Shown here: positions 1 through 61,775 of the stretch, piece by piece
Layout: the number at the start of each line of letters is the position of its first letter
How positions within the stretch are numbered: the first letter of the stretch is position 1
Assembly: GCA_009773555.1 (NCBI GenBank)
Contig: WSXZ01000001.1
Coordinates: 1 to 61,775, forward strand
Length of the DNA: 61,775 nucleotides
Source: Methylocystaceae bacterium
Lineage (GTDB): Bacteria; Pseudomonadota; Alphaproteobacteria; Rhizobiales; Beijerinckiaceae
Reading direction: 5' to 3'
Notes under the pieces: generated by a model
Seen by the model: only the letters and a program-made list of their open reading frames with translations
Database searches by the model: none
What the model was told of the DNA's origin: nothing
Position numbers and translations under genes: made by a program

Positions 1-258
1 CGCCATGCGTCGCCTCCATCGCTATCGCGATGAAAGAATCATGCTCTCGCCGATTCGGGAATCCCGAACAGAATCGGAAAACAACGAACCCGCTCTAACG
101 GGTTGCCTGTGTCATTCCCGACGCGCGCGAAGCGAGCGATCGGGAATCCAGAGCAAGGCCAAAACTCATGGATTTATTCTGGATTCCCGGTCGGACCTTC
201 GGTCCGCCGGGAATGACACGCCAAATGAACTGATTAACGGGATCCGTGTAACTCGGGA
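1..258. other. Left-edge intergenic segment
   Basis: No gene is supported here. The open frame covering most of it is a by-product of a repeat. The segment holds a short palindrome (ttcgggaatcccgaa, about 56-70) followed by a full nested-palindrome repeat (111-218) directly downstream of the trpS stop. Whether the repeat also terminates trpS transcription cannot be decided by eye; there is no T-run typical of an intrinsic terminator. Confidence 0.6.
111..218. repeat. Nested palindromic repeat, family A, copy 1
   Basis: The outer arms are gtcattcccg at the left end and cgggaatgac at the right. The inner arms are cgggaatccaga and tctggattcccgg, so the unit can fold into a cruciform or long stem. 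A second copy with the same arms but a different centre lies at 8363-8470 between hisF and hisE. The small size, intergenic location and palindromic ends resemble REP-like or Rhizobium-type intergenic mosaic elements; no coding capacity is seen. Confidence 0.85.
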
Positions 259-1293
259 CTAACGCAAAAACCCAACAATATCCTTCACCGCATTCATGTT
301 CTCGCGGGCGATGGCGCGGGCGCGTTCGGCGCCGTCGCGCAGCACGCCGTCGACATAGCTCTCATCCTCGCGAATGCGGCGCATTTTGTCGGTGATCGGC
401 GCGAGCTTGGCGACGGCGAGATCGACGAGCGCGCTCTTGAAACTCGAGAAATTGGCGCCGCCGAATTCGCCGAGCACATCGGCCTTGCTGCGGCCCGAAA
501 GCGCCGCGAAGATGCCGACGAGATTATAGGCCTCGGGGCGCCCATCGAGGCCCTTTTCCTCGGAAGGCAGCGCGTCGGGATCGGTCTTCGCCTTCCTCAC
601 CTTCTGCGCGATCTGGTCGGCGTCGTCCGAGAGATTGATGCGCGAATAGTCCGAGGCGTCGGACTTCGACATTTTTTTCGTGCCGTCGCGCAGGCTCATC
701 ACCCGCGTCGCCGGGCCGGAAATCAGCGGCTCGGGCAGGGGAAAGAAGGCCTCCCCAAAGCCGTTGCGGGCGATCGACTCCGAGAAGTCGTTGTTGAATT
801 TTTGCGCGATGTCGCGCGCGAGTTCAAGGTGCTGCTTCTGGTCGTCGCCGACGGGCACATGCGTCGCGCGATAGATCAAAATGTCGGCGGCCATCAGCAC
901 CGGATAGTCGAGCAGGCCCATGGAGGCGTTCTCGCGATCCTTGCCGGCCTTGTCCTTGAACTGCGTCATGCGGTTGAGCCAACCGATGCGCGCGACGCAA
1001 TTCAACACCCAGGCGAGTTCGGCGTGCTCGGGCACCTGGCTCTGGTTGAAGACGATGTTTTCCTTGGGGTCGATGCCGCAGGCGATGAAGGCGGCGGCGA
1101 TCTCCCGCGTGTTCGCCTTCAGCGTGATCGGGTCCTGCGGCACCGTGATCGCATGCAGGTCGACGACGCAATACATGCAGTCGAAGTTCTTCTGCAGCTC
1201 GACGAATTTGACGATCGCGCCGAGATAGTTGCCGAGATGCAGATTGCCGGTGGACTGCACGCCCGAGAAGACGCGCTGAGGGAATGGGGACAT
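259..1293 (-). CDS. trpS: Tryptophanyl-tRNA synthetase
   Basis: This class I aminoacyl-tRNA synthetase charges tRNA-Trp with tryptophan in the cytoplasm using ATP. The 344-residue protein has the HIGH-type signature as HLGN (residues 19-22) and an intact KMSKS loop (about 207-211), and its length is normal for bacterial TrpS. An in-frame codon 20 residues upstream exists, but the family start is the methionine of [11 protein letters not shown], which I chose. It stands alone, transcribed away from the small membrane protein at 1471. A nested palindrome repeat lies just past its stop codon. Nothing about the protein looks unusual. Confidence 0.97.
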
Positions 1294-1470
1294 GTGATCG
1301 GCCAAGGTTTTGGGTTTGGCCGGTCTTATGGCGAGAAGCGGGGGCTGAGGCAAGTGCGGAGCAAAAGGAATATCTTTTTTGCGATCCGAGGTGAAAAATA
1401 TAGGCTCATGATAAGACAGTTTCTACACGTTTGATCGGAACTCATCCGACCGAAGAAGGGCGAAAGAATA

Positions 1471-2007
1471 ATGTCCAATGCTAAAACGGACGTTGTTGCA
1501 CCCGAACGCTACACAGGATCGCCTCACATTTTGCTACTACTAAATGTGCTCCTGAGCGGCACAATGACTGGAGCTTCCATCTACGCATTAATGGAGGTTG
1601 CCTCTCGAGGCGGAGACATTTGGGACGCGGGTTTGGTCCTGATTGTCGGCGCCGGCGCCTTTGGCTCGAGCGTCTTGTTTAGTCTCTGGGTCCTGATGCA
1701 TCCCGCTGCGTTGGATTTGTACAGCGAAGGCTTCACGCTTGCAGCTAGATGGACATTGGCGCCGAAAAAGGTGGCGTGGCGCGACATCGACCAGTTTTTT
1801 GTTTATAAAGACAAAATGTCCAAAACGGTCGTCTACAATTTCGCGCCCGGGAAGGCGCCGGGCAGCCTAATTACAAATCTCAATCGCACCCATGGATTCG
1901 AGGGGTGGCTACCACTTGGATGGCGATTGACACCTGAAGAAATGGTTGAGCGCCTCAACGCCTATCGAGCGCGCGCCCTCGCCGCGCAAGACAAGTTCAC
2001 AAAATAA
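1471..2007 (+). CDS. Small membrane protein with a PH-like C-terminal region (hypothetical)
   Basis: The protein has 178 residues. Two hydrophobic segments (about 20-45 and 53-76) probably form a membrane hairpin. They are followed by about 90 soluble residues with alternating strands ([14 protein letters not shown], then [11 protein letters not shown]) that resemble the bacterial PH-like domains found after two membrane helices. I do not recognise a characterised family and assign no function. The gene has visibly lower GC than its neighbours, and its last 11 bases overlap the end of hslU on the other strand. That makes it a probable insertion between trpS and the conserved hslU-hslV pair. 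The start is the ATG preceded by gaag. Confidence 0.75.
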
Positions 2008-3301
2008 ACCGGCTCAAATCCCTGTTCCTCGCCAGATCGCCGATATGCTCCTCGACATAGGCGCCGTCGATCACGACACTGTCGCCCGCGCGGTCCGACG
2101 CCGAGAAACTGATGTCGTCGAGCACGCGCTCCATCACCGTTTGCAGACGCCGCGCGCCGATGTTCTCGACCGAGGTGTTCACCTGCACGGCGACTTTGGC
2201 GATCGCATCGACGGCGGACGGCGCGAATTCGAGCGTCATGCCTTCGGTGCCCAGCAGCGCTGAATATTGTTTCGTCAGGCAGGCCTCGGTTTCGGTCAGA
2301 ATGCGGCGGAAGTCGTCTTCGTTGAGCGAGGCGAGTTCGACGCGAATCGGCAGGCGCCCCTGCAGTTCCGGCAGCAGGTCTGAAGGCTTCGCCACATGGA
2401 AGGCGCCGGAGGCGATGAACAGCACATGGTCAGTCTTCACCGTTCCATGTTTCGTCGCGACGGTCGTGCCTTCGATCAGCGGCAGTAGGTCGCGCTGCAC
2501 GCCTTCGCGCGAAACATCGGCGCCGCCGCGGCCTTCGCGCGCGCAGATCTTGTCCATCTCGTCGATGAAGACGATGCCGTTGTTTTCGACCTCGTGGATC
2601 GCCTCACGGACGCTCGCTTCCTGATCGATCAGCTTGTCGCTCTCTTCGGCGATCAGAGGTCCCTGCGCCTCTTTGACCGAGAGTTTGCGCGGCTTGCCGC
2701 GCTGCATCGCCTTGCCGAAAATATCGCCGAGCGAAAAGGCGGAGACGCTGGCGCCGGGCATGTTCGGCAGTTCGAACATTGGCATCGAGGAGCCCGACTG
2801 CGTCAGCTCGACTTCGATTTCCTTGTCGTCGAGTTCGCCCGCGCGCAGGCGGCGCCGAAACGTTTCACGCGTGCCGGGCGACGCGGCGGGCCCCACCAGC
2901 GCGTCGAGCGTGCGCTCTTCGGCCGCTTGCTGCGCGCGCGCCTGCACGTCCTTACGGCGGCGCTCCTTGACCATCAGGATGGCGACCTCGACCAGATCGC
3001 GCACAATCTGTTCGACGTCGCGGCCGACATAGCCGACCTCGGTGAATTTCGTCGCTTCGACTTTGATGAAGGGCGCATTGGCGAGACGCGCGAGACGGCG
3101 GGCGATCTCGGTCTTGCCGCAGCCTGTCGGGCCGATCATCAAGATGTTCTTGGGCAGCACTTCTTCGCGCATCTGGCCTTCGAGCTGCAGCCGCCGCCAG
3201 CGGTTGCGCAGCGCGATGGCGACGGCGCGCTTGGCGTCGCTTTGTCCAACGATGTAGCGATCAAGTTCGGAAACGATCTCGCGCGGCGAGAAGTCGGCCA
3301 T
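1997..3301 (-). CDS. hslU: ATP-dependent protease ATPase subunit HslU
   Basis: HslU is the AAA+ unfoldase that forms a hexameric ring on HslV and feeds it misfolded or regulatory proteins. The 434-residue protein starts with the family N-terminus, carries the Walker A motif GPTGCGKT at 57-64 and the Walker B motif VFIDEMDKI near 240, includes the family's intermediate domain, and ends with the short C-terminal tail (SRFIL) that inserts into HslV to activate it. It follows hslV by 84 bases on the same strand, and the gap contains an inverted repeat. The 3' end overlaps the convergent gene at 1471-2007 by 11 bases. Confidence 0.98.
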
Positions 3302-3385
3302 GGTCAGTTCCTTCGGAACGGCAGTCCGCAGTCGGCGTTCGGCAGTCGGACGATCCTAGCTGCCGACCAACGACTGCCGAATGCC
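3302..3385. repeat. Inverted repeat between hslV and hslU
   Basis: The gap contains ttcggcagtcg (about 3341) and its reverse complement cgactgccgaa (about 3372), with further partial copies (ggcagtc, gcagtcgg, gctgccga) between and before them. On the hslVU transcript this would fold into a hairpin between the two cistrons. It may set the ratio of protease to ATPase or protect mRNA ends; the role is inference. Confidence 0.6.
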
Positions 3386-3949
3386 CTAGATCTTTTCCAC
3401 CACCACATTCTGGTTGGTGTAGACGCAAATTTCGGAGGCGATCACCATCGCCCGTCGCGCGATTGTTTCGGCGTCGAGGGACGAATCGAGCAGGGCCCGC
3501 CCGGCGGCGAGCGCGAAATTTCCGCCCGAGCCGATCGCGGCCACCGCGCCCTCGCCGGTGCCTTCCGGCTCAAGCACGTCGCCCGAGCCGGTGAGCACGA
3601 GGCCGACGCTCTTGTCGGCGACGAGCATCATCGCTTCGAGGCGCCGCAGATAGCGGTCCATGCGCCAGTCCTTGGCGAGTTCGACGCAGGCGCGCATCAA
3701 TTGTCCGGGATATTGTTCGAGCTTCGATTCAAGCCGTTCGAAGAGCGTGAAGGCGTCGGCGGTCGCGCCGGCGAAACCGGCAATCACGTCGCCCTTGCCA
3801 AGACGGCGCACTTTCTTGGCGTTGCCCTTCATGATCGTCTGGCCGAGGCTAACCTGGCCGTCGCCGGCGATCACCGTTTCTCCGGCTTTCTTGACGAGGA
3901 TGATTGTCGTCGCGTGCATGGCCGCAAAGCGGTGTTGTTCGCTATCCAT
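3386..3949 (-). CDS. hslV: ATP-dependent protease peptidase subunit HslV
   Basis: HslV is a proteasome-like threonine peptidase that forms a double hexamer capped by HslU. The sequence has the catalytic-threonine start region ATTIILV. With the chosen ATG the nucleophile is Thr14, so a 13-residue propeptide would be removed. An alternative ATG at 3919 would leave a shorter leader. [15 protein letters not shown] and the C-terminal [12 protein letters not shown] are typical of the family. The 187-residue length is normal for alphaproteobacteria. The gene leads the hslV-hslU pair and has a candidate heat-shock promoter just upstream. Confidence 0.96.
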
Positions 3950-3977
3950 TCGCCGTATCCAGCCTGAGATGTCCAGC

Positions 3978-4010
3978 CGATGTAAGGTTTGGCGGCGATT
4001 TGAGCAAGGG
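3978..4010 (-). promoter_or_regulatory. Candidate sigma-32 (heat-shock) promoter for hslVU
   Basis: Reading the minus strand, CTTG (4008-4005) is followed after 18 bases by CTTACAT. This resembles the alphaproteobacterial heat-shock pattern CTTG-N17/18-CYTATNT with one mismatch. Transcription would begin roughly 20-25 bases before the hslV ATG. Heat-shock control of hslVU is well known in other proteobacteria; the site was found by eye and is unproven. Confidence 0.4.
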
Positions 4011-4078
4011 CGGAGCGGCGACGGGGCAGCCGCGCAATTCGCCCGTCGGGCTCGGATTTGATGCAAGACTCACTCGAC

Positions 4079-4725
4079 TCACTCGCGCGGCGCGCCGGCG
4101 AGCGGCGCGGGAAAATCCAGGATCTCGCGCGTATAGGTCTCATGCACCTCGGAAAGTGGACGTTGATCGCGCCCATAGACGACGGCCGTGTGCTCGAAGA
4201 GGTCGTGCGGAAGGGAGAGCGCGCCGCTGGCCTTTTCAGGCGAGGCAGGCGGGAGGGCCGAGAGCTCCCAGCCCTCGGGCAAGGGCGACCAGCGCATCTT
4301 CATGTCGATGGTGCGACGGAACGGCTGCAGCGGCGCGATGGCCTTGCCGAAGGGCGTTTCCGTCGTCTCCAGCGTGCGGTTCATTTCGTCGGAAAGCCGC
4401 CCAGGCACGTACCAATTGTCGGCCTCAGCTGCACGCGCCGGTATTTCACCGGCTCCGCGTCGGCGACGTCGAGCCGCCGGCGCGTCTCAGCGCTCGGCTG
4501 CTGCTCGATTCCAGCGACGCGGCGGGCGACGATCTTGGGCTCCGCGGACATTTTGTGATCGGCGCACCACTTTTCGAGCGTCGCCGTGGCGCTGCGGCTT
4601 GCGAGCAGGGAGGCGTTGAGCGTTTGCATGAGCGCCAGCGCTTCGATGCGCGGCACGAAGCCGTCCCGCGCCGGAACAGACATTGAAGCCGCCGCGAGCA
4701 GCGCGAAACCGAGCCTAAGTCGCAT
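4079..4725 (-). pseudogene. Frameshifted UbiC-like (chorismate lyase fold) exported protein
   Basis: Two overlapping frames encode consecutive parts of one protein. The N-terminal part starts at the ATG at 4725 behind a good aaggag site, has a signal-peptide-like start ([19 protein letters not shown]), and runs through EPVKYRRVQL. The C-terminal part resumes as ADNWYVPGRLSDEMN and ends with SEVHETYTREIL. The break lies at about 4424-4428. Chorismate-lyase-like proteins carry roughly ten more residues between the RRV strand and the ADNWYVP segment, so a small deletion plus frameshift is the simplest reading. In the first frame translation ends in 15 unrelated residues. A sequencing error cannot explain the missing residues but could explain the frame. 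The original activity is unknown. Confidence 0.7.
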
Positions 4726-5115
4726 GTTATAAGTCTCCTTGCGCCCTGCGGAGCGGCAAATTCTCGCCACGACTTCGCGATCTATTCCTCCCCACGGCCG
4801 AAGTCGCCGCCGGTGCGGCATTTAGCGTCTTCTTCATGCGTTGTCGCGAAGCTACAAACGCCTTCCGGCGTCGGACATTGCCGTGGTTGCGCTTGGGTGA
4901 GGAATCAGCGCGAACATATGGACCATTCTCTTCTTTTGTTTAGGCCAATTTGGTTTAGGCCGATTTGCCGACAAACAAGAGTGAGTTGGCGCGCATCTCG
5001 CTTCTCCTTGACGCCCAAGCAGTTCGGGTGGCGAATCCAAGGCGGAGTTGCTACAAGCTGGCCGCTTGCGGCCAAAGTCGCCGGAACGCCGGCAGGGCCC
5101 AAGAAAAGGCAGGAA
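4726..5115. other. Divergent intergenic region upstream of hisB
   Basis: About 390 bases separate the UbiC-like pseudogene from hisB. The only structure I see is an exact-length tandem repeat of a 15-base unit (4938-4952 and 4953-4967, gtttaggccaatttg then gtttaggccgatttg, one mismatch). The hisB promoter must lie here or in the last 100 bases, but no convincing -35/-10 pair is visible. A long frame continuing upstream from hisB has no protein-like composition. Confidence 0.5.
4938..4967. repeat. 15-base tandem direct repeat upstream of hisB
   Basis: Two adjacent copies of a gtttaggcc-atttg unit differ at one position. They lie about 150 bases before the hisB start, where an operator could sit. 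No known regulator site is recognised, and the repeat may have no function. Confidence 0.6.
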
Positions 5116-5712
5116 ATGCGCAGCGCGACGATCGAGCGCAACACCAAGGAAACCAAAATCTCGGTCACCGTCGACCTCGACGGGGACGGCCGCTCGGATA
5201 TATCGACCGGCGTGGGGTTTTTCGATCATATGCTCGACCAGATTGCGCGTCATGCGCCGCTGGATCTTGCCGTGCGCGCTGAGGGCGATCTGCACATCGA
5301 CGGCCATCACACGGTCGAGGACGTCGGCATCGCCGTGGGCCAGGCGGTGGATCGCGCGCTTGGAGACCGCAAGGGCATTTCCCGCTATGGCGACGCGCAT
5401 GTGCCGCTCGACGAGGCCCTGACCCGCGTCGTCGTGGACGTTTCGGGGCGGCCCTTTCTCGTTTACGAGGTCGCCTTTCCGGCGCAGCGGATCGGCGGCT
5501 TTGACACCGAGCTGATGCGCGAATTCTTCCAGGCCTTTGCGGTTCACGCCCGCGTCGGGCTGCACATTGAATGTCTGCGCGGCGTCAACAGCCACCATAT
5601 CGCCGAGAGCGCCTTCAAGGGCTTCGCGCGCGCCTTCGGCAAGGCGGTGGCGATCGATCCGCGCCGCACGCAGGGGGAAGCGCCTTCCACCAAGGGAACG
5701 CTCACCGCCTGA
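5116..5712 (+). CDS. hisB: Imidazoleglycerol-phosphate dehydratase
   Basis: HisB removes water from imidazole glycerol phosphate to give imidazole acetol phosphate, the sixth step of histidine synthesis. The 198-residue, single-function form shows the metal-binding signatures [13 protein letters not shown] and the second His cluster [15 protein letters not shown], with [15 protein letters not shown] before them. The start is ATG 5116, preceded by gcagga; the longer upstream frame is not conserved-looking. It is the first gene of the run hisB-DUF2628-hisH-hisA-hisF-hisE-coaA, whose members mostly overlap by a few bases, so they are probably cotranscribed. Confidence 0.97.
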
Positions 5713-5746
5713 AAAAAGGCGGGTGACGCCGACGAGGGGACGGCCG

Positions 5747-6172
5747 ATGGCGATATTCACTATTTATTTTCCGCGCATGGCGCCGGGCCAGCTTCCCGCG
5801 CCGGACAAGATCGTCTTCTTGCGCGACGGGTTTTCCTGGCCGGCCTTTATTTTCGGTCCGTTCTGGCTGGCGTGGCGGCGCGCCTGGCTGGTCGCGGTCC
5901 TCTGGACGCTTCTTCTCGTCGCCTTGGCGCTTATCGCCTGGCAGCTGCGGGTGTCGCGCGACGCGATGTCCTGGCTGACGCTCGGGCTCGCTGTCTGGCT
6001 CGGTTTTGAGGGGGAGCGGCTCGTCGGCTGGAATATGGCGCGTCGCGGCTATGTCGAGCAGGATCTCGTCATTGCCGATGACCTCGATGAGGCGGAGGCG
6101 GCCTACTTCCACCGCCATCGCCCGTCTCAGCCGATCGCGAAAGACCATGTCGCTGGGGAGCCCGCTCCTTGA
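5747..6172 (+). CDS. DUF2628 family membrane protein
   Basis: This 141-residue protein has the DUF2628 pattern: a short soluble start (FTIYFPR), an aromatic [21 protein letters not shown] segment, two or three transmembrane helices (about 43-68 and 75-92), and an acidic, His-rich tail after [12 protein letters not shown]. The family sits between hisB and hisH in many Hyphomicrobiales. Its biochemical role is unknown and there is no evidence that it acts in histidine synthesis. It starts 34 bases after hisB, and its stop codon overlaps the hisH start. Confidence 0.88.
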
Positions 6173-6819
6173 CGACCGCGATCATCGACTATGGGTCGGG
6201 CAATCTGCATTCCGCCTTGAAAGCCTTTGAGCGCGCCGCCCGCGAGTCGCATGCGCAAGGCGACATTTGCGTCACCAGTGATCCTGGCGTCGTGCGCGCC
6301 GCCGAGCGCGTCGTGCTGCCGGGCGTCGGCGCTTTCGCTGATTGTCGCCGCGGCCTGATGGCGATCGAGGGTCTTTACGCCGCCCTGCAAGAGGCGGTCA
6401 TCGACCGCGGCCGGCCGTTCTTAGGGATTTGCGTCGGCATGCAGCTCATGGGCGCGCGCGGCCTTGAACATGGCGAAACGCCTGGCCTCGGCTGGATTTC
6501 GGGAGACGTCGCGGCGATCGAGCCTGCGGATCCTTCGCTGAAAATCCCGCATATGGGCTGGAATACGCTGACGCTGAGCCGGGAACATCCGCTCTTTGCC
6601 GGCGTGCCGACGGGAGAGCGCGGATTGCACGCCTATTTCGTCCATTCGTTTCAGCTGACGCCGGCGTCGCCGGACCACATCCTGGCGACGACCGACTATG
6701 GCGCGCCGCTCACCGCGGCCGTGGCGCGCGACAATCTCGTCGGCGTGCAATTTCATCCCGAAAAAAGCCAGAGGCTGGGCCTAGCGTTGATCGGCAATTT
6801 CCTGAGGTGGCGTCCGTGA
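6169..6819 (+). CDS. hisH: Imidazole glycerol phosphate synthase, glutaminase subunit
   Basis: HisH releases ammonia from glutamine and passes it to HisF. The 216-residue class I amidotransferase has the nucleophile Cys88 in [12 protein letters not shown] and the His/Glu pair in [11 protein letters not shown] near the C-terminus. The start is a TTG whose last two bases belong to the TGA stop of the DUF2628 gene. It is supported by a ggggag site nine bases upstream, which points to translational coupling. Its own stop overlaps the hisA start in the same manner. Confidence 0.97.
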
Positions 6820-7562
6820 TTCTGTTTCCCGCAATCGATTTGAAGGAAGGTCAGTGCGTGCGCCTCGCGCAGGGCGATATGGACCGCGCGACCGTGTTCA
6901 ATGACGATCCCGCCGAGCAGGCGCGCGCTTTCCAGCGAGTCGGTTTCGAATATCTGCATGTCGTCGATCTCGACGGCGCCTTCGCCGGCGCGCCGCGCAA
7001 CGCCCAGGCGGTCGAATCCATTCTCGCCGCGCTGACGATTCCCGTGCAGCTTGGGGGCGGCATTCGCGACATGCGCACGCTGTCCTGCTGGTTGGACAAA
7101 GGCGTCGCGCGCGTCATCATCGGCACGGCGGCCGTCAAAGACCCGTCTTTCGTGCGCGAGGCGGCGCGCCTTCACCCGGGCCGCGTCGCCGTAGGGGTCG
7201 ACGCCAAGAATGGTTTTGTCGCCGTCGACGGCTGGGCGCGCGCCACGCGCATGTCGGCGCTCGATCTTGGCAAGAGCTTCGAAGACGCGGGGGTGAGCGC
7301 CATCATCTACACCGACATCTCGCGCGACGGCATTTTGACCGGCCTCAACATCGAGGCGACTTTGGCGCTCGCCGACGCCTTGACGATACCCGTCATCGCC
7401 TCCGGCGGCCTCGCGTCGCTCGCCGATGTGGAGCGGCTGCTGCAGCCCGACTGCCGCAAGCTCGCCGGCGCCATTACCGGACGGGCGCTTTACGACGGGC
7501 GTCTCGATCCGGGGCAGGCATTGGCGATGATCCGCGCGCGCGCGGCGACCGAGAACGCGTGA
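6816..7562 (+). CDS. hisA: Phosphoribosylformimino-5-aminoimidazole carboxamide ribotide isomerase
   Basis: HisA is the (beta/alpha)8-barrel isomerase that opens the ribose ring of ProFAR in step four of histidine synthesis. The 248-residue protein begins [16 protein letters not shown]. It has the catalytic Asp8 in the first strand and a second in [11 protein letters not shown], with phosphate-binding glycine loops at GGGIRD and ASGGL. The GTG at 6816 overlaps the hisH TGA and has tgaggtgg six bases before it. A GTG nine bases earlier would add three residues and is less likely. Confidence 0.97.
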
Positions 7563-8338
7563 TGCTGAAGGCGCGCGTCATTCCCTGCCTTGACGTGAAA
7601 GGAGGACGCGTCGTCAAAGGCGTCAATTTCATCGATCTGCGCGACGCCGGCGATCCGGTCGAATGCGCCATCGCCTATGACGCCGCCGGCGCCGACGAAC
7701 TCTGCTTTCTTGACATCACCGCAAGCCATGAAGACCGCGGCATTCTGCTCGACGTCGTGCAGCGCACGGCGGAAGCCTGCTTCATGCCGCTGACCGTCGG
7801 CGGCGGCGTGCGCACGCTGGACGACATCCGCAATCTGCTGCTCGCCGGCGCCGACAAGGTCTCGATCAATTCCGCGGCCGTCGCCAATCCCGGCTTCGTT
7901 CGCGAAGCGTCGGAAAAATTCGGCGCGCAATGCATCGTTGTGGCCATTGACGCCAAGCGCGCAGCCGAGGGACGCTGGGAAATCTTCACCCATGGCGGGC
8001 GGCGCGCAACGGGGATCGACGCAGTGCAATTTGCGCGCGATGTCAGCGACCTCGGCGCAGGCGAAATCCTGCTGACCTCGATGGACCGCGACGGCACAAA
8101 GAGCGGCTTCGACATCGCGCTGACGCGGGCCGTCGCCGACGCGGTGCAGGTGCCGGTCATCGCCTCGGGCGGGGTCGGAACGCTCGACCATCTCGTCGCC
8201 GGCGTCAAGGAAGGCCATGCGAGCGCCGTGCTTGCCGCTTCGATTTTCCATTTCGGCGAATATTCGATCCCGCAGGCGAAGCTTCACATGGCGGCTGCCG
8301 GGCTGCCGATGCGCCTCGATGGCCTGGAGGCGATGTGA
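7562..8338 (+). CDS. hisF: Imidazole glycerol phosphate synthase, cyclase subunit
   Basis: HisF uses ammonia delivered by HisH to turn PRFAR into imidazole glycerol phosphate and AICAR. AICAR is also a purine intermediate, so this step connects to purH elsewhere in the window. The 258-residue barrel begins [20 protein letters not shown] with catalytic Asp11 and has the second Asp in [13 protein letters not shown]. The ATG shares its first base with the hisA stop codon (TGATG). After hisF the tight spacing of the operon is broken by two repeat elements before hisE. Confidence 0.98.
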
Positions 8339-8362
8339 TGGCGGCTGTTGAACGGATCGGAT

Positions 8363-8470
8363 GTCATTCCCGACGCGCGCAACGCGCGCGATCGGGAATC
8401 CAGAGCAAGACCAGTGGTCTTGCATTGGCCCTGGATTCCCGGTCAGGCATTCTGCCTGCCGGGAATGACA
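8363..8470. repeat. Nested palindromic repeat, family A, copy 2
   Basis: It has the same outer arms (gtcattcccg and cgggaatgac) and inner arms (cgggaatccagag and ctggattcccgg) as the copy at 111-218, with a different middle and a changed loop at each hairpin. It lies between hisF and hisE, immediately before a family B repeat, inside what is otherwise a continuous overlapping operon. Confidence 0.85.
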
Positions 8471-8520
8471 CGGCCCAAGCGATCGGCGTTTGCGGTTTTT
8501 CTGTCGTGCGCCGAGACTGC

Positions 8521-8559
8521 TCCCTCTCCCGCGCAGCGGGGGAGGGCTGGGGAGGGGGG
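8521..8559. repeat. Palindromic repeat, family B, half-unit
   Basis: A single hairpin, ccctctcccgc facing gcgggggaggg, is followed by ctggggagggggg. It matches the right half of the full element at 11566-11688. The hisE ATG lies about six bases after the final G-run, so the repeat itself provides the purine-rich ribosome-binding sequence of hisE. Confidence 0.8.
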
Positions 8560-8564
8560 CTGTC

Positions 8565-8888
8565 ATGACTTTCACGCTCGACGATCTCGCGGCGCTCATC
8601 AAATCACGCCGCGTGGATGACGCCTCGACCTCCTATACGAAAACCCTGCTCGACTCCGGAATGACGCGCATCGCCAAGAAATTCGGCGAAGAGGCGGTCG
8701 AAACGGTGATCGCGGCGATGGAGGACGACCGAAGCGCGCTCATCAACGAAGCCGCCGATACGCTCTATCATCTTCTCGTCATGCTCGAAGCGCGGAATAT
8801 TTCGCTCGGCGACGTGTTGCGCGAACTGGAGCGGCGCACGAAACAGTCCGGGCTCGCAGAGAAAGCCGCGCGCGGAGCAAAGGAATGA
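8565..8888 (+). CDS. hisE: Phosphoribosyl-ATP pyrophosphatase
   Basis: HisE hydrolyses phosphoribosyl-ATP to phosphoribosyl-AMP and pyrophosphate, step two of histidine synthesis. The 107-residue protein is an all-alpha MazG-fold enzyme. Its metal-binding acidic residues fall in [14 protein letters not shown] and [14 protein letters not shown]. The start at ATG 8565 gives the normal length. The upstream gap contains repeats, and the last one lends the gene its GGGGAGGGG sequence. The stop overlaps the coaA start by four bases (ATGA). Confidence 0.97.
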
Positions 8889-9847
8889 CGGTGGCGGAGC
8901 TCGTCCCCAACAACGAGGCTCTTTCCCCCTACCGGCATTTTACGCGCGCCGAATGGGCGTCGCTGCGCGCCGATACGCCGCTGACGCTGACGCTCGACGA
9001 TCTCGTCCGGTTGAAGTCCCTCAACGACCCGATCTCGCTCGAAGAAGTCATCGAAATCTACTTGCCGCTGTCGCGCCTGCTCGCCCTCTACGTTGCGGCG
9101 ACGCAGGGCCTCTTCAAGGCGACGCAGCGCTTTCTCGGCGCCGAAGACGGCAAGGTTCCCTATATCATTGGGGTCGCGGGCTCCGTCGCTGTGGGCAAAT
9201 CCACGACGGCGCGCGTATTGCGCGCCCTCCTGTCGCGCTGGCCGAATACGCCGAAAGTGGAGCTCATCACCACCGACGGATTTCTCTTGCCCAACAGAAT
9301 CCTTGAAGCCGAAAAGCTGATGGACAAGAAGGGCTTTCCGGAAAGCTACGACAACAAATCGCTGCTGCGATTCCTCTCCGATGTGAAGGCGGGACGGCGC
9401 AATGTCTGCGCGCCGGTCTATTCGCATATGACCTATGACGTCGTCGAGGGCGAAGCGAGCTGCGTCGATCGGCCCGACATTCTCATCGTCGAAGGCGTCA
9501 ATGTTCTGCTTGCGCCGCGCATGCGCGACGGCCGCGAAATTCCCTTCGTCTCCGACTTCTTCGATTTCTCGGTCTATCTCGATGCGCCCGAAGGTGTGCT
9601 GGAGCGATGGTATGTGGAGCGCTTTCGGCGGCTTCAGCAGACGGCGTTCCGCGATCCGGAATCCTACTTCCGCGTCTATGCCGATCTCGACGCAGAGGAG
9701 ACGACGCGCGTCGCAAAAGACATATGGACGCGCATCAACCTCGAGAATCTGCGCCAGAACATCGCGCCCACGCGCCCGCGCGCGAGTTTGATCCTCACCA
9801 AGGACGCCGATCACAGGATCGAGGAAGTGTCGCTGCGCAAATTATAA
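8885..9847 (+). CDS. coaA: Pantothenate kinase, type I
   Basis: CoaA phosphorylates pantothenate with ATP, the first committed and usually CoA-feedback-controlled step of coenzyme A synthesis. The 320-residue protein has the P-loop [12 protein letters not shown] at 96-107 and, further on, [16 protein letters not shown] and [11 protein letters not shown], all typical of the bacterial type I enzyme. Overlap with hisE by ATGA places it at the end of the histidine operon, an arrangement common in Hyphomicrobiales without known metabolic logic. A 61-base gap follows before the antiporter gene. Confidence 0.97.
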
Positions 9848-9908
9848 GCTTCGCTTCGAGCTCGATGCGGAGTTCGCTTGCGCGAGGCGCGGCTTATAGG
9901 GTGGGCGC

Positions 9909-11519
9909 ATGATCGCGGGTCTGCAAACGCTTGTCTTTCTTCTCGCGGCGGTGGCGTTCGTCGCCTTCATCGCGTCGCGCTCCGGCGCCGCCGCGCCCAT
10001 CCTGCTCGTCGCGGCCGGCGTGCTGATCGCCGTCGCCCCGGGCGTGCCCGCCCTTGTGCTCGAGCCGCAATTCGTGCTGCTCCTCGTGCTGCCGCCGGTG
10101 ATCTACATCTCCGCAGTCAATATGAGCTGGCGGGAGTTCAAATTTAATCTGCGGCCGATCCTTCTGCTCGCCGTTGGCTGCGTCGTCTTCACCACCATTT
10201 CCGTTTCACTCGCGACGAAATGGCTGCTCGGCTGGCCACTGGCCGTCGGTTTCGTGCTCGGCGCGATCGTATCGCCGCCCGACGCCGTCGCGCCGCTCGC
10301 CATTGCAAGGCGTATGCAGTTGCCGCGGCGCATCTCGGTCATTTTGGAGGGAGAGGGTCTCGCCAACGACGCTACCGCGCTTGTCCTTTATCGCTTCGCG
10401 GTGGCGGCGGTCAGCGTCGGCTCCTTTTCGCTGGCGCAAGCGGGCGAAACCTTCACGATCATCATTGTTTCGGAGATTGTGTGGGGCGTCGGCGTCGGCT
10501 GGACGATGCTGCGGCTGCGTCGCTTCATGCGCGATCCGCGCATTGAAATCACACTCTCGTTGATCACCCCGTTCTTGGCCTATTGGCCGCCTGAACATCT
10601 CGGCGGCTCGGGCGTCATCGCGACGGTCGCCACCGGCCTTTACATCAGCTGGAACGGCCCCAGACTGATCAGCGCCGCGACGCGTCTGCAAGGCGTGTTC
10701 TTCTGGGATTTCTTCCTTTTTCTGATCGAAGGTCTGGTTTTTCTCTTCACCGGTCTACAGGCGCAGGCGCTTTTTGCGCGAATCCAAGATCATTCCCTGT
10801 ACGAACTGACGACGTCCGCCGCGATCGTTTCGCTTGTCGTCATCGCGGCGCGATTCGTGTGGATTTTTCCGATTACCTATCTGCCGCGCTGGCTCATTCC
10901 GCCGCTGGCGCGACGCGATCCTTCGCCGCCCTGGCAATGGCCCTTCATCATTTCCTTCACTGGCGTGCGCGGGATTGTCTCGCTCGCCGCGGCGCTGGCG
11001 ATCCCGCTCGCCACCGCGGACGGCGAGCCGTTTCCCTATCGTGACTCGATCTTTTTTCTCACCTTCTGCGTCGTGATGGTGACGCTCGTCTTCCAAGGGT
11101 CGGCATTGCCCTGGATCATTCGCAAACTCGGCCTCGTTAAAACCGGCATGAGGGAACGCGTCCTCGATCGCGCTGAAGAGCTGCGCGCCCGCCACGCCGC
11201 GATCGAGGCGTCGAGCGCAAAACTCGCGCGTTTTGGCGCGGAAAATGACGTCCCTGAAGAAGCGATGAACTCGCTTCTCGCGCAACAGGACTATTTTCTG
11301 TCGCGCGTCCGCATGAAATGCGAGGCAAGTGACGAGCGCCGCGCGCTGACGGCGCTTCACGACGAGATCGACCTGCAGCTCATCGCCGAGGAGCGCAATC
11401 TGATCAACGGCATGCTGCGCGAAGATAAACTCACCGACGAAGCGCGCCGCCGCATCGAGCGCGAACTCGATCTGCGCGAAGCGGACACGCTGAATCGGAA
11501 GAAAGAGCGCCAGTCGTAG
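9909..11519 (+). CDS. Na+/H+ antiporter, CPA1 family
   Basis: This 536-residue inner-membrane protein has about 12 hydrophobic segments in its first 400 residues and a charged cytoplasmic tail of about 130 residues. The PPDAVAPLAIARR and LEGEGLANDATALVLYRFA segments match the ion-binding core of CPA1 (NhaP/YjcE-like) exchangers, with the ND pair in place. FTGVRGIVSLAAALAIP is another family mark. It probably exchanges external protons for internal sodium or potassium; ion preference cannot be read from sequence. It ends facing clpB, with a family B repeat in between. Confidence 0.92.
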   Translation: MIAGLQTLVFLLAAVAFVAFIASRSGAAAPILLVAAGVLIAVAPGVPALVLEPQFVLLLVLPPVIYISAVNMSWREFKFNLRPILLLAVGCVVFTTISVSLATKWLLGWPLAVGFVLGAIVSPPDAVAPLAIARRMQLPRRISVILEGEGLANDATALVLYRFAVAAVSVGSFSLAQAGETFTIIIVSEIVWGVGVGWTMLRLRRFMRDPRIEITLSLITPFLAYWPPEHLGGSGVIATVATGLYISWNGPRLISAATRLQGVFFWDFFLFLIEGLVFLFTGLQAQALFARIQDHSLYELTTSAAIVSLVVIAARFVWIFPITYLPRWLIPPLARRDPSPPWQWPFIISFTGVRGIVSLAAALAIPLATADGEPFPYRDSIFFLTFCVVMVTLVFQGSALPWIIRKLGLVKTGMRERVLDRAEELRARHAAIEASSAKLARFGAENDVPEEAMNSLLAQQDYFLSRVRMKCEASDERRALTALHDEIDLQLIAEERNLINGMLREDKLTDEARRRIERELDLREADTLNRKKERQS

Positions 11520-11565
11520 AGCGACGCGGCGCGTCAAGAACGCGGCGCTCGGGAAACGTCAAGAG

Positions 11566-11688
11566 CCCCCTCCCTGTCCCTCCCCCGCTGCGCGGGAGAG
11601 GGGACGCTAACGATCGGCGTTAGCAGATCCCGATGAAGCGCGGAATCTGCTCCCTCTCCCGCGAAGCGGGGGAGGGTTGGGGAGGGGG
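11566..11688. repeat. Nested palindromic repeat, family B, full unit
   Basis: The left arm (ccccctccctgtccctccc) pairs with the right arm (ggagggttggggaggggg). Each half also forms its own hairpin (cccgctgcgcggg and cccgcgaagcggg), and the centre has a small palindrome (gctaacg facing cgttagc). It fills the space between the convergent antiporter and clpB genes and abuts the clpB stop codon, so it could act as a two-way transcription stop. Confidence 0.85.
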
Positions 11689-14313
<2,625 letters not shown>

Positions 14314-14491
14314 TTTTAGCCCCTCTGACCATGAGGCGGCCCTTTGTTTTAAGCGGCGCGCCTCGTGTCCAAAATTTCTCGTTCAAGGCCCCTTGCGGCG
14401 GCCCTCGTCGTCGATATGGGAAGGGCTGCACGGGGTTAAAGGGGGTGCGGCGCGAAAGCGCGGGCTCGACCGCAAGCGAAGATGTTATCGA

Positions 14492-14902
14492 TTAACCGCG
14501 CCTGCCCGTTCCGACGGCGCGCCATCCCCCATAGAGCGCCAAGGCCGCGAGCGACAGCATCAGCGCATAGACCAGTCCCGAGGCGATGAACCCAGCGATG
14601 GGACTGCCGTACATCGCAGAAATGTCAGGCGGCCGCTGCTCGGCGGCGGGGCTCAGATGCGCGAACCAGAGCGCCACGGCGCCAAGAACGCCGATGACCG
14701 CCCAGAACGCCGCGCCGATCTTGCCGCGGAAATAGAAATACAGCGCGGCGCCCGTGAGCGCGTATTTTACCGAAAGAAAAGCGGCGGCAATCGCCCATGC
14801 CCCTGTTTGCGAGAAATCGTCGCGCAGCAGATGGTCGAGATCATGCGCGGCGGAAAACGCCGCTGCGGCCAGAACGAGGACTGTGAGCGTCTTGTCCGAC
14901 AT
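14492..14902 (-). CDS. Hypothetical membrane protein, four helices
   Basis: The 136-residue protein has four hydrophobic stretches (about 5-20, 32-56, 63-82 and 100-126). A short loop after the first contains HDLDHLLRDD, a His/Asp-rich motif that could bind a metal. I do not recognise a characterised family. It begins 94 bases from the divergent MOSC gene and lies upstream of clpB on the same strand with a 178-base gap, so it is probably its own unit. The ATG is preceded by gcaaggagggcc, a strong ribosome-binding site. Confidence 0.75.
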   Translation of the reverse strand: MSDKTLTVLVLAAAAFSAAHDLDHLLRDDFSQTGAWAIAAAFLSVKYALTGAALYFYFRGKIGAAFWAVIGVLGAVALWFAHLSPAAEQRPPDISAMYGSPIAGFIASGLVYALMLSLAALALYGGWRAVGTGRRG

Positions 14903-14996
14903 GCATGGCCCTCCTTGCGAAACGGCGGCGCTGTTTTCGTGACGGGTGGGGAGGTGTAGGCAATTCGCCTCGACTTGTCACCGAACAGGGACGTCC

Positions 14997-15767
14997 ATGC
15001 GACTCGCCTCTCTCTACCGCTATCCCGTCAAGGGCCTCTCGCCCGAGCCGCTCGACGCCGCCGAACTTCAAGCAGACGGCTATTTTCCGGGAGATCGGCT
15101 GTTTGCGCTGGAAAACGGCCCTTCAGGCTTCGATCCAGCGACCCCGGAGCATCAGCCCAAGATCAAATTTCTGATGCTTATGAGGAACGGCGCGCTTGCG
15201 GGTCTTGCGACGCGCTACGATGACGCGACGGGCGTATTGACGATCGCCAGGGCAGGGCGCGAGGTCGCGCGAGGAGAGTTGCGGTCCGCCGAAGGGCGCC
15301 AACCCATCGAGGCCTTCCTGACCGGCTTTCTTGGGCCCGAAATCCGTGGCCCCGTGCGGCTTCTGGCCGCGCCTGACGGCTTTCGGTTCACGGATTCGAA
15401 GTCGGGATTCGTCTCACTCGTCAATTTGGCGAGCGTTGCGGCGATTGCGCAGGCGCAAGGCGCCGCGCTGGATCCGCTGCGCTTTCGCGCCAATCTCTAC
15501 GTCGACGACATGAACGCATGGGCCGAAGCGACGCTCTTGGGGCGAACCCTGTCGATCGGCGGCGCGCGGCTCGAGGTGCTCAAGATGACCGATCGCTGCG
15601 CGGCCACAGGCGTCGAGCCGGGCACGGGGCGACGCGACATGGATCTCGTTCAGACGCTGCGGCAGAACTTCGGCCACATTGATTGCGGCGTTTACGCGCG
15701 GGTGATCTCGGGCGGCCGGATCAAGGCCGGCGACGCGATCAGCTTAGACCTCGAAGCTTCCTGCTAG
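14997..15767 (+). CDS. MOSC domain-containing protein
   Basis: The 256-residue protein has an N-terminal MOSC beta-barrel region starting RLASLYRYPVKGLSPE, as in YcbX and mARC-type proteins, followed by the MOSC domain with RFRANLYVDD and MTDRCAATGVEPGTGRRD. The Cys in DRCAATGVEP matches the cofactor-binding cysteine expected for sulfurated molybdenum-cofactor proteins. It may reduce N-hydroxylated compounds or transfer sulfur to molybdenum cofactor; the substrate is unknown. There is no ferredoxin domain after it. The last four bases overlap the end of the convergent DUF4167 gene. I chose ATG 14997 because it matches the family start. Confidence 0.88.
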   Translation: MRLASLYRYPVKGLSPEPLDAAELQADGYFPGDRLFALENGPSGFDPATPEHQPKIKFLMLMRNGALAGLATRYDDATGVLTIARAGREVARGELRSAEGRQPIEAFLTGFLGPEIRGPVRLLAAPDGFRFTDSKSGFVSLVNLASVAAIAQAQGAALDPLRFRANLYVDDMNAWAEATLLGRTLSIGGARLEVLKMTDRCAATGVEPGTGRRDMDLVQTLRQNFGHIDCGVYARVISGGRIKAGDAISLDLEASC

Positions 15768-16663
15768 AACCTATCGGGCTCCAGCGGAAGTTCGCCCACC
15801 TGCGGCGATTCATCGTCCCGTGCGCCGCCAGCGACGTCATCCATCGGCGGGCGCGGGCGCCGGCGCCGGCGTGAACTCAAATGATAATTGACTCCGCCCT
15901 CATTTTCACGTGGCGCATTCTCGCGCTCGAGAACGGGTTCCGCGCCCGCGCCCTCGCTGGGAACAGCGGCGCGCGCCACTGGCGCGGTGATAAATGAGGG
16001 AAGCGCCGTCCCTGGTTCGCTCTCGGCCGCGCTGGCCTCGGGGCGCGGCTGGAAGCGGCGGTCGCGGCCGCGCTCATATCCCTGGTGACGAGGACGTTCG
16101 CCGCCTTCGGCGTTTCGGTCCCGGTTAAACGGCGGTCGTTCCGGCCGCTGCTGCCGTTCCGGACGCTCCACGCGCTCGCCGGCGCGCATCTCGCCGATCG
16201 GGCGCTCCTCGAAGGGCTGGGGCTGCGGCTGCGGCTGCGAGAAATGCGGCTGCGGCTGTGGTTGCGGCGCGAAGGGCGGCGGCGGCTGGAAAGCTGGGGC
16301 CGGGAGCCGTTCGGCAAGCGGCGCGAAACGGTCCGGAAGCGGGGCGAAATCGTCGTCGTCCTCGGAGGTGTCGACTTCCGCTTCCAGCTGCGGGCGCCCA
16401 TAGCCGTTGACTTGCTGTTGCTGCTGCGCGGCGGCGATCAGCCGGAAATAGTGCTCCGCATGCTGCAGCAGGCTCTCGGCCATGATCGTGTCGCCGGAGG
16501 ACTGCGCGTCGCGCGCCAGCTGAAGATATTTTTCGGCGACATGCTGAGCCGTGCCGCGGATCTTCACGTCGGGGCCATTCGACTCATAGGACCGTGTAAG
16601 CGGATTGGGCCCTTTGCGGTTGTTGGGCCGTCCGCGCATTCTCTTGTTTTGTCCTGGTCTCAT
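15764..16663 (-). CDS. DUF4167 domain-containing protein
   Basis: The 299-residue protein opens with the basic sequence MRPGQNKRMRGRPNNRKG and then a conserved helical block (AQHVAEKYLQLARDAQSSGD and ESLLQHAEHYFRLI), which is the DUF4167 domain. The remainder is low complexity: runs of glutamine after residue 85, a Pro/Gln-rich stretch with many QPQP units, and Arg/Glu-rich tails. The basic ends suggest nucleic-acid binding, though no function is established. In related genomes it lies near prmC and prfA; here prmC is the next gene upstream on the same strand, 495 bases away. ATG 16663 has ggggag before it. Confidence 0.88.
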   Translation of the reverse strand: MRPGQNKRMRGRPNNRKGPNPLTRSYESNGPDVKIRGTAQHVAEKYLQLARDAQSSGDTIMAESLLQHAEHYFRLIAAAQQQQQVNGYGRPQLEAEVDTSEDDDDFAPLPDRFAPLAERLPAPAFQPPPPFAPQPQPQPHFSQPQPQPQPFEERPIGEMRAGERVERPERQQRPERPPFNRDRNAEGGERPRHQGYERGRDRRFQPRPEASAAESEPGTALPSFITAPVARAAVPSEGAGAEPVLERENAPRENEGGVNYHLSSRRRRRPRPPMDDVAGGARDDESPQVGELPLEPDRF

Positions 16664-17158
16664 CAAACTCCCCGAAATCTTGCTGCGCTCGGCCCCGCCT
16701 GCGCGGCGTTCCCAATAACGTCGCCGCTAAATTCCTTCGCCCGGCGCATGCGCGAACGGACAGGCGACAGCAATCCGTTTTCGGACCTCAAGCTTCGATA
16801 ACGCTGTGCGCGAGTCGATTTTCCTCAAGTCGGCGCCAATCGGCGGCCCCACGTAGCTCTGCGCTAATTCCCCTCAGCGCAACGGCTTGACGTCCAACGC
16901 GATTGCATGCCTGCCTGCCGGATCGCAACGCCTCCGACAATCGAAGTGGTCTTCACTCCGGCGCTTTCATGTCGATTTCGACGTTGCTCCTGGCCGGTCG
17001 TTTCGGGCTTCCGTTCGCGAAGCGGAGCCAAAGCGTTCGAGTTCTTCTCGAAGTCGGCGATCGGCTGGACCTGGGGATGACTATAGTGGAGGGGGTGGCC
17101 GGCAACAAGGCCGAGCGCGGCGAGACGGGCCAAAAAAGCGGGTACTGTCGCCAATATG
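16664..17158. other. 495-base gap between prmC and the DUF4167 gene
   Basis: No gene, RNA or repeat is recognised. Long frames crossing this region on both strands are overhangs of frames antisense or out of phase to prmC and lack recognisable composition. GC drops slightly around 16900-17080. A promoter for the DUF4167 gene should lie near 16680-16760 but I could not pick it out. The gap is large for this otherwise compact sequence and could hold a decayed gene. Confidence 0.5.
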
Positions 17159-18058
17159 TCACGGCCTTGTCGGGCCAAGCCGCGCCGCCACGACCCTCTC
17201 GTGGCCCCCAACATCGCGCGCCACCCGCTCGATGTGGAAGCCGTGGGCCTCCAACAGCGCGGCGACGCCGCCAGCTTGATCGAAGCCGACCTCGAACACG
17301 ACGACCGTGTCCTCGTCAATAAGCCGCGGCAAGTCGCCGATGATCTCCCGATATCGCTCGAGCCCGTCGGCGCCGCCGTCGAGCGCCAGCGCCGGATCAT
17401 GGAGCCGCACCTCGGGATCGAGCCCTGCAATATCCTTGGTGCGCACATAGGGGGGATTGGACACGATAAGGTCGAAACGCGCCTGGAGCGCCTCCGCCCA
17501 GCGGCCGCGCACAACCGCCGCGCGGTCCGACAGGCCGCAACGGGCGAGATTTGCAGCGGTCGCCGCGCAGGCGTCCTGCGAGAGATCGACGGCGACGGCG
17601 CGCGCCGCCGGAAGCTCACTGAGAAGCGCGCAGGCGATAGCGCCCGAGCCGGCGCCGAGATCGAGAATCGAGAGCGGCGCGTCGCGCCTGTCCGCAACGA
17701 CGCGCAGCGCCGTCTCGACCAGCGTTTCCGTGTCGGGCCGCGGATCGAGCACTGACGGCGCGACGGCGAGGTCGAGCGTCCAGAATCCGCGCTCTCCAAG
17801 AATGCGCGACACCGGCTCACGGGCGGCGCGTCGCGCCGCGTAGCGGGAGAGGGCGCGCGCCTCCTCGTCCGAAAGCGGCGCGCGCGGCGTCATGGCGAGT
17901 TCGAGCCGCGTCAGCCCCGTGGCGGCGCGCAGCAGGGCGCGTGCGTCCTCCTGCGCGTCATCGACCCCCCGCGCGCCAAGATAGTCCGCAACTGTCGCGA
18001 TCGCCTGGGCGCGCGTCAGCGGATCGCTCGTTGCGGCCTTCCTCGCGCCCAGACTCAT
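17159..18058 (-). CDS. prmC: Peptide chain release factor N5-glutamine methyltransferase
   Basis: PrmC methylates the glutamine of the GGQ motif in release factors 1 and 2, raising termination efficiency. The 299-residue protein has the helical N-terminal substrate domain, the S-adenosylmethionine loop DLGAGSGA (133-140), and the glutamine-binding motif NPPY at 201-204. Its substrate PrfA is encoded 23 kb away rather than adjacent, the arrangement most often seen. It starts two bases after the htpG stop codon, so the two are cotranscribed. Confidence 0.96.
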   Translation of the reverse strand: MSLGARKAATSDPLTRAQAIATVADYLGARGVDDAQEDARALLRAATGLTRLELAMTPRAPLSDEEARALSRYAARRAAREPVSRILGERGFWTLDLAVAPSVLDPRPDTETLVETALRVVADRRDAPLSILDLGAGSGAIACALLSELPAARAVAVDLSQDACAATAANLARCGLSDRAAVVRGRWAEALQARFDLIVSNPPYVRTKDIAGLDPEVRLHDPALALDGGADGLERYREIIGDLPRLIDEDTVVVFEVGFDQAGGVAALLEAHGFHIERVARDVGGHERVVAARLGPTRP

Positions 18059-18060
18059 CT

Positions 18061-19971
18061 CTACCCCCGGCTGGCGAGAAGCGCTGTCAGCCTTTTTGCG
18101 AAAGCCGCTGCGTCGATGGGATGCTCGCCGTCGGCGACGCGGGCGAGATCGAGCAGCAGGAACTGTTCGTCGCGCGCCGCTTCGCGCCCCTTTGCGCGCA
18201 AGGCCTTCGCCAGCGCGACGATCGCTTCATGCCTCGGGTTGATCTCCAAAACCGGCTTTCCGAAGGCCGCCTGTTGTCCATGTTCGGCCAGAAGGCGGGA
18301 CAATTGGCGATCGAGCCCGCTGTCGGGAGCGACGAGGCAGACGGCGCTGTCTGTCAGACGCGTCGAGGCGCGCACGTCGTCCACATATTCGGCAAGCGTC
18401 TCCTTGAGGGCCGCCAGCAGGTCGGCGACGTCGGCCGGCGGCGTCGCCTCCGTCTTGGCGTCCTCGACGAGCGCGATCGAATCGATGTCGGCCTGGCCCT
18501 GCGTGACGGATTTGAACGGCTTGCCTTCGTAGCCCAGCGCGCTCGTCACCCAGAAGGCGTCGACGGCGTCGTCGAGAAGCAGCACTTCGACGCCCCTGGC
18601 GCGGAATCCTTCGAGCTGCGGGCTGGCGCGCAGCCGCTTCATATCGTCGCCGACGAGATAATAAATCGCCGTCTGATTTTCCCGCAAATCGGCGACGTAA
18701 TCCTTGAGCGTGCGGGTCTGTTCCTCGGATTTCGTCGAGGCGAATCGCGCAATTTCGAACAGAGCGTCACGGCGGCTCGGGTCTTCATGCAGCCCTTCCT
18801 TGAGCACGGAGCCGAAGTTCTTCCACACGTTCGCGAATTTTTCGGGCTCGGCGTCGGCGAGCTTCTTGAGTTCCTGCAAAATGCGCGTCGCGATGGCCTT
18901 GCCGATCGCGCCGGCGACCGGGCTTTTCTGCACCATCTCGCGCGAGACATTGAGCGGAATGTCGGCGCTGTCGACGACGATTCGCATAAACCGCAGCCAG
19001 GCGGGCAGCAGCTCCATGTCGCGCGAGATCAGCACGCGGCGCACATACAGCTTGGATTTGCTCTTTCGCGCCGGGTCGAAGAGATCGAAGGGCCGCGTCC
19101 CAGGAACGAAGGCGAGCACCGTATATTCGGTGCGCCCTTCGGCGCGCCAATGAGCGATCAGCGCGGGCTCGTCCAGCTGCCCGGACAATTGCCGGTAAAA
19201 GTCGACATATTGCTCATGGGTGATGTCGGACTTCGGCTTCGTCCACAGGGCGACGCCTTCGGCGATCCGCCGGGGCTCTTCGCCCGGCGCCGCGATGAGA
19301 TCAATCGGCGCGGCGATCGCGCCCGAGTGCTCGCGCACCACGCTTTCAACCCGCCAGCCGTCGAGAAATTCATCGCTGTCGGCGTTGAGATGCAGCGTGA
19401 CGCGGGCGCCGACGGCGGGGGCCTCTTCGAGCGGCAGAGCCGCGATCTGATAGGAGCCCTTGCCGTCTGAACTCCACAGCCAGGCCTGATCCTGGCCGGC
19501 GCGCCGCGTCGCGACCTCGACGCGGTCGGCGACCATGAAGGCGGAATAGAAGCCAACGCCGAACTGGCCGATGAAGCCGGCGTCCTTCTCCTTTCCGAGT
19601 TTGTCGAGAAAGGCGCGCGTGCCGGAATTGGCGATGGTGCCAAGGGCGCTGATCAGCTCCTCGCGCGACATGCCGACGCCATTGTCGGCGACGGTCAGCG
19701 TGCGCTTCTCCTGATCGAGTGAGATCGTGACGAGCGGCGCGGCGGCTTGCGCGGCGAGTTTTTCGTCGGAAAGCGCCTCGTAACGCAGCTTTTCGCATGC
19801 GTCGGCGGCGTTTGAGACGAGTTCGCGCAGAAAGACGTCGCGCTCCGAATAGACGGAATGCGTCATCATCTCGAGCAGCCGCGCGACGTCGGCCTCAAAA
19901 CCGAAATCGGCGGCGGTTTGCGGATCGGCGGCGGAAGCCGCGGCGTCGACGGATGCGGCGTCGTCGGTCAT
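18061..19971 (-). CDS. htpG: Molecular chaperone HtpG (Hsp90)
   Basis: HtpG is the bacterial Hsp90, a dimeric ATP-dependent chaperone. The 636-residue protein has an Ala/Asp-rich leader of about 20 residues, then the GHKL ATPase domain with the ATP-lid residues LRELVSNAADACEKLR, DNGVGM and GQFGVGFYSAFMVAD, followed by the middle domain and a C-terminal dimerisation domain. The length is normal and all ATP-binding motifs are present. A ggagag site lies just before the ATG. It is the first gene of an htpG-prmC pair. Confidence 0.98.
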   Translation of the reverse strand: MTDDAASVDAAASAADPQTAADFGFEADVARLLEMMTHSVYSERDVFLRELVSNAADACEKLRYEALSDEKLAAQAAAPLVTISLDQEKRTLTVADNGVGMSREELISALGTIANSGTRAFLDKLGKEKDAGFIGQFGVGFYSAFMVADRVEVATRRAGQDQAWLWSSDGKGSYQIAALPLEEAPAVGARVTLHLNADSDEFLDGWRVESVVREHSGAIAAPIDLIAAPGEEPRRIAEGVALWTKPKSDITHEQYVDFYRQLSGQLDEPALIAHWRAEGRTEYTVLAFVPGTRPFDLFDPARKSKSKLYVRRVLISRDMELLPAWLRFMRIVVDSADIPLNVSREMVQKSPVAGAIGKAIATRILQELKKLADAEPEKFANVWKNFGSVLKEGLHEDPSRRDALFEIARFASTKSEEQTRTLKDYVADLRENQTAIYYLVGDDMKRLRASPQLEGFRARGVEVLLLDDAVDAFWVTSALGYEGKPFKSVTQGQADIDSIALVEDAKTEATPPADVADLLAALKETLAEYVDDVRASTRLTDSAVCLVAPDSGLDRQLSRLLAEHGQQAAFGKPVLEINPRHEAIVALAKALRAKGREAARDEQFLLLDLARVADGEHPIDAAAFAKRLTALLASRG

Positions 19972-20422
19972 GTTCTCTCCAATGAAAACAAAAAGAGAAT
20001 AGCGTCGCGGGCGACGCGACTGCGGCTCTTGAGTTCGTCATTGCTGCGGAATTTGCAAGAGCCTCGGCGGCGGGGCGCCGCTGCTGGGCCGCTAAAGCTA
20101 GACGAGCCGGCGCGGGAGCGAAACTCCCGGCCGGCTCGACCATCGCCACGACCTCTATATCTCTGAACCGCACGCTTCGGGGGGCTGGGGGGCTGACGAA
20201 ACCGAAAACGCGTGGCCCCGAGCTGTCGAGGCAATGAACTTCATTTTGGGCGGCGCGTTTGGCTGGCAAGGGGCGCCAAGTCGGCGAAAGTATGATTCTT
20301 CCCAGCCAAATCTTATCAGAGCGCAAGGCCGCGTAGATTCTCGTCGTAAACCAGTCATTAAGTCTTGCCCGACGCATCCTAGCGGGCCAACATGGTTAAA
20401 AGAGATCAAGGAGAGCGGACGC
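19972..20422. other. Divergent intergenic region htpG / DUF2794
   Basis: This stretch of 451 bases must carry promoters for htpG leftwards and the DUF2794 gene rightwards. The clearest structure is a GC-rich hairpin at 20103-20138. I found no CTTG-N17/18-CYTATNT heat-shock pattern for htpG. An open frame entering the DUF2794 gene from upstream has no clear start or composition. Confidence 0.5.
20103..20138. other. Strong GC-rich hairpin upstream of htpG
   Basis: The arms cgagccggc-gcgggag and ctcccg-gccggctcg pair over about 15 positions with one bulge and a short loop (cgaaa). It lacks a downstream T-run, so it is not a classical terminator. It lies about 130 bases before the htpG start and could be an RNA structure in either leader, or nothing. 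Confidence 0.55.
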
Positions 20423-20833
20423 ATGGCGGAGTTGGAGACGACGGAGCCCAGCCGGGCGAGACCCGCGCTCGTCGTCGTGAACGGCGCTTCGCCGGACGCG
20501 GCGTCTGGAGTTCGGGGAGACAAGCGCGGCGCGCCGGTTTCATTCAGTCGCCTAGAACTCAACGTCATCTTCAATCTTTATGGAGCGAAAGTCGCGCAGG
20601 GAGAATGGCGCGACTACGCAATCGACTTCACGCCGGCGAAGGCCGTGTTCTCGATTTTTCGGCGCGCGAGCGAAGCGCCGCTGTATCGAATCGAGAAGAA
20701 CCCGGCGCTGGCGCGTCGGCAGGGCGCCTATTGCGTCATCGCGGCGACGGGCCTCGTGCTGCGGCGCGGACATGATCTGTCGCGCGTCGTGCGCGTCTTG
20801 GACCGCGCGCTCAAACTCGTCGGCGCCGAATAG
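20423..20833 (+). CDS. DUF2794 domain-containing protein
   Basis: The 136-residue protein has a variable first 40 residues and then the conserved DUF2794 block: FSRLELNVIFNLYGAKVAQGEW, RDYAIDF, AVFSIFRRASEAPLYRIEK and YCVIAATGLVLRRG. The family is common in alphaproteobacteria, is small and basic, and has no known function. The ATG at 20423 has a clear aaggaga site about eight bases upstream, which settles the start against a longer frame. It stands alone, ending 21 bases before the end of the convergent oxidoreductase gene. Confidence 0.88.
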   Translation: MAELETTEPSRARPALVVVNGASPDAASGVRGDKRGAPVSFSRLELNVIFNLYGAKVAQGEWRDYAIDFTPAKAVFSIFRRASEAPLYRIEKNPALARRQGAYCVIAATGLVLRRGHDLSRVVRVLDRALKLVGAE

Positions 20834-20854
20834 AACAAAGGCATCGTCGCAAGA

Positions 20855-22102
20855 TCAGAATCGATCGGCCCGATAGGGCGTGGGATCGATGAAGGGCTGT
20901 TCGCCCGTCATCATATCGGCGAGGAGCCGGCCGGAAACCGGCCCAAGCGTCAGCCCATGATGCGCATGGCCGAAATCGAACCATAGGCCGCGATGACGCG
21001 GCGCCGGACCGACGATCGGCAGCATGTCCGGCAGGCAGGGCCGCGCCCCGCGCCAGGGTTCGGGGTCGAGCCGTTCGGCGAGCGGAAACAATCGCCTCGC
21101 CGTCGGTTCGCAAACCTCGATCTGCACCGGCGTCGGCGGCGCGTCGCGGCGGGCGAATTCGGCGCCGCTTGTCAGCCGGACGCCGCGGCGCATCGGCGCC
21201 AAAAGATAACCGAAGTCGGCGTCGAGGATCGGATGATTGAGCTTTGCGCCGTCCTTCGCGGCGTAATGCATATGGTAGCCGCGCTTCCAGCCGAGCGGAA
21301 TGCGATAGCCGAGCGGCCCGTAGACGGCGTCCGACCAGGGGCCGAGCGCCACAACCGCCGCGCCGGCGACGAGCGGCCCTTGCGCGGCCTCGACGCGCCA
21401 GCGCCCGTCCGCTTCTTGCAAGAGGCTGCGCGCGTCTCCTGAGAGCAGATGGCCGCCACGCGAGACGAAGAGATCGGCATAGGCTTTCGACAGAGCCGCA
21501 GGATCGATGATTGCGGCGGTGTCACGGTAATGGATACCGCCCATGATCGGGGCGAGATCGGGCTCCAGCGCCGCGACCGCGGCCGAGTCGAGCGTATCGA
21601 TATTGAGATCATAGGCGCGCAGCCGTTCGGCGTCGGCGAGGCCGGCGGCGAGAGTCTCCTCGCTGCGATGCAGCTTGATCCACCCGGTTCTGCGCAACAG
21701 CTCGCCGGCGCCTGCCTGCTGGATCAGCGCCTCATGCTCGCTCAGGCTGTGTTCGATCAGCGGGCGCCGCGCTTCGATATTCCGCTGCACCCTCTCTGGC
21801 GCGCTCTCGCGCCAATAGCGCAAGAGCCAAGGCCCCACCGACGGCATCGCCGAGACGTGATAACGCGCCTCCGGCAGAAGGTTCAGCGCATATTTGATAA
21901 GTTTCGCCGGATCGCGCGGGAATAGATAGGGGATGAGCGAAGAACGTTCGATCAGGCCGGCGTTGCCGAAGCTCGTCTCCTGTCCCACGGCGCCGGCGCG
22001 ATCGATGAGCGCGACGTCACGCCCGCGCGCCTGCAAATGCAGCGCGGCGCTGACGCCGACGATTCCGGCGCCAAGAACGATGACGTCGGTGGTCTGCTGC
22101 AT
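20855..22102 (-). CDS. FAD-dependent oxidoreductase, D-amino acid dehydrogenase (DadA)-like
   Basis: The 415-residue protein has an N-terminal Rossmann FAD-binding motif (VIVLGAGIVGVSAALHL) and the overall DAO fold. It ends with the FAD-binding C-terminal strand LWFDFGHAHHGLTLGPVSGRLLADM. RPCLPDMLPIVGPAP before it is characteristic of DadA-type enzymes, which oxidise D-amino acids to 2-oxo acids and pass electrons to the respiratory chain. Related proteins act on other amines, so the substrate is open. No alanine racemase gene is adjacent. ATG 22102 is preceded by ccggagag; 24 further residues upstream are not family-like. Confidence 0.87.
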   Translation of the reverse strand: MQQTTDVIVLGAGIVGVSAALHLQARGRDVALIDRAGAVGQETSFGNAGLIERSSLIPYLFPRDPAKLIKYALNLLPEARYHVSAMPSVGPWLLRYWRESAPERVQRNIEARRPLIEHSLSEHEALIQQAGAGELLRRTGWIKLHRSEETLAAGLADAERLRAYDLNIDTLDSAAVAALEPDLAPIMGGIHYRDTAAIIDPAALSKAYADLFVSRGGHLLSGDARSLLQEADGRWRVEAAQGPLVAGAAVVALGPWSDAVYGPLGYRIPLGWKRGYHMHYAAKDGAKLNHPILDADFGYLLAPMRRGVRLTSGAEFARRDAPPTPVQIEVCEPTARRLFPLAERLDPEPWRGARPCLPDMLPIVGPAPRHRGLWFDFGHAHHGLTLGPVSGRLLADMMTGEQPFIDPTPYRADRF

Positions 22103-22243
22103 AAGACTCTCCGGAAAAGCGGCATATCGCGGGGGCGGGCGAAGGTCACGCGGGCGTTCGTTTATCCGCAGCAATATTTCGGCCAGACGGAGCGGTGCGC
22201 GGACAGTCTCAGTGTCCCCTCTGTCTAGTCCGCGCGTGATCCC

Positions 22244-23212
22244 TCATCGAGGCGTTGCGGGACGAATAGCTACGACGACGGGCAGGCCCCACATGTCGCC
22301 CCCTGGAACGAGCGGCTGCAACAGCCGAATGTCGCCATCCTTGGCCTGCACCTCCATCGACCCGCAATGGCGGCGACGAAAATCGCCAAGCGCGATCGCC
22401 TGACAGGAGACGGGGCCGCCGTCGAGATTGAGCGCGAGTTTCAAATCGAGCGGCGCCGCCCGCAGCAGCGCCGCGAGTTTTTCCAGCGTGAGCAGCGCAT
22501 CCTCGCTCGTGCCGACGACAATGCGGCCGGCGCGGTCCTCGCCGAGGAAGGTGCGGCTTGCAAGCCATTGGGAGGGCGTGGCGCGGCTCGCCCCGGTCTC
22601 GTCGAGCAGCAGCGGATAGGAGACGAGCGCATTGTCGGCGCCGGCGAATGCGCTGCGCCAATCCTTTTCCTTGAGATCGACGAGTTGGGCGTGGCCGGGC
22701 GCGGCGACGAAAGCGCCGTGGACGCCGACATAATCGGCGGGTCCGAGATCGACGCCCTCGCTGCGGAAGGGCGTGTCGGGCTCGCCCTTCTGGCCGAAAT
22801 AGCTGCCGTTGATGACGAGCGTCGCGTGAAGATCGCGCATCCAATCGTCGAGGTGGCGATTGCCGCTAGGGTCGCTGTGGACGGAAAAGCGCCAAAGCTT
22901 CGGGTCGACGCGGGTGAGGAACAGCCTGTCCGCTTCTTTTCCCTCGACGAGAACCGGCATTTCGGCGGTCTCGAAGCCCGGCGCGCGCGCCGTCCAGCGG
23001 ATTTCGCCCGGCTCCGGCTTAAAATCATGCGCGAGGGCGTAGCGCACGCTCTGGGTGAGGCGGGAGTCGAGGGCGCCGATCGAGACCCAGATTGAGGCTC
23101 CCCGCCGCAGAACGGCGTTGAGGCCGTAGCTGCCATTTCGCCAATAGACGGCGCCGAGAACGGTGACGATCGTGAGAACAAAGAGAAGAATCGCCGCGAA
23201 TATCTTGCGCAT
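22244..23212 (-). CDS. Phosphodiester glycosidase family protein (NAGPA / DUF2233)
   Basis: The 322-residue protein has one N-terminal membrane helix or uncleaved signal (about 4-24) and an extracytoplasmic domain. The motifs ATLVINGSYFG, ALNLDGGPVSC and the closing PVVVAIRP belong to the phosphodiester glycosidase family, which includes the mammalian enzyme that uncovers mannose-6-phosphate. Several bacterial members sit in the periplasm and may act on wall-linked sugars. The natural substrate here is unknown and no neighbour suggests one. The protein looks complete. Confidence 0.85.
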   Translation of the reverse strand: MRKIFAAILLFVLTIVTVLGAVYWRNGSYGLNAVLRRGASIWVSIGALDSRLTQSVRYALAHDFKPEPGEIRWTARAPGFETAEMPVLVEGKEADRLFLTRVDPKLWRFSVHSDPSGNRHLDDWMRDLHATLVINGSYFGQKGEPDTPFRSEGVDLGPADYVGVHGAFVAAPGHAQLVDLKEKDWRSAFAGADNALVSYPLLLDETGASRATPSQWLASRTFLGEDRAGRIVVGTSEDALLTLEKLAALLRAAPLDLKLALNLDGGPVSCQAIALGDFRRRHCGSMEVQAKDGDIRLLQPLVPGGDMWGLPVVVAIRPATPR

Positions 23213-23418
23213 GTGCGCCTCCTATGCGTGCTTCATGTTCGAGGTTTGCGGCTTTTTCGGCGCCTGTTTCGTGCGCCTCATGTCGCGGTTTATTCACCAG
23301 GAAGACGGAAGGACAGGAAGGAATGACGTCCCTTCACTCCGCACGCGGAAGGGCCTAAACGATCCTCTTCCCGCAGACCTGGCTGCGCCGAGACTTTTCA
23401 AAAAGGACGCTCGAGCAC

Positions 23419-24762
23419 ATGATCCCCCGCTATTCCAGACCCGAGATGACCGTGATTTGGGAGCCGCAGACGCGGTTTCGCATCTGGTTCGAGATCGAGG
23501 CCTATGCCTGCGACGCGCTCGCCGAGATCGGCGTCATCCCGCGGGAGAGCGCCAAGGCGATCTGGGACAAAGCGGATTTCGTCACCTTCGACGTCGCGCG
23601 GATCGACGAGATCGAACGGGTGACGAAGCATGACGTAATCGCCTTTTTGACCCATCTCGCCGAATTCATCGGCGCCGAGTCGCGCTTCGTGCATCAGGGC
23701 ATGACGTCTTCCGACGTGCTCGACACCTGTCTTGCCGTGCAACTGTCGCGCGCCGCGGATCTGCTGATCGCCGACGTCGACGCGCTGCTGTCGGCGCTCA
23801 AGACGCGCGCTTTTGAGCACAAATACACGCCGACGATCGGACGCTCGCACGGCATTCACGCCGAGCCGACGACGTTCGGGCTGAAACTGGCGCAGGCCTA
23901 TGCAGAGTTCACGCGGGCGCGCGCGCGGCTCGTCGAGGCGCGCAGGGAAATTGCGACCTGCGCGATTTCGGGCGCCGTCGGCACTTTCGCCAATATTGAT
24001 CCGCGCGTCGAAGACTATGTGGCGCATAAGATGGGACTGACCGTCGAGCCGATCTCGACGCAGGTCATTCCGCGCGACCGCCACGCGGCGTTTTTTGCGA
24101 CGCTCGCCGTCGTTGCGTCTTCCGTCGAACGGCTGTCCATCGAAATTCGCCATCTTCAGCGTACCGAGGTTCTCGAGGCGGAGGAATATTTCTCGGCCGG
24201 GCAGAAGGGCTCTTCGGCGATGCCGCATAAGCGCAATCCGGTGCTGACCGAGAATCTGACGGGCCTCGCGCGGCTCGTGCGCGGCATGGCGATCCCCGCG
24301 ATGGAGAACGTCGCGCTCTGGCACGAGCGCGATATCTCGCATTCTTCGGTCGAGCGCATGATCGGGCCTGACGCGACGGTCACTCTCGACTTCGCGCTGG
24401 CGCGCTTGACGAGCGTCATCGACAATCTCGTCGTCTATCCCGAAAACATGCGCAAGAATCTAGAGAAGCTCGGCGGGCTCATTCATTCGCAGCGCGTGCT
24501 TCTGGCGCTCACGCAAAAAGGCGTCTCGCGCGAAGACGCCTATGCGATGGTGCAGCGAAACGCCATGCCTGTCTGGCATAGGGCGTTCGAAGGACGACCG
24601 TCGCAAGAAAATAATTTGGAAGGCGATTTCCGCACGCTGCTCGGGCACGACAAGGATGTGAGCGCGAAGCTGTCGGCGACGGAATTAGATGCGCTCTTTG
24701 ATCTCTCGTACCACTTCAAACATGTGGATACGATTTTCGCGCGCGTCTTTGGAGAGGCTTAG
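23419..24762 (+). CDS. purB: Adenylosuccinate lyase
   Basis: PurB cleaves fumarate from SAICAR and from adenylosuccinate, acting twice in purine synthesis. The 447-residue protein of the fumarase/aspartase superfamily has the signature GSSAMPHKRNPV, the catalytic-His segment GRSHGIHAEPTTFG and TSSDVLDT. It starts at MIPRYSRPEM, typical of alphaproteobacterial PurB. Its substrate SAICAR is upstream of AICAR, which PurH (37,989) and HisF (7,562) also handle. The 3' end overlaps the convergent DUF2721 gene by 47 bases. Confidence 0.97.
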   Translation: MIPRYSRPEMTVIWEPQTRFRIWFEIEAYACDALAEIGVIPRESAKAIWDKADFVTFDVARIDEIERVTKHDVIAFLTHLAEFIGAESRFVHQGMTSSDVLDTCLAVQLSRAADLLIADVDALLSALKTRAFEHKYTPTIGRSHGIHAEPTTFGLKLAQAYAEFTRARARLVEARREIATCAISGAVGTFANIDPRVEDYVAHKMGLTVEPISTQVIPRDRHAAFFATLAVVASSVERLSIEIRHLQRTEVLEAEEYFSAGQKGSSAMPHKRNPVLTENLTGLARLVRGMAIPAMENVALWHERDISHSSVERMIGPDATVTLDFALARLTSVIDNLVVYPENMRKNLEKLGGLIHSQRVLLALTQKGVSREDAYAMVQRNAMPVWHRAFEGRPSQENNLEGDFRTLLGHDKDVSAKLSATELDALFDLSYHFKHVDTIFARVFGEA

Positions 24763-25192
24763 CGCCGCCGCTAATCTCAATATATCCGAGCTGCAATTCT
24801 CTCGCGAAGGCGACCAGCGCGGCGGTGAAGAGCGCCATCGCCAGGGCGAACAGCAGCCCTGCGCCATACTCGTGGCGCACATGAAGGTAAGCCGCCCCGA
24901 AGCTGACGATGACGAGAATGCTCGTCACGATGCAGCTCGCCACGCCCCAGTAGATCGCGTAATGCATCAGCAGGCCGCGCTTTCTGAGGATCGGCAGTTC
25001 AGCTTTCAGATCGACTTGCGCCGCGCTGTCGCCGTCCGTCTGGACGATGGTTCTCGCACGATCGATGATGCGGTCCAATCGTGAGACGAGGACGGCCAAG
25101 AGCTGCGCCTCGGCTGCGAGCAAGAAGGCTGGACCGGTGACCTGTGAGATCACAGTGGAAAGCTGTTCGATCGAGGGCGTGTTGATGAGCAT
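24716..25192 (-). CDS. DUF2721 family membrane protein
   Basis: The 158-residue protein shows the DUF2721 pattern: a short N-terminal helix (IEQLSTVISQVTGPAFLLAAEAQLL), then SRLDRIIDRARTI, then two transmembrane helices (about 78-102 and 110-130), then a short tail. The function is unknown. ATG 25192 fits the family start; an in-frame ATG at 25285 would add 31 unlike residues and overlap the upstream ATPase gene. The last 47 bases are shared with the end of purB on the other strand, an unusually long convergent overlap for conserved genes. Confidence 0.8.
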   Translation of the reverse strand: MLINTPSIEQLSTVISQVTGPAFLLAAEAQLLAVLVSRLDRIIDRARTIVQTDGDSAAQVDLKAELPILRKRGLLMHYAIYWGVASCIVTSILVIVSFGAAYLHVRHEYGAGLLFALAMALFTAALVAFARELQLGYIEISGGAKPLQRRARKSYPHV

Positions 25193-25263
25193 GAGGGTCT
25201 CAGAGCATGAGGTCTGCATGAGGTCCAGCGCAATTCCGATTAGGCGCGCCCGCCAGTCAAGCG

Positions 25264-26418
25264 TTACCGTGACGGCCAGCGCCATTTTGGCGACTCATGT
25301 TCGGGCGCGAGCGTCTCGCCCAGACGCTTCTCTAGCGCGATTTCGACGCAACCATCGTCCTTTCTCAGTTCCGAGACCAATTTGGCCGAGTGCGACACGA
25401 CGAACAGCTGCGTCTCGTTGGAAACCTTGCGCATCAGCCGCGCCAGCGCGCCGATGAGATTGGGATGGAGGCTCGCTTCAGGTTCGTTGAACACCATCAG
25501 CGGCGGCGGGCGCGGCGTCAGCAGCGCAGCGACGAGCAGCAGATAGCGCAGCGTGCCTTCCGAGAGTTCCGCGGCGCGTAGCGGCCGAAGCAAACCGTGC
25601 TGACGCATCAGCGTCTCCACGTAACCGTCCGATGTCGAAATATTGATTGTGCTGGATGGAAAGGCGTCGTCGATGGTCTCTCCCAGGCCGTCCGCGTCGC
25701 CAACTTCCAAAATGGTTGCGAGCGCCGCCGCGAGGTCTGCGCCGTCATTCGAGAGCGCGGGGGTGAAGGTGCCGATCTGCGGGCGTCGCGCCGGCGCCTC
25801 GCGGTCGGCGCGCAAATTGTCATAGAAGCGCCAGCGCCGCACCGTCTCCCGCAAGATTGAGAGGTCATAGGCTTCGCGCAGGTCGGCGCAGTGCGTCATC
25901 ATGCTGTCGACGCCGGCGAGTGAAGCCGCGGCCTGCCGCCATTCGCCGTTTTCCCCGCGAATGCGTGCGCTCGGTCCCCGGCGCTCGGCGAAAAGATTAG
26001 CATGGCCGAGATGTTCTCCGGTCCATTGCGCCTCGAGCTTGATCTGCGGATCGAGCGGGAATGCCTCCGTCGCATTGGAAGTTGGACCGAGGTCGATCGC
26101 ATAACCATAGGTCTTTGAAGCGAAGCCGAGCTTCAGCGCCTTTCGCGACTGGCGCGCCAACGGCTCTATCGGAGTTTCGCCCGCTTTCATGGCCCGGGAG
26201 AATTTCTCTGGCCCGGCCCAAAGCGTCGAATTCAGTCCGCCCTCCCGGGCAAGGGACTGGACGATGCGTCCCTGCGCAACATCGGCGAGAAGGCGGAGTG
26301 CGCGATAAAGGCTGGATTTGCCGGCGCCGTTGGCGCCAGTCACGATGGTGAGACGCCCCGGCGCAAGGACCAGATCGCGGATGGATCGATAGCCTGATAT
26401 TGCGAGCCGCGTGATCAC
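25264..26418 (-). CDS. AAA family ATPase, RecF/SMC-like single-chain type
   Basis: The 384-residue protein starts ITRLAISGYRSIRDL, the typical first strand of RecF/OLD-like ATPases. It has the P-loop TGANGAGKSSLYRAL at about 27-41, an ABC-type signature region (ELSEGTLRYLLLVAALL), Walker B with catalytic Glu (LMVFNEPEASLHP) and the His switch FVVSHSAK. It has no TOPRIM nuclease domain, so it is not an OLD nuclease. COG4637-like proteins of this kind are of unknown role; many sit in defence systems, but no partner is evident here. GTG 26418 with ggagg eight bases before it decides the start. Confidence 0.85.
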   Translation of the reverse strand: MITRLAISGYRSIRDLVLAPGRLTIVTGANGAGKSSLYRALRLLADVAQGRIVQSLAREGGLNSTLWAGPEKFSRAMKAGETPIEPLARQSRKALKLGFASKTYGYAIDLGPTSNATEAFPLDPQIKLEAQWTGEHLGHANLFAERRGPSARIRGENGEWRQAAASLAGVDSMMTHCADLREAYDLSILRETVRRWRFYDNLRADREAPARRPQIGTFTPALSNDGADLAAALATILEVGDADGLGETIDDAFPSSTINISTSDGYVETLMRQHGLLRPLRAAELSEGTLRYLLLVAALLTPRPPPLMVFNEPEASLHPNLIGALARLMRKVSNETQLFVVSHSAKLVSELRKDDGCVEIALEKRLGETLAPEHESPKWRWPSR

Positions 26419-26510
26419 GGAGCCTCCATTGGCGCGAATATCCGATGGACGGGCGTGCAGGGGCAATGGCCGCCCTTCCAATAGGGAGCGCAAAGCCTTA
26501 AAGAGCGGGC

Positions 26511-27626
26511 ATGATCTGGCTTATCTTCGCCTTACTGACCGGCGCTGCGGTGATGGCGGTGCTGGCGCCGCTCGCCATGCGGAATGGGGCGCGGGATGAA
26601 AGCGCCGCCGACGTCGCCTTTTTCGAGGAGCAGATCGCTGAAATCGAGCGCGACCGCGCCGAAGGGCGTCTCGACGCGCCGGACGCTGACGCCGCGAAGA
26701 CCGAGGCGGCGCGCCGACTGTTGCGCGCGGAAGCTGCGCCAAAGGCGCGGGTCGTCTCCTCGCGCAAACTCGCGCTCGGCGCGGCCCTCGCCGCCATCGT
26801 GGTCATCCCCGCCGTCGCGCTGACGCTTTATGCGCGGCTCGGCCATTCCGACATGCCGGACATGCCGCTGACGGCGCGGCTAGACTCCGCGCCGGACCGC
26901 AACGACCTCTCCGGCGCCGTCGCCCGCATCGAACAGCATTTGCGCGAGCATCCCGAAGACGGCCGCGGCTTCGAAGTCATCGCGCCATATTTGCTGCGCA
27001 CGGGCCGCGGAGAAGACGCCGTCCACGCCTATTCCGAAGCGCTGCGACTTTTGGGCGCAACCGCGGCGCGGCACGCGGCGCTCGGAGAAGCGCGCGTCGT
27101 CGTCGCTCAAGGCGCGGTGACGCCGCAAGCCAGGAAGGATTTCGAGGCGGCGCTCGCGCTCGACGCGGCGGCGCCCGAGGCGCAGTATTACCTCGGCGTG
27201 GCGGCCGCGCAGGCCGGCGAGAAGGACAAGGCGATCGCCATCTTTTCCAAGATGGCTGCTGACGCGCCGGCCGACGCCGCTTATCTGAAGGCGGTCAACG
27301 CCCAGCTCGCCATTCTGCGAGGCGAAGCAAGCGCGCCGGTCGTCGCGCGCGGGCCGTCGAGCGAGCAGGGTAAAGCGATCGCGGCGATGCCCGCCGATCA
27401 GCGTCAGGAGATGATCCGCGGCATGGTGGATCGTCTTGCCTCGCGGCTCGAGTCCAAGGGCGACGACGTCGAGGGATGGCTAAAGCTCATCCGCGCCTAT
27501 AGCGTCCTGGCGGAGACCGAGAAGGCCAAAAAGGCCGTGACCGACGCGCGCAAGGCGCTCGCCAGCAAGCAGGGCGACATGGCTCGCATCGAGGCGCTGG
27601 CGAAAGAGCTGAATATCGGAGGCTAG
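26511..27626 (+). CDS. ccmI: Cytochrome c biogenesis protein CcmI
   Basis: CcmI holds apocytochrome c for the heme-ligation complex. The 371-residue protein has two N-terminal transmembrane helices (about 2-20 and 86-108) separated by a cytoplasmic loop with a Glu/Arg-rich heptad-like stretch (VAFFEEQIAEIERDRAEGRLD), and then a periplasmic TPR domain that binds the C-terminal helix of apocytochrome. It heads the ccmI-ccmE-ccmF-ccmH run. The start ATG follows a weak purine site and lies 93 bases from the divergent ATPase gene. Confidence 0.95.
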   Translation: MIWLIFALLTGAAVMAVLAPLAMRNGARDESAADVAFFEEQIAEIERDRAEGRLDAPDADAAKTEAARRLLRAEAAPKARVVSSRKLALGAALAAIVVIPAVALTLYARLGHSDMPDMPLTARLDSAPDRNDLSGAVARIEQHLREHPEDGRGFEVIAPYLLRTGRGEDAVHAYSEALRLLGATAARHAALGEARVVVAQGAVTPQARKDFEAALALDAAAPEAQYYLGVAAAQAGEKDKAIAIFSKMAADAPADAAYLKAVNAQLAILRGEASAPVVARGPSSEQGKAIAAMPADQRQEMIRGMVDRLASRLESKGDDVEGWLKLIRAYSVLAETEKAKKAVTDARKALASKQGDMARIEALAKELNIGG

Positions 27627-27683
27627 ACGTTTCGCCTCTTTACGAGAGCGGCCCTGCGGGGCCGTATGGGAGCGTTCTGGATA

Positions 27684-28121
27684 ATGACGCGTAAGGGAAA
27701 GCGGCTGACGTTGATTGCCGGAGCAATGGCCGTTCTCGGCGTCGCCGCCGGGCTTATGCTGTTCGCGCTGCGTGACAATATCGTGTTCTTCTACACGCCC
27801 TCGGAGCTTGCGAAGAAGCAAACGGCCTCCGGCGCGCGGCTGCGCATCGGCGGTCTGGTGAAGGAAGGCACGGTGGTCAAGAATGGCCAAGATGTGCGCT
27901 TCACCGTCACCGACAAGACGAGCGATCTCACAGTGTCCTACACAGGCCTGCTGCCGGATCTCTTCCGCGAAGGGCAGGGCGTCGTCGTTGACGGCGTGCT
28001 GCAGCCCTCCGGCGGCTTTCGCGCCGACAGCGTGCTGGCCAAGCACGATGAACGCTACATGCCGCGCGACGTCGCCGACGCGTTGAAGAAGCAGGGCGTC
28101 TGGCAGGGAGAGACGAAGTGA
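27684..28121 (+). CDS. ccmE: Cytochrome c-type biogenesis protein CcmE (heme chaperone)
   Basis: CcmE carries heme covalently in the periplasm and hands it to CcmF/CcmH. The 145-residue protein has a basic start, one membrane anchor (about 8-29), and an OB-fold domain ending in the heme-binding motif [10 protein letters not shown] with His121 and Tyr125. ATG 27684 matches the family start and has gggagc upstream; an in-frame ATG six codons earlier is possible. It would normally be followed closely by ccmF, but a family B repeat of about 145 bases intervenes. Confidence 0.96.
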
Positions 28122-28150
28122 GCGTGCGCGCGCCTCAAGAAAGTTCGCGT

Positions 28151-28294
28151 CAACCCTCTCCCATCGGGAGAGGGTGGCCGCGCAGCGGCCGGGAGAGGGG
28201 TTACGGCGCTGAACGTCAGGGCGGCGAAAGACGCAGAAGACTCTTGCCCCTCACCCCGGTCCTTCGGACCGACCCTCTCCCCTTGGGAGAGGGT
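28151..28294. repeat. Nested palindromic repeat, family B, between ccmE and ccmF
   Basis: It has two hairpin halves. The left reads ccctctcccatcgggagaggg followed by a ggccgcgcagcggcc stem and gggagagggg. The right reads cccctcaccccggtccttcg and on to ccctctccccttgggagaggg. The outer arms are complementary (ccctctccc facing gggagaggg). The unit ends 17 bases before the ccmF start codon. Confidence 0.85.
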
Positions 28295-28311
28295 ATTGTC
28301 GCGAGCCTCGC

Positions 28312-30279
28312 ATGATCGTTGAAACCGGACATTACGCGCTTGTCCTGGCGCTGGCGCTGGCGTTGGCGCAATTCGTCATTCCTTTCATCGGCGCGCGCTT
28401 GAATGACGCCGCGCTCATGCGCGTCGCGCGCCCCGCGGCGATCACGCAATTCCTGTTCGTCGCGCTCTCCTATGGCGCGCTGACATATGCGCATGTCGTT
28501 TCCGACTTCTCGCTCGTCAACGTGATCGAGAACTCGCACTCGCTGAAGCCCTTCATCTATAAAATCTCCGGCGTCTGGGGAAACCACGAAGGCTCGATGC
28601 TTCTGTGGGTGCTCGTTCTCTCGCTGTGCGGCGCGCTGATCGCAGTTTTCTCGGCGTCGATGCCCGACAGGCTGCGCGCCGACGCGCTCGCCGTGCAGGG
28701 GCTGCTCGGCGCGGCCTTTGTTCTTTTCATTCTGCTCACCTCAAATCCGTTCGCGCGCGTCGCGCCGGCGCCGTGGGAGGGCCGCGACCTCAACCCGATC
28801 CTGCAGGACCCGGGCCTCGCGATCCATCCGCCGCTGCTCTATCTCGGCTATGTCGGCTTTTCGATCGTGTTCTCTTTCGCCGCCGCCGCGCTCATTGGCG
28901 GACGCATCGACGCCGGCTGGGCGCGCGTCATTCGCCCTTGGACTCTCTTCGCCTGGATCGCGCTGACGCTCGGCATCGCCATGGGGTCGTACTGGGCCTA
29001 TTACACGCTCGGCTGGGGCGGCTTCTGGTTCTGGGACCCGGTCGAGAACGCGTCGCTGATGCCCTGGATCGCCGGCACGGCGCTCGTGCACAGCGCCGCC
29101 GTGATGGAGAAGCGTGAGGCGCTCAAGGTCTGGACGATCTTTCTCGCGATCCTCGCCTTCTCGCTGTCGCTGCTTGGCACCTTCCTGGTGCGCTCCGGCG
29201 TGCTGACGTCGGTGCATGCCTTCGCGAGCGATCCCGACCGCGGCGTGTTCATTCTGGCCATTCTCGTCTTCTTTATCGGCGGCGCGCTCGCGCTCTTCGC
29301 GCTGCGGGCCGGCGCGCTGCCCGTGGGCGGCCTGTTTTCGCCGATCTCACGGGAAGGCGCGCTCGTCCTCAACAATCTGCTGCTTTCGGCGTGCTGCGCC
29401 ACCGTCGTCGTCGGGACGCTTTATCCGCTGGGACTCGAAGCGATCACCGGCGAGAAGATTTCCGTCGGCGCGCCGTTCTTCAACACCGTGCTGATCCCAA
29501 TCGCGCTGCCGCTCGCCTTGTTGATGCCGATCGGCCAGATGCTCTCCTGGAAGCGCGGCGATCTCGCCGCCGCTTTGCAGCGGCTGCGCATCGCCTTCAT
29601 TGTCGGCGTCGTCGCGACGGCGGCTTTCGGCGCCTGGTACGGAACGCCCTTCCTCTCCATCGTTACCGCCGGCGTCGCGATCTATCTCGTCATCGGCGCT
29701 TTGAGCGATCTCGCGCTGCGCGTGCGGGGGAGCTCGGGGCGCGCGAGCCTGAAGCGGCTCGCCGGGCTGCCGCTCTCCGTCTTCGGCACGTCGATCGCCC
29801 ACGCCGGCATGGGGCTGACGCTGCTTGGTCTTGCCGCCACGGGCTGGGGCGTCGAAACCATCGTCGCGATGAAGCCTTCGAGCTTCTACGACGTCGGTCC
29901 CTATCAGATCGGCATCGACTCCGTTTCCCCGCGCCAGGGGCCGAATTATTCGGAAGTCTACGCGGTGATGGCGGCGCGCAAGGACGGCGCGACGCTCGCG
30001 ACGATCGAACCGGCCAAGCGCTTCTATCAGGCGCGGCGCATGGCGCGCTCGGAGGCCGGAATCGTCACGCTGGGGCTCGGGCAGGTCTATGCGGCGATCG
30101 GCGACTCGCACGAGGACGGAACGGTCGACGCGCGGCTGTACTGGAAGCCGCTCGTGACGCTGATCTGGATCGGCGCGCTCATCATGGCCTTCGGCGGCGG
30201 GCTGTCGCTCGCGGACCGGCGCCTGCGCATCGGCGTCGCCCGCCGCGCCGCCGCTCCGGCCCTGGAGCCGGCCGAATGA
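28312..30279 (+). CDS. ccmF: Cytochrome c heme lyase subunit CcmF
   Basis: CcmF is the large integral-membrane core of the heme-ligation complex that attaches heme to the CXXCH motif of apocytochromes c. The 655-residue protein has about 15 transmembrane helices. The periplasmic heme-handling WWD domain reads GWGGFWFWDPVENAS at 234-248, and conserved His residues occur in IHPPLLYLGYVG (His172) and near residue 261. The length is typical. It lies between two family B repeats, so its translation is uncoupled from ccmE and ccmH, unlike the usual overlapping order. Confidence 0.97.
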   Translation: MIVETGHYALVLALALALAQFVIPFIGARLNDAALMRVARPAAITQFLFVALSYGALTYAHVVSDFSLVNVIENSHSLKPFIYKISGVWGNHEGSMLLWVLVLSLCGALIAVFSASMPDRLRADALAVQGLLGAAFVLFILLTSNPFARVAPAPWEGRDLNPILQDPGLAIHPPLLYLGYVGFSIVFSFAAAALIGGRIDAGWARVIRPWTLFAWIALTLGIAMGSYWAYYTLGWGGFWFWDPVENASLMPWIAGTALVHSAAVMEKREALKVWTIFLAILAFSLSLLGTFLVRSGVLTSVHAFASDPDRGVFILAILVFFIGGALALFALRAGALPVGGLFSPISREGALVLNNLLLSACCATVVVGTLYPLGLEAITGEKISVGAPFFNTVLIPIALPLALLMPIGQMLSWKRGDLAAALQRLRIAFIVGVVATAAFGAWYGTPFLSIVTAGVAIYLVIGALSDLALRVRGSSGRASLKRLAGLPLSVFGTSIAHAGMGLTLLGLAATGWGVETIVAMKPSSFYDVGPYQIGIDSVSPRQGPNYSEVYAVMAARKDGATLATIEPAKRFYQARRMARSEAGIVTLGLGQVYAAIGDSHEDGTVDARLYWKPLVTLIWIGALIMAFGGGLSLADRRLRIGVARRAAAPALEPAE

Positions 30280-30312
30280 GTAGACCTCTTGCGCCTGAAA
30301 TGGGTTTGCGCG

Positions 30313-30484
30313 TCCCTCTCCCAGGGGGAGAGGGTGGTCGCCGAAGGCGACCGGGTGAGGGGTGTCCCACTCGCCGGATGTTATGGACTGTTGTCATTGC
30401 TCAGTGTCTTGCTTCAAAGGGCGTCGTAACCCCTCACCCGACCCGGCTTCGCCGGGCCACCCTCTCCCTGTGGGAGAGGGGACG
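30313..30484. repeat. Nested palindromic repeat, family B, between ccmF and ccmH
   Basis: The outer arms are cgtccctctccca and tgggagaggggacg. Inner stems are ggtcgccgaaggcgacc on the left and cccggcttcgccggg on the right, with cccctcac facing gtgagggg. About 60 unique bases (30365-30425) lie in the centre, and this loop contains the ATG that I take as one possible ccmH start. The right end reads in frame into ccmH. Confidence 0.85.
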
Positions 30485-30956
30485 CGCCCTAATTTTGCTC
30501 ATCGCGCTCATTCTCTTCTCCCTCGCCGCCCACGCCGTCACACCCGGTGAAATGCTCGCCGATCCCGCGCTCGAAGCGCGGGCGCGGGCGATCGCCTCGG
30601 AACTGCGCTGCCTCGTCTGCCAGAACCAGTCGATCGACGATTCCGACGCCTCGCTCGCCAAGGATTTGCGCGTCCTTGTGCGCGAGAAGCTCAAGGAAGG
30701 GATGAGCGACGCGCAGGTGCGCGAATTCGTTCACTCCCGCTATGGCGATTTCGTGCTGCTTCGCCCACCGATGAAACCCGGCACGCTGCTGCTCTGGAGC
30801 GCGCCGCTGATCGCCCTGCTCGCAGGCGCCGCCGCCATCTGGATGGCGGCTAGGCGACGGCGCGGCGTCGTGACGGCGCGGCCGGCGGAACTGACGGCCG
30901 AGGAGCAGGCGCGGCTCGAAGCGCTCGGCGTCGGGCGGCCGTCGGACGAGAGCTGA
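30378..30956 (+). CDS. ccmH: Cytochrome c-type biogenesis protein CcmH (thiol reductant)
   Basis: CcmH keeps apocytochrome cysteines reduced for heme ligation. The sequence has a signal-like helix (ALILLIALILFSLAAHA), the redox motif LRCLVCQNQS with two cysteines (78 and 81 from ATG 30378), a three-helix periplasmic domain and a C-terminal anchor. The start is uncertain. ATG 30378 lies inside a repeat element, has no good ribosome-binding site, and would add about 20 repeat-derived residues. A TTG at 30495 has the repeat's gagagggg about 13 bases before it but gives a helix lacking basic residues. The gene is otherwise intact. Confidence 0.88.
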   Translation: MLWTVVIAQCLASKGVVTPHPTRLRRATLSLWERGRALILLIALILFSLAAHAVTPGEMLADPALEARARAIASELRCLVCQNQSIDDSDASLAKDLRVLVREKLKEGMSDAQVREFVHSRYGDFVLLRPPMKPGTLLLWSAPLIALLAGAAAIWMAARRRRGVVTARPAELTAEEQARLEALGVGRPSDES

Positions 30957-31156
30957 CGAGCGTCTCGTTTGGGTTCAAGTCGCCTGCATAGGTTAATCCG
31001 TGCGGTCTTCTATCCGGCCCGCTCGTGTTGTGTTATCTTATCAAACTAATTGAAGAATTTATCCTTGTTAAGGCGTAGCTCAAGCAATGAATCTGCGCCC
31101 ACCGGCTAGCGGCCGCAAGTAGAAAGCTTTTTTACAAGTCATTTGGGGAGAAGCAT

Positions 31157-32248
31157 TTGTCCCAGAGATTGAACGAAGCCTTGTTGCAGCCTGCTACGGG
31201 TCCGACTGATATTTTTGGCGTCGCCTATCTGCAGCTGTGCCAAATTTCCTATGCCTTGCCGTCGGCCATTCCCGGACTCGTCAACACCAAAATGCCGCCT
31301 CTTAGCGCCGGCGGCCGATGGGCTTGCGTCTGGGGACCGGTCGAAAGCGACGATCTTGCTAATCTCGTCTTCGTGGCCGCCTATTATGACGGCCCCAATC
31401 TTCCGCCGACTTTCGCCGCCGTCGTCACGCGTGGCGCCGACGCGGACGTCGATGACGTCTGGGGCGTCCTGCAGCAGGCTTTTGAGGATTTTTACGTTAT
31501 TTTCCAGAGATCGCCGCCATGGTTGCCCTTTGGAAGCCCGGCGCTTGTGGCTGACGGAACGCTTTTCGCGTTGGAGACCATCCAGGGATTTTCATCCGGC
31601 GGCGTCTCGGTTCTAGATTTCGTCTCGAACTTCCTTCAGGCGCCGGAAAACCAAAACCCGCTTCTCGTGTGCACGGGCCACAGCCTCGGCGGATGCGTGA
31701 CCTCGGTGCTGGCGCCCTGGCTACAGTCCTCGCTTGCCCTCGTCGGCGTTTCGAACCCTATCGTGCCGGCGACATTCGCGGCTCCGACGGCCGGCAACGC
31801 CGCCTTCGCGGACTATTACACGTCCACATTCAGTTATTGCCCGCGCTACTACAACACGCTGGATATCGCTCCCCTGGCCTGGGGAAATCTTGACGCGTTC
31901 TCCACGCTCTATGATGACTGCAACATCCCGATTCCGGACGCCGCCTGTCTCCTCCTCGTCGCCTGGGCGCACGCCATGTGGGTGGAGGGGGCGAACTATT
32001 CCCAGCAACAATCCAACGATGCGCCGCTGCCAGGAGACTGCTTCGAACTCTATCCGGCGGACTGGCACACGCAGGCCTTCATGCAGCACCACACCGGCAC
32101 GTATATGCGCCTTCTCGGCGGCGCCTCGATCGACATCGGACCAAGCATGTTCGCTCGCGGGCGCCGGCAGCGGCGGATCTCGCGCTTCCGGCTGCAGTCG
32201 CAAATCAGAAGTTCCGAAAATTTGCTGCTGAAGCTGACCAAGCGCTGA
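31157..32248 (+). CDS. Lipase family protein (alpha/beta hydrolase, class 3 type)
   Basis: The 363-residue protein has the nucleophile elbow GHSLGG at 174-179 (Ser176) after a hydrophobic strand (PLLVCTGHSLGG), and the following FAAPTAGNAAFADYY matches the class 3 lipase fold (compare the usual F-G-x-P-R-V-G-N). Candidate Asp and His residues are Asp239-like in NTLDIAPLAWGNLDAF and His in the C-terminal HHTGTYMRLL. There is no signal peptide. The last 40 residues are strongly basic. The TTG start is chosen because ggggag lies seven bases before it. The substrate is unknown. It is a stand-alone gene flanked by non-coding stretches. Confidence 0.8.
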   Translation: MSQRLNEALLQPATGPTDIFGVAYLQLCQISYALPSAIPGLVNTKMPPLSAGGRWACVWGPVESDDLANLVFVAAYYDGPNLPPTFAAVVTRGADADVDDVWGVLQQAFEDFYVIFQRSPPWLPFGSPALVADGTLFALETIQGFSSGGVSVLDFVSNFLQAPENQNPLLVCTGHSLGGCVTSVLAPWLQSSLALVGVSNPIVPATFAAPTAGNAAFADYYTSTFSYCPRYYNTLDIAPLAWGNLDAFSTLYDDCNIPIPDAACLLLVAWAHAMWVEGANYSQQQSNDAPLPGDCFELYPADWHTQAFMQHHTGTYMRLLGGASIDIGPSMFARGRRQRRISRFRLQSQIRSSENLLLKLTKR

Positions 32249-32370
32249 GGCTTGGTCGCAGGCGGGGGCGCCGGCGCGCGCCCTTGGCCCTATCCAATTC
32301 CTTCGCGCTCCCATATAGGGGGCCGGAGCAATCCCGAGCCGCCACCGCGGCGTCACCTGAAGAGCGGATC

Positions 32371-32622
32371 ATGGCCCAGCATTACACGCCCCATTTCCAC
32401 AATCAGCCCGGCGTCGCGCAGATCAGGATTGGCGCGAAGGAATTCATGTGCATCGGGGCGCTCCCGCCCTTCGACCATCCGCATGTCTATCTCGATATGG
32501 GCGCGGGCTCCGAGGCGATCTGCCCCTATTGCTCGACGCATTACGTCTACGACGCGGCGCTGCGCGGCGGCGCCGACCCGGCCGAATGCGTCTATCGCAT
32601 CTCTGAAGACACCGCCGCCTGA
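32371..32622 (+). CDS. Zinc-finger domain-containing protein, CHCC type
   Basis: The 83-residue protein has the CHCC zinc-binding arrangement with Cys27, His36/His38, Cys51 and Cys54 (FMCIGALPPFDHPHVYLDM then AICPYCSTHYVY). This matches the zf-CHCC family that includes the NDUFS6 subunit of mitochondrial complex I; alphaproteobacterial members are small accessory proteins of NADH dehydrogenase. It is followed 10 bases later by an FAD monooxygenase gene and is probably cotranscribed with it, as in related genomes. Confidence 0.88.
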   Translation: MAQHYTPHFHNQPGVAQIRIGAKEFMCIGALPPFDHPHVYLDMGAGSEAICPYCSTHYVYDAALRGGADPAECVYRISEDTAA

Positions 32623-32632
32623 CAGTACGCGG

Positions 32633-33817
32633 GTGAACGCGCCGATCGTCATCGCCGGCGCAGGCATTGGCGGCCTCGCGGCGGCCCTGTCGCTGGCGCG
32701 CGCCGGCAAGCGCACGCTGGTCCTCGAACGCGCAGCTCGGATCGAAGAGGTCGGCGCCGGATTTCAGATCGCGCCGAACGCCGGCCGTATTCTCGCCAAG
32801 CTCGGGCTCGAGCCGGCCCTCGCCGCCGTCGCTCTGGAGCCGGAGGCCATCAATATCCGCCGCGGGCGGGACGGCGCAGTTCTCGCGCGCCTCGATCTTT
32901 CCGCCGCAAGGACCCGCTGGGGCGCGCCGTTCCGGCTTTTCCACCGCGCCGATTTGCAGGGCGCGCTGCTGCAGGCGGCGCTGGACAATCCGCAGACTCA
33001 TGTCCGCGCCGGCGCCCGCGTCGGCGATTTCGAAGCGACCGCCCGAGGCGTTCGCCTGCGCGTGCACACCCAGGATGGCGTCGAGGAAATCGAAGCGGCG
33101 GGCCTGATCGGCGCCGACGGCGTGCGCTCGAGCGTGCGCGGCCATCTCGTCCCGTCCGAGCGCGACGCGCCCGCCTATTCCGGCTGCGTCGCCTGGCGCG
33201 CGACCCTGCCCGCCGACCGCGTTCCCGCGGCGCTGCGCGCGCGCGCGTCCAATCTTTGGCTGCTGCCGGGCGCTCATGTCGTGCACTATCCGCTGCGCGA
33301 CGCATCGCTGATCAACGCCGTCGTCATCATCGAAGAGCCGCCGGAGGCCGAGGACGCCGGCTCAAGCCTGTCGCTTGACGGCGCGGCGCTCGCGCGCCGA
33401 CTCGCGCCGCGTAAAATCGCGGCGGAACTGCGCGACTTGATCGAAGCCGGCGCCTCCTGGCGCCACTGGCCTTTGTTCACGCGGCCGGCCCTGGAGCACT
33501 GGACGCAGGGACCGGTGACGCTCCTCGGCGACGCAGCGCATCCGATGGTCCCCTTTCTGGCGCAAGGCGCGGCGCAGGCGATCGAGGACGCCGACGCCTT
33601 GGGCGAATCCTTCATGCGACTAGGCGCGACGGTCGAGGCCGCCTTCGCCGCCTATGAGGGCGCGAGGCTTCCCCGCGCCGATCGGGTCGTGGGCGCGTCT
33701 CGTCGCCAGGGCGGCTATTTCCATATGGGCGGACTGCCGGCCGCCGCGCGCAATCTTGCGATCCGCGCGCTCGGCGGCGGCGGCATGCTCGCGCGCAACG
33801 CCTGGCTTTATCGTTAG
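32633..33817 (+). CDS. FAD-dependent monooxygenase (salicylate hydroxylase/UbiH type)
   Basis: The 394-residue protein carries the N-terminal dinucleotide motif IVIAGAGIGGLAAALSLARAGK, the central ADGVRSSVR segment and the C-terminal FAD motif LLGDAAHPMVPFLAQGAAQAIEDA of class A flavoprotein monooxygenases. These use NAD(P)H and oxygen to hydroxylate aromatic or similar substrates. The sequence is nearer to salicylate or 6-hydroxynicotinate hydroxylases than to ubiquinone hydroxylases, but the substrate cannot be read. Translation begins at a GTG 11 bases after the zinc-finger gene. Confidence 0.87.
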   Translation: MNAPIVIAGAGIGGLAAALSLARAGKRTLVLERAARIEEVGAGFQIAPNAGRILAKLGLEPALAAVALEPEAINIRRGRDGAVLARLDLSAARTRWGAPFRLFHRADLQGALLQAALDNPQTHVRAGARVGDFEATARGVRLRVHTQDGVEEIEAAGLIGADGVRSSVRGHLVPSERDAPAYSGCVAWRATLPADRVPAALRARASNLWLLPGAHVVHYPLRDASLINAVVIIEEPPEAEDAGSSLSLDGAALARRLAPRKIAAELRDLIEAGASWRHWPLFTRPALEHWTQGPVTLLGDAAHPMVPFLAQGAAQAIEDADALGESFMRLGATVEAAFAAYEGARLPRADRVVGASRRQGGYFHMGGLPAAARNLAIRALGGGGMLARNAWLYR

Positions 33818-33911
33818 CGTGCCTTCACGCCTGGGTCTCCTTCGAGGACTTCAGCACAAATATCTGAGTGTCGATGAAGAACCGCGACTAGATCGGCTGG
33901 AATTCGTCCTC

Positions 33912-34421
33912 TCACGAGAGGGCCTGCAAATTCATAGTATCACCGGGGAACGTCAATTCCAGCAAGCGCCATTCGACTTCCAAGTTAGGACAAAATCCCT
34001 TTATAAGCGCCTCCAGTTTTGTGGCCTGATCTCTATGGACATCATGTTCCACTTGTAGATCTGGATTGTCAGGCAACAGCTTGAACATTTTGTAGGCACC
34101 ACAGTCTCTGTGCCCTAAAACTAAGACCTTCTTTATGTTATGCAGACTCTTTGAAAGAGCCAGATGATCTATAAAAAATTGCTTCCAGTGAGGCTTAGGG
34201 TCGGCAGGGAACTCAACGACGGGACCAAGTTCCGCTCCAGCGAGAATGACGTGGTCGAACTTACCCCTCAGACCAGCACAATCGATGTAGTCCATAATTT
34301 TCTGGAAGAAACGGAAATCAATGCAGGTCAGGAGCAGCACTTCCGCCTCTTCACTTTCTTTGTTTAAGTTCAGAGACATGAGCAAATCATGAAAGTCTTG
34401 AGTTCGGGGCTCATGGCACAT
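33912..34421 (-). CDS. Beta-carbonic-anhydrase-like protein
   Basis: The 169-residue protein has the zinc-site spacing of beta-class carbonic anhydrases: Cys33-x-Asp35-x-Arg37 in LLTCIDFRFF and His104-x-x-Cys107 in VLVLGHRDCGAY. It is shorter than standard enzymes (about 200-220 residues) and diverges elsewhere, so activity as a CO2 hydratase is uncertain. ATG 34421 has a strong gaggagg site eight bases before it. GC is clearly below the neighbours, with many AT-rich codons (Lys AAA, Leu TTA/CTT), consistent with transfer from another genome. Confidence 0.78.
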   Translation of the reverse strand: MCHEPRTQDFHDLLMSLNLNKESEEAEVLLLTCIDFRFFQKIMDYIDCAGLRGKFDHVILAGAELGPVVEFPADPKPHWKQFFIDHLALSKSLHNIKKVLVLGHRDCGAYKMFKLLPDNPDLQVEHDVHRDQATKLEALIKGFCPNLEVEWRLLELTFPGDTMNLQALS

Positions 34422-34866
34422 TTTAAGCCTCCTCGACGATAATGCTGATGAAATGCCAGAAGAGTAATTCAAAATATGCCCAAGGCAAGGGTCGAAGCAG
34501 GAGGAGTGCGTAAACCTCTGTGACGAATTTGCGCTTCCACGAAGGCGCGCCGCCACACCACCTAAAAAAATTTTCGCGCCGAGCGGGCGCGTTAACCGCC
34601 AGAACGGTCGCTTATTAACCGGCGTTCCTCGAAGCTTAAGTGGGGTTGGCCGGAAGGACCGGAAACGAGACGCCTGCCGGAAAAAAAATTGATGCAATTC
34701 AGTGTGATAGGAGATCACATCAAATTTTATGCATTCCCATAAGACGAAATTATACTTACCGACGACCTTAGAAAATCTAAACGCGTTCGCGTAAAATCCG
34801 ACAGAAATACTTTTAAGGACAGCAAAACAAGAAAACTAACCTCGCCTCATGTCACGGAGGCGGGTT
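34422..34866. other. AT-rich divergent intergenic region
   Basis: These 445 bases separate the low-GC carbonic-anhydrase-like gene from the BTLCP peptidase gene and must contain promoters for both. It is one of the lowest-GC stretches in the window (runs such as aaaaaaattttcgcg near 34565 and ggaaaaaaaattgatg near 34680). No repeat, RNA or protein-like frame is recognised. The low GC continues the pattern of the gene to its left, suggesting that the transferred segment extends to about 34850. Confidence 0.55.
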
Positions 34867-35490
34867 ATGTTGGGCATCGTTAGCAAGGCGGTTGTGGCTC
34901 TCGGGATGGCGGGCGCGGCGCTTATCGCCGTCAATGCAAAAAGTTTCGCCGGACCCGAAACCGCGAGTTTCGCCACGCTTGGCCCAGAGACGAGCGTGCC
35001 TTACGGCTGGGTGGACTTCTGCCAGCGCTACCGGGGCGAATGCCAGAACGACGAAACCGCGCCGCAGGAGGTCGAACTCACCGCCGCCGTTTACCGCAAG
35101 ATCGCGCGCATCAACGCCTGGGTGAATGAGAACATCGACCCGATCGCCGACGCCGATCACTGGGGCGCGGTCGATCAGTGGGATTATCCCAGCGACGGAA
35201 AGGGCGACTGCGAGGATTTCGCGCTTCTAAAGCGCCGCATGCTGATCGAGGAAGGCTTTCCGCGGCAGGCGCTGCTGCTGACCGTGGTGAAGGAGAAGAA
35301 TGGCGACGGCCATTCCGTCCTGACGGTCAAAACGAACCGCGGCGAATTCGTGCTCGACAATCTTTCCAACGAGATGCGGCCCTGGACGCGCGCTCCCTAT
35401 CGTTTCGTCAAGCGGCAGTCGCAGCAGAATCAGAACGCCTGGGTGGCGATCGGCCCGGCGACCAGCGCCCCGCTGTATGTGTCGCGGTGA
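34867..35490 (+). CDS. Transglutaminase-like cysteine peptidase (BTLCP family)
   Basis: The 207-residue protein has a signal peptide (about 1-28), then the bacterial transglutaminase-like cysteine peptidase domain with the catalytic triad Cys115 (KGDCEDFALL), His149 (GDGHSVLTV) and Asp164 (EFVLDNL). Relatives include LapG, which cuts surface adhesins under c-di-GMP control, but most alphaproteobacterial members stand alone with unknown targets. No LapD-like receptor or adhesin gene is nearby. ATG 34867 has cggagg upstream. Confidence 0.9.
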   Translation: MLGIVSKAVVALGMAGAALIAVNAKSFAGPETASFATLGPETSVPYGWVDFCQRYRGECQNDETAPQEVELTAAVYRKIARINAWVNENIDPIADADHWGAVDQWDYPSDGKGDCEDFALLKRRMLIEEGFPRQALLLTVVKEKNGDGHSVLTVKTNRGEFVLDNLSNEMRPWTRAPYRFVKRQSQQNQNAWVAIGPATSAPLYVSR

Positions 35491-35498
35491 GGCCGCTT

Positions 35499-36029
35499 TC
35501 AGCCGATCAGCGTCAGCCCGCTCGCGTAGCGTTGGCCGTTCTCCACATAATGTTTCGCCGAGTCGAGATGGCGCTCGCGCGCCGCTTCGTCGAGCGTGCG
35601 GATCGCCTTGGCGGGGGAGCCGACGATCAGCGAATAGTCGGGAAATTCCTTGCCCTCGGTGACCAGCGCATTGGCGCCGACGAGGCAGTTCGCGCCGATC
35701 TTCGCCCCGTTGAGGATCGTCGCGCCCATGCCGATCAACGTCGCTTCGCCGATGATGCAGCTATGCAGAATGACGCCATGGCCGATCGTGCAGTCCGGCC
35801 CGATGACGAGCGGAAAGCCCATGTCAGTGTGGAGAACGCTGTTTTCCTGAATATTGGTGCGGGCGCCGACCGTGATCCATTCATTGTCGCCGCGCAGCAC
35901 GCAGCCGAACCAGACATTGGCGTCTTCCTCCAGCGCGACGCGGCCGATGACATGCGCGCCTGGAGCCACGAAGAACCGGCCGGGAGCCGGCAGGCGCGGC
36001 GCGATTCCGTCGATCGTGTAAAGCGGCAT
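35499..36029 (-). CDS. Gamma carbonic anhydrase family protein (left-handed beta-helix)
   Basis: The 176-residue protein consists of hexapeptide repeats (VALEEDANVWFGCVLRGDN, ITVGARTNIQENSV, LIGMGATILNGAKIG) that form a left-handed beta-helix. The zinc-ligand histidines of gamma-class enzymes are in place: His67 (SVLHTD), His84 and His89 (IGHGVILHSC). Members include PaaY/CaiE-like proteins, not all of which hydrate CO2. It ends eight bases past the BTLCP gene on the opposite strand. A gaggcttcgtcc leader precedes its ATG. Confidence 0.93.
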   Translation of the reverse strand: MPLYTIDGIAPRLPAPGRFFVAPGAHVIGRVALEEDANVWFGCVLRGDNEWITVGARTNIQENSVLHTDMGFPLVIGPDCTIGHGVILHSCIIGEATLIGMGATILNGAKIGANCLVGANALVTEGKEFPDYSLIVGSPAKAIRTLDEAARERHLDSAKHYVENGQRYASGLTLIG

Positions 36030-36241
36030 GGACGAAGCCTCCTAAAAAAGAGGCGCGACATTGCCATTTTCCCCCTTTCGCATGCAATGGCGTAGCGCAT
36101 AAGCCGGCGCGATCTCATTCGGAAGTCACGGAAATTTGGACTATAAGCGGACGGCGGGGTTTGATATTGCCCGCTGGCGCGCCGCCGGTGGGGATCTATC
36201 GCGCGAGAGCCGCTGTCGGAGGACGCCCACTGAGCGCCATC

Positions 36242-37963
36242 ATGTTGCGGGATCGGGTTCGGCTGGCGAGCGTTTCCGCGGCGCGGGCGGCGGGCGCCTT
36301 CGCGCGAGGCGCCGCCGCGCCCTATCACCTCATGAAGTCGATGGCGATCGCGCCGCCGGAGCGGCTGCGCATCGCGCCTCCCGACATCAGAACCACTGAT
36401 TCGACGGTCGCCGACCAGATTTACGCTGGCTATTTCTCCTTCGAGGGGAAAACCGTGCAGGCGCGGGGCGTATCGCCTTTTCTGGTCGCGCCGCCTTCCG
36501 AATGCTGGCGGCGCTCCCTTGCAGGCTTCTCCTGGCTGCGGCATTTGCAGGCCTCGGACAAGAGGGTGGCGCTGGCCACCGCGCAGGAGCTCGTCGCGGA
36601 TTTTCTTTCGCTTCCAAAAATTCCAGCCGACGATCCGGCGATGGAGCCGGCCGTTGTCGCGCGGCGCCTCCTGTCTTTCCTGTCGCAATCGCCGACGCTG
36701 CTCGACGGCGCCGACGCCGAGTTCTATGACGCCTTCATGTTGGCGCTCGCGCGCAACGCCCGGCTGTTGTGGCGGGCGCTGGCCGGCGATGGGGCGCGGG
36801 GCGCGGATCGCGCCTTCTGCGCCATCGCGCTTGCCGAATTCGCCGTTTGCGCGGACACCGGCCGTAAAATCGCCCCGCATGTGTCGCGCGCGCTCAGCGC
36901 GGAGCTCGACCGCCAGATCCTCATCGACGGCGGCCATGTCAGCCGCAATCCGCAGGTCGCGGTCGACCTGCTGCTCGATTTGTTGCCGCTGCGGCAGGTG
37001 ATTGCGGCGCGCGGGCTGCAAACGCCGTCCGCCGTCCTGCGCGCCATCGACCGGATGATGCCGATGCTGCGGATGCTGCAGCATGGCGACGGCTCGCTGG
37101 CGCTGTTCAACGGCATGGGCGCGACGGCGCTGGACCGGCTGGCGAGCGCGCTCGCCCACGAGGACACGCGCGGCGCGCCGCCCGTCAACGCGCCTTACGC
37201 CGGCTATCAGCGCATGGAGGCGGGCGACGCGCTGGTCCTCGTCGACGCCGGCGGGCCACCGCCTTTCGAATTTTCCCTATCGGCCCACGCCGGCTGCCTG
37301 TCTTTCGAATATTCGCTGGGAATCGAGCGGGTCGTCGTCAATTGCGGCGCTCCCTCGGCGCCGCATCTCGACGCCCGTGAACTGGCGCGCGCCACCGCCG
37401 CGCATTCGACGCTCATCGTCGGCGATCGCTCCAGCGCCCGCATCGCGCCGCAGAGCGCGCCGCGCCGCCGCGCCGGGCGCGTTCTCGGCGGCCCGCGCAA
37501 TACGGCGGTCGAGCGCCGCCGTCTCGACGGCGATACGACGCTCGTTTTGTCGCATGACGGCTATGTGCGCGATTTCGGCCTCGTCCATCAGCGCGAACTG
37601 ACCCTTCCCGCCGATGGCGCCGCGCTCCTTGGCGTCGATCGGCTCATCGCCGCGGAGCGCGGCGGAAGACATGCGCAAGCGAGCGATTTCGCCCTGCGCT
37701 TTCACATTCATCCGCGCGTGCGCATCGCGCCGAACGCCGACGGCGCAATCGAACTCACGCTCGCCGATGGCGAAATCCTCATCTTTGAATCGCAAGACCT
37801 GACGCCCGAAATCGAAGACAGTATTTTCTTCGCTGCGCCCGGCGGCGCGCGCAAATGCGCGCAAATCATTGTGCGAGGGGCGGCGGCTCCCGGGGCCGAG
37901 ATCGCTTGGAGCTTCCGGCGGCGCGCAGGCGCGCAGGTTCCTCCCGGCGGCAAGGTGTGTTAA
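36242..37963 (+). CDS. Heparinase II/III family protein
   Basis: The protein is 573 residues from ATG 36242. An N-terminal alpha-helical toroid (about 60-330) is followed by a beta-sandwich domain with the family segments YAGYQRMEAGDALVLVDAGGPPP, AHAGCLSFEYS and HSTLIVGDRSSARI. Heparinase II/III proteins are polysaccharide lyases. In Hyphomicrobiales this gene is regularly found just before purH, yet the organism is not expected to meet heparin, so the substrate is likely an uronic-acid envelope polymer or is unknown. The start could be as early as a TTG at 36161. Confidence 0.86.
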   Translation: MLRDRVRLASVSAARAAGAFARGAAAPYHLMKSMAIAPPERLRIAPPDIRTTDSTVADQIYAGYFSFEGKTVQARGVSPFLVAPPSECWRRSLAGFSWLRHLQASDKRVALATAQELVADFLSLPKIPADDPAMEPAVVARRLLSFLSQSPTLLDGADAEFYDAFMLALARNARLLWRALAGDGARGADRAFCAIALAEFAVCADTGRKIAPHVSRALSAELDRQILIDGGHVSRNPQVAVDLLLDLLPLRQVIAARGLQTPSAVLRAIDRMMPMLRMLQHGDGSLALFNGMGATALDRLASALAHEDTRGAPPVNAPYAGYQRMEAGDALVLVDAGGPPPFEFSLSAHAGCLSFEYSLGIERVVVNCGAPSAPHLDARELARATAAHSTLIVGDRSSARIAPQSAPRRRAGRVLGGPRNTAVERRRLDGDTTLVLSHDGYVRDFGLVHQRELTLPADGAALLGVDRLIAAERGGRHAQASDFALRFHIHPRVRIAPNADGAIELTLADGEILIFESQDLTPEIEDSIFFAAPGGARKCAQIIVRGAAAPGAEIAWSFRRRAGAQVPPGGKVC

Positions 37964-37988
37964 GCGCGGCGCCAGTTAGGAGTATGCG

Positions 37989-39581
37989 ATGCCCGTCGAT
38001 TTGCGCCACGTGTCGCGCGCGCTGATTTCCGTTTCCGACAAAACAGGCCTTGTCGAGTTCGCGCGCGTTCTGGCGACGCATGGCGTGGAGCTTGTCTCCA
38101 CCGGCGGCACGCGCAAAGCGCTCGCCGAGGCGGGTCTCGCGGTACGCGATGTGGCCGATCTCACGCAGTTTCCGGAGATGATGGACGGAAGGCTGAAGAC
38201 TCTGCATCCCAAGGTGCATGGCGGGCTTCTGGCGATCCGCGAAAATCCCGAACATGAAGCGGCGATGCTCGCGCATGACATCCGGCCGATCGATCTGCTC
38301 GTCGTCAATCTTTACCCCTTCGAGGCGGCGCTTGCGAAAGGCGCCCCGTTCGAAGAATGCGTCGAAAACATCGACATTGGGGGGCCGGCGATGATCCGCG
38401 CCGCGTCGAAGAATCACGACGACGTCGCTGTCGTCGTCGATCCCGATGATTACGCGATGCTCGTCGAGGAACTCGCGGCGACGAAGGGCGCAACGCGGCT
38501 CGCGACGCGCAGGCGGCTGGCGCAGAAGGCGTTCGCGCGCACCGCCGCCTATGACGCCGCGATCTCCAACTGGCTCGCGCAGCAGCTCGGCGAAGCCTCG
38601 CCGCCGCTACGCGCCTTTGGCGGACGACTCGCCGAGCCGATGCGCTACGGCGAAAACCCGCATCAATCCGCAGGCTTCTATCTGACCGGCGAGAAGCGGC
38701 CGGGCGTCGCCACGGCGCGCCAGATTCAGGGCAAGCAACTCTCCTACAACAATGTCAACGATACGGACGCCGCCTTCGAATGTGTGGCGGAATTCGATCC
38801 GGCGCGGACCGCCGCCGTCGTCATCGTCAAACACGCCAATCCTTGCGGCGTCGCTGAAGGCGCGACTCTTGTCGACGCCTACGCCAAGGCGTTGCGCTGC
38901 GATCCGATGTCCGCCTTCGGCGGCATCGTCGCGCTCAATCGCAAGCTCGACGCCGACGCCGCGCGCGAGATCGTCAAGATTTTCACCGAGGTGATCATCG
39001 CGCCCGACGCTGACGAAGAGTCGATTTCAATCATCGGCGCCAAGAAGAATCTGCGCCTGCTGTTGACCGGCGGCGTTCCGGATGCGCGCGCGGCCGGCTT
39101 GACCTATCGCTCGGTTTCGGGCGGCTTTCTTGCGCAATCGCGCGATCGCGCCGTCGTCGATGAGATGAATCTGCAGGTTGTGACGCAGCGCCAGCCGACG
39201 GCCGAGGAACTCGCGGATCTCAAATTCGCTTTCCGCGTCGTGAAGCACGTCAAGTCGAACGCCATCGTCTACGCGAAGGGCGCCGCCACGGTGGGAATCG
39301 GCGCCGGGCAAATGTCACGCGTCGACTCATCGCGCATCGCCGCGCATAAGGCGCAAGAGGCCGCGCGCGCGGCGGGGTTAACGACAAGTCTTGCGAAAGG
39401 CGCCGTCGTCGCCTCCGACGCCTTCTTTCCCTTCGCCGACGGATTGCTGGCGGCGGCGGAGGCAGGCGCGACGGCCGTCATCCAGCCCGGCGGCTCCATG
39501 AATGATAAGGACGTGATCGCCGCGGCGGACGCGCAGGGTCTCGCCATGGTTTTCACTGGCGTGCGCCACTTCCGACACTAG
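37989..39581 (+). CDS. purH: Bifunctional AICAR transformylase / IMP cyclohydrolase
   Basis: PurH performs the last two steps of IMP synthesis: formylation of AICAR and ring closure. The 530-residue protein has the N-terminal cyclohydrolase domain ([34 protein letters not shown]) and the C-terminal transformylase domain ([47 protein letters not shown]). All parts are present and the length is normal. It begins 25 bases after the heparinase gene, behind a ttaggag site, and the two are probably cotranscribed. Confidence 0.98.
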
Positions 39582-39651
39582 CCATCGACACTAGCCATGC
39601 GCCGGGCGATCCGGCTAGAGTGGCCGCTTGACGCGAAACGGAGTTCAAAAA

Positions 39652-39981
39652 ATGCGTAAGTCTTTGAAACTGGCGTTGGGCCTCGCGTTGGTTGGCGCGC
39701 TTGCTTCGAGCGACGCTCTCGCGAAATCGAAACAACGCGCGCCTGCCGCGACAGGTCAGGTCACCGCGACGCAGGGCGACGATTTTCCGATTCCGCTCCC
39801 GCATAATCTGACGACGGGCAAGGATTGGCTCGACGACGGCGCGGCGCCGGACGCGGCGAAGGGAAATCTGCAGCCCAATCGTTACGCCAACGACAATTAC
39901 TTCCTGGAGCAGCAGGATTTCTCGCTGCAAGATCCGCAGCGCTACAATGAAATCGGTCAGTATTTCGATTACGGCTGGTGA
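39652..39981 (+). CDS. Small exported protein (hypothetical)
   Basis: The 109-residue protein begins with a clear signal peptide (KSLKLALGLALVGALASSDALA), cleaved near residue 24. The mature part is hydrophilic and acidic, with NDNYFLEQQDFSLQDPQRYNE near the end and a terminal Trp. I do not recognise a family. It follows purH by 70 bases with its own purine-rich leader, and a hairpin after its stop codon looks like a terminator. Confidence 0.7.
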   Translation: MRKSLKLALGLALVGALASSDALAKSKQRAPAATGQVTATQGDDFPIPLPHNLTTGKDWLDDGAAPDAAKGNLQPNRYANDNYFLEQQDFSLQDPQRYNEIGQYFDYGW

Positions 39982-40003
39982 GCCGCGCGCGCCCTGAAAT
40001 GAA

Positions 40004-40026
40004 AAGGCCGGCGTGGGCCGGCCCCT
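40004..40026. terminator. Candidate bidirectional terminator
   Basis: The hairpin aaggccggc-gtgg-gccggcccctt lies between two convergent genes ending at 39981 and 40052. The A-run on its left (gaaaa) and the CCTT on its right would give weak U-tracts on either strand. Position and symmetry support a shared terminator. Confidence 0.5.
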
Positions 40027-40051
40027 TCCTGACGATGGGATCTTGGCCGCA

Positions 40052-40315
40052 TTAGCACGTCGGCACGGTGCGGTAGCCGATGACATAGCCATAGCGGCTA
40101 TAGATCGGCTCGCGAACGTAACCGCAATCCGGCTCGCTCGCGGCGGCCGCCGCCACTGCGCCTAACGCGAGCGCGCCGCCCACGGCGAAGGGCGCCCAGC
40201 CATAGCCGTGATGGTGCCATTTGGACCAGGCCAATGCCGGCGTGGCGCTCGCGACCGCCCCCAACATGACGCTGGCGGCAAGGCTCGTAGAGATGATCTT
40301 TTTCAACGTGGACAT
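40052..40315 (-). CDS. Small exported Ala/Gly/His-rich protein (hypothetical)
   Basis: The 87-residue protein has a signal peptide (STLKKIISTSLAASVMLGAVASATPALA) followed by WSKWHHHGYGWAPF, an alanine-rich hydrophobic stretch, and a tail with two cysteines (PDCGYVREPIYSRYGY and the final Cys) that could form a disulfide. Proteins with this layout are common in Hyphomicrobiales and uncharacterised. ATG 40315 has gaggagaa upstream, which decides it against a longer frame. It converges on the gene at 39652. Confidence 0.75.
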   Translation of the reverse strand: MSTLKKIISTSLAASVMLGAVASATPALAWSKWHHHGYGWAPFAVGGALALGAVAAAAASEPDCGYVREPIYSRYGYVIGYRTVPTC

Positions 40316-40437
40316 GAGGTTCTCCTCGGCGTTCTCACTCGTCACTTGGCGAGTAGACGCACTCTAGCGAGAGCCTCCCCCGACGTTCGTGCGTCGGCGC
40401 ACAGGACGCATGCGCAGGTTATTTTGACGTCGCGCGT

Positions 40438-41508
40438 CTACGCCTCGCTCTGCGCGAGGAGTTTTTGCTGATGATCGGTCGTCAGCGCGTCGATGATCTC
40501 GTCGAACTCGCCTTCCATCACGCGGTCGAGCTTATACAGCGTGAGATTGATGCGATGATCGGTGACGCGTCCCTGCGGAAAATTATAGGTGCGGATACGT
40601 TCGGAACGATCGCCCGAGCCGACCTGCTGTTTGCGATCGTCCGAACGCTCCTTGTCGAGGCGCTGGCGTTCGGCGTCATAGAGACGCGAGCGAAGAACAT
40701 TCATCGCCTTGGCTCTGTTGCGATGTTGAGAGCGCTCCTCCTGCATCATCACCACGATGCCCGATGGAATATGAGTGATGCGGATGGCCGACTCGGTCTT
40801 GTTGACGTGCTGGCCGCCGGCGCCTTGCGCGCGCATCGTATCGATCTGCAAATCCTTCTCGTCGATGTCGACGTCGACATCCTCGGCCTGCGGCAGCACC
40901 GCGACCGTCGCGGCCGACGTGTGGATTCGACCCTGCGTCTCGGTTTCCGGGACGCGCTGGACGCGGTGCACGCCCGACTCGAATTTCAGCCGGCCATAGA
41001 CGCCGCGACCGATGATCTCGGCGACGATTTCCTTGAATCCGCCAAGCTGGCCGGGGCTTTCGGACACGATCTCAATGCGCCAGCCCTTGAGCGCCGCATA
41101 TCTCTGATAGGCGCGGAAGAGATCGCCGCCGAACAGCGCCGCCTCGTCGCCGCCGGTGCCGGCGCGCACTTCAAGAATGACGCCCTTCTCGTCTGCTTCG
41201 TCCTTCGGCAGCAGCGCCAGTTTCAGCGCGCTTTCCGCCGCCGCAAGTCGTTCGTGTGCGGCCTCCATCTCGCTTTCAGCCAGCCCGCGCATTTCGGCGT
41301 CGAGCGAGGCGTCAGCGAGCATGGCGGAAAGATCGTCGGATTCTTTCTGCGCCGCGCGATAGGCGCGAATCCTGTCGACGACCGCGTCGAGCGTCGCGCG
41401 TTCGCGCGAGAGCGCGACGAACGCCTGCCCGTCGGCGCCGACGGCGAGCTTGTCGCCGATCTCGTCGTAGCGGCGCAGAATGAGGTCGAGCTTGTCTTGA
41501 GCGAACAT
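40438..41508 (-). CDS. prfA: Peptide chain release factor 1
   Basis: RF1 recognises UAA and UAG in the ribosomal A site and triggers release of the finished peptide. The 356-residue protein has the catalytic GGQ motif ([20 protein letters not shown]) near residue 230, the stop-codon-recognition PET tripeptide in [10 protein letters not shown], and [12 protein letters not shown] in the first half. The glutamine of GGQ is the target of PrmC (17159-18058). It lies 57 bases after ptsP on the same strand, the usual ptsP-prfA order of alphaproteobacteria; prmC, which often follows, is elsewhere. Confidence 0.98.
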
Positions 41509-41565
41509 GGGGAGGAGGCTTCCCGAGCAATGGTGAGGGCGACGGCGTGAAGAAAGGGGGGCTCG

Positions 41566-43830
41566 CTACAAGGGCACGCCGCGCGCGATCGCATAATCGC
41601 GCAATTGCTCGCGCACTGAAGCGCTGCCGTCGTCGGACGCGAGCAGCGAGGCGAGATACATCTGCGCCTCTTCGAGATTGAGATTGAGGATCATTGATTT
41701 GACCGGACCGATGGCGGAAGCCGCCATCGACAGCGAGCGGTAGCCGATGCCGAGCAGCGCCAGCGCCTCGAGCGGGCGGCCGCCCATCTCGCCGCAGAGG
41801 GTCACCGGCGCGTTGTGCCGCGCGCCCGCCGTGACGATGCGCTCGAGCGCGCGCAGCACCGGCCGGGAGAGATTGTCGTAACGCTTCGAGACGCGCGTGT
41901 TATCGCGGTCGGCCGCATACATGTATTGCACCAGATCGTTCGATCCGACCGACAGAAAATCCGCGCGCTCGGCGATAAGATCGATTTCCCACAGGAGCGA
42001 CGGCACTTCCACCATCGCGCCGAGCTCCAACCGCGTCGGCAGCGGATGGCGATGATGCGTGATGTGGTCGAGTTCCCGCAGCGCAATCGCTTTCGCCGCG
42101 TCAAATTCGGCGACATTGGCGATCATCGGGAACATGATGCGCAGATCGCGATGGGCGCCCGCTTTCAGCATCGCGCGCAGCTGCATGCGCAAAAGACCCG
42201 GCCTGTCGAGACCGATGCGGATGGCGCGCCAACCGAGCGCCGGGTTCTCCTCTTCGATCTTCGCCATATAGGGAAGAATCTTGTCGGAGCCGATGTCGAG
42301 GGTGCGAAACGTGATCGGCTTATCCGGCGCGGCGTCGAGCACGGCTTTGTAGAAGCGATACTGCTCGTCCATGCGCGGAAAGCGCGGCGCGAGCATGAAT
42401 TGCAACTCGGTGCGGAAGAGTCCGATCGAATTCGCGCCGGTCTCATGCAGATGCGGCATGTCGATCGCCAGGCCCGCGTTCATGTGCAGCCCGATTTCGA
42501 CGCCGTCCTTGGTGACCGCCGGCACATCGCGCAGCTTGGCGTATTGCTCCTGACGCCGCGCCCGCAGCCGCGCCTTTTCGGCATAGGCGCTCTGCACGTC
42601 GGGCTGCGGCCGCACATGCACTTCGCCGGTCGTGCCGTCGACGATGATCGGATCGCCGGTTTCGACGATGTCGATCAGGCCGGCGACGAGCCCCACGGTG
42701 GCGATGCCAAGCGCGCGCGCGACAATCGCGACGTGGCTCGTCGGCCCGCCTTCCTCCAGCACGAGGCCGCGCAGCCGCTTGCGGTCATAGTCGAGAAGCG
42801 CCGCCGGTCCCATGGTGCGCGCCACGATGATGGCGTTTTCCGGCACGCTGTCGCGATCGGCCACGTAGCTCTGACCGGTCAGCTGATGCAGCAGGCGGTT
42901 GGCGATATCGTCGAGATCGTGCAGGCGGTCGCGCAGATAGGGATCGGTCTGACGCTGCATGCGGGCGCGCGCGTCGTTCTGGACGCGCTCGACCGCGGCC
43001 TCCGCCGTCAGCCCGGTCATCACCGCTTCGCGCAGGCGGCGCACCCAGCCCCGGTCATAGGCCACCATGCGCACGGTTTCGAGCACGTCGCGCGGCTCGC
43101 CGGCGGCGATCCGGTCGCTATGCGCGACGAGTTCGTCGATCGACTGGCGCATCGCGTCGATCGCATGTTCGAGCCTCGCGAGTTCAGAGGGCATGTCCTC
43201 GGCGACGAGCTGCTTGATGACGACGCGCGGCTCGTGCAGCAGCACATGGCCGAGGCCGACGCCTTCCGCCATCGGCGCGCCTCTCAGCGACGCCGGGCGA
43301 TAGAGCGCGAGATCGCGCGGGTCTTCGATCGCCTGCAATTCGCCCGAGGCGATCAGCTCGGCGAGCAGCATCGCCGTCGTCTGCAGCGCCTCGATCTCTT
43401 CTTCCGAATAAACCCGGCGCACCTTGTTCTGCACGACGAGCACGCCGAGCGTGTTGCCGCCGCGCAGGATCGGCACGCCAAGGAAGGAGTGATAGGCGTC
43501 TTCGCCCGTCTCAGGCTTGTAGGAGAAGGAGGGATGCTCCTGCGCCTCCGAGAGGGCGAGAGGCTCGGCGCTCTTGGCGATCAGGCCGACAAGGCCTTCG
43601 CCCGCGTGCATTGTGGTGAGATGCACGGCCTCGCGGTTCAGGCCCTCTGTGGCGTAGAGCTCCAAGCGCTGGTCGGCGCGCAGCACATAAACGGAACAAA
43701 CCTCGGCGACCATATTCGCGGCGATCTGCACCACGATCTTGTCGAGCCGCGCCTGCGCGCTTACCGGTTCCGCGCTGATCTCGCGGAGGCGGCGCAGCAG
43801 AAGGCGAGGGCCGCCGAGAGCGCTTCGCAT
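41566..43830 (-). CDS. ptsP: Phosphoenolpyruvate-protein phosphotransferase PtsP (EI-Ntr)
   Basis: EI-Ntr transfers phosphate from PEP to NPr at the head of the nitrogen phosphotransferase chain, which has regulatory rather than sugar-transport roles. The 754-residue protein starts with a GAF domain (about 25-165) and continues with the PEP-utilising N-terminal, phosphohistidine and TIM-barrel domains. The phospho-acceptor is His366 in [40 protein letters not shown] and the catalytic Cys679 in TLCGEMGG follow. ATG 43830 is the family start; 50 extra residues upstream look spurious. Confidence 0.96.
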
Positions 43831-44149
43831 CCAATCCGTTCCCGTTTTCCTAGAACTTCGCGGGTGGCCACACCGCAAAAAAACCGCCATGCGCCTGGAG
43901 ATTGCGACGGTGGCCCTCAAGCAGCGTATATTGGCGCCGTCCGCGCTCCGCAAGCGCGGCCAAGAAGCGCAGCGACGCAAGGAACATACCGTTATTGCAA
44001 AGCTTGGCGAATCGGCTTGCCGGCAGGGCTCGAAGCCTCTACCACTTTCCGATCAAAGTCTGGCGATGACAGCCCGCCCACGCGCTTGGCGCCCGCCATC
44101 GGCCACGCCAGACGCGTTCTCCGAGCCTGCGGCATCGAGAAGAGAGTTC

Positions 44150-47017
44150 GTGCGTCTGAAAAAATACCTGATTGCGCTCTTTTTGTTCATCCTTTCCGCT
44201 CAGGCCGTCGCCATGGAGTCGGTGCGGGTGCCGCAAGGCGCGCGGGCGATCGATCTCACCAATGTCATCGAGAAACATTCCTCGCAGGGCGACCGGCTGC
44301 AGGTCTCGACCGCGCCGGGCTCGGACGGCATCGTCCGCCGTATCGAGGTCGGCGCCAAGGAGGCCGGCAGCCAGCCCAACTGGATCGTTTTCGCGCTCAC
44401 CAACGACACGGATGAGCAGATCGAGCGCCTGATCGTCGCCCCGCATTACCGCCTGCAGGGCTCGGGCGTCATCTGGCCCGATCTCGGCTCGACGCGCATT
44501 TCGGCGATCACCGCGAGCCAGGGGTTTCCGCCCGAGGCCGAAGACGCCTCGGACGCCGACGTTTTCCGGCTGACGCTCGATCCCGGAACGACGGTCACCT
44601 ATGTCGCGGAGCTGCGCACGCCGAACCTGCCGCAGCTCTATTTGTGGGAGCCCGCGGCCTATAAGGACAAGGTGACGAGCCTGACCCTCTACAAGGGCAT
44701 CGTCATCGGCATCGCCGGCCTGCTCGCGCTGTTTCTGACCATCGTCTTCGTGGTGAAAGGCGCGGTCATCTTCCCGGCGGCGGCGGCGCTCGCCTGGGCG
44801 GTGCTGGCCTATGTGTGCATCGATTTCGGCTTCTGGGACAAGATTTTCGGCTTTGACGCCAACGCCAACCGCATTTGGCGCGCCGGCGCCGAAACGGTTC
44901 TGTCGGCGACGCTCGTCGTCTTCCTTTTCGCCTATCTGAACCTCAACCGCTGGCATGTGCGCGCCTGGCACGTCGCCGCCCTATGGCTGCTGATTCTGTT
45001 GGACCTCGTCGGCCTGGCGGTGTTCGACGCGCCTGTCGCCGCAGGCGTTGCGCGCATCTCGCTGGCGACGGCCGCCGTCGTCGGCTTCGTGCTGATTCTC
45101 TATCTCGCGACGCACGGCTTCGATCGGGCCATCATGCTGATCCCGACGTGGTTCCTGCTGGCCGTGTGGGTCGCGACGGCCGGATTTGCAGTGGCCGGCT
45201 GGATCACCAACGATCTTGTCTCTCCGGCGCTCGTCGGGGGCCTGGTGCTCATCGTGATGCTGATCGGATTCACGGTGATGCAAAACGCCTTCGCCGCCGG
45301 CGGGCTTTCGCACGGGGCCATCAGCGACGTCGAACGCAAGGCCCTCGCGCTGACCGGCGCGAATGAGATCGTGTTCGACTGGGACGTTCCGTCGGACCAC
45401 ATCTACGTCAGCCCGGAGGCGGAAGCGGCGCTCGGACTCGACCGCGGCGGGCTCGAGGGCGCCGCCTCCTCCTGGCTCGATCTGCTGCATCCCTTCGAGC
45501 AGGACCGCTATCGCGCCTGCCTCGACGCCATTCTCGAGCAGCGGCGCGGCCGCATCAATCAGGACTTCCGCCTCCGCGCCGCCGACGGCCACTATCTCTG
45601 CTACCGGCTGCGGGCGCGGCCCGTCGTCGGCCCGGACGGCGAGGTGATCCGCGTCGTCGGCACGCTCAATGACGTGACCGACGAGCGCAACGCCCAGGAA
45701 CGTCTGCTGCACGACGCCGTGCATGACAATCTGACGGGCCTGCCGAACCGCGAATTGTTCTGCGACCGGCTGGAGGCCGCGCTGATTCTCGCGCGCATGG
45801 AAAAGGACGTGCGCCCGACCATCCTCGTCATCGACATCGACCGCTTCAAGCAGATCAATGAGCAGGTCGGCATGGCCATGGGCGACAGCATTCTGCTCAC
45901 CGTGGCGCATCGCCTGACGCGGCTGTTGCAGCCTCAAGACACGCTGGCGCGACTTTCCGGCGATACATTCGCGATCATCCTCGTTTCGGAGTCGCACGCC
46001 GACCACGTCATCTCCATCGCCGATTCGGTGCGCCGCGCGCTGTCTATTCCGGTGCGCTTCACCGACCAGGAGATCGCGCTGTTCGCCTCGATCGGCATCG
46101 CGCTTTACGACCAGCAGACGCATCCCGGCGCGGGCGATATGCTGGAAGACGCCCAAATCGCGATGCGCCACGCCAAGCGTTCGGGCGGCAACCGCATCGA
46201 AGTCTTCCGCCCGGCCATGCGCGCGCAGCGCTCCGATCGCCTGACGCTCGAGGCCGATCTGCGGCGGGCGCTGGAGCGGGGCGAGATCAAGGTGTTCTTT
46301 CAGCCGATCGTCAGGCTCGAGGATCGCACTATCGCCGGGTTCGAGGCCTTGCTGCGGTGGGACCATCTGCGCCTGGGTCGGCTCGAGCCTTCCGAATTCA
46401 TTCCCATCGCCGAGCAGACGGGGCTGATCGTCGACCTCGGACTTCTGGCCTTAGAGCGCACGGCGCGCGAACTCGCGGCCTGGCAACGCGCGCTTGCGGT
46501 CGATCCGCCGATTTTCGCCTCCGTCAATGTCTCGTCGCGCCAGCTCTTGCGTCACGACCTCCTGCGCGACGTCAAAAGCGTGTTGATGCGCAATGACATC
46601 GCCAAAGGCAGCCTGAAACTCGAACTGACCGAGAGTCTGGTGATGGAGAATCCCGAATATGCCGCGCAGATGCTGGCGCGCATCAGGGAGCTCGGCGCAG
46701 GGCTGTCGCTCGACGATTTCGGCGCCGGCTATTCGTCGCTCGCCTATTTGCAGCGCTTCCCTTTCGACACGATCAAGATCGACCGTTCCTTCATCAAGCA
46801 GTCCGGCAAGGGCGCGCGCCCCATCATTCTGCGCTCGGTCATTGCGCTGGCGCAGGATCTCGGCATGGACGTCGTCGCCGAGGGCGCGGAGACCGAGCAG
46901 GACGCCATCGAGCTTTATCAGCTCGGCTGCGGCTTCGCGCAGGGCTACGCCTTTGGGCGCCCGATCAGCGCGCGGGACGCCCGCCGCCTCGTCGGAGCCG
47001 CGCCGGAAGCGGCATAG
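44150..47017 (+). CDS. Membrane PAS-GGDEF-EAL protein, probable c-di-GMP phosphodiesterase
   Basis: This 955-residue protein starts at a GTG behind agaagagag. It has a signal peptide (1-22), an extracytoplasmic beta-rich domain (about 25-175), seven or eight transmembrane helices (183-380) in a 7TM-DISM-like layout, a PAS domain (395-515), a GGDEF domain (523-690) and an EAL domain (700-945). The cyclase motif is degenerate, SGDTF at 603-607 instead of GGDEF. The EAL domain keeps EALLRW (732-737), [22 protein letters not shown] and KIDRSF, so it should hydrolyse c-di-GMP. The extracellular ligand is unknown. Confidence 0.92.
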
Positions 47018-47031
47018 GGGGAGTCCGATCT

Positions 47032-49735
<2,704 letters not shown>

Positions 49736-49763
49736 AATTCAGCGCTCGTCGCAGATAGGGCGT

Positions 49764-49873
49764 TTCCCTCCCCTCGACGGGGAGGGTGGCTTGCGGAGCA
49801 AGCCGGGTGGGGTGAATTCTATTACCCCCACCCGATCGCCTTTGGCGATCGACCTCCCCGCAAGGGGGAGGTA
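49764..49873. repeat. Nested palindromic repeat, family B, between ligA and the hydroxylase gene
   Basis: The left half reads ccctcccctcgacggggaggg with a ggcttgcggagcaagcc stem. The right half reads cccccacccgatcgcctttgg and ends cctccccgcaagggggagg. The outer arms pair (cctcccc facing ggggagg). It fills the space between two convergent genes and ends within about 10 bases of the hydroxylase stop codon. Confidence 0.85.
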
Positions 49874-49881
49874 GCGCGCCC

Positions 49882-50529
49882 TCACACCGCGCGCGCGCCG
49901 GGCGTCTCGTCCTTGCGATAGGCCGTGCCGAACACATAGTCCCACCAGATCGCGTGAACGCCGAAGCCTTTCTCGGCATCGCGGAAATGATGCAGCATGT
50001 GCAGGCGCTTCACCATGCGGGCGAAGTCGGATTTCGGCTGCCCGTGATGCGTCCAGTAGTGCACGCAATCATAGATCACATAGCCCGTGATGAAGCCGGC
50101 CAGCGCCGGCCACGCGAATGTCGCGCCAAAAATCAGGCGGGCGCAGACGAGCGCGATCAACATGATCGGCGCTGAGAGCAGCGGCGGCATGACGAGCCGC
50201 AGCGGGTCGTTGGGATAGATGTGATGTACGCCGTGGATGAGGAACTGGAAGCGCGGTCCAAGCCCGAACGGCAGCGCGAACACGGTGTGGAAGAGATAGC
50301 GGTGGCCGAAATATTCGGTCAGCGTCCAGCCGAGATAGCCGACGACAAGACCCAGTAAGACGAGCGTCAGACTGTTGAACGTGAGCGAATAGATCACCAG
50401 GCCGAGAATGATCGGGCAATAGACGATCACCGGCGTCAAATGATGCACGCGCGACAGCTTATCGAGAAGATCGCTCTCGAAGAGGCGGGGCGAAGCGTCG
50501 AGCGCTTCAGTTCTTACGTCCTGCGTCAT
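49882..50529 (-). CDS. Fatty acid 2-hydroxylase family protein (FA2H/Scs7-like)
   Basis: The 215-residue integral membrane di-iron enzyme has four or five hydrophobic segments. The histidine boxes are in the order of fatty acid 2-hydroxylases: TEYFGHRYLFH, IHGVHHIYPND followed by RLVMPP, YDCVHYWTHHG, and LHMLHHF followed by GFGVHAIWWDYVFGT. Eukaryotic FA2H/Scs7 hydroxylates C2 of the acyl chain of ceramides; this protein lacks their fused cytochrome b5 domain and would need another electron donor. It starts three bases after the desaturase stop codon with ggag overlapping that stop, so it is the last gene of the operon. Confidence 0.88.
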   Translation of the reverse strand: MTQDVRTEALDASPRLFESDLLDKLSRVHHLTPVIVYCPIILGLVIYSLTFNSLTLVLLGLVVGYLGWTLTEYFGHRYLFHTVFALPFGLGPRFQFLIHGVHHIYPNDPLRLVMPPLLSAPIMLIALVCARLIFGATFAWPALAGFITGYVIYDCVHYWTHHGQPKSDFARMVKRLHMLHHFRDAEKGFGVHAIWWDYVFGTAYRKDETPGARAV

Positions 50530-50532
50530 GAC

Positions 50533-51528
50533 TTACTCCGCCGGCGCGACGACAGGCGCTACGCGCTCCGCCGCCTGCGTGACATTTTCCGACCGCGTGC
50601 CGAGCGAATAGGTCGGATCGAAAATGAAGGTGACAAGCAGCGCCGTCCAGGAGCGATGGCAGCGCAGATCGTCATAGAACTCCGGCGCCATCGCCTTCAG
50701 CTCCGGCAAGCGATTCCACGGGATCTCGTGAAAATCGTGATGCTCGTTGTGATAGCCGATGTTGAGCGCGAGCGTGTTGAGCGGCCCGTAATAGTCGAAC
50801 GTTCCCTGATCGGGGCCGAAGGCGAAATGCTCCTGCAGCCAGCGCGCGCTCAATGGATGCAGGCCTCCAACCGAGAACCAGAAGGAGAAGAAAAGATAGA
50901 GCAGCGCGTTCGGCCCAAACGCCCAGAGCACGAAAAGATCGAAAACGGCGATGACGGCGGTATTGATATAGGTCCAGGTTCCCCAGATCGGCACCGTGCC
51001 TTTCAGGCGCGACAGGCGCGCAAGCTGAATGACCGGGAAGAAGAAGATCCAAACGGCCTTGCGCCAGCCGCTATTGCCGACCCATTCGACCTCCCATCGG
51101 CTCGGAATGTCGGCGTCATAGTCATAGGCCGACAGATGCGAATGATGCTTGATGTGATAGCAGCGAAAGCCCATCGCCGTCGGAAAGGCGTTGGGAAGAT
51201 CGGCGAGGATCGCCGTCCATTTATTGGCGAGCGGGCTCTCGAAGACGCAATTGTGAATCGCGTCGTGGATGATGACGAAATTGGCGTGATTGGCGAAGGC
51301 GCCGACGCAGATCGCCATCAAGAGCGACAGCCACCAATAGGAAAGGCCGAGCGAACCCAAGATCGCGGCGATGACGAACTGCCCGACGAAAATCGCCGCC
51401 GTGATCTTGAAGGTCACCGGGTCCTTGCCGAAAAGTTCGCGCACTTGCGGATATTTTTCGAGGATCAGCTTGCGCCGCTCGACATGCGAGCGGTCGGCGC
51501 CATTGGCGGTGACGGATATGCCATTCAT
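50533..51528 (-). CDS. Sphingolipid Delta4-desaturase (DES1)-like fatty acid desaturase
   Basis: The 331-residue membrane desaturase has three histidine boxes: HDAIH (88-92), HIKHHSH (125-131) and HNEHHDFHEIP (260 onward). Family landmarks of eukaryotic dihydroceramide desaturases are present in order: an N-terminal HVERRKLILEKYPQVREL, then GGLHPLSARWLQEH, then the YYGPLNTLALNIGYHNEHHDF block and a closing EFYDDL. Those enzymes put a 4,5 trans double bond into dihydroceramide. The ATG overlaps the stop of the acyltransferase gene (ATGA), so the two are translationally coupled. Such a close DES1 relative in a bacterium is unusual. Confidence 0.9.
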   Translation of the reverse strand: MNGISVTANGADRSHVERRKLILEKYPQVRELFGKDPVTFKITAAIFVGQFVIAAILGSLGLSYWWLSLLMAICVGAFANHANFVIIHDAIHNCVFESPLANKWTAILADLPNAFPTAMGFRCYHIKHHSHLSAYDYDADIPSRWEVEWVGNSGWRKAVWIFFFPVIQLARLSRLKGTVPIWGTWTYINTAVIAVFDLFVLWAFGPNALLYLFFSFWFSVGGLHPLSARWLQEHFAFGPDQGTFDYYGPLNTLALNIGYHNEHHDFHEIPWNRLPELKAMAPEFYDDLRCHRSWTALLVTFIFDPTYSLGTRSENVTQAAERVAPVVAPAE

Positions 51529-52739
51529 GCCGTTGCATCCTGTAGCTGAGTTGCCCTGACGCCGTCGCGCATACGCATCGCCTCGTCGCCGCCGCCGACC
51601 GTGAGGCGTTTTTCATAGATGCGATGAATCTTGTCGACCTTGCCGCCGAATATTTCGATCGGCCGGCGCATGTCGGCGTTGCTTTCCAACACCCATCCCG
51701 CTTCGAGATGCGGAACGCGTATTTTCGCATGGCGCCGCCGCATCTCTTCGACCAGCGACAGGAAGATCGCGCCGCCCGTCGCGCTTCTTTGCAGCGTCTT
51801 GCGCGTGCCAAGCAGCAACAGCCGCGCCGACTTGAACTGATGCGAGCGGAATCGCTTAAACGCGCGCGCCCAGCCGAAGGGGAACAGGCGTCCGTTGAGA
51901 TCGGCGAGAATCTCGTTGAGATTGGGAAGCGCGATCGCAAAGGACTGCGGAACGCCGTCAAGCTCGACGACGATGCCGAAATCCTCCGGCACGAGATATT
52001 GCAGCGCGTCGGCGTCGGAGTCGAATTCTTCCTTGGTGAAGGGCACGAAGCCCCAATTGCCGCTCCAGCCGTCGTTGAACAGCTCGGTCATCAGCGCGGT
52101 CTCGCCCTGCTTCAAGGCCTTCATGTTCAAAGGCCGGAGTTTCAAGCGATCGCGCCATTCGCGCCGCGTCGAAATGCGCGCCGGCTTGTCGCTCTCGTCG
52201 CTCGAAATGTCGAAGCGGTAGGACAGTAGGTCTTGCGCCTTCTCATACCCCAGCGCCTCGAGATGGCGCGAGAGATAGGGCGGATGCCAGGGCATGAAAA
52301 ACATCGGCGTCGCATTGAAGCCATCGACAAGAAGTCCGCACTCCTTGTTGACCGACGGCGAAAACGGTCCGTTGATCCGCGCCGCGCCCTTGGCGCGCAG
52401 CCAGTCCTCGGCGGCCTGGGTCAGCGCGCGCACGACCTCGACGTCGTCGATGGCGTCGAGCGCGCCGAACTGCGCGTTGGACGCGCCGACCGGCGTGACG
52501 CCGGGCTTATAGATCTGCGCCATGACGCGGCCGACCCATTGGCCGTCGCGGCGCGCGAGAAATTTCTGCTCTTCGACGAGTTTGTAATGCGGGTTGAGCT
52601 TATGCGCGAAGACGCTCCAGCGCTCGATGTCGAGCGGCGGCGCGAAGCCTGCCGCGCCAGCATAAAGCAGCCGCGGCAGCCTGCAGAAGGTCGCAAAGCG
52701 CAAAGGGCCGTCGACCGGGAGAATCTCGATCCGCGCCAT
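51525..52739 (-). CDS. GNAT-like acyltransferase, candidate bacterial ceramide synthase
   Basis: The 404-residue soluble protein appears to have two GNAT-like halves: an N-terminal one around FLARRDGQWVGRVMAQIY and RINGPFSPSVNKECGLLVDG, and a C-terminal one around TALMTELFNDGWSGNWGFVPFTKEEF. Proteins of this type are often annotated N-acetyltransferase. In Caulobacter a GNAT-related protein (bCerS) was shown to acylate the long-chain base during ceramide synthesis. Homology to that protein is my recollection, and the operon context (serine palmitoyltransferase-like gene upstream, DES1-like downstream) makes the assignment likely. The ATG at 52739 is chosen over a TTG six bases earlier. Confidence 0.75.
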   Translation of the reverse strand: MARIEILPVDGPLRFATFCRLPRLLYAGAAGFAPPLDIERWSVFAHKLNPHYKLVEEQKFLARRDGQWVGRVMAQIYKPGVTPVGASNAQFGALDAIDDVEVVRALTQAAEDWLRAKGAARINGPFSPSVNKECGLLVDGFNATPMFFMPWHPPYLSRHLEALGYEKAQDLLSYRFDISSDESDKPARISTRREWRDRLKLRPLNMKALKQGETALMTELFNDGWSGNWGFVPFTKEEFDSDADALQYLVPEDFGIVVELDGVPQSFAIALPNLNEILADLNGRLFPFGWARAFKRFRSHQFKSARLLLLGTRKTLQRSATGGAIFLSLVEEMRRRHAKIRVPHLEAGWVLESNADMRRPIEIFGGKVDKIHRIYEKRLTVGGGDEAMRMRDGVRATQLQDATA

Positions 52740-52800
52740 ATGCAAGTCCTAGCGGCCGCTGGCCTTAATCGAAAGCGTCAAAGTGACGCGGGAGTCAGCG

Positions 52801-54039
52801 CTAGCCGCCCGCCATCGCCGCGGCGACGATCTGATGCGCCTCTTCCGTCACCGGCGGCATGTCGCGCAGCATCTGGATGACGCCGCGGATTTCCGCTTCG
52901 CTGTGGTTCGCGGAGAAGAAGAAGCGCAGCCGCGGCCCGTCCTTCGGCACGCCGATGCGCACGACCGGCGGCACGTAATAGCCGTTCTCCAGCAGATGCT
53001 GCGACGCCCACATCGTCTCGACGTCGCTCGAGAACAGGATCGGCACAACGCCGCGGCCGATCGCCGGCCCGGTCGAGAATCCCGCTTCATGCGCCACGGT
53101 GCGGAAGAGCTCGGCGTTGTCCGCGAGTTTGGCGATGCGCCAGGTCTCTTCCTGCATCAGCCGCAGCGCGGTGCGCGCGGCGGCGAGAATGACGGGCGAC
53201 AGGCCGACGCTGTAGACGAAGCCCGGCAGCGTATAGCGGAACCAGTCGATGACCTGCTTCTTGCCGCAAACATAGCCGCCGCAGGACGCGAGCGTCTTCG
53301 ACATGGTGCCGACGATGAGGTCGATGCGCGCGGGATCGACGCCCTGATGTTCGGCGAGGCCGCGGCCCGTTTCGCCGAGCACGCCCAGCGAATGCGCTTC
53401 GTCGACGAGAAGCCAGACCTTGTATTTTTCCTTGATGGCGAGGAGCCGCGGCAGGTCGGCGGTGTCGCCGTCCATGCTGTAGACGCCCTCGACCACGATC
53501 AGGACGTTGCGGTATTCCTCGCGGTGGCGCGCGAGCAGATGGTCGAGATGATCCAAATCGTTGTGGCGGAATTTTTCCACCTGCGCCGGCGCGCCGTCGG
53601 CGCCTGCGACGATGCTGTTATGCGCGAGTTCGTCGATGAAGATCGCATCGCGCTTGCCGCTCATCAGCCAGGCGATCGTCGTGACATTGGAGAGATAGCC
53701 GGAGACGAGCGTCAGCGCGCTCTCCATGCCGAGGAATTCGGCGATCTCCGCCTCGAACGGCTTGTGCGTGGTGCGTTCGCCGCCGACAAGCCGCGAGGCC
53801 AGCGCGCCGATTCCGAGGCCGTCGATCTCGCGCTTTGCTTCCTCGCGGATCCGCGGGTGATTCGCGAGCCCGAGATAATCGTAATTGGCGAAGCTGACGA
53901 AGTGCTTGCCCTGCGCCTCGAATTCGGCCCGCAGCCGGTCGATCTGGGCGAAGAACGGATCGCTGAACTCCAGCAAGGCGTTGCCAGCAAAACGGAATCG
54001 CCTTGCCGCGTAATCCTCTAAGCTCTTATGCTTCGTCAC
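52801..54039 (-). CDS. Alpha-oxoamine synthase, serine palmitoyltransferase-like
   Basis: The 412-residue pyridoxal-phosphate enzyme belongs to the family that condenses an amino acid with an acyl-CoA or acyl-ACP. The cofactor lysine is Lys248 in GTMSKTLASCGGY; DEAHS (213-217) holds the Asp that contacts the pyridine nitrogen, and DELAHNS (136-142) has the stacking His140. The HNS triplet and lipid-operon context favour serine palmitoyltransferase, which makes 3-ketosphinganine, over biotin or heme enzymes; biotin or ALA genes are absent here. It starts with GTG behind aggga and is the first gene of the four-gene operon. Confidence 0.85.
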   Translation of the reverse strand: MTKHKSLEDYAARRFRFAGNALLEFSDPFFAQIDRLRAEFEAQGKHFVSFANYDYLGLANHPRIREEAKREIDGLGIGALASRLVGGERTTHKPFEAEIAEFLGMESALTLVSGYLSNVTTIAWLMSGKRDAIFIDELAHNSIVAGADGAPAQVEKFRHNDLDHLDHLLARHREEYRNVLIVVEGVYSMDGDTADLPRLLAIKEKYKVWLLVDEAHSLGVLGETGRGLAEHQGVDPARIDLIVGTMSKTLASCGGYVCGKKQVIDWFRYTLPGFVYSVGLSPVILAAARTALRLMQEETWRIAKLADNAELFRTVAHEAGFSTGPAIGRGVVPILFSSDVETMWASQHLLENGYYVPPVVRIGVPKDGPRLRFFFSANHSEAEIRGVIQMLRDMPPVTEEAHQIVAAAMAGG

Positions 54040-54238
54040 TTACTGGGCAATCCCTGGATAATGGGCGCGCCGCGCGCTATTGGCGAGGACTTGGGCCGCT
54101 GAGCGCCCAAGAAAGGGTCTGCGCTGCTTAGCATTCCCGTCCGGTCTGCGCCAGCGGGGCGGCCCGGGGCGGGGGTTGGGCGCTTGAGGCGCGAGCCCGT
54201 GTCTGGCGAAGTCGATCGCAAAGCTCTATGCGGAGCGC

Positions 54239-54904
54239 ATGTCGATCGATGTCCCAGAGCCCGTTCAGCCGCCCGTCGATGGGGCTTTACGTCTTTGCGT
54301 CGATAATCTCAGCGTTTTGCGGGGGGGACGACGCGTCCTCGATCATCTGAGCTTTTCGCTTTCCGCCGGGCAGGCGCTCATCGTGACGGGTCCCAACGGA
54401 GCCGGGAAGTCGACGCTGCTGCGGGCCTTGGCGGGACTCCTGCCGCGCGCGGGCGGCTCGATCGCGCTCGAAGGCGGGCCGAGCGACGTCGACCTGCCGC
54501 AGCAGGCGCATTATCTTGCGCATAGCGACGGCTTGAAGGCGGCGCTAAGCGTCGAGGAGAACCTCGAATTCTGGTCGCGTTATCTGGCCCAGGAGCCTGA
54601 CCCGCGCAGCCGCACGGTCGGCGCGGCGCTCGGGGTCGTCGGCCTCGGCCATGTCGCCGCCGCGCCGTTCGGCGTGCTGTCCGCCGGCCAGAAACGGCGC
54701 GCCGCATTGGCGCGTCTTCTCGTCGCCTTCCGACCGCTCTGGCTGCTCGACGAGCCGCTGACCGCGCTCGACCGCGCCTCACGCGAAAAATTCGCGCTCG
54801 CCATGCGCGATCATTGCGCGCTCGGCGGATTGATCGTCGCCGCGACGCACGAGCCGTTGGGGCTCGAAGAGGCGGCGGAGTTGCCGCTCGGGAGCGCGGG
54901 ATAA
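54239..54904 (+). CDS. ccmA: Heme exporter ATP-binding protein CcmA
   Basis: CcmA is the ATPase of the CcmABCD system that releases heme-loaded CcmE. The 221-residue ABC protein has Walker A (TGPNGAGKSTLLRAL) at about 50-64, the signature GVLSAGQKRRAALARLL and Walker B with LWLLDEPLTALD. It is followed by ccmB after 175 bases containing a family B repeat, and it lies 23 kb from ccmIEFH, so the ccm genes are split. A cggagcgc site precedes the ATG. Confidence 0.96.
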   Translation: MSIDVPEPVQPPVDGALRLCVDNLSVLRGGRRVLDHLSFSLSAGQALIVTGPNGAGKSTLLRALAGLLPRAGGSIALEGGPSDVDLPQQAHYLAHSDGLKAALSVEENLEFWSRYLAQEPDPRSRTVGAALGVVGLGHVAAAPFGVLSAGQKRRAALARLLVAFRPLWLLDEPLTALDRASREKFALAMRDHCALGGLIVAATHEPLGLEEAAELPLGSAG

Positions 54905-54936
54905 TGCTGTATTTCTCTCTGCGGCTCCTTGCCCTC

Positions 54937-55040
54937 GCCCCTCACCTTACCTCTCCCCGCCAGCGGGGAGAGGGGTCATCAGCGCCGCGCTTGCCGCCCC
55001 CTCTCCCCGCGAGAGGGGGGAGAGGTGAGGTGAGGGGCCG
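54937..55040. repeat. Nested palindromic repeat, family B, between ccmA and ccmB
   Basis: The outer arms gcccctcaccttacctctcc and gagaggtgaggtgaggggc pair with one mismatch. The inner hairpins are ctctccccgccagcggggagag and ccctctccccgcgagaggggg. This is the most perfect copy of the family in the window, and it separates two genes that usually overlap. Confidence 0.88.
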
Positions 55041-55079
55041 GGGGATTGGCTCGAACGCCATAAAAGCCTGGAGACTAGA

Positions 55080-55751
55080 TTGAGTTCTCCGCTCGCCGCG
55101 CTTTTCCTGCGCGAATGGCGCGTGGCGCGCCGTATCGGCGGCTCCGGCGCGATGGGCGTCGTGTTCTTCCTGACGCTCGTCGCGATCGTTCCCTTCGCCG
55201 TCGGGCCAGACCCCAATCTTCTCGCCCGCATCGGCCCGGCGATCCTCTGGATCGCGGCGCTGCTGGCGACGCTGCTCTGTCTCGATCGCCTGTTTCAGGC
55301 CGACGCCGAGGATGGCTCCCTGGATCTTTTCCATCTTTCCGAGACCCCCCTCGAATTGGCGGTGCTCGTCAAATGCGCGGCGCATTGGGCGGCGACCGGC
55401 CTGCCGCTCGTTATCGCCGCCCCGTTTCTGGGGCTGATGCTGCAACAGGAGGCCATGGCGCTTCTCGGCGTCGTCGCGACGCTGCTTGTCGGCACGCCGG
55501 CGCTCACGCTGATCGGCGCCATCGGCGCGGCGGCGACCGTGACCGTGCGGCGCGGCGGCCTGCTGATGGCGCTGCTCGTGCTGCCGCTGACGATCCCGGT
55601 GTTGATCTTCGGCGTCTCCGCCGCGGAGGCGGCCAGCGGCGGCGCCGTGCCCTTCTACGCGCCCTTCGCGATTCTCTGCGCGATCACGCTCGCCGCTCTC
55701 GCGCTCTGCCCCTTCGCCGCCGCCGCGGCGCTGCGTTATCTCGGCGAGTAG
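55080..55751 (+). CDS. ccmB: Heme exporter membrane protein CcmB
   Basis: CcmB is the membrane partner of CcmA in the complex that releases holo-CcmE. The 223-residue protein has six hydrophobic helices and the family features FLREWRVARRIGG at the start, CLDRLFQADAEDGSLDL in the first loop and MALLVLPLTIPVLIFGV. The start is a TTG preceded by ctggag. CcmC and CcmD, the usual next genes, are not in the window; a convergent DUF1036 gene follows after eight bases. Confidence 0.95.
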   Translation: MSSPLAALFLREWRVARRIGGSGAMGVVFFLTLVAIVPFAVGPDPNLLARIGPAILWIAALLATLLCLDRLFQADAEDGSLDLFHLSETPLELAVLVKCAAHWAATGLPLVIAAPFLGLMLQQEAMALLGVVATLLVGTPALTLIGAIGAAATVTVRRGGLLMALLVLPLTIPVLIFGVSAAEAASGGAVPFYAPFAILCAITLAALALCPFAAAAALRYLGE

Positions 55752-55759
55752 GCGCGGCG

Positions 55760-56200
55760 TCAATCGATGCACACGCGCCCGCTGCTCGAGCGGCCGGTGA
55801 GGCTGTGCGTATGGTTGCCGCTGCGGCTCGTCACATGAACGAAGTTCTTCATCTGGCCGCGTCGTCCAAACACGCAGCGCTTGGCGTTGCCGATCTTGAA
55901 TGCGCCCTGAGTCGTGCAGAAGGCGGAATCGCCGCGCCATTCTCGGCCGGCGCCGTGGGCGTAGAAAAAATAATTGTGCGGATCGGAGGTCTCGCTGCGC
56001 AGGACAACTCTTTCGCAGCCGCCGCAGGCGCGAAGTTTCCACCATCCCTCCGACGTGAATCCGCCGCTCGGGCTGACCCAGGCCGATGCGACGGTGACTT
56101 GATCGGGCGTTCTGTTGCAGACCGTCAAATCCGCCTTCGCGGGCGGCGCAAAAGCGCAGGATGCGAAGGCGAGCGCGATCGAAAGACGAAAAGCATTCAT
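55760..56200 (-). CDS. DUF1036 domain-containing exported protein
   Basis: The 146-residue protein has a signal peptide (NAFRLSIALAFASCAFAPPAKA) and then the DUF1036 domain, seen in LTVCNRTPDQVTVASAWV, GWWKLRACGGCERVVL and DPHNYFFYAHG. It has several cysteines that could form disulfides. The family is frequent in alphaproteobacteria and of unknown function. ATG 56200 is preceded by ttggagag; an upstream extension of 78 residues is not protein-like. It converges on ccmB with an eight-base gap. Confidence 0.87.
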   Translation of the reverse strand: MNAFRLSIALAFASCAFAPPAKADLTVCNRTPDQVTVASAWVSPSGGFTSEGWWKLRACGGCERVVLRSETSDPHNYFFYAHGAGREWRGDSAFCTTQGAFKIGNAKRCVFGRRGQMKNFVHVTSRSGNHTHSLTGRSSSGRVCID

Positions 56201-56613
56201 TTCACTCTCCAAAAAATGAGCTTTGAGAAACTCGCGATAAGTTATCGACGCCCGCTTAAAGCAGCTGACGCGTATTTCGCGCGGCGTTCGACCGTCAGCC
56301 TGCGCGCGCCGGGAAAGCGGCCAGCGTGAAGGCGATGGCGAGCGCCACGAGCAGCGCCAGATGCAGGGCGCGATTGCGCAATCTGGACATTTTGGTCTTC
56401 CTTCAAAAGTGACGCGCCGAGCGCAACAGGCCACGTGCGATGAACATCATTTAAGATCGAAATAGCGTGCGGCGCCTCGTCCGGTTAGCTGAGAGAGGCG
56501 CAAGAAAGATCAGCGTCGCGGCGCAGCCGAGAGCTGCGCGCCTGGCATGCAGCGGCGCAACTCTCTACGAGCCTGCGGCTTTGCGGGCCTGCTAGATCGC
56601 CGAACGTCGCGAG
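56201..56613. other. Intergenic region with one small gene
   Basis: Between the DUF1036 gene and the enoyl-CoA hydratase gene, both on the minus strand, the only supported element is the 31-codon frame at 56295-56390. GC-rich hairpins are visible near 56520-56540 (gcgcagccgagagctgcgc) and 56568-56590 (gcctgcggctttgcgggc). They lie downstream of the hydratase gene and may help terminate it. Confidence 0.5.
56295..56390 (-). CDS. Small single-pass membrane peptide, 31 residues (hypothetical)
   Basis: The frame starts at ATG 56390, nine bases after an aaggaag site, and ends at a TGA at 56295. It encodes a basic start (SRLRNRALH), one hydrophobic helix (LALLVALAIAFTLAAF) and a short PARAG end. 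The good ribosome-binding site and clean positive-inside helix support expression. It could also be the remnant of a signal peptide from a lost exported protein. No family is recognised. Confidence 0.5.
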   Translation of the reverse strand: MSRLRNRALHLALLVALAIAFTLAAFPARAG

Positions 56614-57441
56614 TTATCGCGAGATGTCTTCCACCCAAATGGGCGCACGCTTCTCCAGAAAGGCCGCCACGCCTTCCTTGGCGTCTTCCGCCAGCATGTT
56701 CTCGACCATCACGGCGCTCGCCAGTTCATAAGCGTCCGAAAGCGGCTTCTCGCGTTGAGCGTAAAAGGCCCTCTTGCCGAAGCGGATCGCTTGCGGGGAT
56801 TTTAGCGCGATGAGACGCGCCAGCGCCTGCGCGCCGATGCGCGCGCCATCGGCGGACATGCGGTTGACGAGGCCGATGTGCAGCGCGTCCTCGGCGGCGA
56901 TGGGAACGCCCGTGAGCAGCATCTCCATCGCGTGTTTTGGCGCGACGTTGCGCGAGAGCGCCACGGCCGGCGTCGAGCAGAAAAGGCCGATGTCGACCCC
57001 CGGCGTGCAGAAGCGGGCGCGCGGGCCCGCAACGGCGAGATCGCAACTCGCGACGAGCTGGCAGCCGGCGGCCGTGGCCATCTCATCGACAGCCGCGACG
57101 ACCGGCTGAGGCAGCGTCACGATTTGCTGCATCAGCGCCGAGCAGGCGCGCATCGTCTTATCGAAGAAGGCGCGGCCTCGGTCGGGATCGTTGCGATGCG
57201 CCGTCAGCTCCTTGAGGTCATGGCCGGCGCAGAAGGCGGGGCCTTCCGCCTGCAGCACGACGACGCGAACCTCATCGCGCCCGGCAAGCGCGTCGAGGCG
57301 GCCGGAGAGGGCGTCGATCATCGCGAGAGATAGAGCGTTGCGCGAGGCGGGGCTGTTCAGCGTAAGCACTGCGACGCCAGCCGCGGTCTCCAGCGTCACG
57401 CGCGCGGTTGTTTCGGCGTCCAGGGTCATCGCTTCGAGCAT
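56614..57441 (-). CDS. Enoyl-CoA hydratase/isomerase family protein
   Basis: The 275-residue crotonase-fold protein has LTLNSPASRNALSLAMIDAL, the oxyanion-hole segment FCAGHDLKEL, and the second loop CDLAVAGPRARFCTPGVDIGLFCSTPAVALSR. It lacks the usual second catalytic Glu pattern of short-chain enoyl-CoA hydratases and looks closest to ECHDC3-like proteins, whose substrate is not established. ATG 57441 or 57429 could be the start. It lies between PBP1a and the small membrane peptide on the same strand; no other beta-oxidation gene is near. Confidence 0.87.
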   Translation of the reverse strand: MLEAMTLDAETTARVTLETAAGVAVLTLNSPASRNALSLAMIDALSGRLDALAGRDEVRVVVLQAEGPAFCAGHDLKELTAHRNDPDRGRAFFDKTMRACSALMQQIVTLPQPVVAAVDEMATAAGCQLVASCDLAVAGPRARFCTPGVDIGLFCSTPAVALSRNVAPKHAMEMLLTGVPIAAEDALHIGLVNRMSADGARIGAQALARLIALKSPQAIRFGKRAFYAQREKPLSDAYELASAVMVENMLAEDAKEGVAAFLEKRAPIWVEDISR

Positions 57442-57503
57442 ATAAGTCCGGCGGCGGGAAACCAAAGGTCTCTAACCAAAGGTCCCCTGCCGCCGCGCGC
57501 GAT

Positions 57504-59909
57504 CTAGTAGAGGCCGCCGGTGCCGCTGCCGACCTGCTGATCCACGTCATGCGGCGTATCGAGCTGGCGCGGGCCGCCGCCGCCGGAGTAGGAGTCGGGC
57601 GGCGCCGTCCCCGGCTTGAACGCTTCGAGAATCGTGCCGGCTCCTGACGAGCGCAACCCGGAGCGCACGTCGATGGAAATAAGCTTGATCCCCGGCGGCA
57701 CACGGAACGGCGTATCGGGCTTGTCCTTCAGCGCCACCGTCATGAAGTCGCGGAAGATCGGCGCGGCGAACTGCGCGGCCTGGGCGTGGCTGCCGAGCGA
57801 GCGCGGCCGATCGTAGCCGATGAAGACGCCGACCGCGAGGTCAGGCGAGAAGCCGACGAACCAAAGATCTTTTGCGTCGTTTGTCGTGCCGGTCTTGCCG
57901 GCAAGGTGCTTGCCGACCGATCTGATCGAGACGCCGGTGCCGCGCTGGATCACGCCTTCCATGATCGAGGTGATCTGATAGGCGGTGAGCGGATCGAGCA
58001 CCTGTTCGCGCTTGTCGATGAGTTTCGGTTCGAGCTGATTTTCCCATTGCGCCGAATCGCAGCCGATGCATTGGCGCTCGTCATGGCGGTAGAGCGTCTT
58101 GCCCCAGCGATCCTGAATGCGGTCAATCAGCGTCGGCTTAATGCGCTTGCCGCCATTCGCCAGCATCGAATAGCCGGTGACCATGCGGAGCAGCGTCGTT
58201 TCGCCGGCGCCGAGCGCCATGGAGAGATAGGGCGTCATCTCGTCGTAGACGCCAAAGCGCTTGGCGTATTCGGCGATGAGCGGCATGCCGACGTCTTTCG
58301 CCAGACGCACCGTCATCATGTTCTTGGAATGCTCGATTCCGTAGCGCAGCGGATGCGCGCCGGTGCCGTGGCCGCCTTCGAAATTCTCTGGCGTCCAATA
58401 GGTGCCGTCCGCCTGCTGGATGGAAATCGGCTCGTCGAGGATGGACGACGACGGCGTATAGCCATTGTCGAGCGCCGTCGCATAGACGAAGGGCTTGAAC
58501 GAGGAGCCGGGCTGGCGCAACGCCTGAGTCGCGCGATTGAATGACGACTGGTCGAAGGAAAAGCCGCCGACCATGGAGAAGACGCGGCCCGTATGCGGGT
58601 CCATGGCCACCATCGCGCCGGAGATGTCGGGGATCTGGCGCAGACGATATTGGCCGGCGCGTCCCGCGAGCGGCTCGACGTAGATCACGTCGCCCGTCGT
58701 CAAGGCCGTTCGCGGCGTGCGGCCGCTCCAGCGCATGCCTTCGGCCGTTAGAAGGCCGGTCTCGCGTTCGCGCGCCACTTCGCCGAATTTCTCGCGTCCC
58801 GGCTGAAGGCCGATGCGCGCGGCGTCGCCGGTCACATCGAGCACGACGGCGAGGCGCCATGGCTTGACGTCGCCAAGCGCGGGGATAGCGGCGAGCGTCA
58901 CGCCCCAGTCGGAGGAGATGTCGATGTGGTTCATCGCGCCGCGGAAGCCATGCGCCTCGTCGTAGCGAACGAGGCCGTCGGCCAGGGCCTTTCGCGTGAG
59001 GGCCTGCATCTTGGGGTCGAGCGTCGTGCGAACCGACAGCCCGCCTTCATAGAGTTTCTTCTCGCTTTGTTGCTCCAGCAACTGACGGCGCACTTCCTCG
59101 GCGAAATAGCCCGCGACATAAGTGTTGGGCGAGAGAACGCGCGGATTGACGCCAAGCGGTTCGGCTTTCGCCTTCGTGCCTTCTTCGGCGGTCACATAGC
59201 CGTCGGCGATCAGTCGATCGATGACGTAGTTGCGACGCTCGAGGGCGCGCTCGCGATTCTGAAACGGATGATAATTGCTCGGCGCCTTGGGAAGCGCCGC
59301 GAGATAGGCCGCCTCGGCGAGCGTGAGCTCATTGACCGATTTGTTGAAATAGTTGAGCGCCGCGGCGGCGACGCCGTAGTTTCCAAGGCCGAGATAGATC
59401 TCATTGAGATAAAGCTCGAGAATCTTGTCCTTGGGATAGGCCGCTTCGATGCGGAAGGCGACGAGCGCTTCGCGAATCTTGCGTTCGATCGAGCGCTCGT
59501 TGCCGACGAGGAAGTTCTTGGCGACCTGCTGGGTGATGGTCGAGGCGCCTTGCACATGGCGGCCGCCCTGGGCGAGCACCGTCACGGCGCGCATCACGCC
59601 TTCCGGATCGATGCCGACGTGGTTGTAGAAATTCTTGTCTTCGGCGGAGATGAACGCCTGTTTCACCAGCTGCGGAATGGCGGAGCTCGGCAGGAACAGG
59701 CGGCGTTCATGCGAATATTCGGCGAGGATCGAGCCGTCGCCGGCGTGCAGCCTTGTCGTCACTGGCGGCTCGTAATCGCGCAACTGGGCTGTGTCGGGCA
59801 GATCTTTGGAAAAATAATAGATCAGCCCGGACCCGGCGACCGCTCCGATGAGGAAAACGATCGTCGCGGTCGCGAAGACGAAGCCCAAAAACCTTGCGAG
59901 CATTCGCAT
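57504..59909 (-). CDS. mrcA: Penicillin-binding protein 1A (class A)
   Basis: PBP1a polymerises and cross-links peptidoglycan. The 801-residue protein has one N-terminal membrane anchor (about 8-32) and a glycosyltransferase domain with catalytic Glu90 in ISAEDKNFYNHVGID and the motif GASTITQQVAKN. After a beta-rich linker comes a transpeptidase domain with nucleophile Ser469 in PGSSFKPFVYA, SKN in GIEHSKNMM, and KTGTT. All catalytic motifs are intact. It follows amiC on the same strand, an order conserved in Hyphomicrobiales. A Gly/Pro-rich tail ends the protein. Confidence 0.97.
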   Translation of the reverse strand: MRMLARFLGFVFATATIVFLIGAVAGSGLIYYFSKDLPDTAQLRDYEPPVTTRLHAGDGSILAEYSHERRLFLPSSAIPQLVKQAFISAEDKNFYNHVGIDPEGVMRAVTVLAQGGRHVQGASTITQQVAKNFLVGNERSIERKIREALVAFRIEAAYPKDKILELYLNEIYLGLGNYGVAAAALNYFNKSVNELTLAEAAYLAALPKAPSNYHPFQNRERALERRNYVIDRLIADGYVTAEEGTKAKAEPLGVNPRVLSPNTYVAGYFAEEVRRQLLEQQSEKKLYEGGLSVRTTLDPKMQALTRKALADGLVRYDEAHGFRGAMNHIDISSDWGVTLAAIPALGDVKPWRLAVVLDVTGDAARIGLQPGREKFGEVARERETGLLTAEGMRWSGRTPRTALTTGDVIYVEPLAGRAGQYRLRQIPDISGAMVAMDPHTGRVFSMVGGFSFDQSSFNRATQALRQPGSSFKPFVYATALDNGYTPSSSILDEPISIQQADGTYWTPENFEGGHGTGAHPLRYGIEHSKNMMTVRLAKDVGMPLIAEYAKRFGVYDEMTPYLSMALGAGETTLLRMVTGYSMLANGGKRIKPTLIDRIQDRWGKTLYRHDERQCIGCDSAQWENQLEPKLIDKREQVLDPLTAYQITSIMEGVIQRGTGVSIRSVGKHLAGKTGTTNDAKDLWFVGFSPDLAVGVFIGYDRPRSLGSHAQAAQFAAPIFRDFMTVALKDKPDTPFRVPPGIKLISIDVRSGLRSSGAGTILEAFKPGTAPPDSYSGGGGPRQLDTPHDVDQQVGSGTGGLY

Positions 59910-60286
59910 GAAATATCACCCTTAGAGCGGCCGGCGGCTGGCGTCGGCTATTGTTTCAATGCCAAAGTCCGTGTCGCAACCGCGGGCGCCTGAGCCTAGC
60001 CGGCGCGCGAGAGCGACTCGTTCAGCTCAGATATAGTGAGCGATCGCACTTTTTGGGTCGCTTTCTTTCACTACGCCCGTTTGGATCATTCCACCGTTCG
60101 GCGAATTCCCGGCGCCGGCTCGCGGCGCCTTTGACTGCGAACGCCGCCGGTCACGAAATTGCCGCGACGCGAGAAGCGTTTATCCGCAAGTGTGTGACGC
60201 CGCGTCTGCGTTTCTCGTTCTTCGGCGGCTGCGACGCGCGGGCGATCGTGCGTCGCGACTGTCTCTATGTGCCGTGATTTTGTGTT
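59910..60286. other. 377-base gap between amiC and mrcA
   Basis: Both flanking genes are read leftwards. The gap should carry the mrcA promoter or be a long untranslated spacer. I see no repeat, RNA or convincing open frame. An in-phase frame on the plus strand (60,000-60,277) has an Arg-rich composition typical of non-coding GC-rich DNA. Confidence 0.5.
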
Positions 60287-61600
60287 TTATTGTGGGCGCG
60301 CCGCGCCCGAGGGCGCTTCAGCGGGGGCCCGCGCTTCACGGCTACGCGCGCTGATAAAGGCGTCAACAGCTTCGGCGGTTTTCTGCGCCGCGCGCTCGCG
60401 CCAGTCCTGCGACGTCAGCCGGGACAGATCCTTTTCGCTCGAGAGATATCCAAGTTCGAGCAGCACGGAGGGGACGTCAAAGGCTTTGAGCACAACGAAG
60501 CCCGCCGAACGGCTTGGATTTTTGTTGAGCGCCCCGACTTCCTTCCAGAATGAGATCAGCGAATGCGAAAACTGGCGACTGTAGCCGCGGGTCTCGCGCC
60601 GCGTGAGTTCGAACAATATGTCGCCAACCTCTTCGGCGTCCGCCTTGCTTTCAAGTCCGGCGGCCTGATCCGCGAGATTCTCCTTCTCGGCCATCCGCGC
60701 CGCTTCGGCGTCAGAGGCGCGCTCAGAGACCGTGTACACGGTCGCGCCCTCGACGCGGGACGCGGACAGCGTGTCCGCATGAACCGAGATAAACAGCGAC
60801 GCGTTGTTTTCGCGACCGATTCGCACCCGCTCGCCGAGCGGGAGAAACATGTCGTGGTCGCGGGTTAAAAGCACGCGCGCGCGCCCGGTTTCCTGGATTT
60901 TGTCCCGCAGCGCGCGCGCGAACTCGAGCACGACGTCCTTTTCCATTTCGCCGTGCTTGGAGGTTGCGCCCATATCGACCCCGCCATGGCCCGGATCGAT
61001 GACCACCATGGGCTTGTCCGTTGGCGCTTTGGCGGCCATTGCTGGCAGTTTGGGCGGTTCTGCAGGCTGCAGGCGCGCCTGTTCGGCGACGGTCGAAGCG
61101 AAATGCCCGGCGCTGGTCGGGGCGAGCTCGATGACGAGCCGCGGTCCGCCGACGGCGACCTCGCTGTCCGCCTTGAGAATCTTGGCGGGCCCCACGAGAT
61201 CGATCACGACGCGCGAGCGTCCCGGCGCGAAGGTGCCATAACGATAGGATTTTATGAGCTTGTCGCCTGGCGACAGGCCGGCGTTCGCCTCCATGCGGAA
61301 GAGCACTTCCGGCAAATCGACGATGATGCGCGGCGGGTTCGCCACGGGATGGGCGGTCACCGGCGGCAAGCCGGTGAGATCGAAGAGGAGGCGGGAACGA
61401 TCGGGGAGCGCCTCGATTCGCGCGGTCAGCGCAGAGACCTCCTTCTGCTGCTCGTCGGCGGCGGCGGACCGCGCGCCCAGAGCCATGAGGAGCGCGGCCG
61501 CCATGACGATCAAGACGATCAACGGTAGTGGCGCTCCTGCGCGCAAAGCTGTCCTCCTCACCCGTGTCCCCAAATTTCGCGCGGCGTTTCGATCCGGCAA
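60287..61600 (-). CDS. amiC: N-acetylmuramoyl-L-alanine amidase, AmiC type
   Basis: The enzyme cuts the bond between N-acetylmuramic acid and the stem peptide during cell separation. The 437-residue protein has an N-terminal hydrophobic export signal (about 23-48), an AMIN domain (about 50-150) that targets peptidoglycan at the division site, and an amidase_3 domain with zinc ligands in VVIDPGHGGVDMGA, the Glu of MEKDVVLEF and the His of FISVHADT. The catalytic Glu is in VLLELGYLS. The first start is used; an internal one could be real since the leader is long. Confidence 0.95.
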   Translation of the reverse strand: MPDRNAARNLGTRVRRTALRAGAPLPLIVLIVMAAALLMALGARSAAADEQQKEVSALTARIEALPDRSRLLFDLTGLPPVTAHPVANPPRIIVDLPEVLFRMEANAGLSPGDKLIKSYRYGTFAPGRSRVVIDLVGPAKILKADSEVAVGGPRLVIELAPTSAGHFASTVAEQARLQPAEPPKLPAMAAKAPTDKPMVVIDPGHGGVDMGATSKHGEMEKDVVLEFARALRDKIQETGRARVLLTRDHDMFLPLGERVRIGRENNASLFISVHADTLSASRVEGATVYTVSERASDAEAARMAEKENLADQAAGLESKADAEEVGDILFELTRRETRGYSRQFSHSLISFWKEVGALNKNPSRSAGFVVLKAFDVPSVLLELGYLSSEKDLSRLTSQDWRERAAQKTAEAVDAFISARSREARAPAEAPSGAARPQ

Positions 61601-61775
61601 TTTGGCATTTTGGAAGAGCGCCGTTAACGCATCGTTAGCTTATCTGAAAGCCGTCGATTCCGGGACCTTTCTCCACGAATTTTTCGGTGAATAGCCGAGC
61701 CGGCGCTTGCACCGGCCGACTTCGACCGATATGTAAGGAGATAGCTGCGGAATTCTGCGGCGCGATATTTGCCGT
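61601..61775. other. Right-edge region upstream of amiC
   Basis: It contains the amiC promoter on the minus strand and non-coding DNA reaching the window edge. In many Hyphomicrobiales the gene for ribonuclease E starts divergently from amiC at this point, so the AT-richer stretch at 61,620-61,690 may be its long 5' leader. That gene is outside the window, so this is inference only. Confidence 0.3.

What the first reader, a model, noticed from the sequence alone, without database searches (positions are those of the whole stretch)
49882..54039. Four-gene operon predicted to make a Delta4-unsaturated, 2-hydroxylated ceramide
On one strand and nearly without gaps lie a serine-palmitoyltransferase-like alpha-oxoamine synthase, a GNAT-like acyltransferase, a DES1-like Delta4-desaturase (ATGA overlap) and an FA2H/Scs7-like hydroxylase (three-base gap). 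Together they match condensation, N-acylation, 4,5-desaturation and acyl 2-hydroxylation of a sphingoid base. Known bacterial ceramide pathways (Sphingomonas, Caulobacter, Bacteroidetes) make saturated long-chain bases; a compact bacterial operon with both modifying enzymes is, as far as I know, not described. Sphingosine-type ceramides in this organism would be a notable case of convergence with, or transfer from, eukaryotes.
Basis: partly seen in the sequence, partly recalled or inferred. Interest (0 to 1): 0.92.

Follow-up and report, generated by a model that had tools for sequence, protein, structure and literature searches.

The report
Bacterial operon for sphingosine-type ceramides
A methane-oxidising bacterium appears to carry a four-gene operon, conserved in its relatives and rebuilt with other parts in other bacterial phyla, for making ceramides with the double bond and the hydroxyl group usually thought of as features of plant and animal ceramides; the lipid itself has not yet been looked for.

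Summary
The four genes are there as described. DES carries Pfam Lipid_DES over cut-off; FA2H matches yeast Scs7, E 1.1e-24; the acyltransferase is 39% identical to E. coli YghO, listed in print among N-acyltransferases for dihydroceramide, with a tandem GNAT fold. The oxoamine synthase (AOS) passes no SPT cut-off and forms its own clade; deep order is unresolved. Of 149 sampled genomes of the family 36 hold DES; all 36 hold CerS, the AOS (one as a contig-edge fragment) and a GT2 glycosyltransferase, 35 hold FA2H. A second operon of the same genome has ACP, ketosynthase, dehydratase, SDR, GT21 and GT2 genes. Verrucomicrobiota, an acidobacterium and a saprospiracean carry DES, FA2H, SPT and CerS together, with other SPT clades. 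Best reading: a glycosylated, 2-hydroxylated, 4,5-unsaturated ceramide. Serine as substrate, the keto reduction, desaturation versus 4-hydroxylation, and the product are inferred. No eukaryotic DES could be compared, so its origin is open. Ten paper searches listed no such operon, but most hits were not read.

The parts
52801..54039 (-). alpha-oxoamine synthase (SPT-like), gene 1 of the operon
   Evidence: Aminotran_1_2 5.8e-47; best PDB match SPT 3a2b, E 4.9e-61, with KBL 7v58 close behind at 4.4e-58; own clade in tree
53296..53298 (-). AOS Lys248, PLP lysine by alignment
   Evidence: alignment with SPT, KBL, BioF and ALAS rows
53206..53208 (-). AOS Val278, the position that is Ala in bacterial SPT and Lys in SulA (PMC9304779)
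   Evidence: Val in all 16 rows of the window's clade and its sister clade; Ala in 10 proteobacterial SPT rows, Cys in 6 scored verrucomicrobial/acidobacterial rows, Thr in BioF and ALAS, Asn in KBL
51525..52745 (-). bacterial ceramide synthase-like acyltransferase (CerS/YghO family), gene 2; ATG start at 52739 likelier
   Evidence: 39% identity over 381 columns to E. coli BL21 YghO; tandem GNAT fold
50533..51528 (-). DES1-like sphingolipid Delta4-desaturase, gene 3
   Evidence: FA_desaturase 9.5e-24 and Lipid_DES 3.7e-9, both over cut-off
51418..51489 (-). Lipid_DES (PF08557) segment of DES
   Evidence: residues 14-37
51253..51267 (-). DES histidine box 1, HxxxH (His88-His92)
   Evidence: invariant in 36 rows
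51142..51156 (-). DES histidine box 2, HxxHH (His125-His129)
   Evidence: invariant in 36 rows
50737..50751 (-). DES histidine box 3, HxxHH (His260-His264)
   Evidence: invariant in 36 rows
49882..50529 (-). FA2H/Scs7-like acyl 2-hydroxylase without cytochrome b5 domain, gene 4
   Evidence: FA_hydroxylase 5.4e-16; Scs7 4zr1 E 1.1e-24 over residues 21-207

Best explanation
The operon, with a second operon elsewhere in the genome, makes a glycosylated ceramide with a 4,5-unsaturated long-chain base and a 2-hydroxylated N-acyl chain. Proposed order: (1) the AOS condenses an acyl chain, probably carried by the dedicated ACP of the second operon, with an amino acid, most likely L-serine, to a 3-keto base; (2) the CerS-family GNAT acylates its nitrogen; (3) an SDR reduces the 3-keto group, before or after step 2; (4) DES puts in the Delta4 double bond; (5) FA2H hydroxylates C2 of the amide-linked acyl chain; (6) GT21 and GT2 add sugars at the C1 hydroxyl. 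Shown here: the genes, their families, linkage and co-occurrence. Inferred: every catalytic step and the product.
For: Families. Operon order in 33 of 35 loci. Co-occurrence in 149 genomes: DES 36, GT2 the same 36, FA2H 35 of these 36 plus one other, CerS all 36, AOS at 59% or more in 35 of 36 plus a contig-edge fragment in the last. Assembly in other lineages: 24 verrucomicrobial DES loci, FA2H near 23, SPT near 20, CerS near 15; 8 of the 10 incomplete ones end on the contig within 3.4 kb of DES. Another alphaproteobacterial family has ACP-KS-LptF-LptG-GT2-FA2H-like-CerS-DES. In Methylocapsa acidiphila GT21 and FA2H follow AOS-CerS-DES (L082). The genome's other four AOS genes are two ALAS over cut-off, a KBL-like gene and a BioF-like gene. 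Active-site His, Lys and Arg kept; Tyr53, reported for some SPTs (PMC9304779, passages), is in none of the six KBL, BioF and ALAS rows.
Against: AOS below all SPT cut-offs, with BioF its best NCBIfam model (342 of 426 bits); a tree with it beside SPT, KBL or BioF is not rejected, and ALAS is its unstarred neighbour. Val278 is not the SPT alanine. The GT21 is closest to the hopanoid enzyme HpnI among NCBIfam models, though below cut-off (161 of 310 bits). No AcpR-AasR pair of the published kind in the stretches read; AasR and CerR were not searched genome-wide. The SDR showed no sphingoid-specific match. 25 of 80 named DES loci have none of SPT, CerS or FA2H within 8 kb: 19 Bacteroidota, 3 other Pseudomonadota, 2 Ignavibacteriota and one family locus at a contig edge. 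The nine DES genera may be one clade. No lipid data.
Confidence: 0.68

Rival explanations
1. Same ceramide pathway, but the DES-like enzyme hydroxylates C4, giving a phytosphingosine-type base, or does both.
For: DES proteins include a Delta4-desaturase/C4-hydroxylase (DEGS2; recalled, no call). Lipid_DES and the histidine boxes do not separate the two activities, nor did the fold searches.
Against: Nothing here decides it.
Confidence: 0.15
2. The AOS uses glycine, alanine or another amino acid, so the base is 1-deoxy or otherwise altered; the rest acts as proposed.
For: AOS outside the SPT clade; Val278 found only in its clade and the sister clade; 1-deoxyceramides are reported among Black Sea sphingolipids (PMC11334938, passages).
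Against: A GT2 co-occurs with it and GT21 is in the same operon; sugar addition needs the C1 hydroxyl that serine supplies (inference). In Verrucomicrobiota DES and FA2H go with a different AOS clade.
Confidence: 0.12
3. DES, FA2H or the glycosyltransferases act on fatty acids, phospholipids or hopanoids, and their place beside AOS and CerS is incidental.
For: Most Bacteroidota DES loci stand alone (19 of 20); G119 has FA2H without DES, CerS or an AOS ortholog; HpnI is the nearest NCBIfam model of GT21; a fatty-acid-hydroxylase-superfamily protein of another methanotroph, Methylovulum, has been postulated to desaturate hopanoids (PMC6460317, passages; not shown to be this family).
Against: FA2H kept in 35 of 36 DES genomes even where it has left the operon; clusters rebuilt in other lineages with SPT and CerS.
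Confidence: 0.08
4. The second operon is an unrelated polyketide- or fatty-acid-type pathway that shares its hosts by descent only.
For: ACP, ketosynthase, dehydratase and SDR could make a polyketide; the nine genera may be one clade.
Against: It lies convergent to the DES operon in several genera. In G062, which has no DES, ACP, KS and a MaoC-like gene stand with CerS, divergent from AOS-SDR. GT21 is next to FA2H in G009 and one gene away in G035.
Confidence: 0.1

Closest known systems
Caulobacter crescentus / E. coli BL21 dihydroceramide genes (aasR, acpR, spt, epi/cerR, aca/CerS; PMC9386255)
   Same: a condensing AOS, a GNAT-type acyltransferase of the same family (39% identity to YghO), an ACP that may be dedicated to it
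   Different: other AOS clade, SDR instead of epi in the linked genes; DES, FA2H and GT21 added. In Caulobacter N-acyl hydroxylation is ascribed to CC_0202, a DesA-type protein (PMC11324152, passage)
Eukaryotic DEGS1/DES1 (Pfam Lipid_DES)
   Same: N-terminal Lipid_DES domain and three histidine boxes
   Different: operon with bacterial CerS; no eukaryotic sequence was compared directly
Yeast Scs7 / FA2H
   Same: hydroxylase domain aligned over residues 21-207; ten of the eleven histidines invariant in 15 bacterial rows are also in Scs7 (read by eye)
   Different: no cytochrome b5 domain
PfSgaAB of Pseudomonas fluorescens MYb115 (PMC12134224, abstract and passages)
   Same: an AOS that is fed by its own chain-building synthase (reported there, guessed here)
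   Different: there one iterative type I PKS, and no DES or FA2H known to me; here separate parts and ceramide-modifying enzymes

Membership tests
Serine palmitoyltransferase | score over an NCBIfam SPT model cut-off | tested here: not met
   290, 274 and 209 bits against 500, 640 and 670
Serine palmitoyltransferase | falls in the clade of known SPTs | tested here: inconclusive
   own clade in the tree; union with SPT sets not rejected, p-AU 0.09, 0.28 and 0.36
Serine palmitoyltransferase | active-site His, Lys, Arg and Asn/Tyr | tested here: met
   Y53, H140, K248, R372; criteria from PMC9304779. His, Lys and Arg are shared with KBL, BioF and ALAS
Serine palmitoyltransferase | Ala at the SulA Lys281 position | tested here: not met
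   Val278
Serine palmitoyltransferase | condenses serine with an acyl thioester | not testable with these tools
   needs enzyme assay
KBL, BioF or ALAS | clusters with named members | tested here: inconclusive
   not nested in any of the three; sister to ALAS with 86/74 only; union with KBL or BioF not rejected, p-AU 0.12 and 0.09
Bacterial ceramide synthase (CerS/YghO) | full-length similarity to a published member | tested here: met
   39% over 381 columns, E 1.75e-92
Bacterial ceramide synthase (CerS/YghO) | GNAT fold | tested here: met
   tandem GNAT structures on top, best E 5.5e-12, TM 0.57/0.71, 14% identity
DES1 sphingolipid desaturase | Lipid_DES domain over cut-off | tested here: met
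   36.3 bits against 23; all 36 members of an alignment (window plus 35 picked of 76) match it at E 0.001
DES1 sphingolipid desaturase | clusters with eukaryotic DES | not testable with these tools
   no eukaryotic DES in the collections at hand; none among PDB matches
DES1 sphingolipid desaturase | Delta4 desaturation of dihydroceramide | not testable with these tools
   needs lipid analysis
FA2H/Scs7 | homology over the hydroxylase domain with its histidines | tested here: met
FA2H/Scs7 | fused cytochrome b5 domain | tested here: not met
   215 aa; alignment starts at residue 189 of the Scs7 chain 4zr0. An Arabidopsis homolog without b5 is functional by the title of Mitchell and Martin 1997, seen in a reference list only

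The most novel reading that the evidence does not exclude
Several bacterial phyla build sphingosine-type, 2-hydroxylated, glycosylated or phosphorylated ceramides with bacterial condensing and acylating enzymes joined to DES and FA2H families shared with eukaryotes, assembled more than once; the bacterial DES and FA2H families are diverse enough to be a source of the eukaryotic ones, and the AOS of the Methylocystis group is a further kind of sphingoid-base-forming enzyme fed by its own ACP.
Probability: 0.3. Interest if true: 0.9.

Novelty: new variant of a known kind. Interest (0 to 1): 0.78.

Why it matters
If right, bacteria that consume methane, and soil Verrucomicrobiota, make ceramides close to those of plants and animals. 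That would change how environmental sphingolipids are assigned to eukaryotes, give bacterial systems to study DES1 and FA2H chemistry, and open the origin of these enzymes to test. A survey of type-strain Alphaproteobacteria treats sphingolipids as known from Sphingomonadales only, while saying that absences go unreported (PMC7179689, passages).

Tried and rejected
Viral contigs: 9 pattern hits, none a DES relative. Plasmids: no DES match. BFVD and PDB fold searches with the DES model gave viral and plastid-complex proteins of the general desaturase fold and do not help decide Delta4. A PDB search with an SDR query gave general SDRs; none of the 15 listed is named a sphingoid reductase (see below). 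Reading the AOS as KBL, BioF or ALAS was considered: the genome's other four AOS genes look like these, but two of them, KBL and BioF, are below their model's cut-off, the BioF being cut by a contig end. E. coli epi, aasR, acpR, spt and YghO against the C12 stretch: only AcpR touched the C12 ACP, E 0.002.

Ten paper searches listed no paper whose title or shown abstract describes a bacterial DES/FA2H operon or Methylocystis sphingolipids. Listed of found: 30 of 673, 25 of 33, 2 of 2, 20 of 16,015, 15 of 642, 12 of 171, 7 of 7, 4 of 4, 4 of 4, 12 of 42. I opened nine papers, in parts; most listed papers were not opened, and subscription journals are mostly not held.
Full report
The observation. 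GC content there (0.598-0.647) is within the window's range (0.565-0.680), and dN/dS against three relatives is 0.035-0.353. The host is a Methylocystis or close kin: the DES of M. rosea SV97 is 98% identical.

What the proteins are. DES has FA_desaturase (9.5e-24) and Lipid_DES (3.7e-9; 36.3 bits, cut-off 23). Lipid_DES is found in all 36 members of an alignment made of the window's DES and 35 picked out of 76 usable ORFs from 80 named loci; the three histidine boxes are invariant in it. Fold searches with its model (pLDDT 87.8) gave only general desaturases. FA2H matches Scs7 at E 1.1e-24 from residue 21 on, without a b5 domain; of eleven histidines invariant in 15 rows, ten are also in Scs7 by eye. 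The acyltransferase has no Pfam hit at E 0.001 but is 39% identical to E. coli YghO, which PMC9386255 (section 13 read) lists with Caulobacter CC_1154 as the N-acyltransferase 'aca' required for dihydroceramide; 16 of 23 members of its alignment hit the Pfam GNAT model at E up to 1, best 3.3e-14, and its model (pLDDT 82.8) matches tandem GNAT structures.

The oxoamine synthase is the weakest link. Its best NCBIfam models are BioF (342 bits), SPT (290) and a glycine C-acetyltransferase (277), all below cut-off; E. coli SPT is 33% identical. In a tree of 40 rows its clade of 12 (100/99) is sister to a second AOS clade and lies outside the proteobacterial SPT, verrucomicrobial SPT, KBL, BioF and ALAS groups. 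Uniting it with SPT sets, KBL or BioF is not rejected (p-AU 0.09-0.36); ALAS is its unstarred neighbour, 86/74. Of the residues named in PMC9304779 (abstract and passages) His, Lys and Arg are kept, as they are in KBL, BioF and ALAS; Tyr stands at the Asn53 position, which the paper reports for some SPTs, which 1 of 10 proteobacterial SPT rows and 7 of 8 rows of the other SPT set have, and which none of six KBL, BioF and ALAS rows has; the alanine of SPT is Val278. The genome's other four AOS are two ALAS over cut-off, a KBL-like gene beside a gene that I read as TDH (304 of 460 bits), and a BioF-like gene cut by a contig end (269 of 426 bits).

Conservation. PF08557 is in 36 of 149 sampled genomes of the family, in 9 of 43 genera, and in 2 of 385 genomes of the class, one being the window's own. 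AOS-CerS-DES are together in 33 of 35 loci; FA2H follows in 17 of 35. In the 18 genomes without FA2H in the operon it is elsewhere in 17; the missing one is 84% complete. FA2H at E 1e-40 is in 36 of 149 genomes: 35 with DES and one, G119, without. CerS at 51% or more is in all 36 DES genomes; 8 of the other 113 have hits at 25-43%. AOS at 59% or more is in 35 of the 36, with a contig-edge fragment (68%) in the last; G023 (56%) and G062 (52%) have AOS and CerS without DES, and 20 further genomes have only the more distant second AOS, 40-46%. The GT2 is in exactly the same 36 genomes as DES. Two identical sets of 9 in 43 genera have chance probability 1.8e-9, but the genera may be one clade, so this overstates the evidence.

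The second operon. In the window's genome, contig C12 holds ACP, ketosynthase, a small gene without Pfam hit, MaoC dehydratase, SDR, GT21 and GT2 in one direction. In other genera much of this set lies convergent to the DES operon. The GT21 hits Pfam Glyco_transf_21 at 5.7e-45, a family that I recall as that of ceramide glucosyltransferase; its best NCBIfam model is the hopanoid glycosyltransferase HpnI, 161 of 310 bits. GT21 is next to FA2H in G009 and one gene away in G035; in Methylocapsa acidiphila GT21 and FA2H follow AOS-CerS-DES (L082). In G062 AOS and SDR overlap, divergent from CerS, ACP, KS and a MaoC-like gene. I read the SDR as the 3-keto reductase from this adjacency; it could equally be the ketoreductase of a chain-building module.

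Other lineages. Within 8 kb of DES: Hyphomicrobiales (L067-L094) 28 loci, SPT/AOS and CerS 27, FA2H 16; Verrucomicrobiota 24, SPT 20, CerS 15, FA2H 23; Acidobacteriota 1 of 1 with all three; Bacteroidota 20, one with all three and 19 with none; other Pseudomonadota 5, SPT 2, CerS 1, FA2H 0; Ignavibacteriota 2, none (phyla by record titles). SPT of the saprospiracean groups with proteobacterial SPT, that of Verrucomicrobiota and the acidobacterium forms another clade. The two verrucomicrobial loci that I read in uncut output (L095, L104) also hold what I read as CDP-alcohol phosphotransferase genes; no profile was run on them. In G486, of another alphaproteobacterial family, ACP, KS, LptF- and LptG-like, GT2, FA2H-like, CerS and DES lie together; its nearest AOS relatives are elsewhere and 31-37% identical. 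In a quick DES tree of 49 rows (45 of the 76 ORFs, the window and three more) the Methylocystis-Beijerinckia group is one clade (SH-aLRT 100) among bacterial DES. This gives no support to a recent transfer from eukaryotes into this organism; without eukaryotic rows older exchange and its direction cannot be told.

Literature. Caulobacter's ceramide genes and AcpR are in PMC9386255 (abstract and section 13) and PMC11087976 (first of four parts). PMC11324152 (passages) cites CC_0202, a DesA-type protein, for hydroxylation of the amide-linked acyl chain, so bacterial N-acyl hydroxylation is in print, by another enzyme. PMC12134224 (abstract and passages) reports PKS-fed sphingolipids. PMC6460317 (passages) postulates that a fatty-acid-hydroxylase-superfamily protein of the methanotroph Methylovulum desaturates hopanoids, which feeds a rival. 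PMC7179689 (passages) treats sphingolipids in Alphaproteobacteria as known from Sphingomonadales only. Passages of PMC11765627 and PMC11334938 showed no bacterial DES. Stankeviciute et al. 2022 was not held. That 2-hydroxylated bacterial ceramides occur in Acetobacter and Sphingomonas is recalled.

Verdict. A real, conserved operon that most likely makes a eukaryote-like glycosylated ceramide in bacteria; the chemistry is inference until the lipid is seen.

Noticed in passing
G000 contig C85 (L053), 393-7831: What I read as a bacteriochlorophyll-type gene block beside an ALAS that matches only the first 331 of 402 model positions, in a Methylocystis-like assembly; real phototrophy genes or a foreign contig.
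   Followed up: no
L172 3555-6085, L173 3283-5759, L178 4538-13900: A second AOS clade in the family, twice beside a YghO-like CerS and once beside a 2482-aa PKS-like gene, recalling PfSgaAB.
   Followed up: partly
window 49735-49880: GC-rich palindromic stretch between the DNA ligase gene and the operon's end, repeat-like by eye.
   Followed up: no
L177 4314-4925 (G119): FA2H relative (51%) in a genome without DES, CerS or an AOS ortholog.
   Followed up: partly
L182 6125-8349 (G486): What I read as LptF/LptG-like permeases inside the DES-CerS cluster; E. coli has lptF and lptG beside spt too, hinting at transport of the lipid to the outer membrane.
   Followed up: no
L022 4642-5863 (G103): The AOS of this relative is matched in two pieces in different frames, and only from residue 67 on in the genome search: damaged gene or sequencing error.
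   Followed up: no
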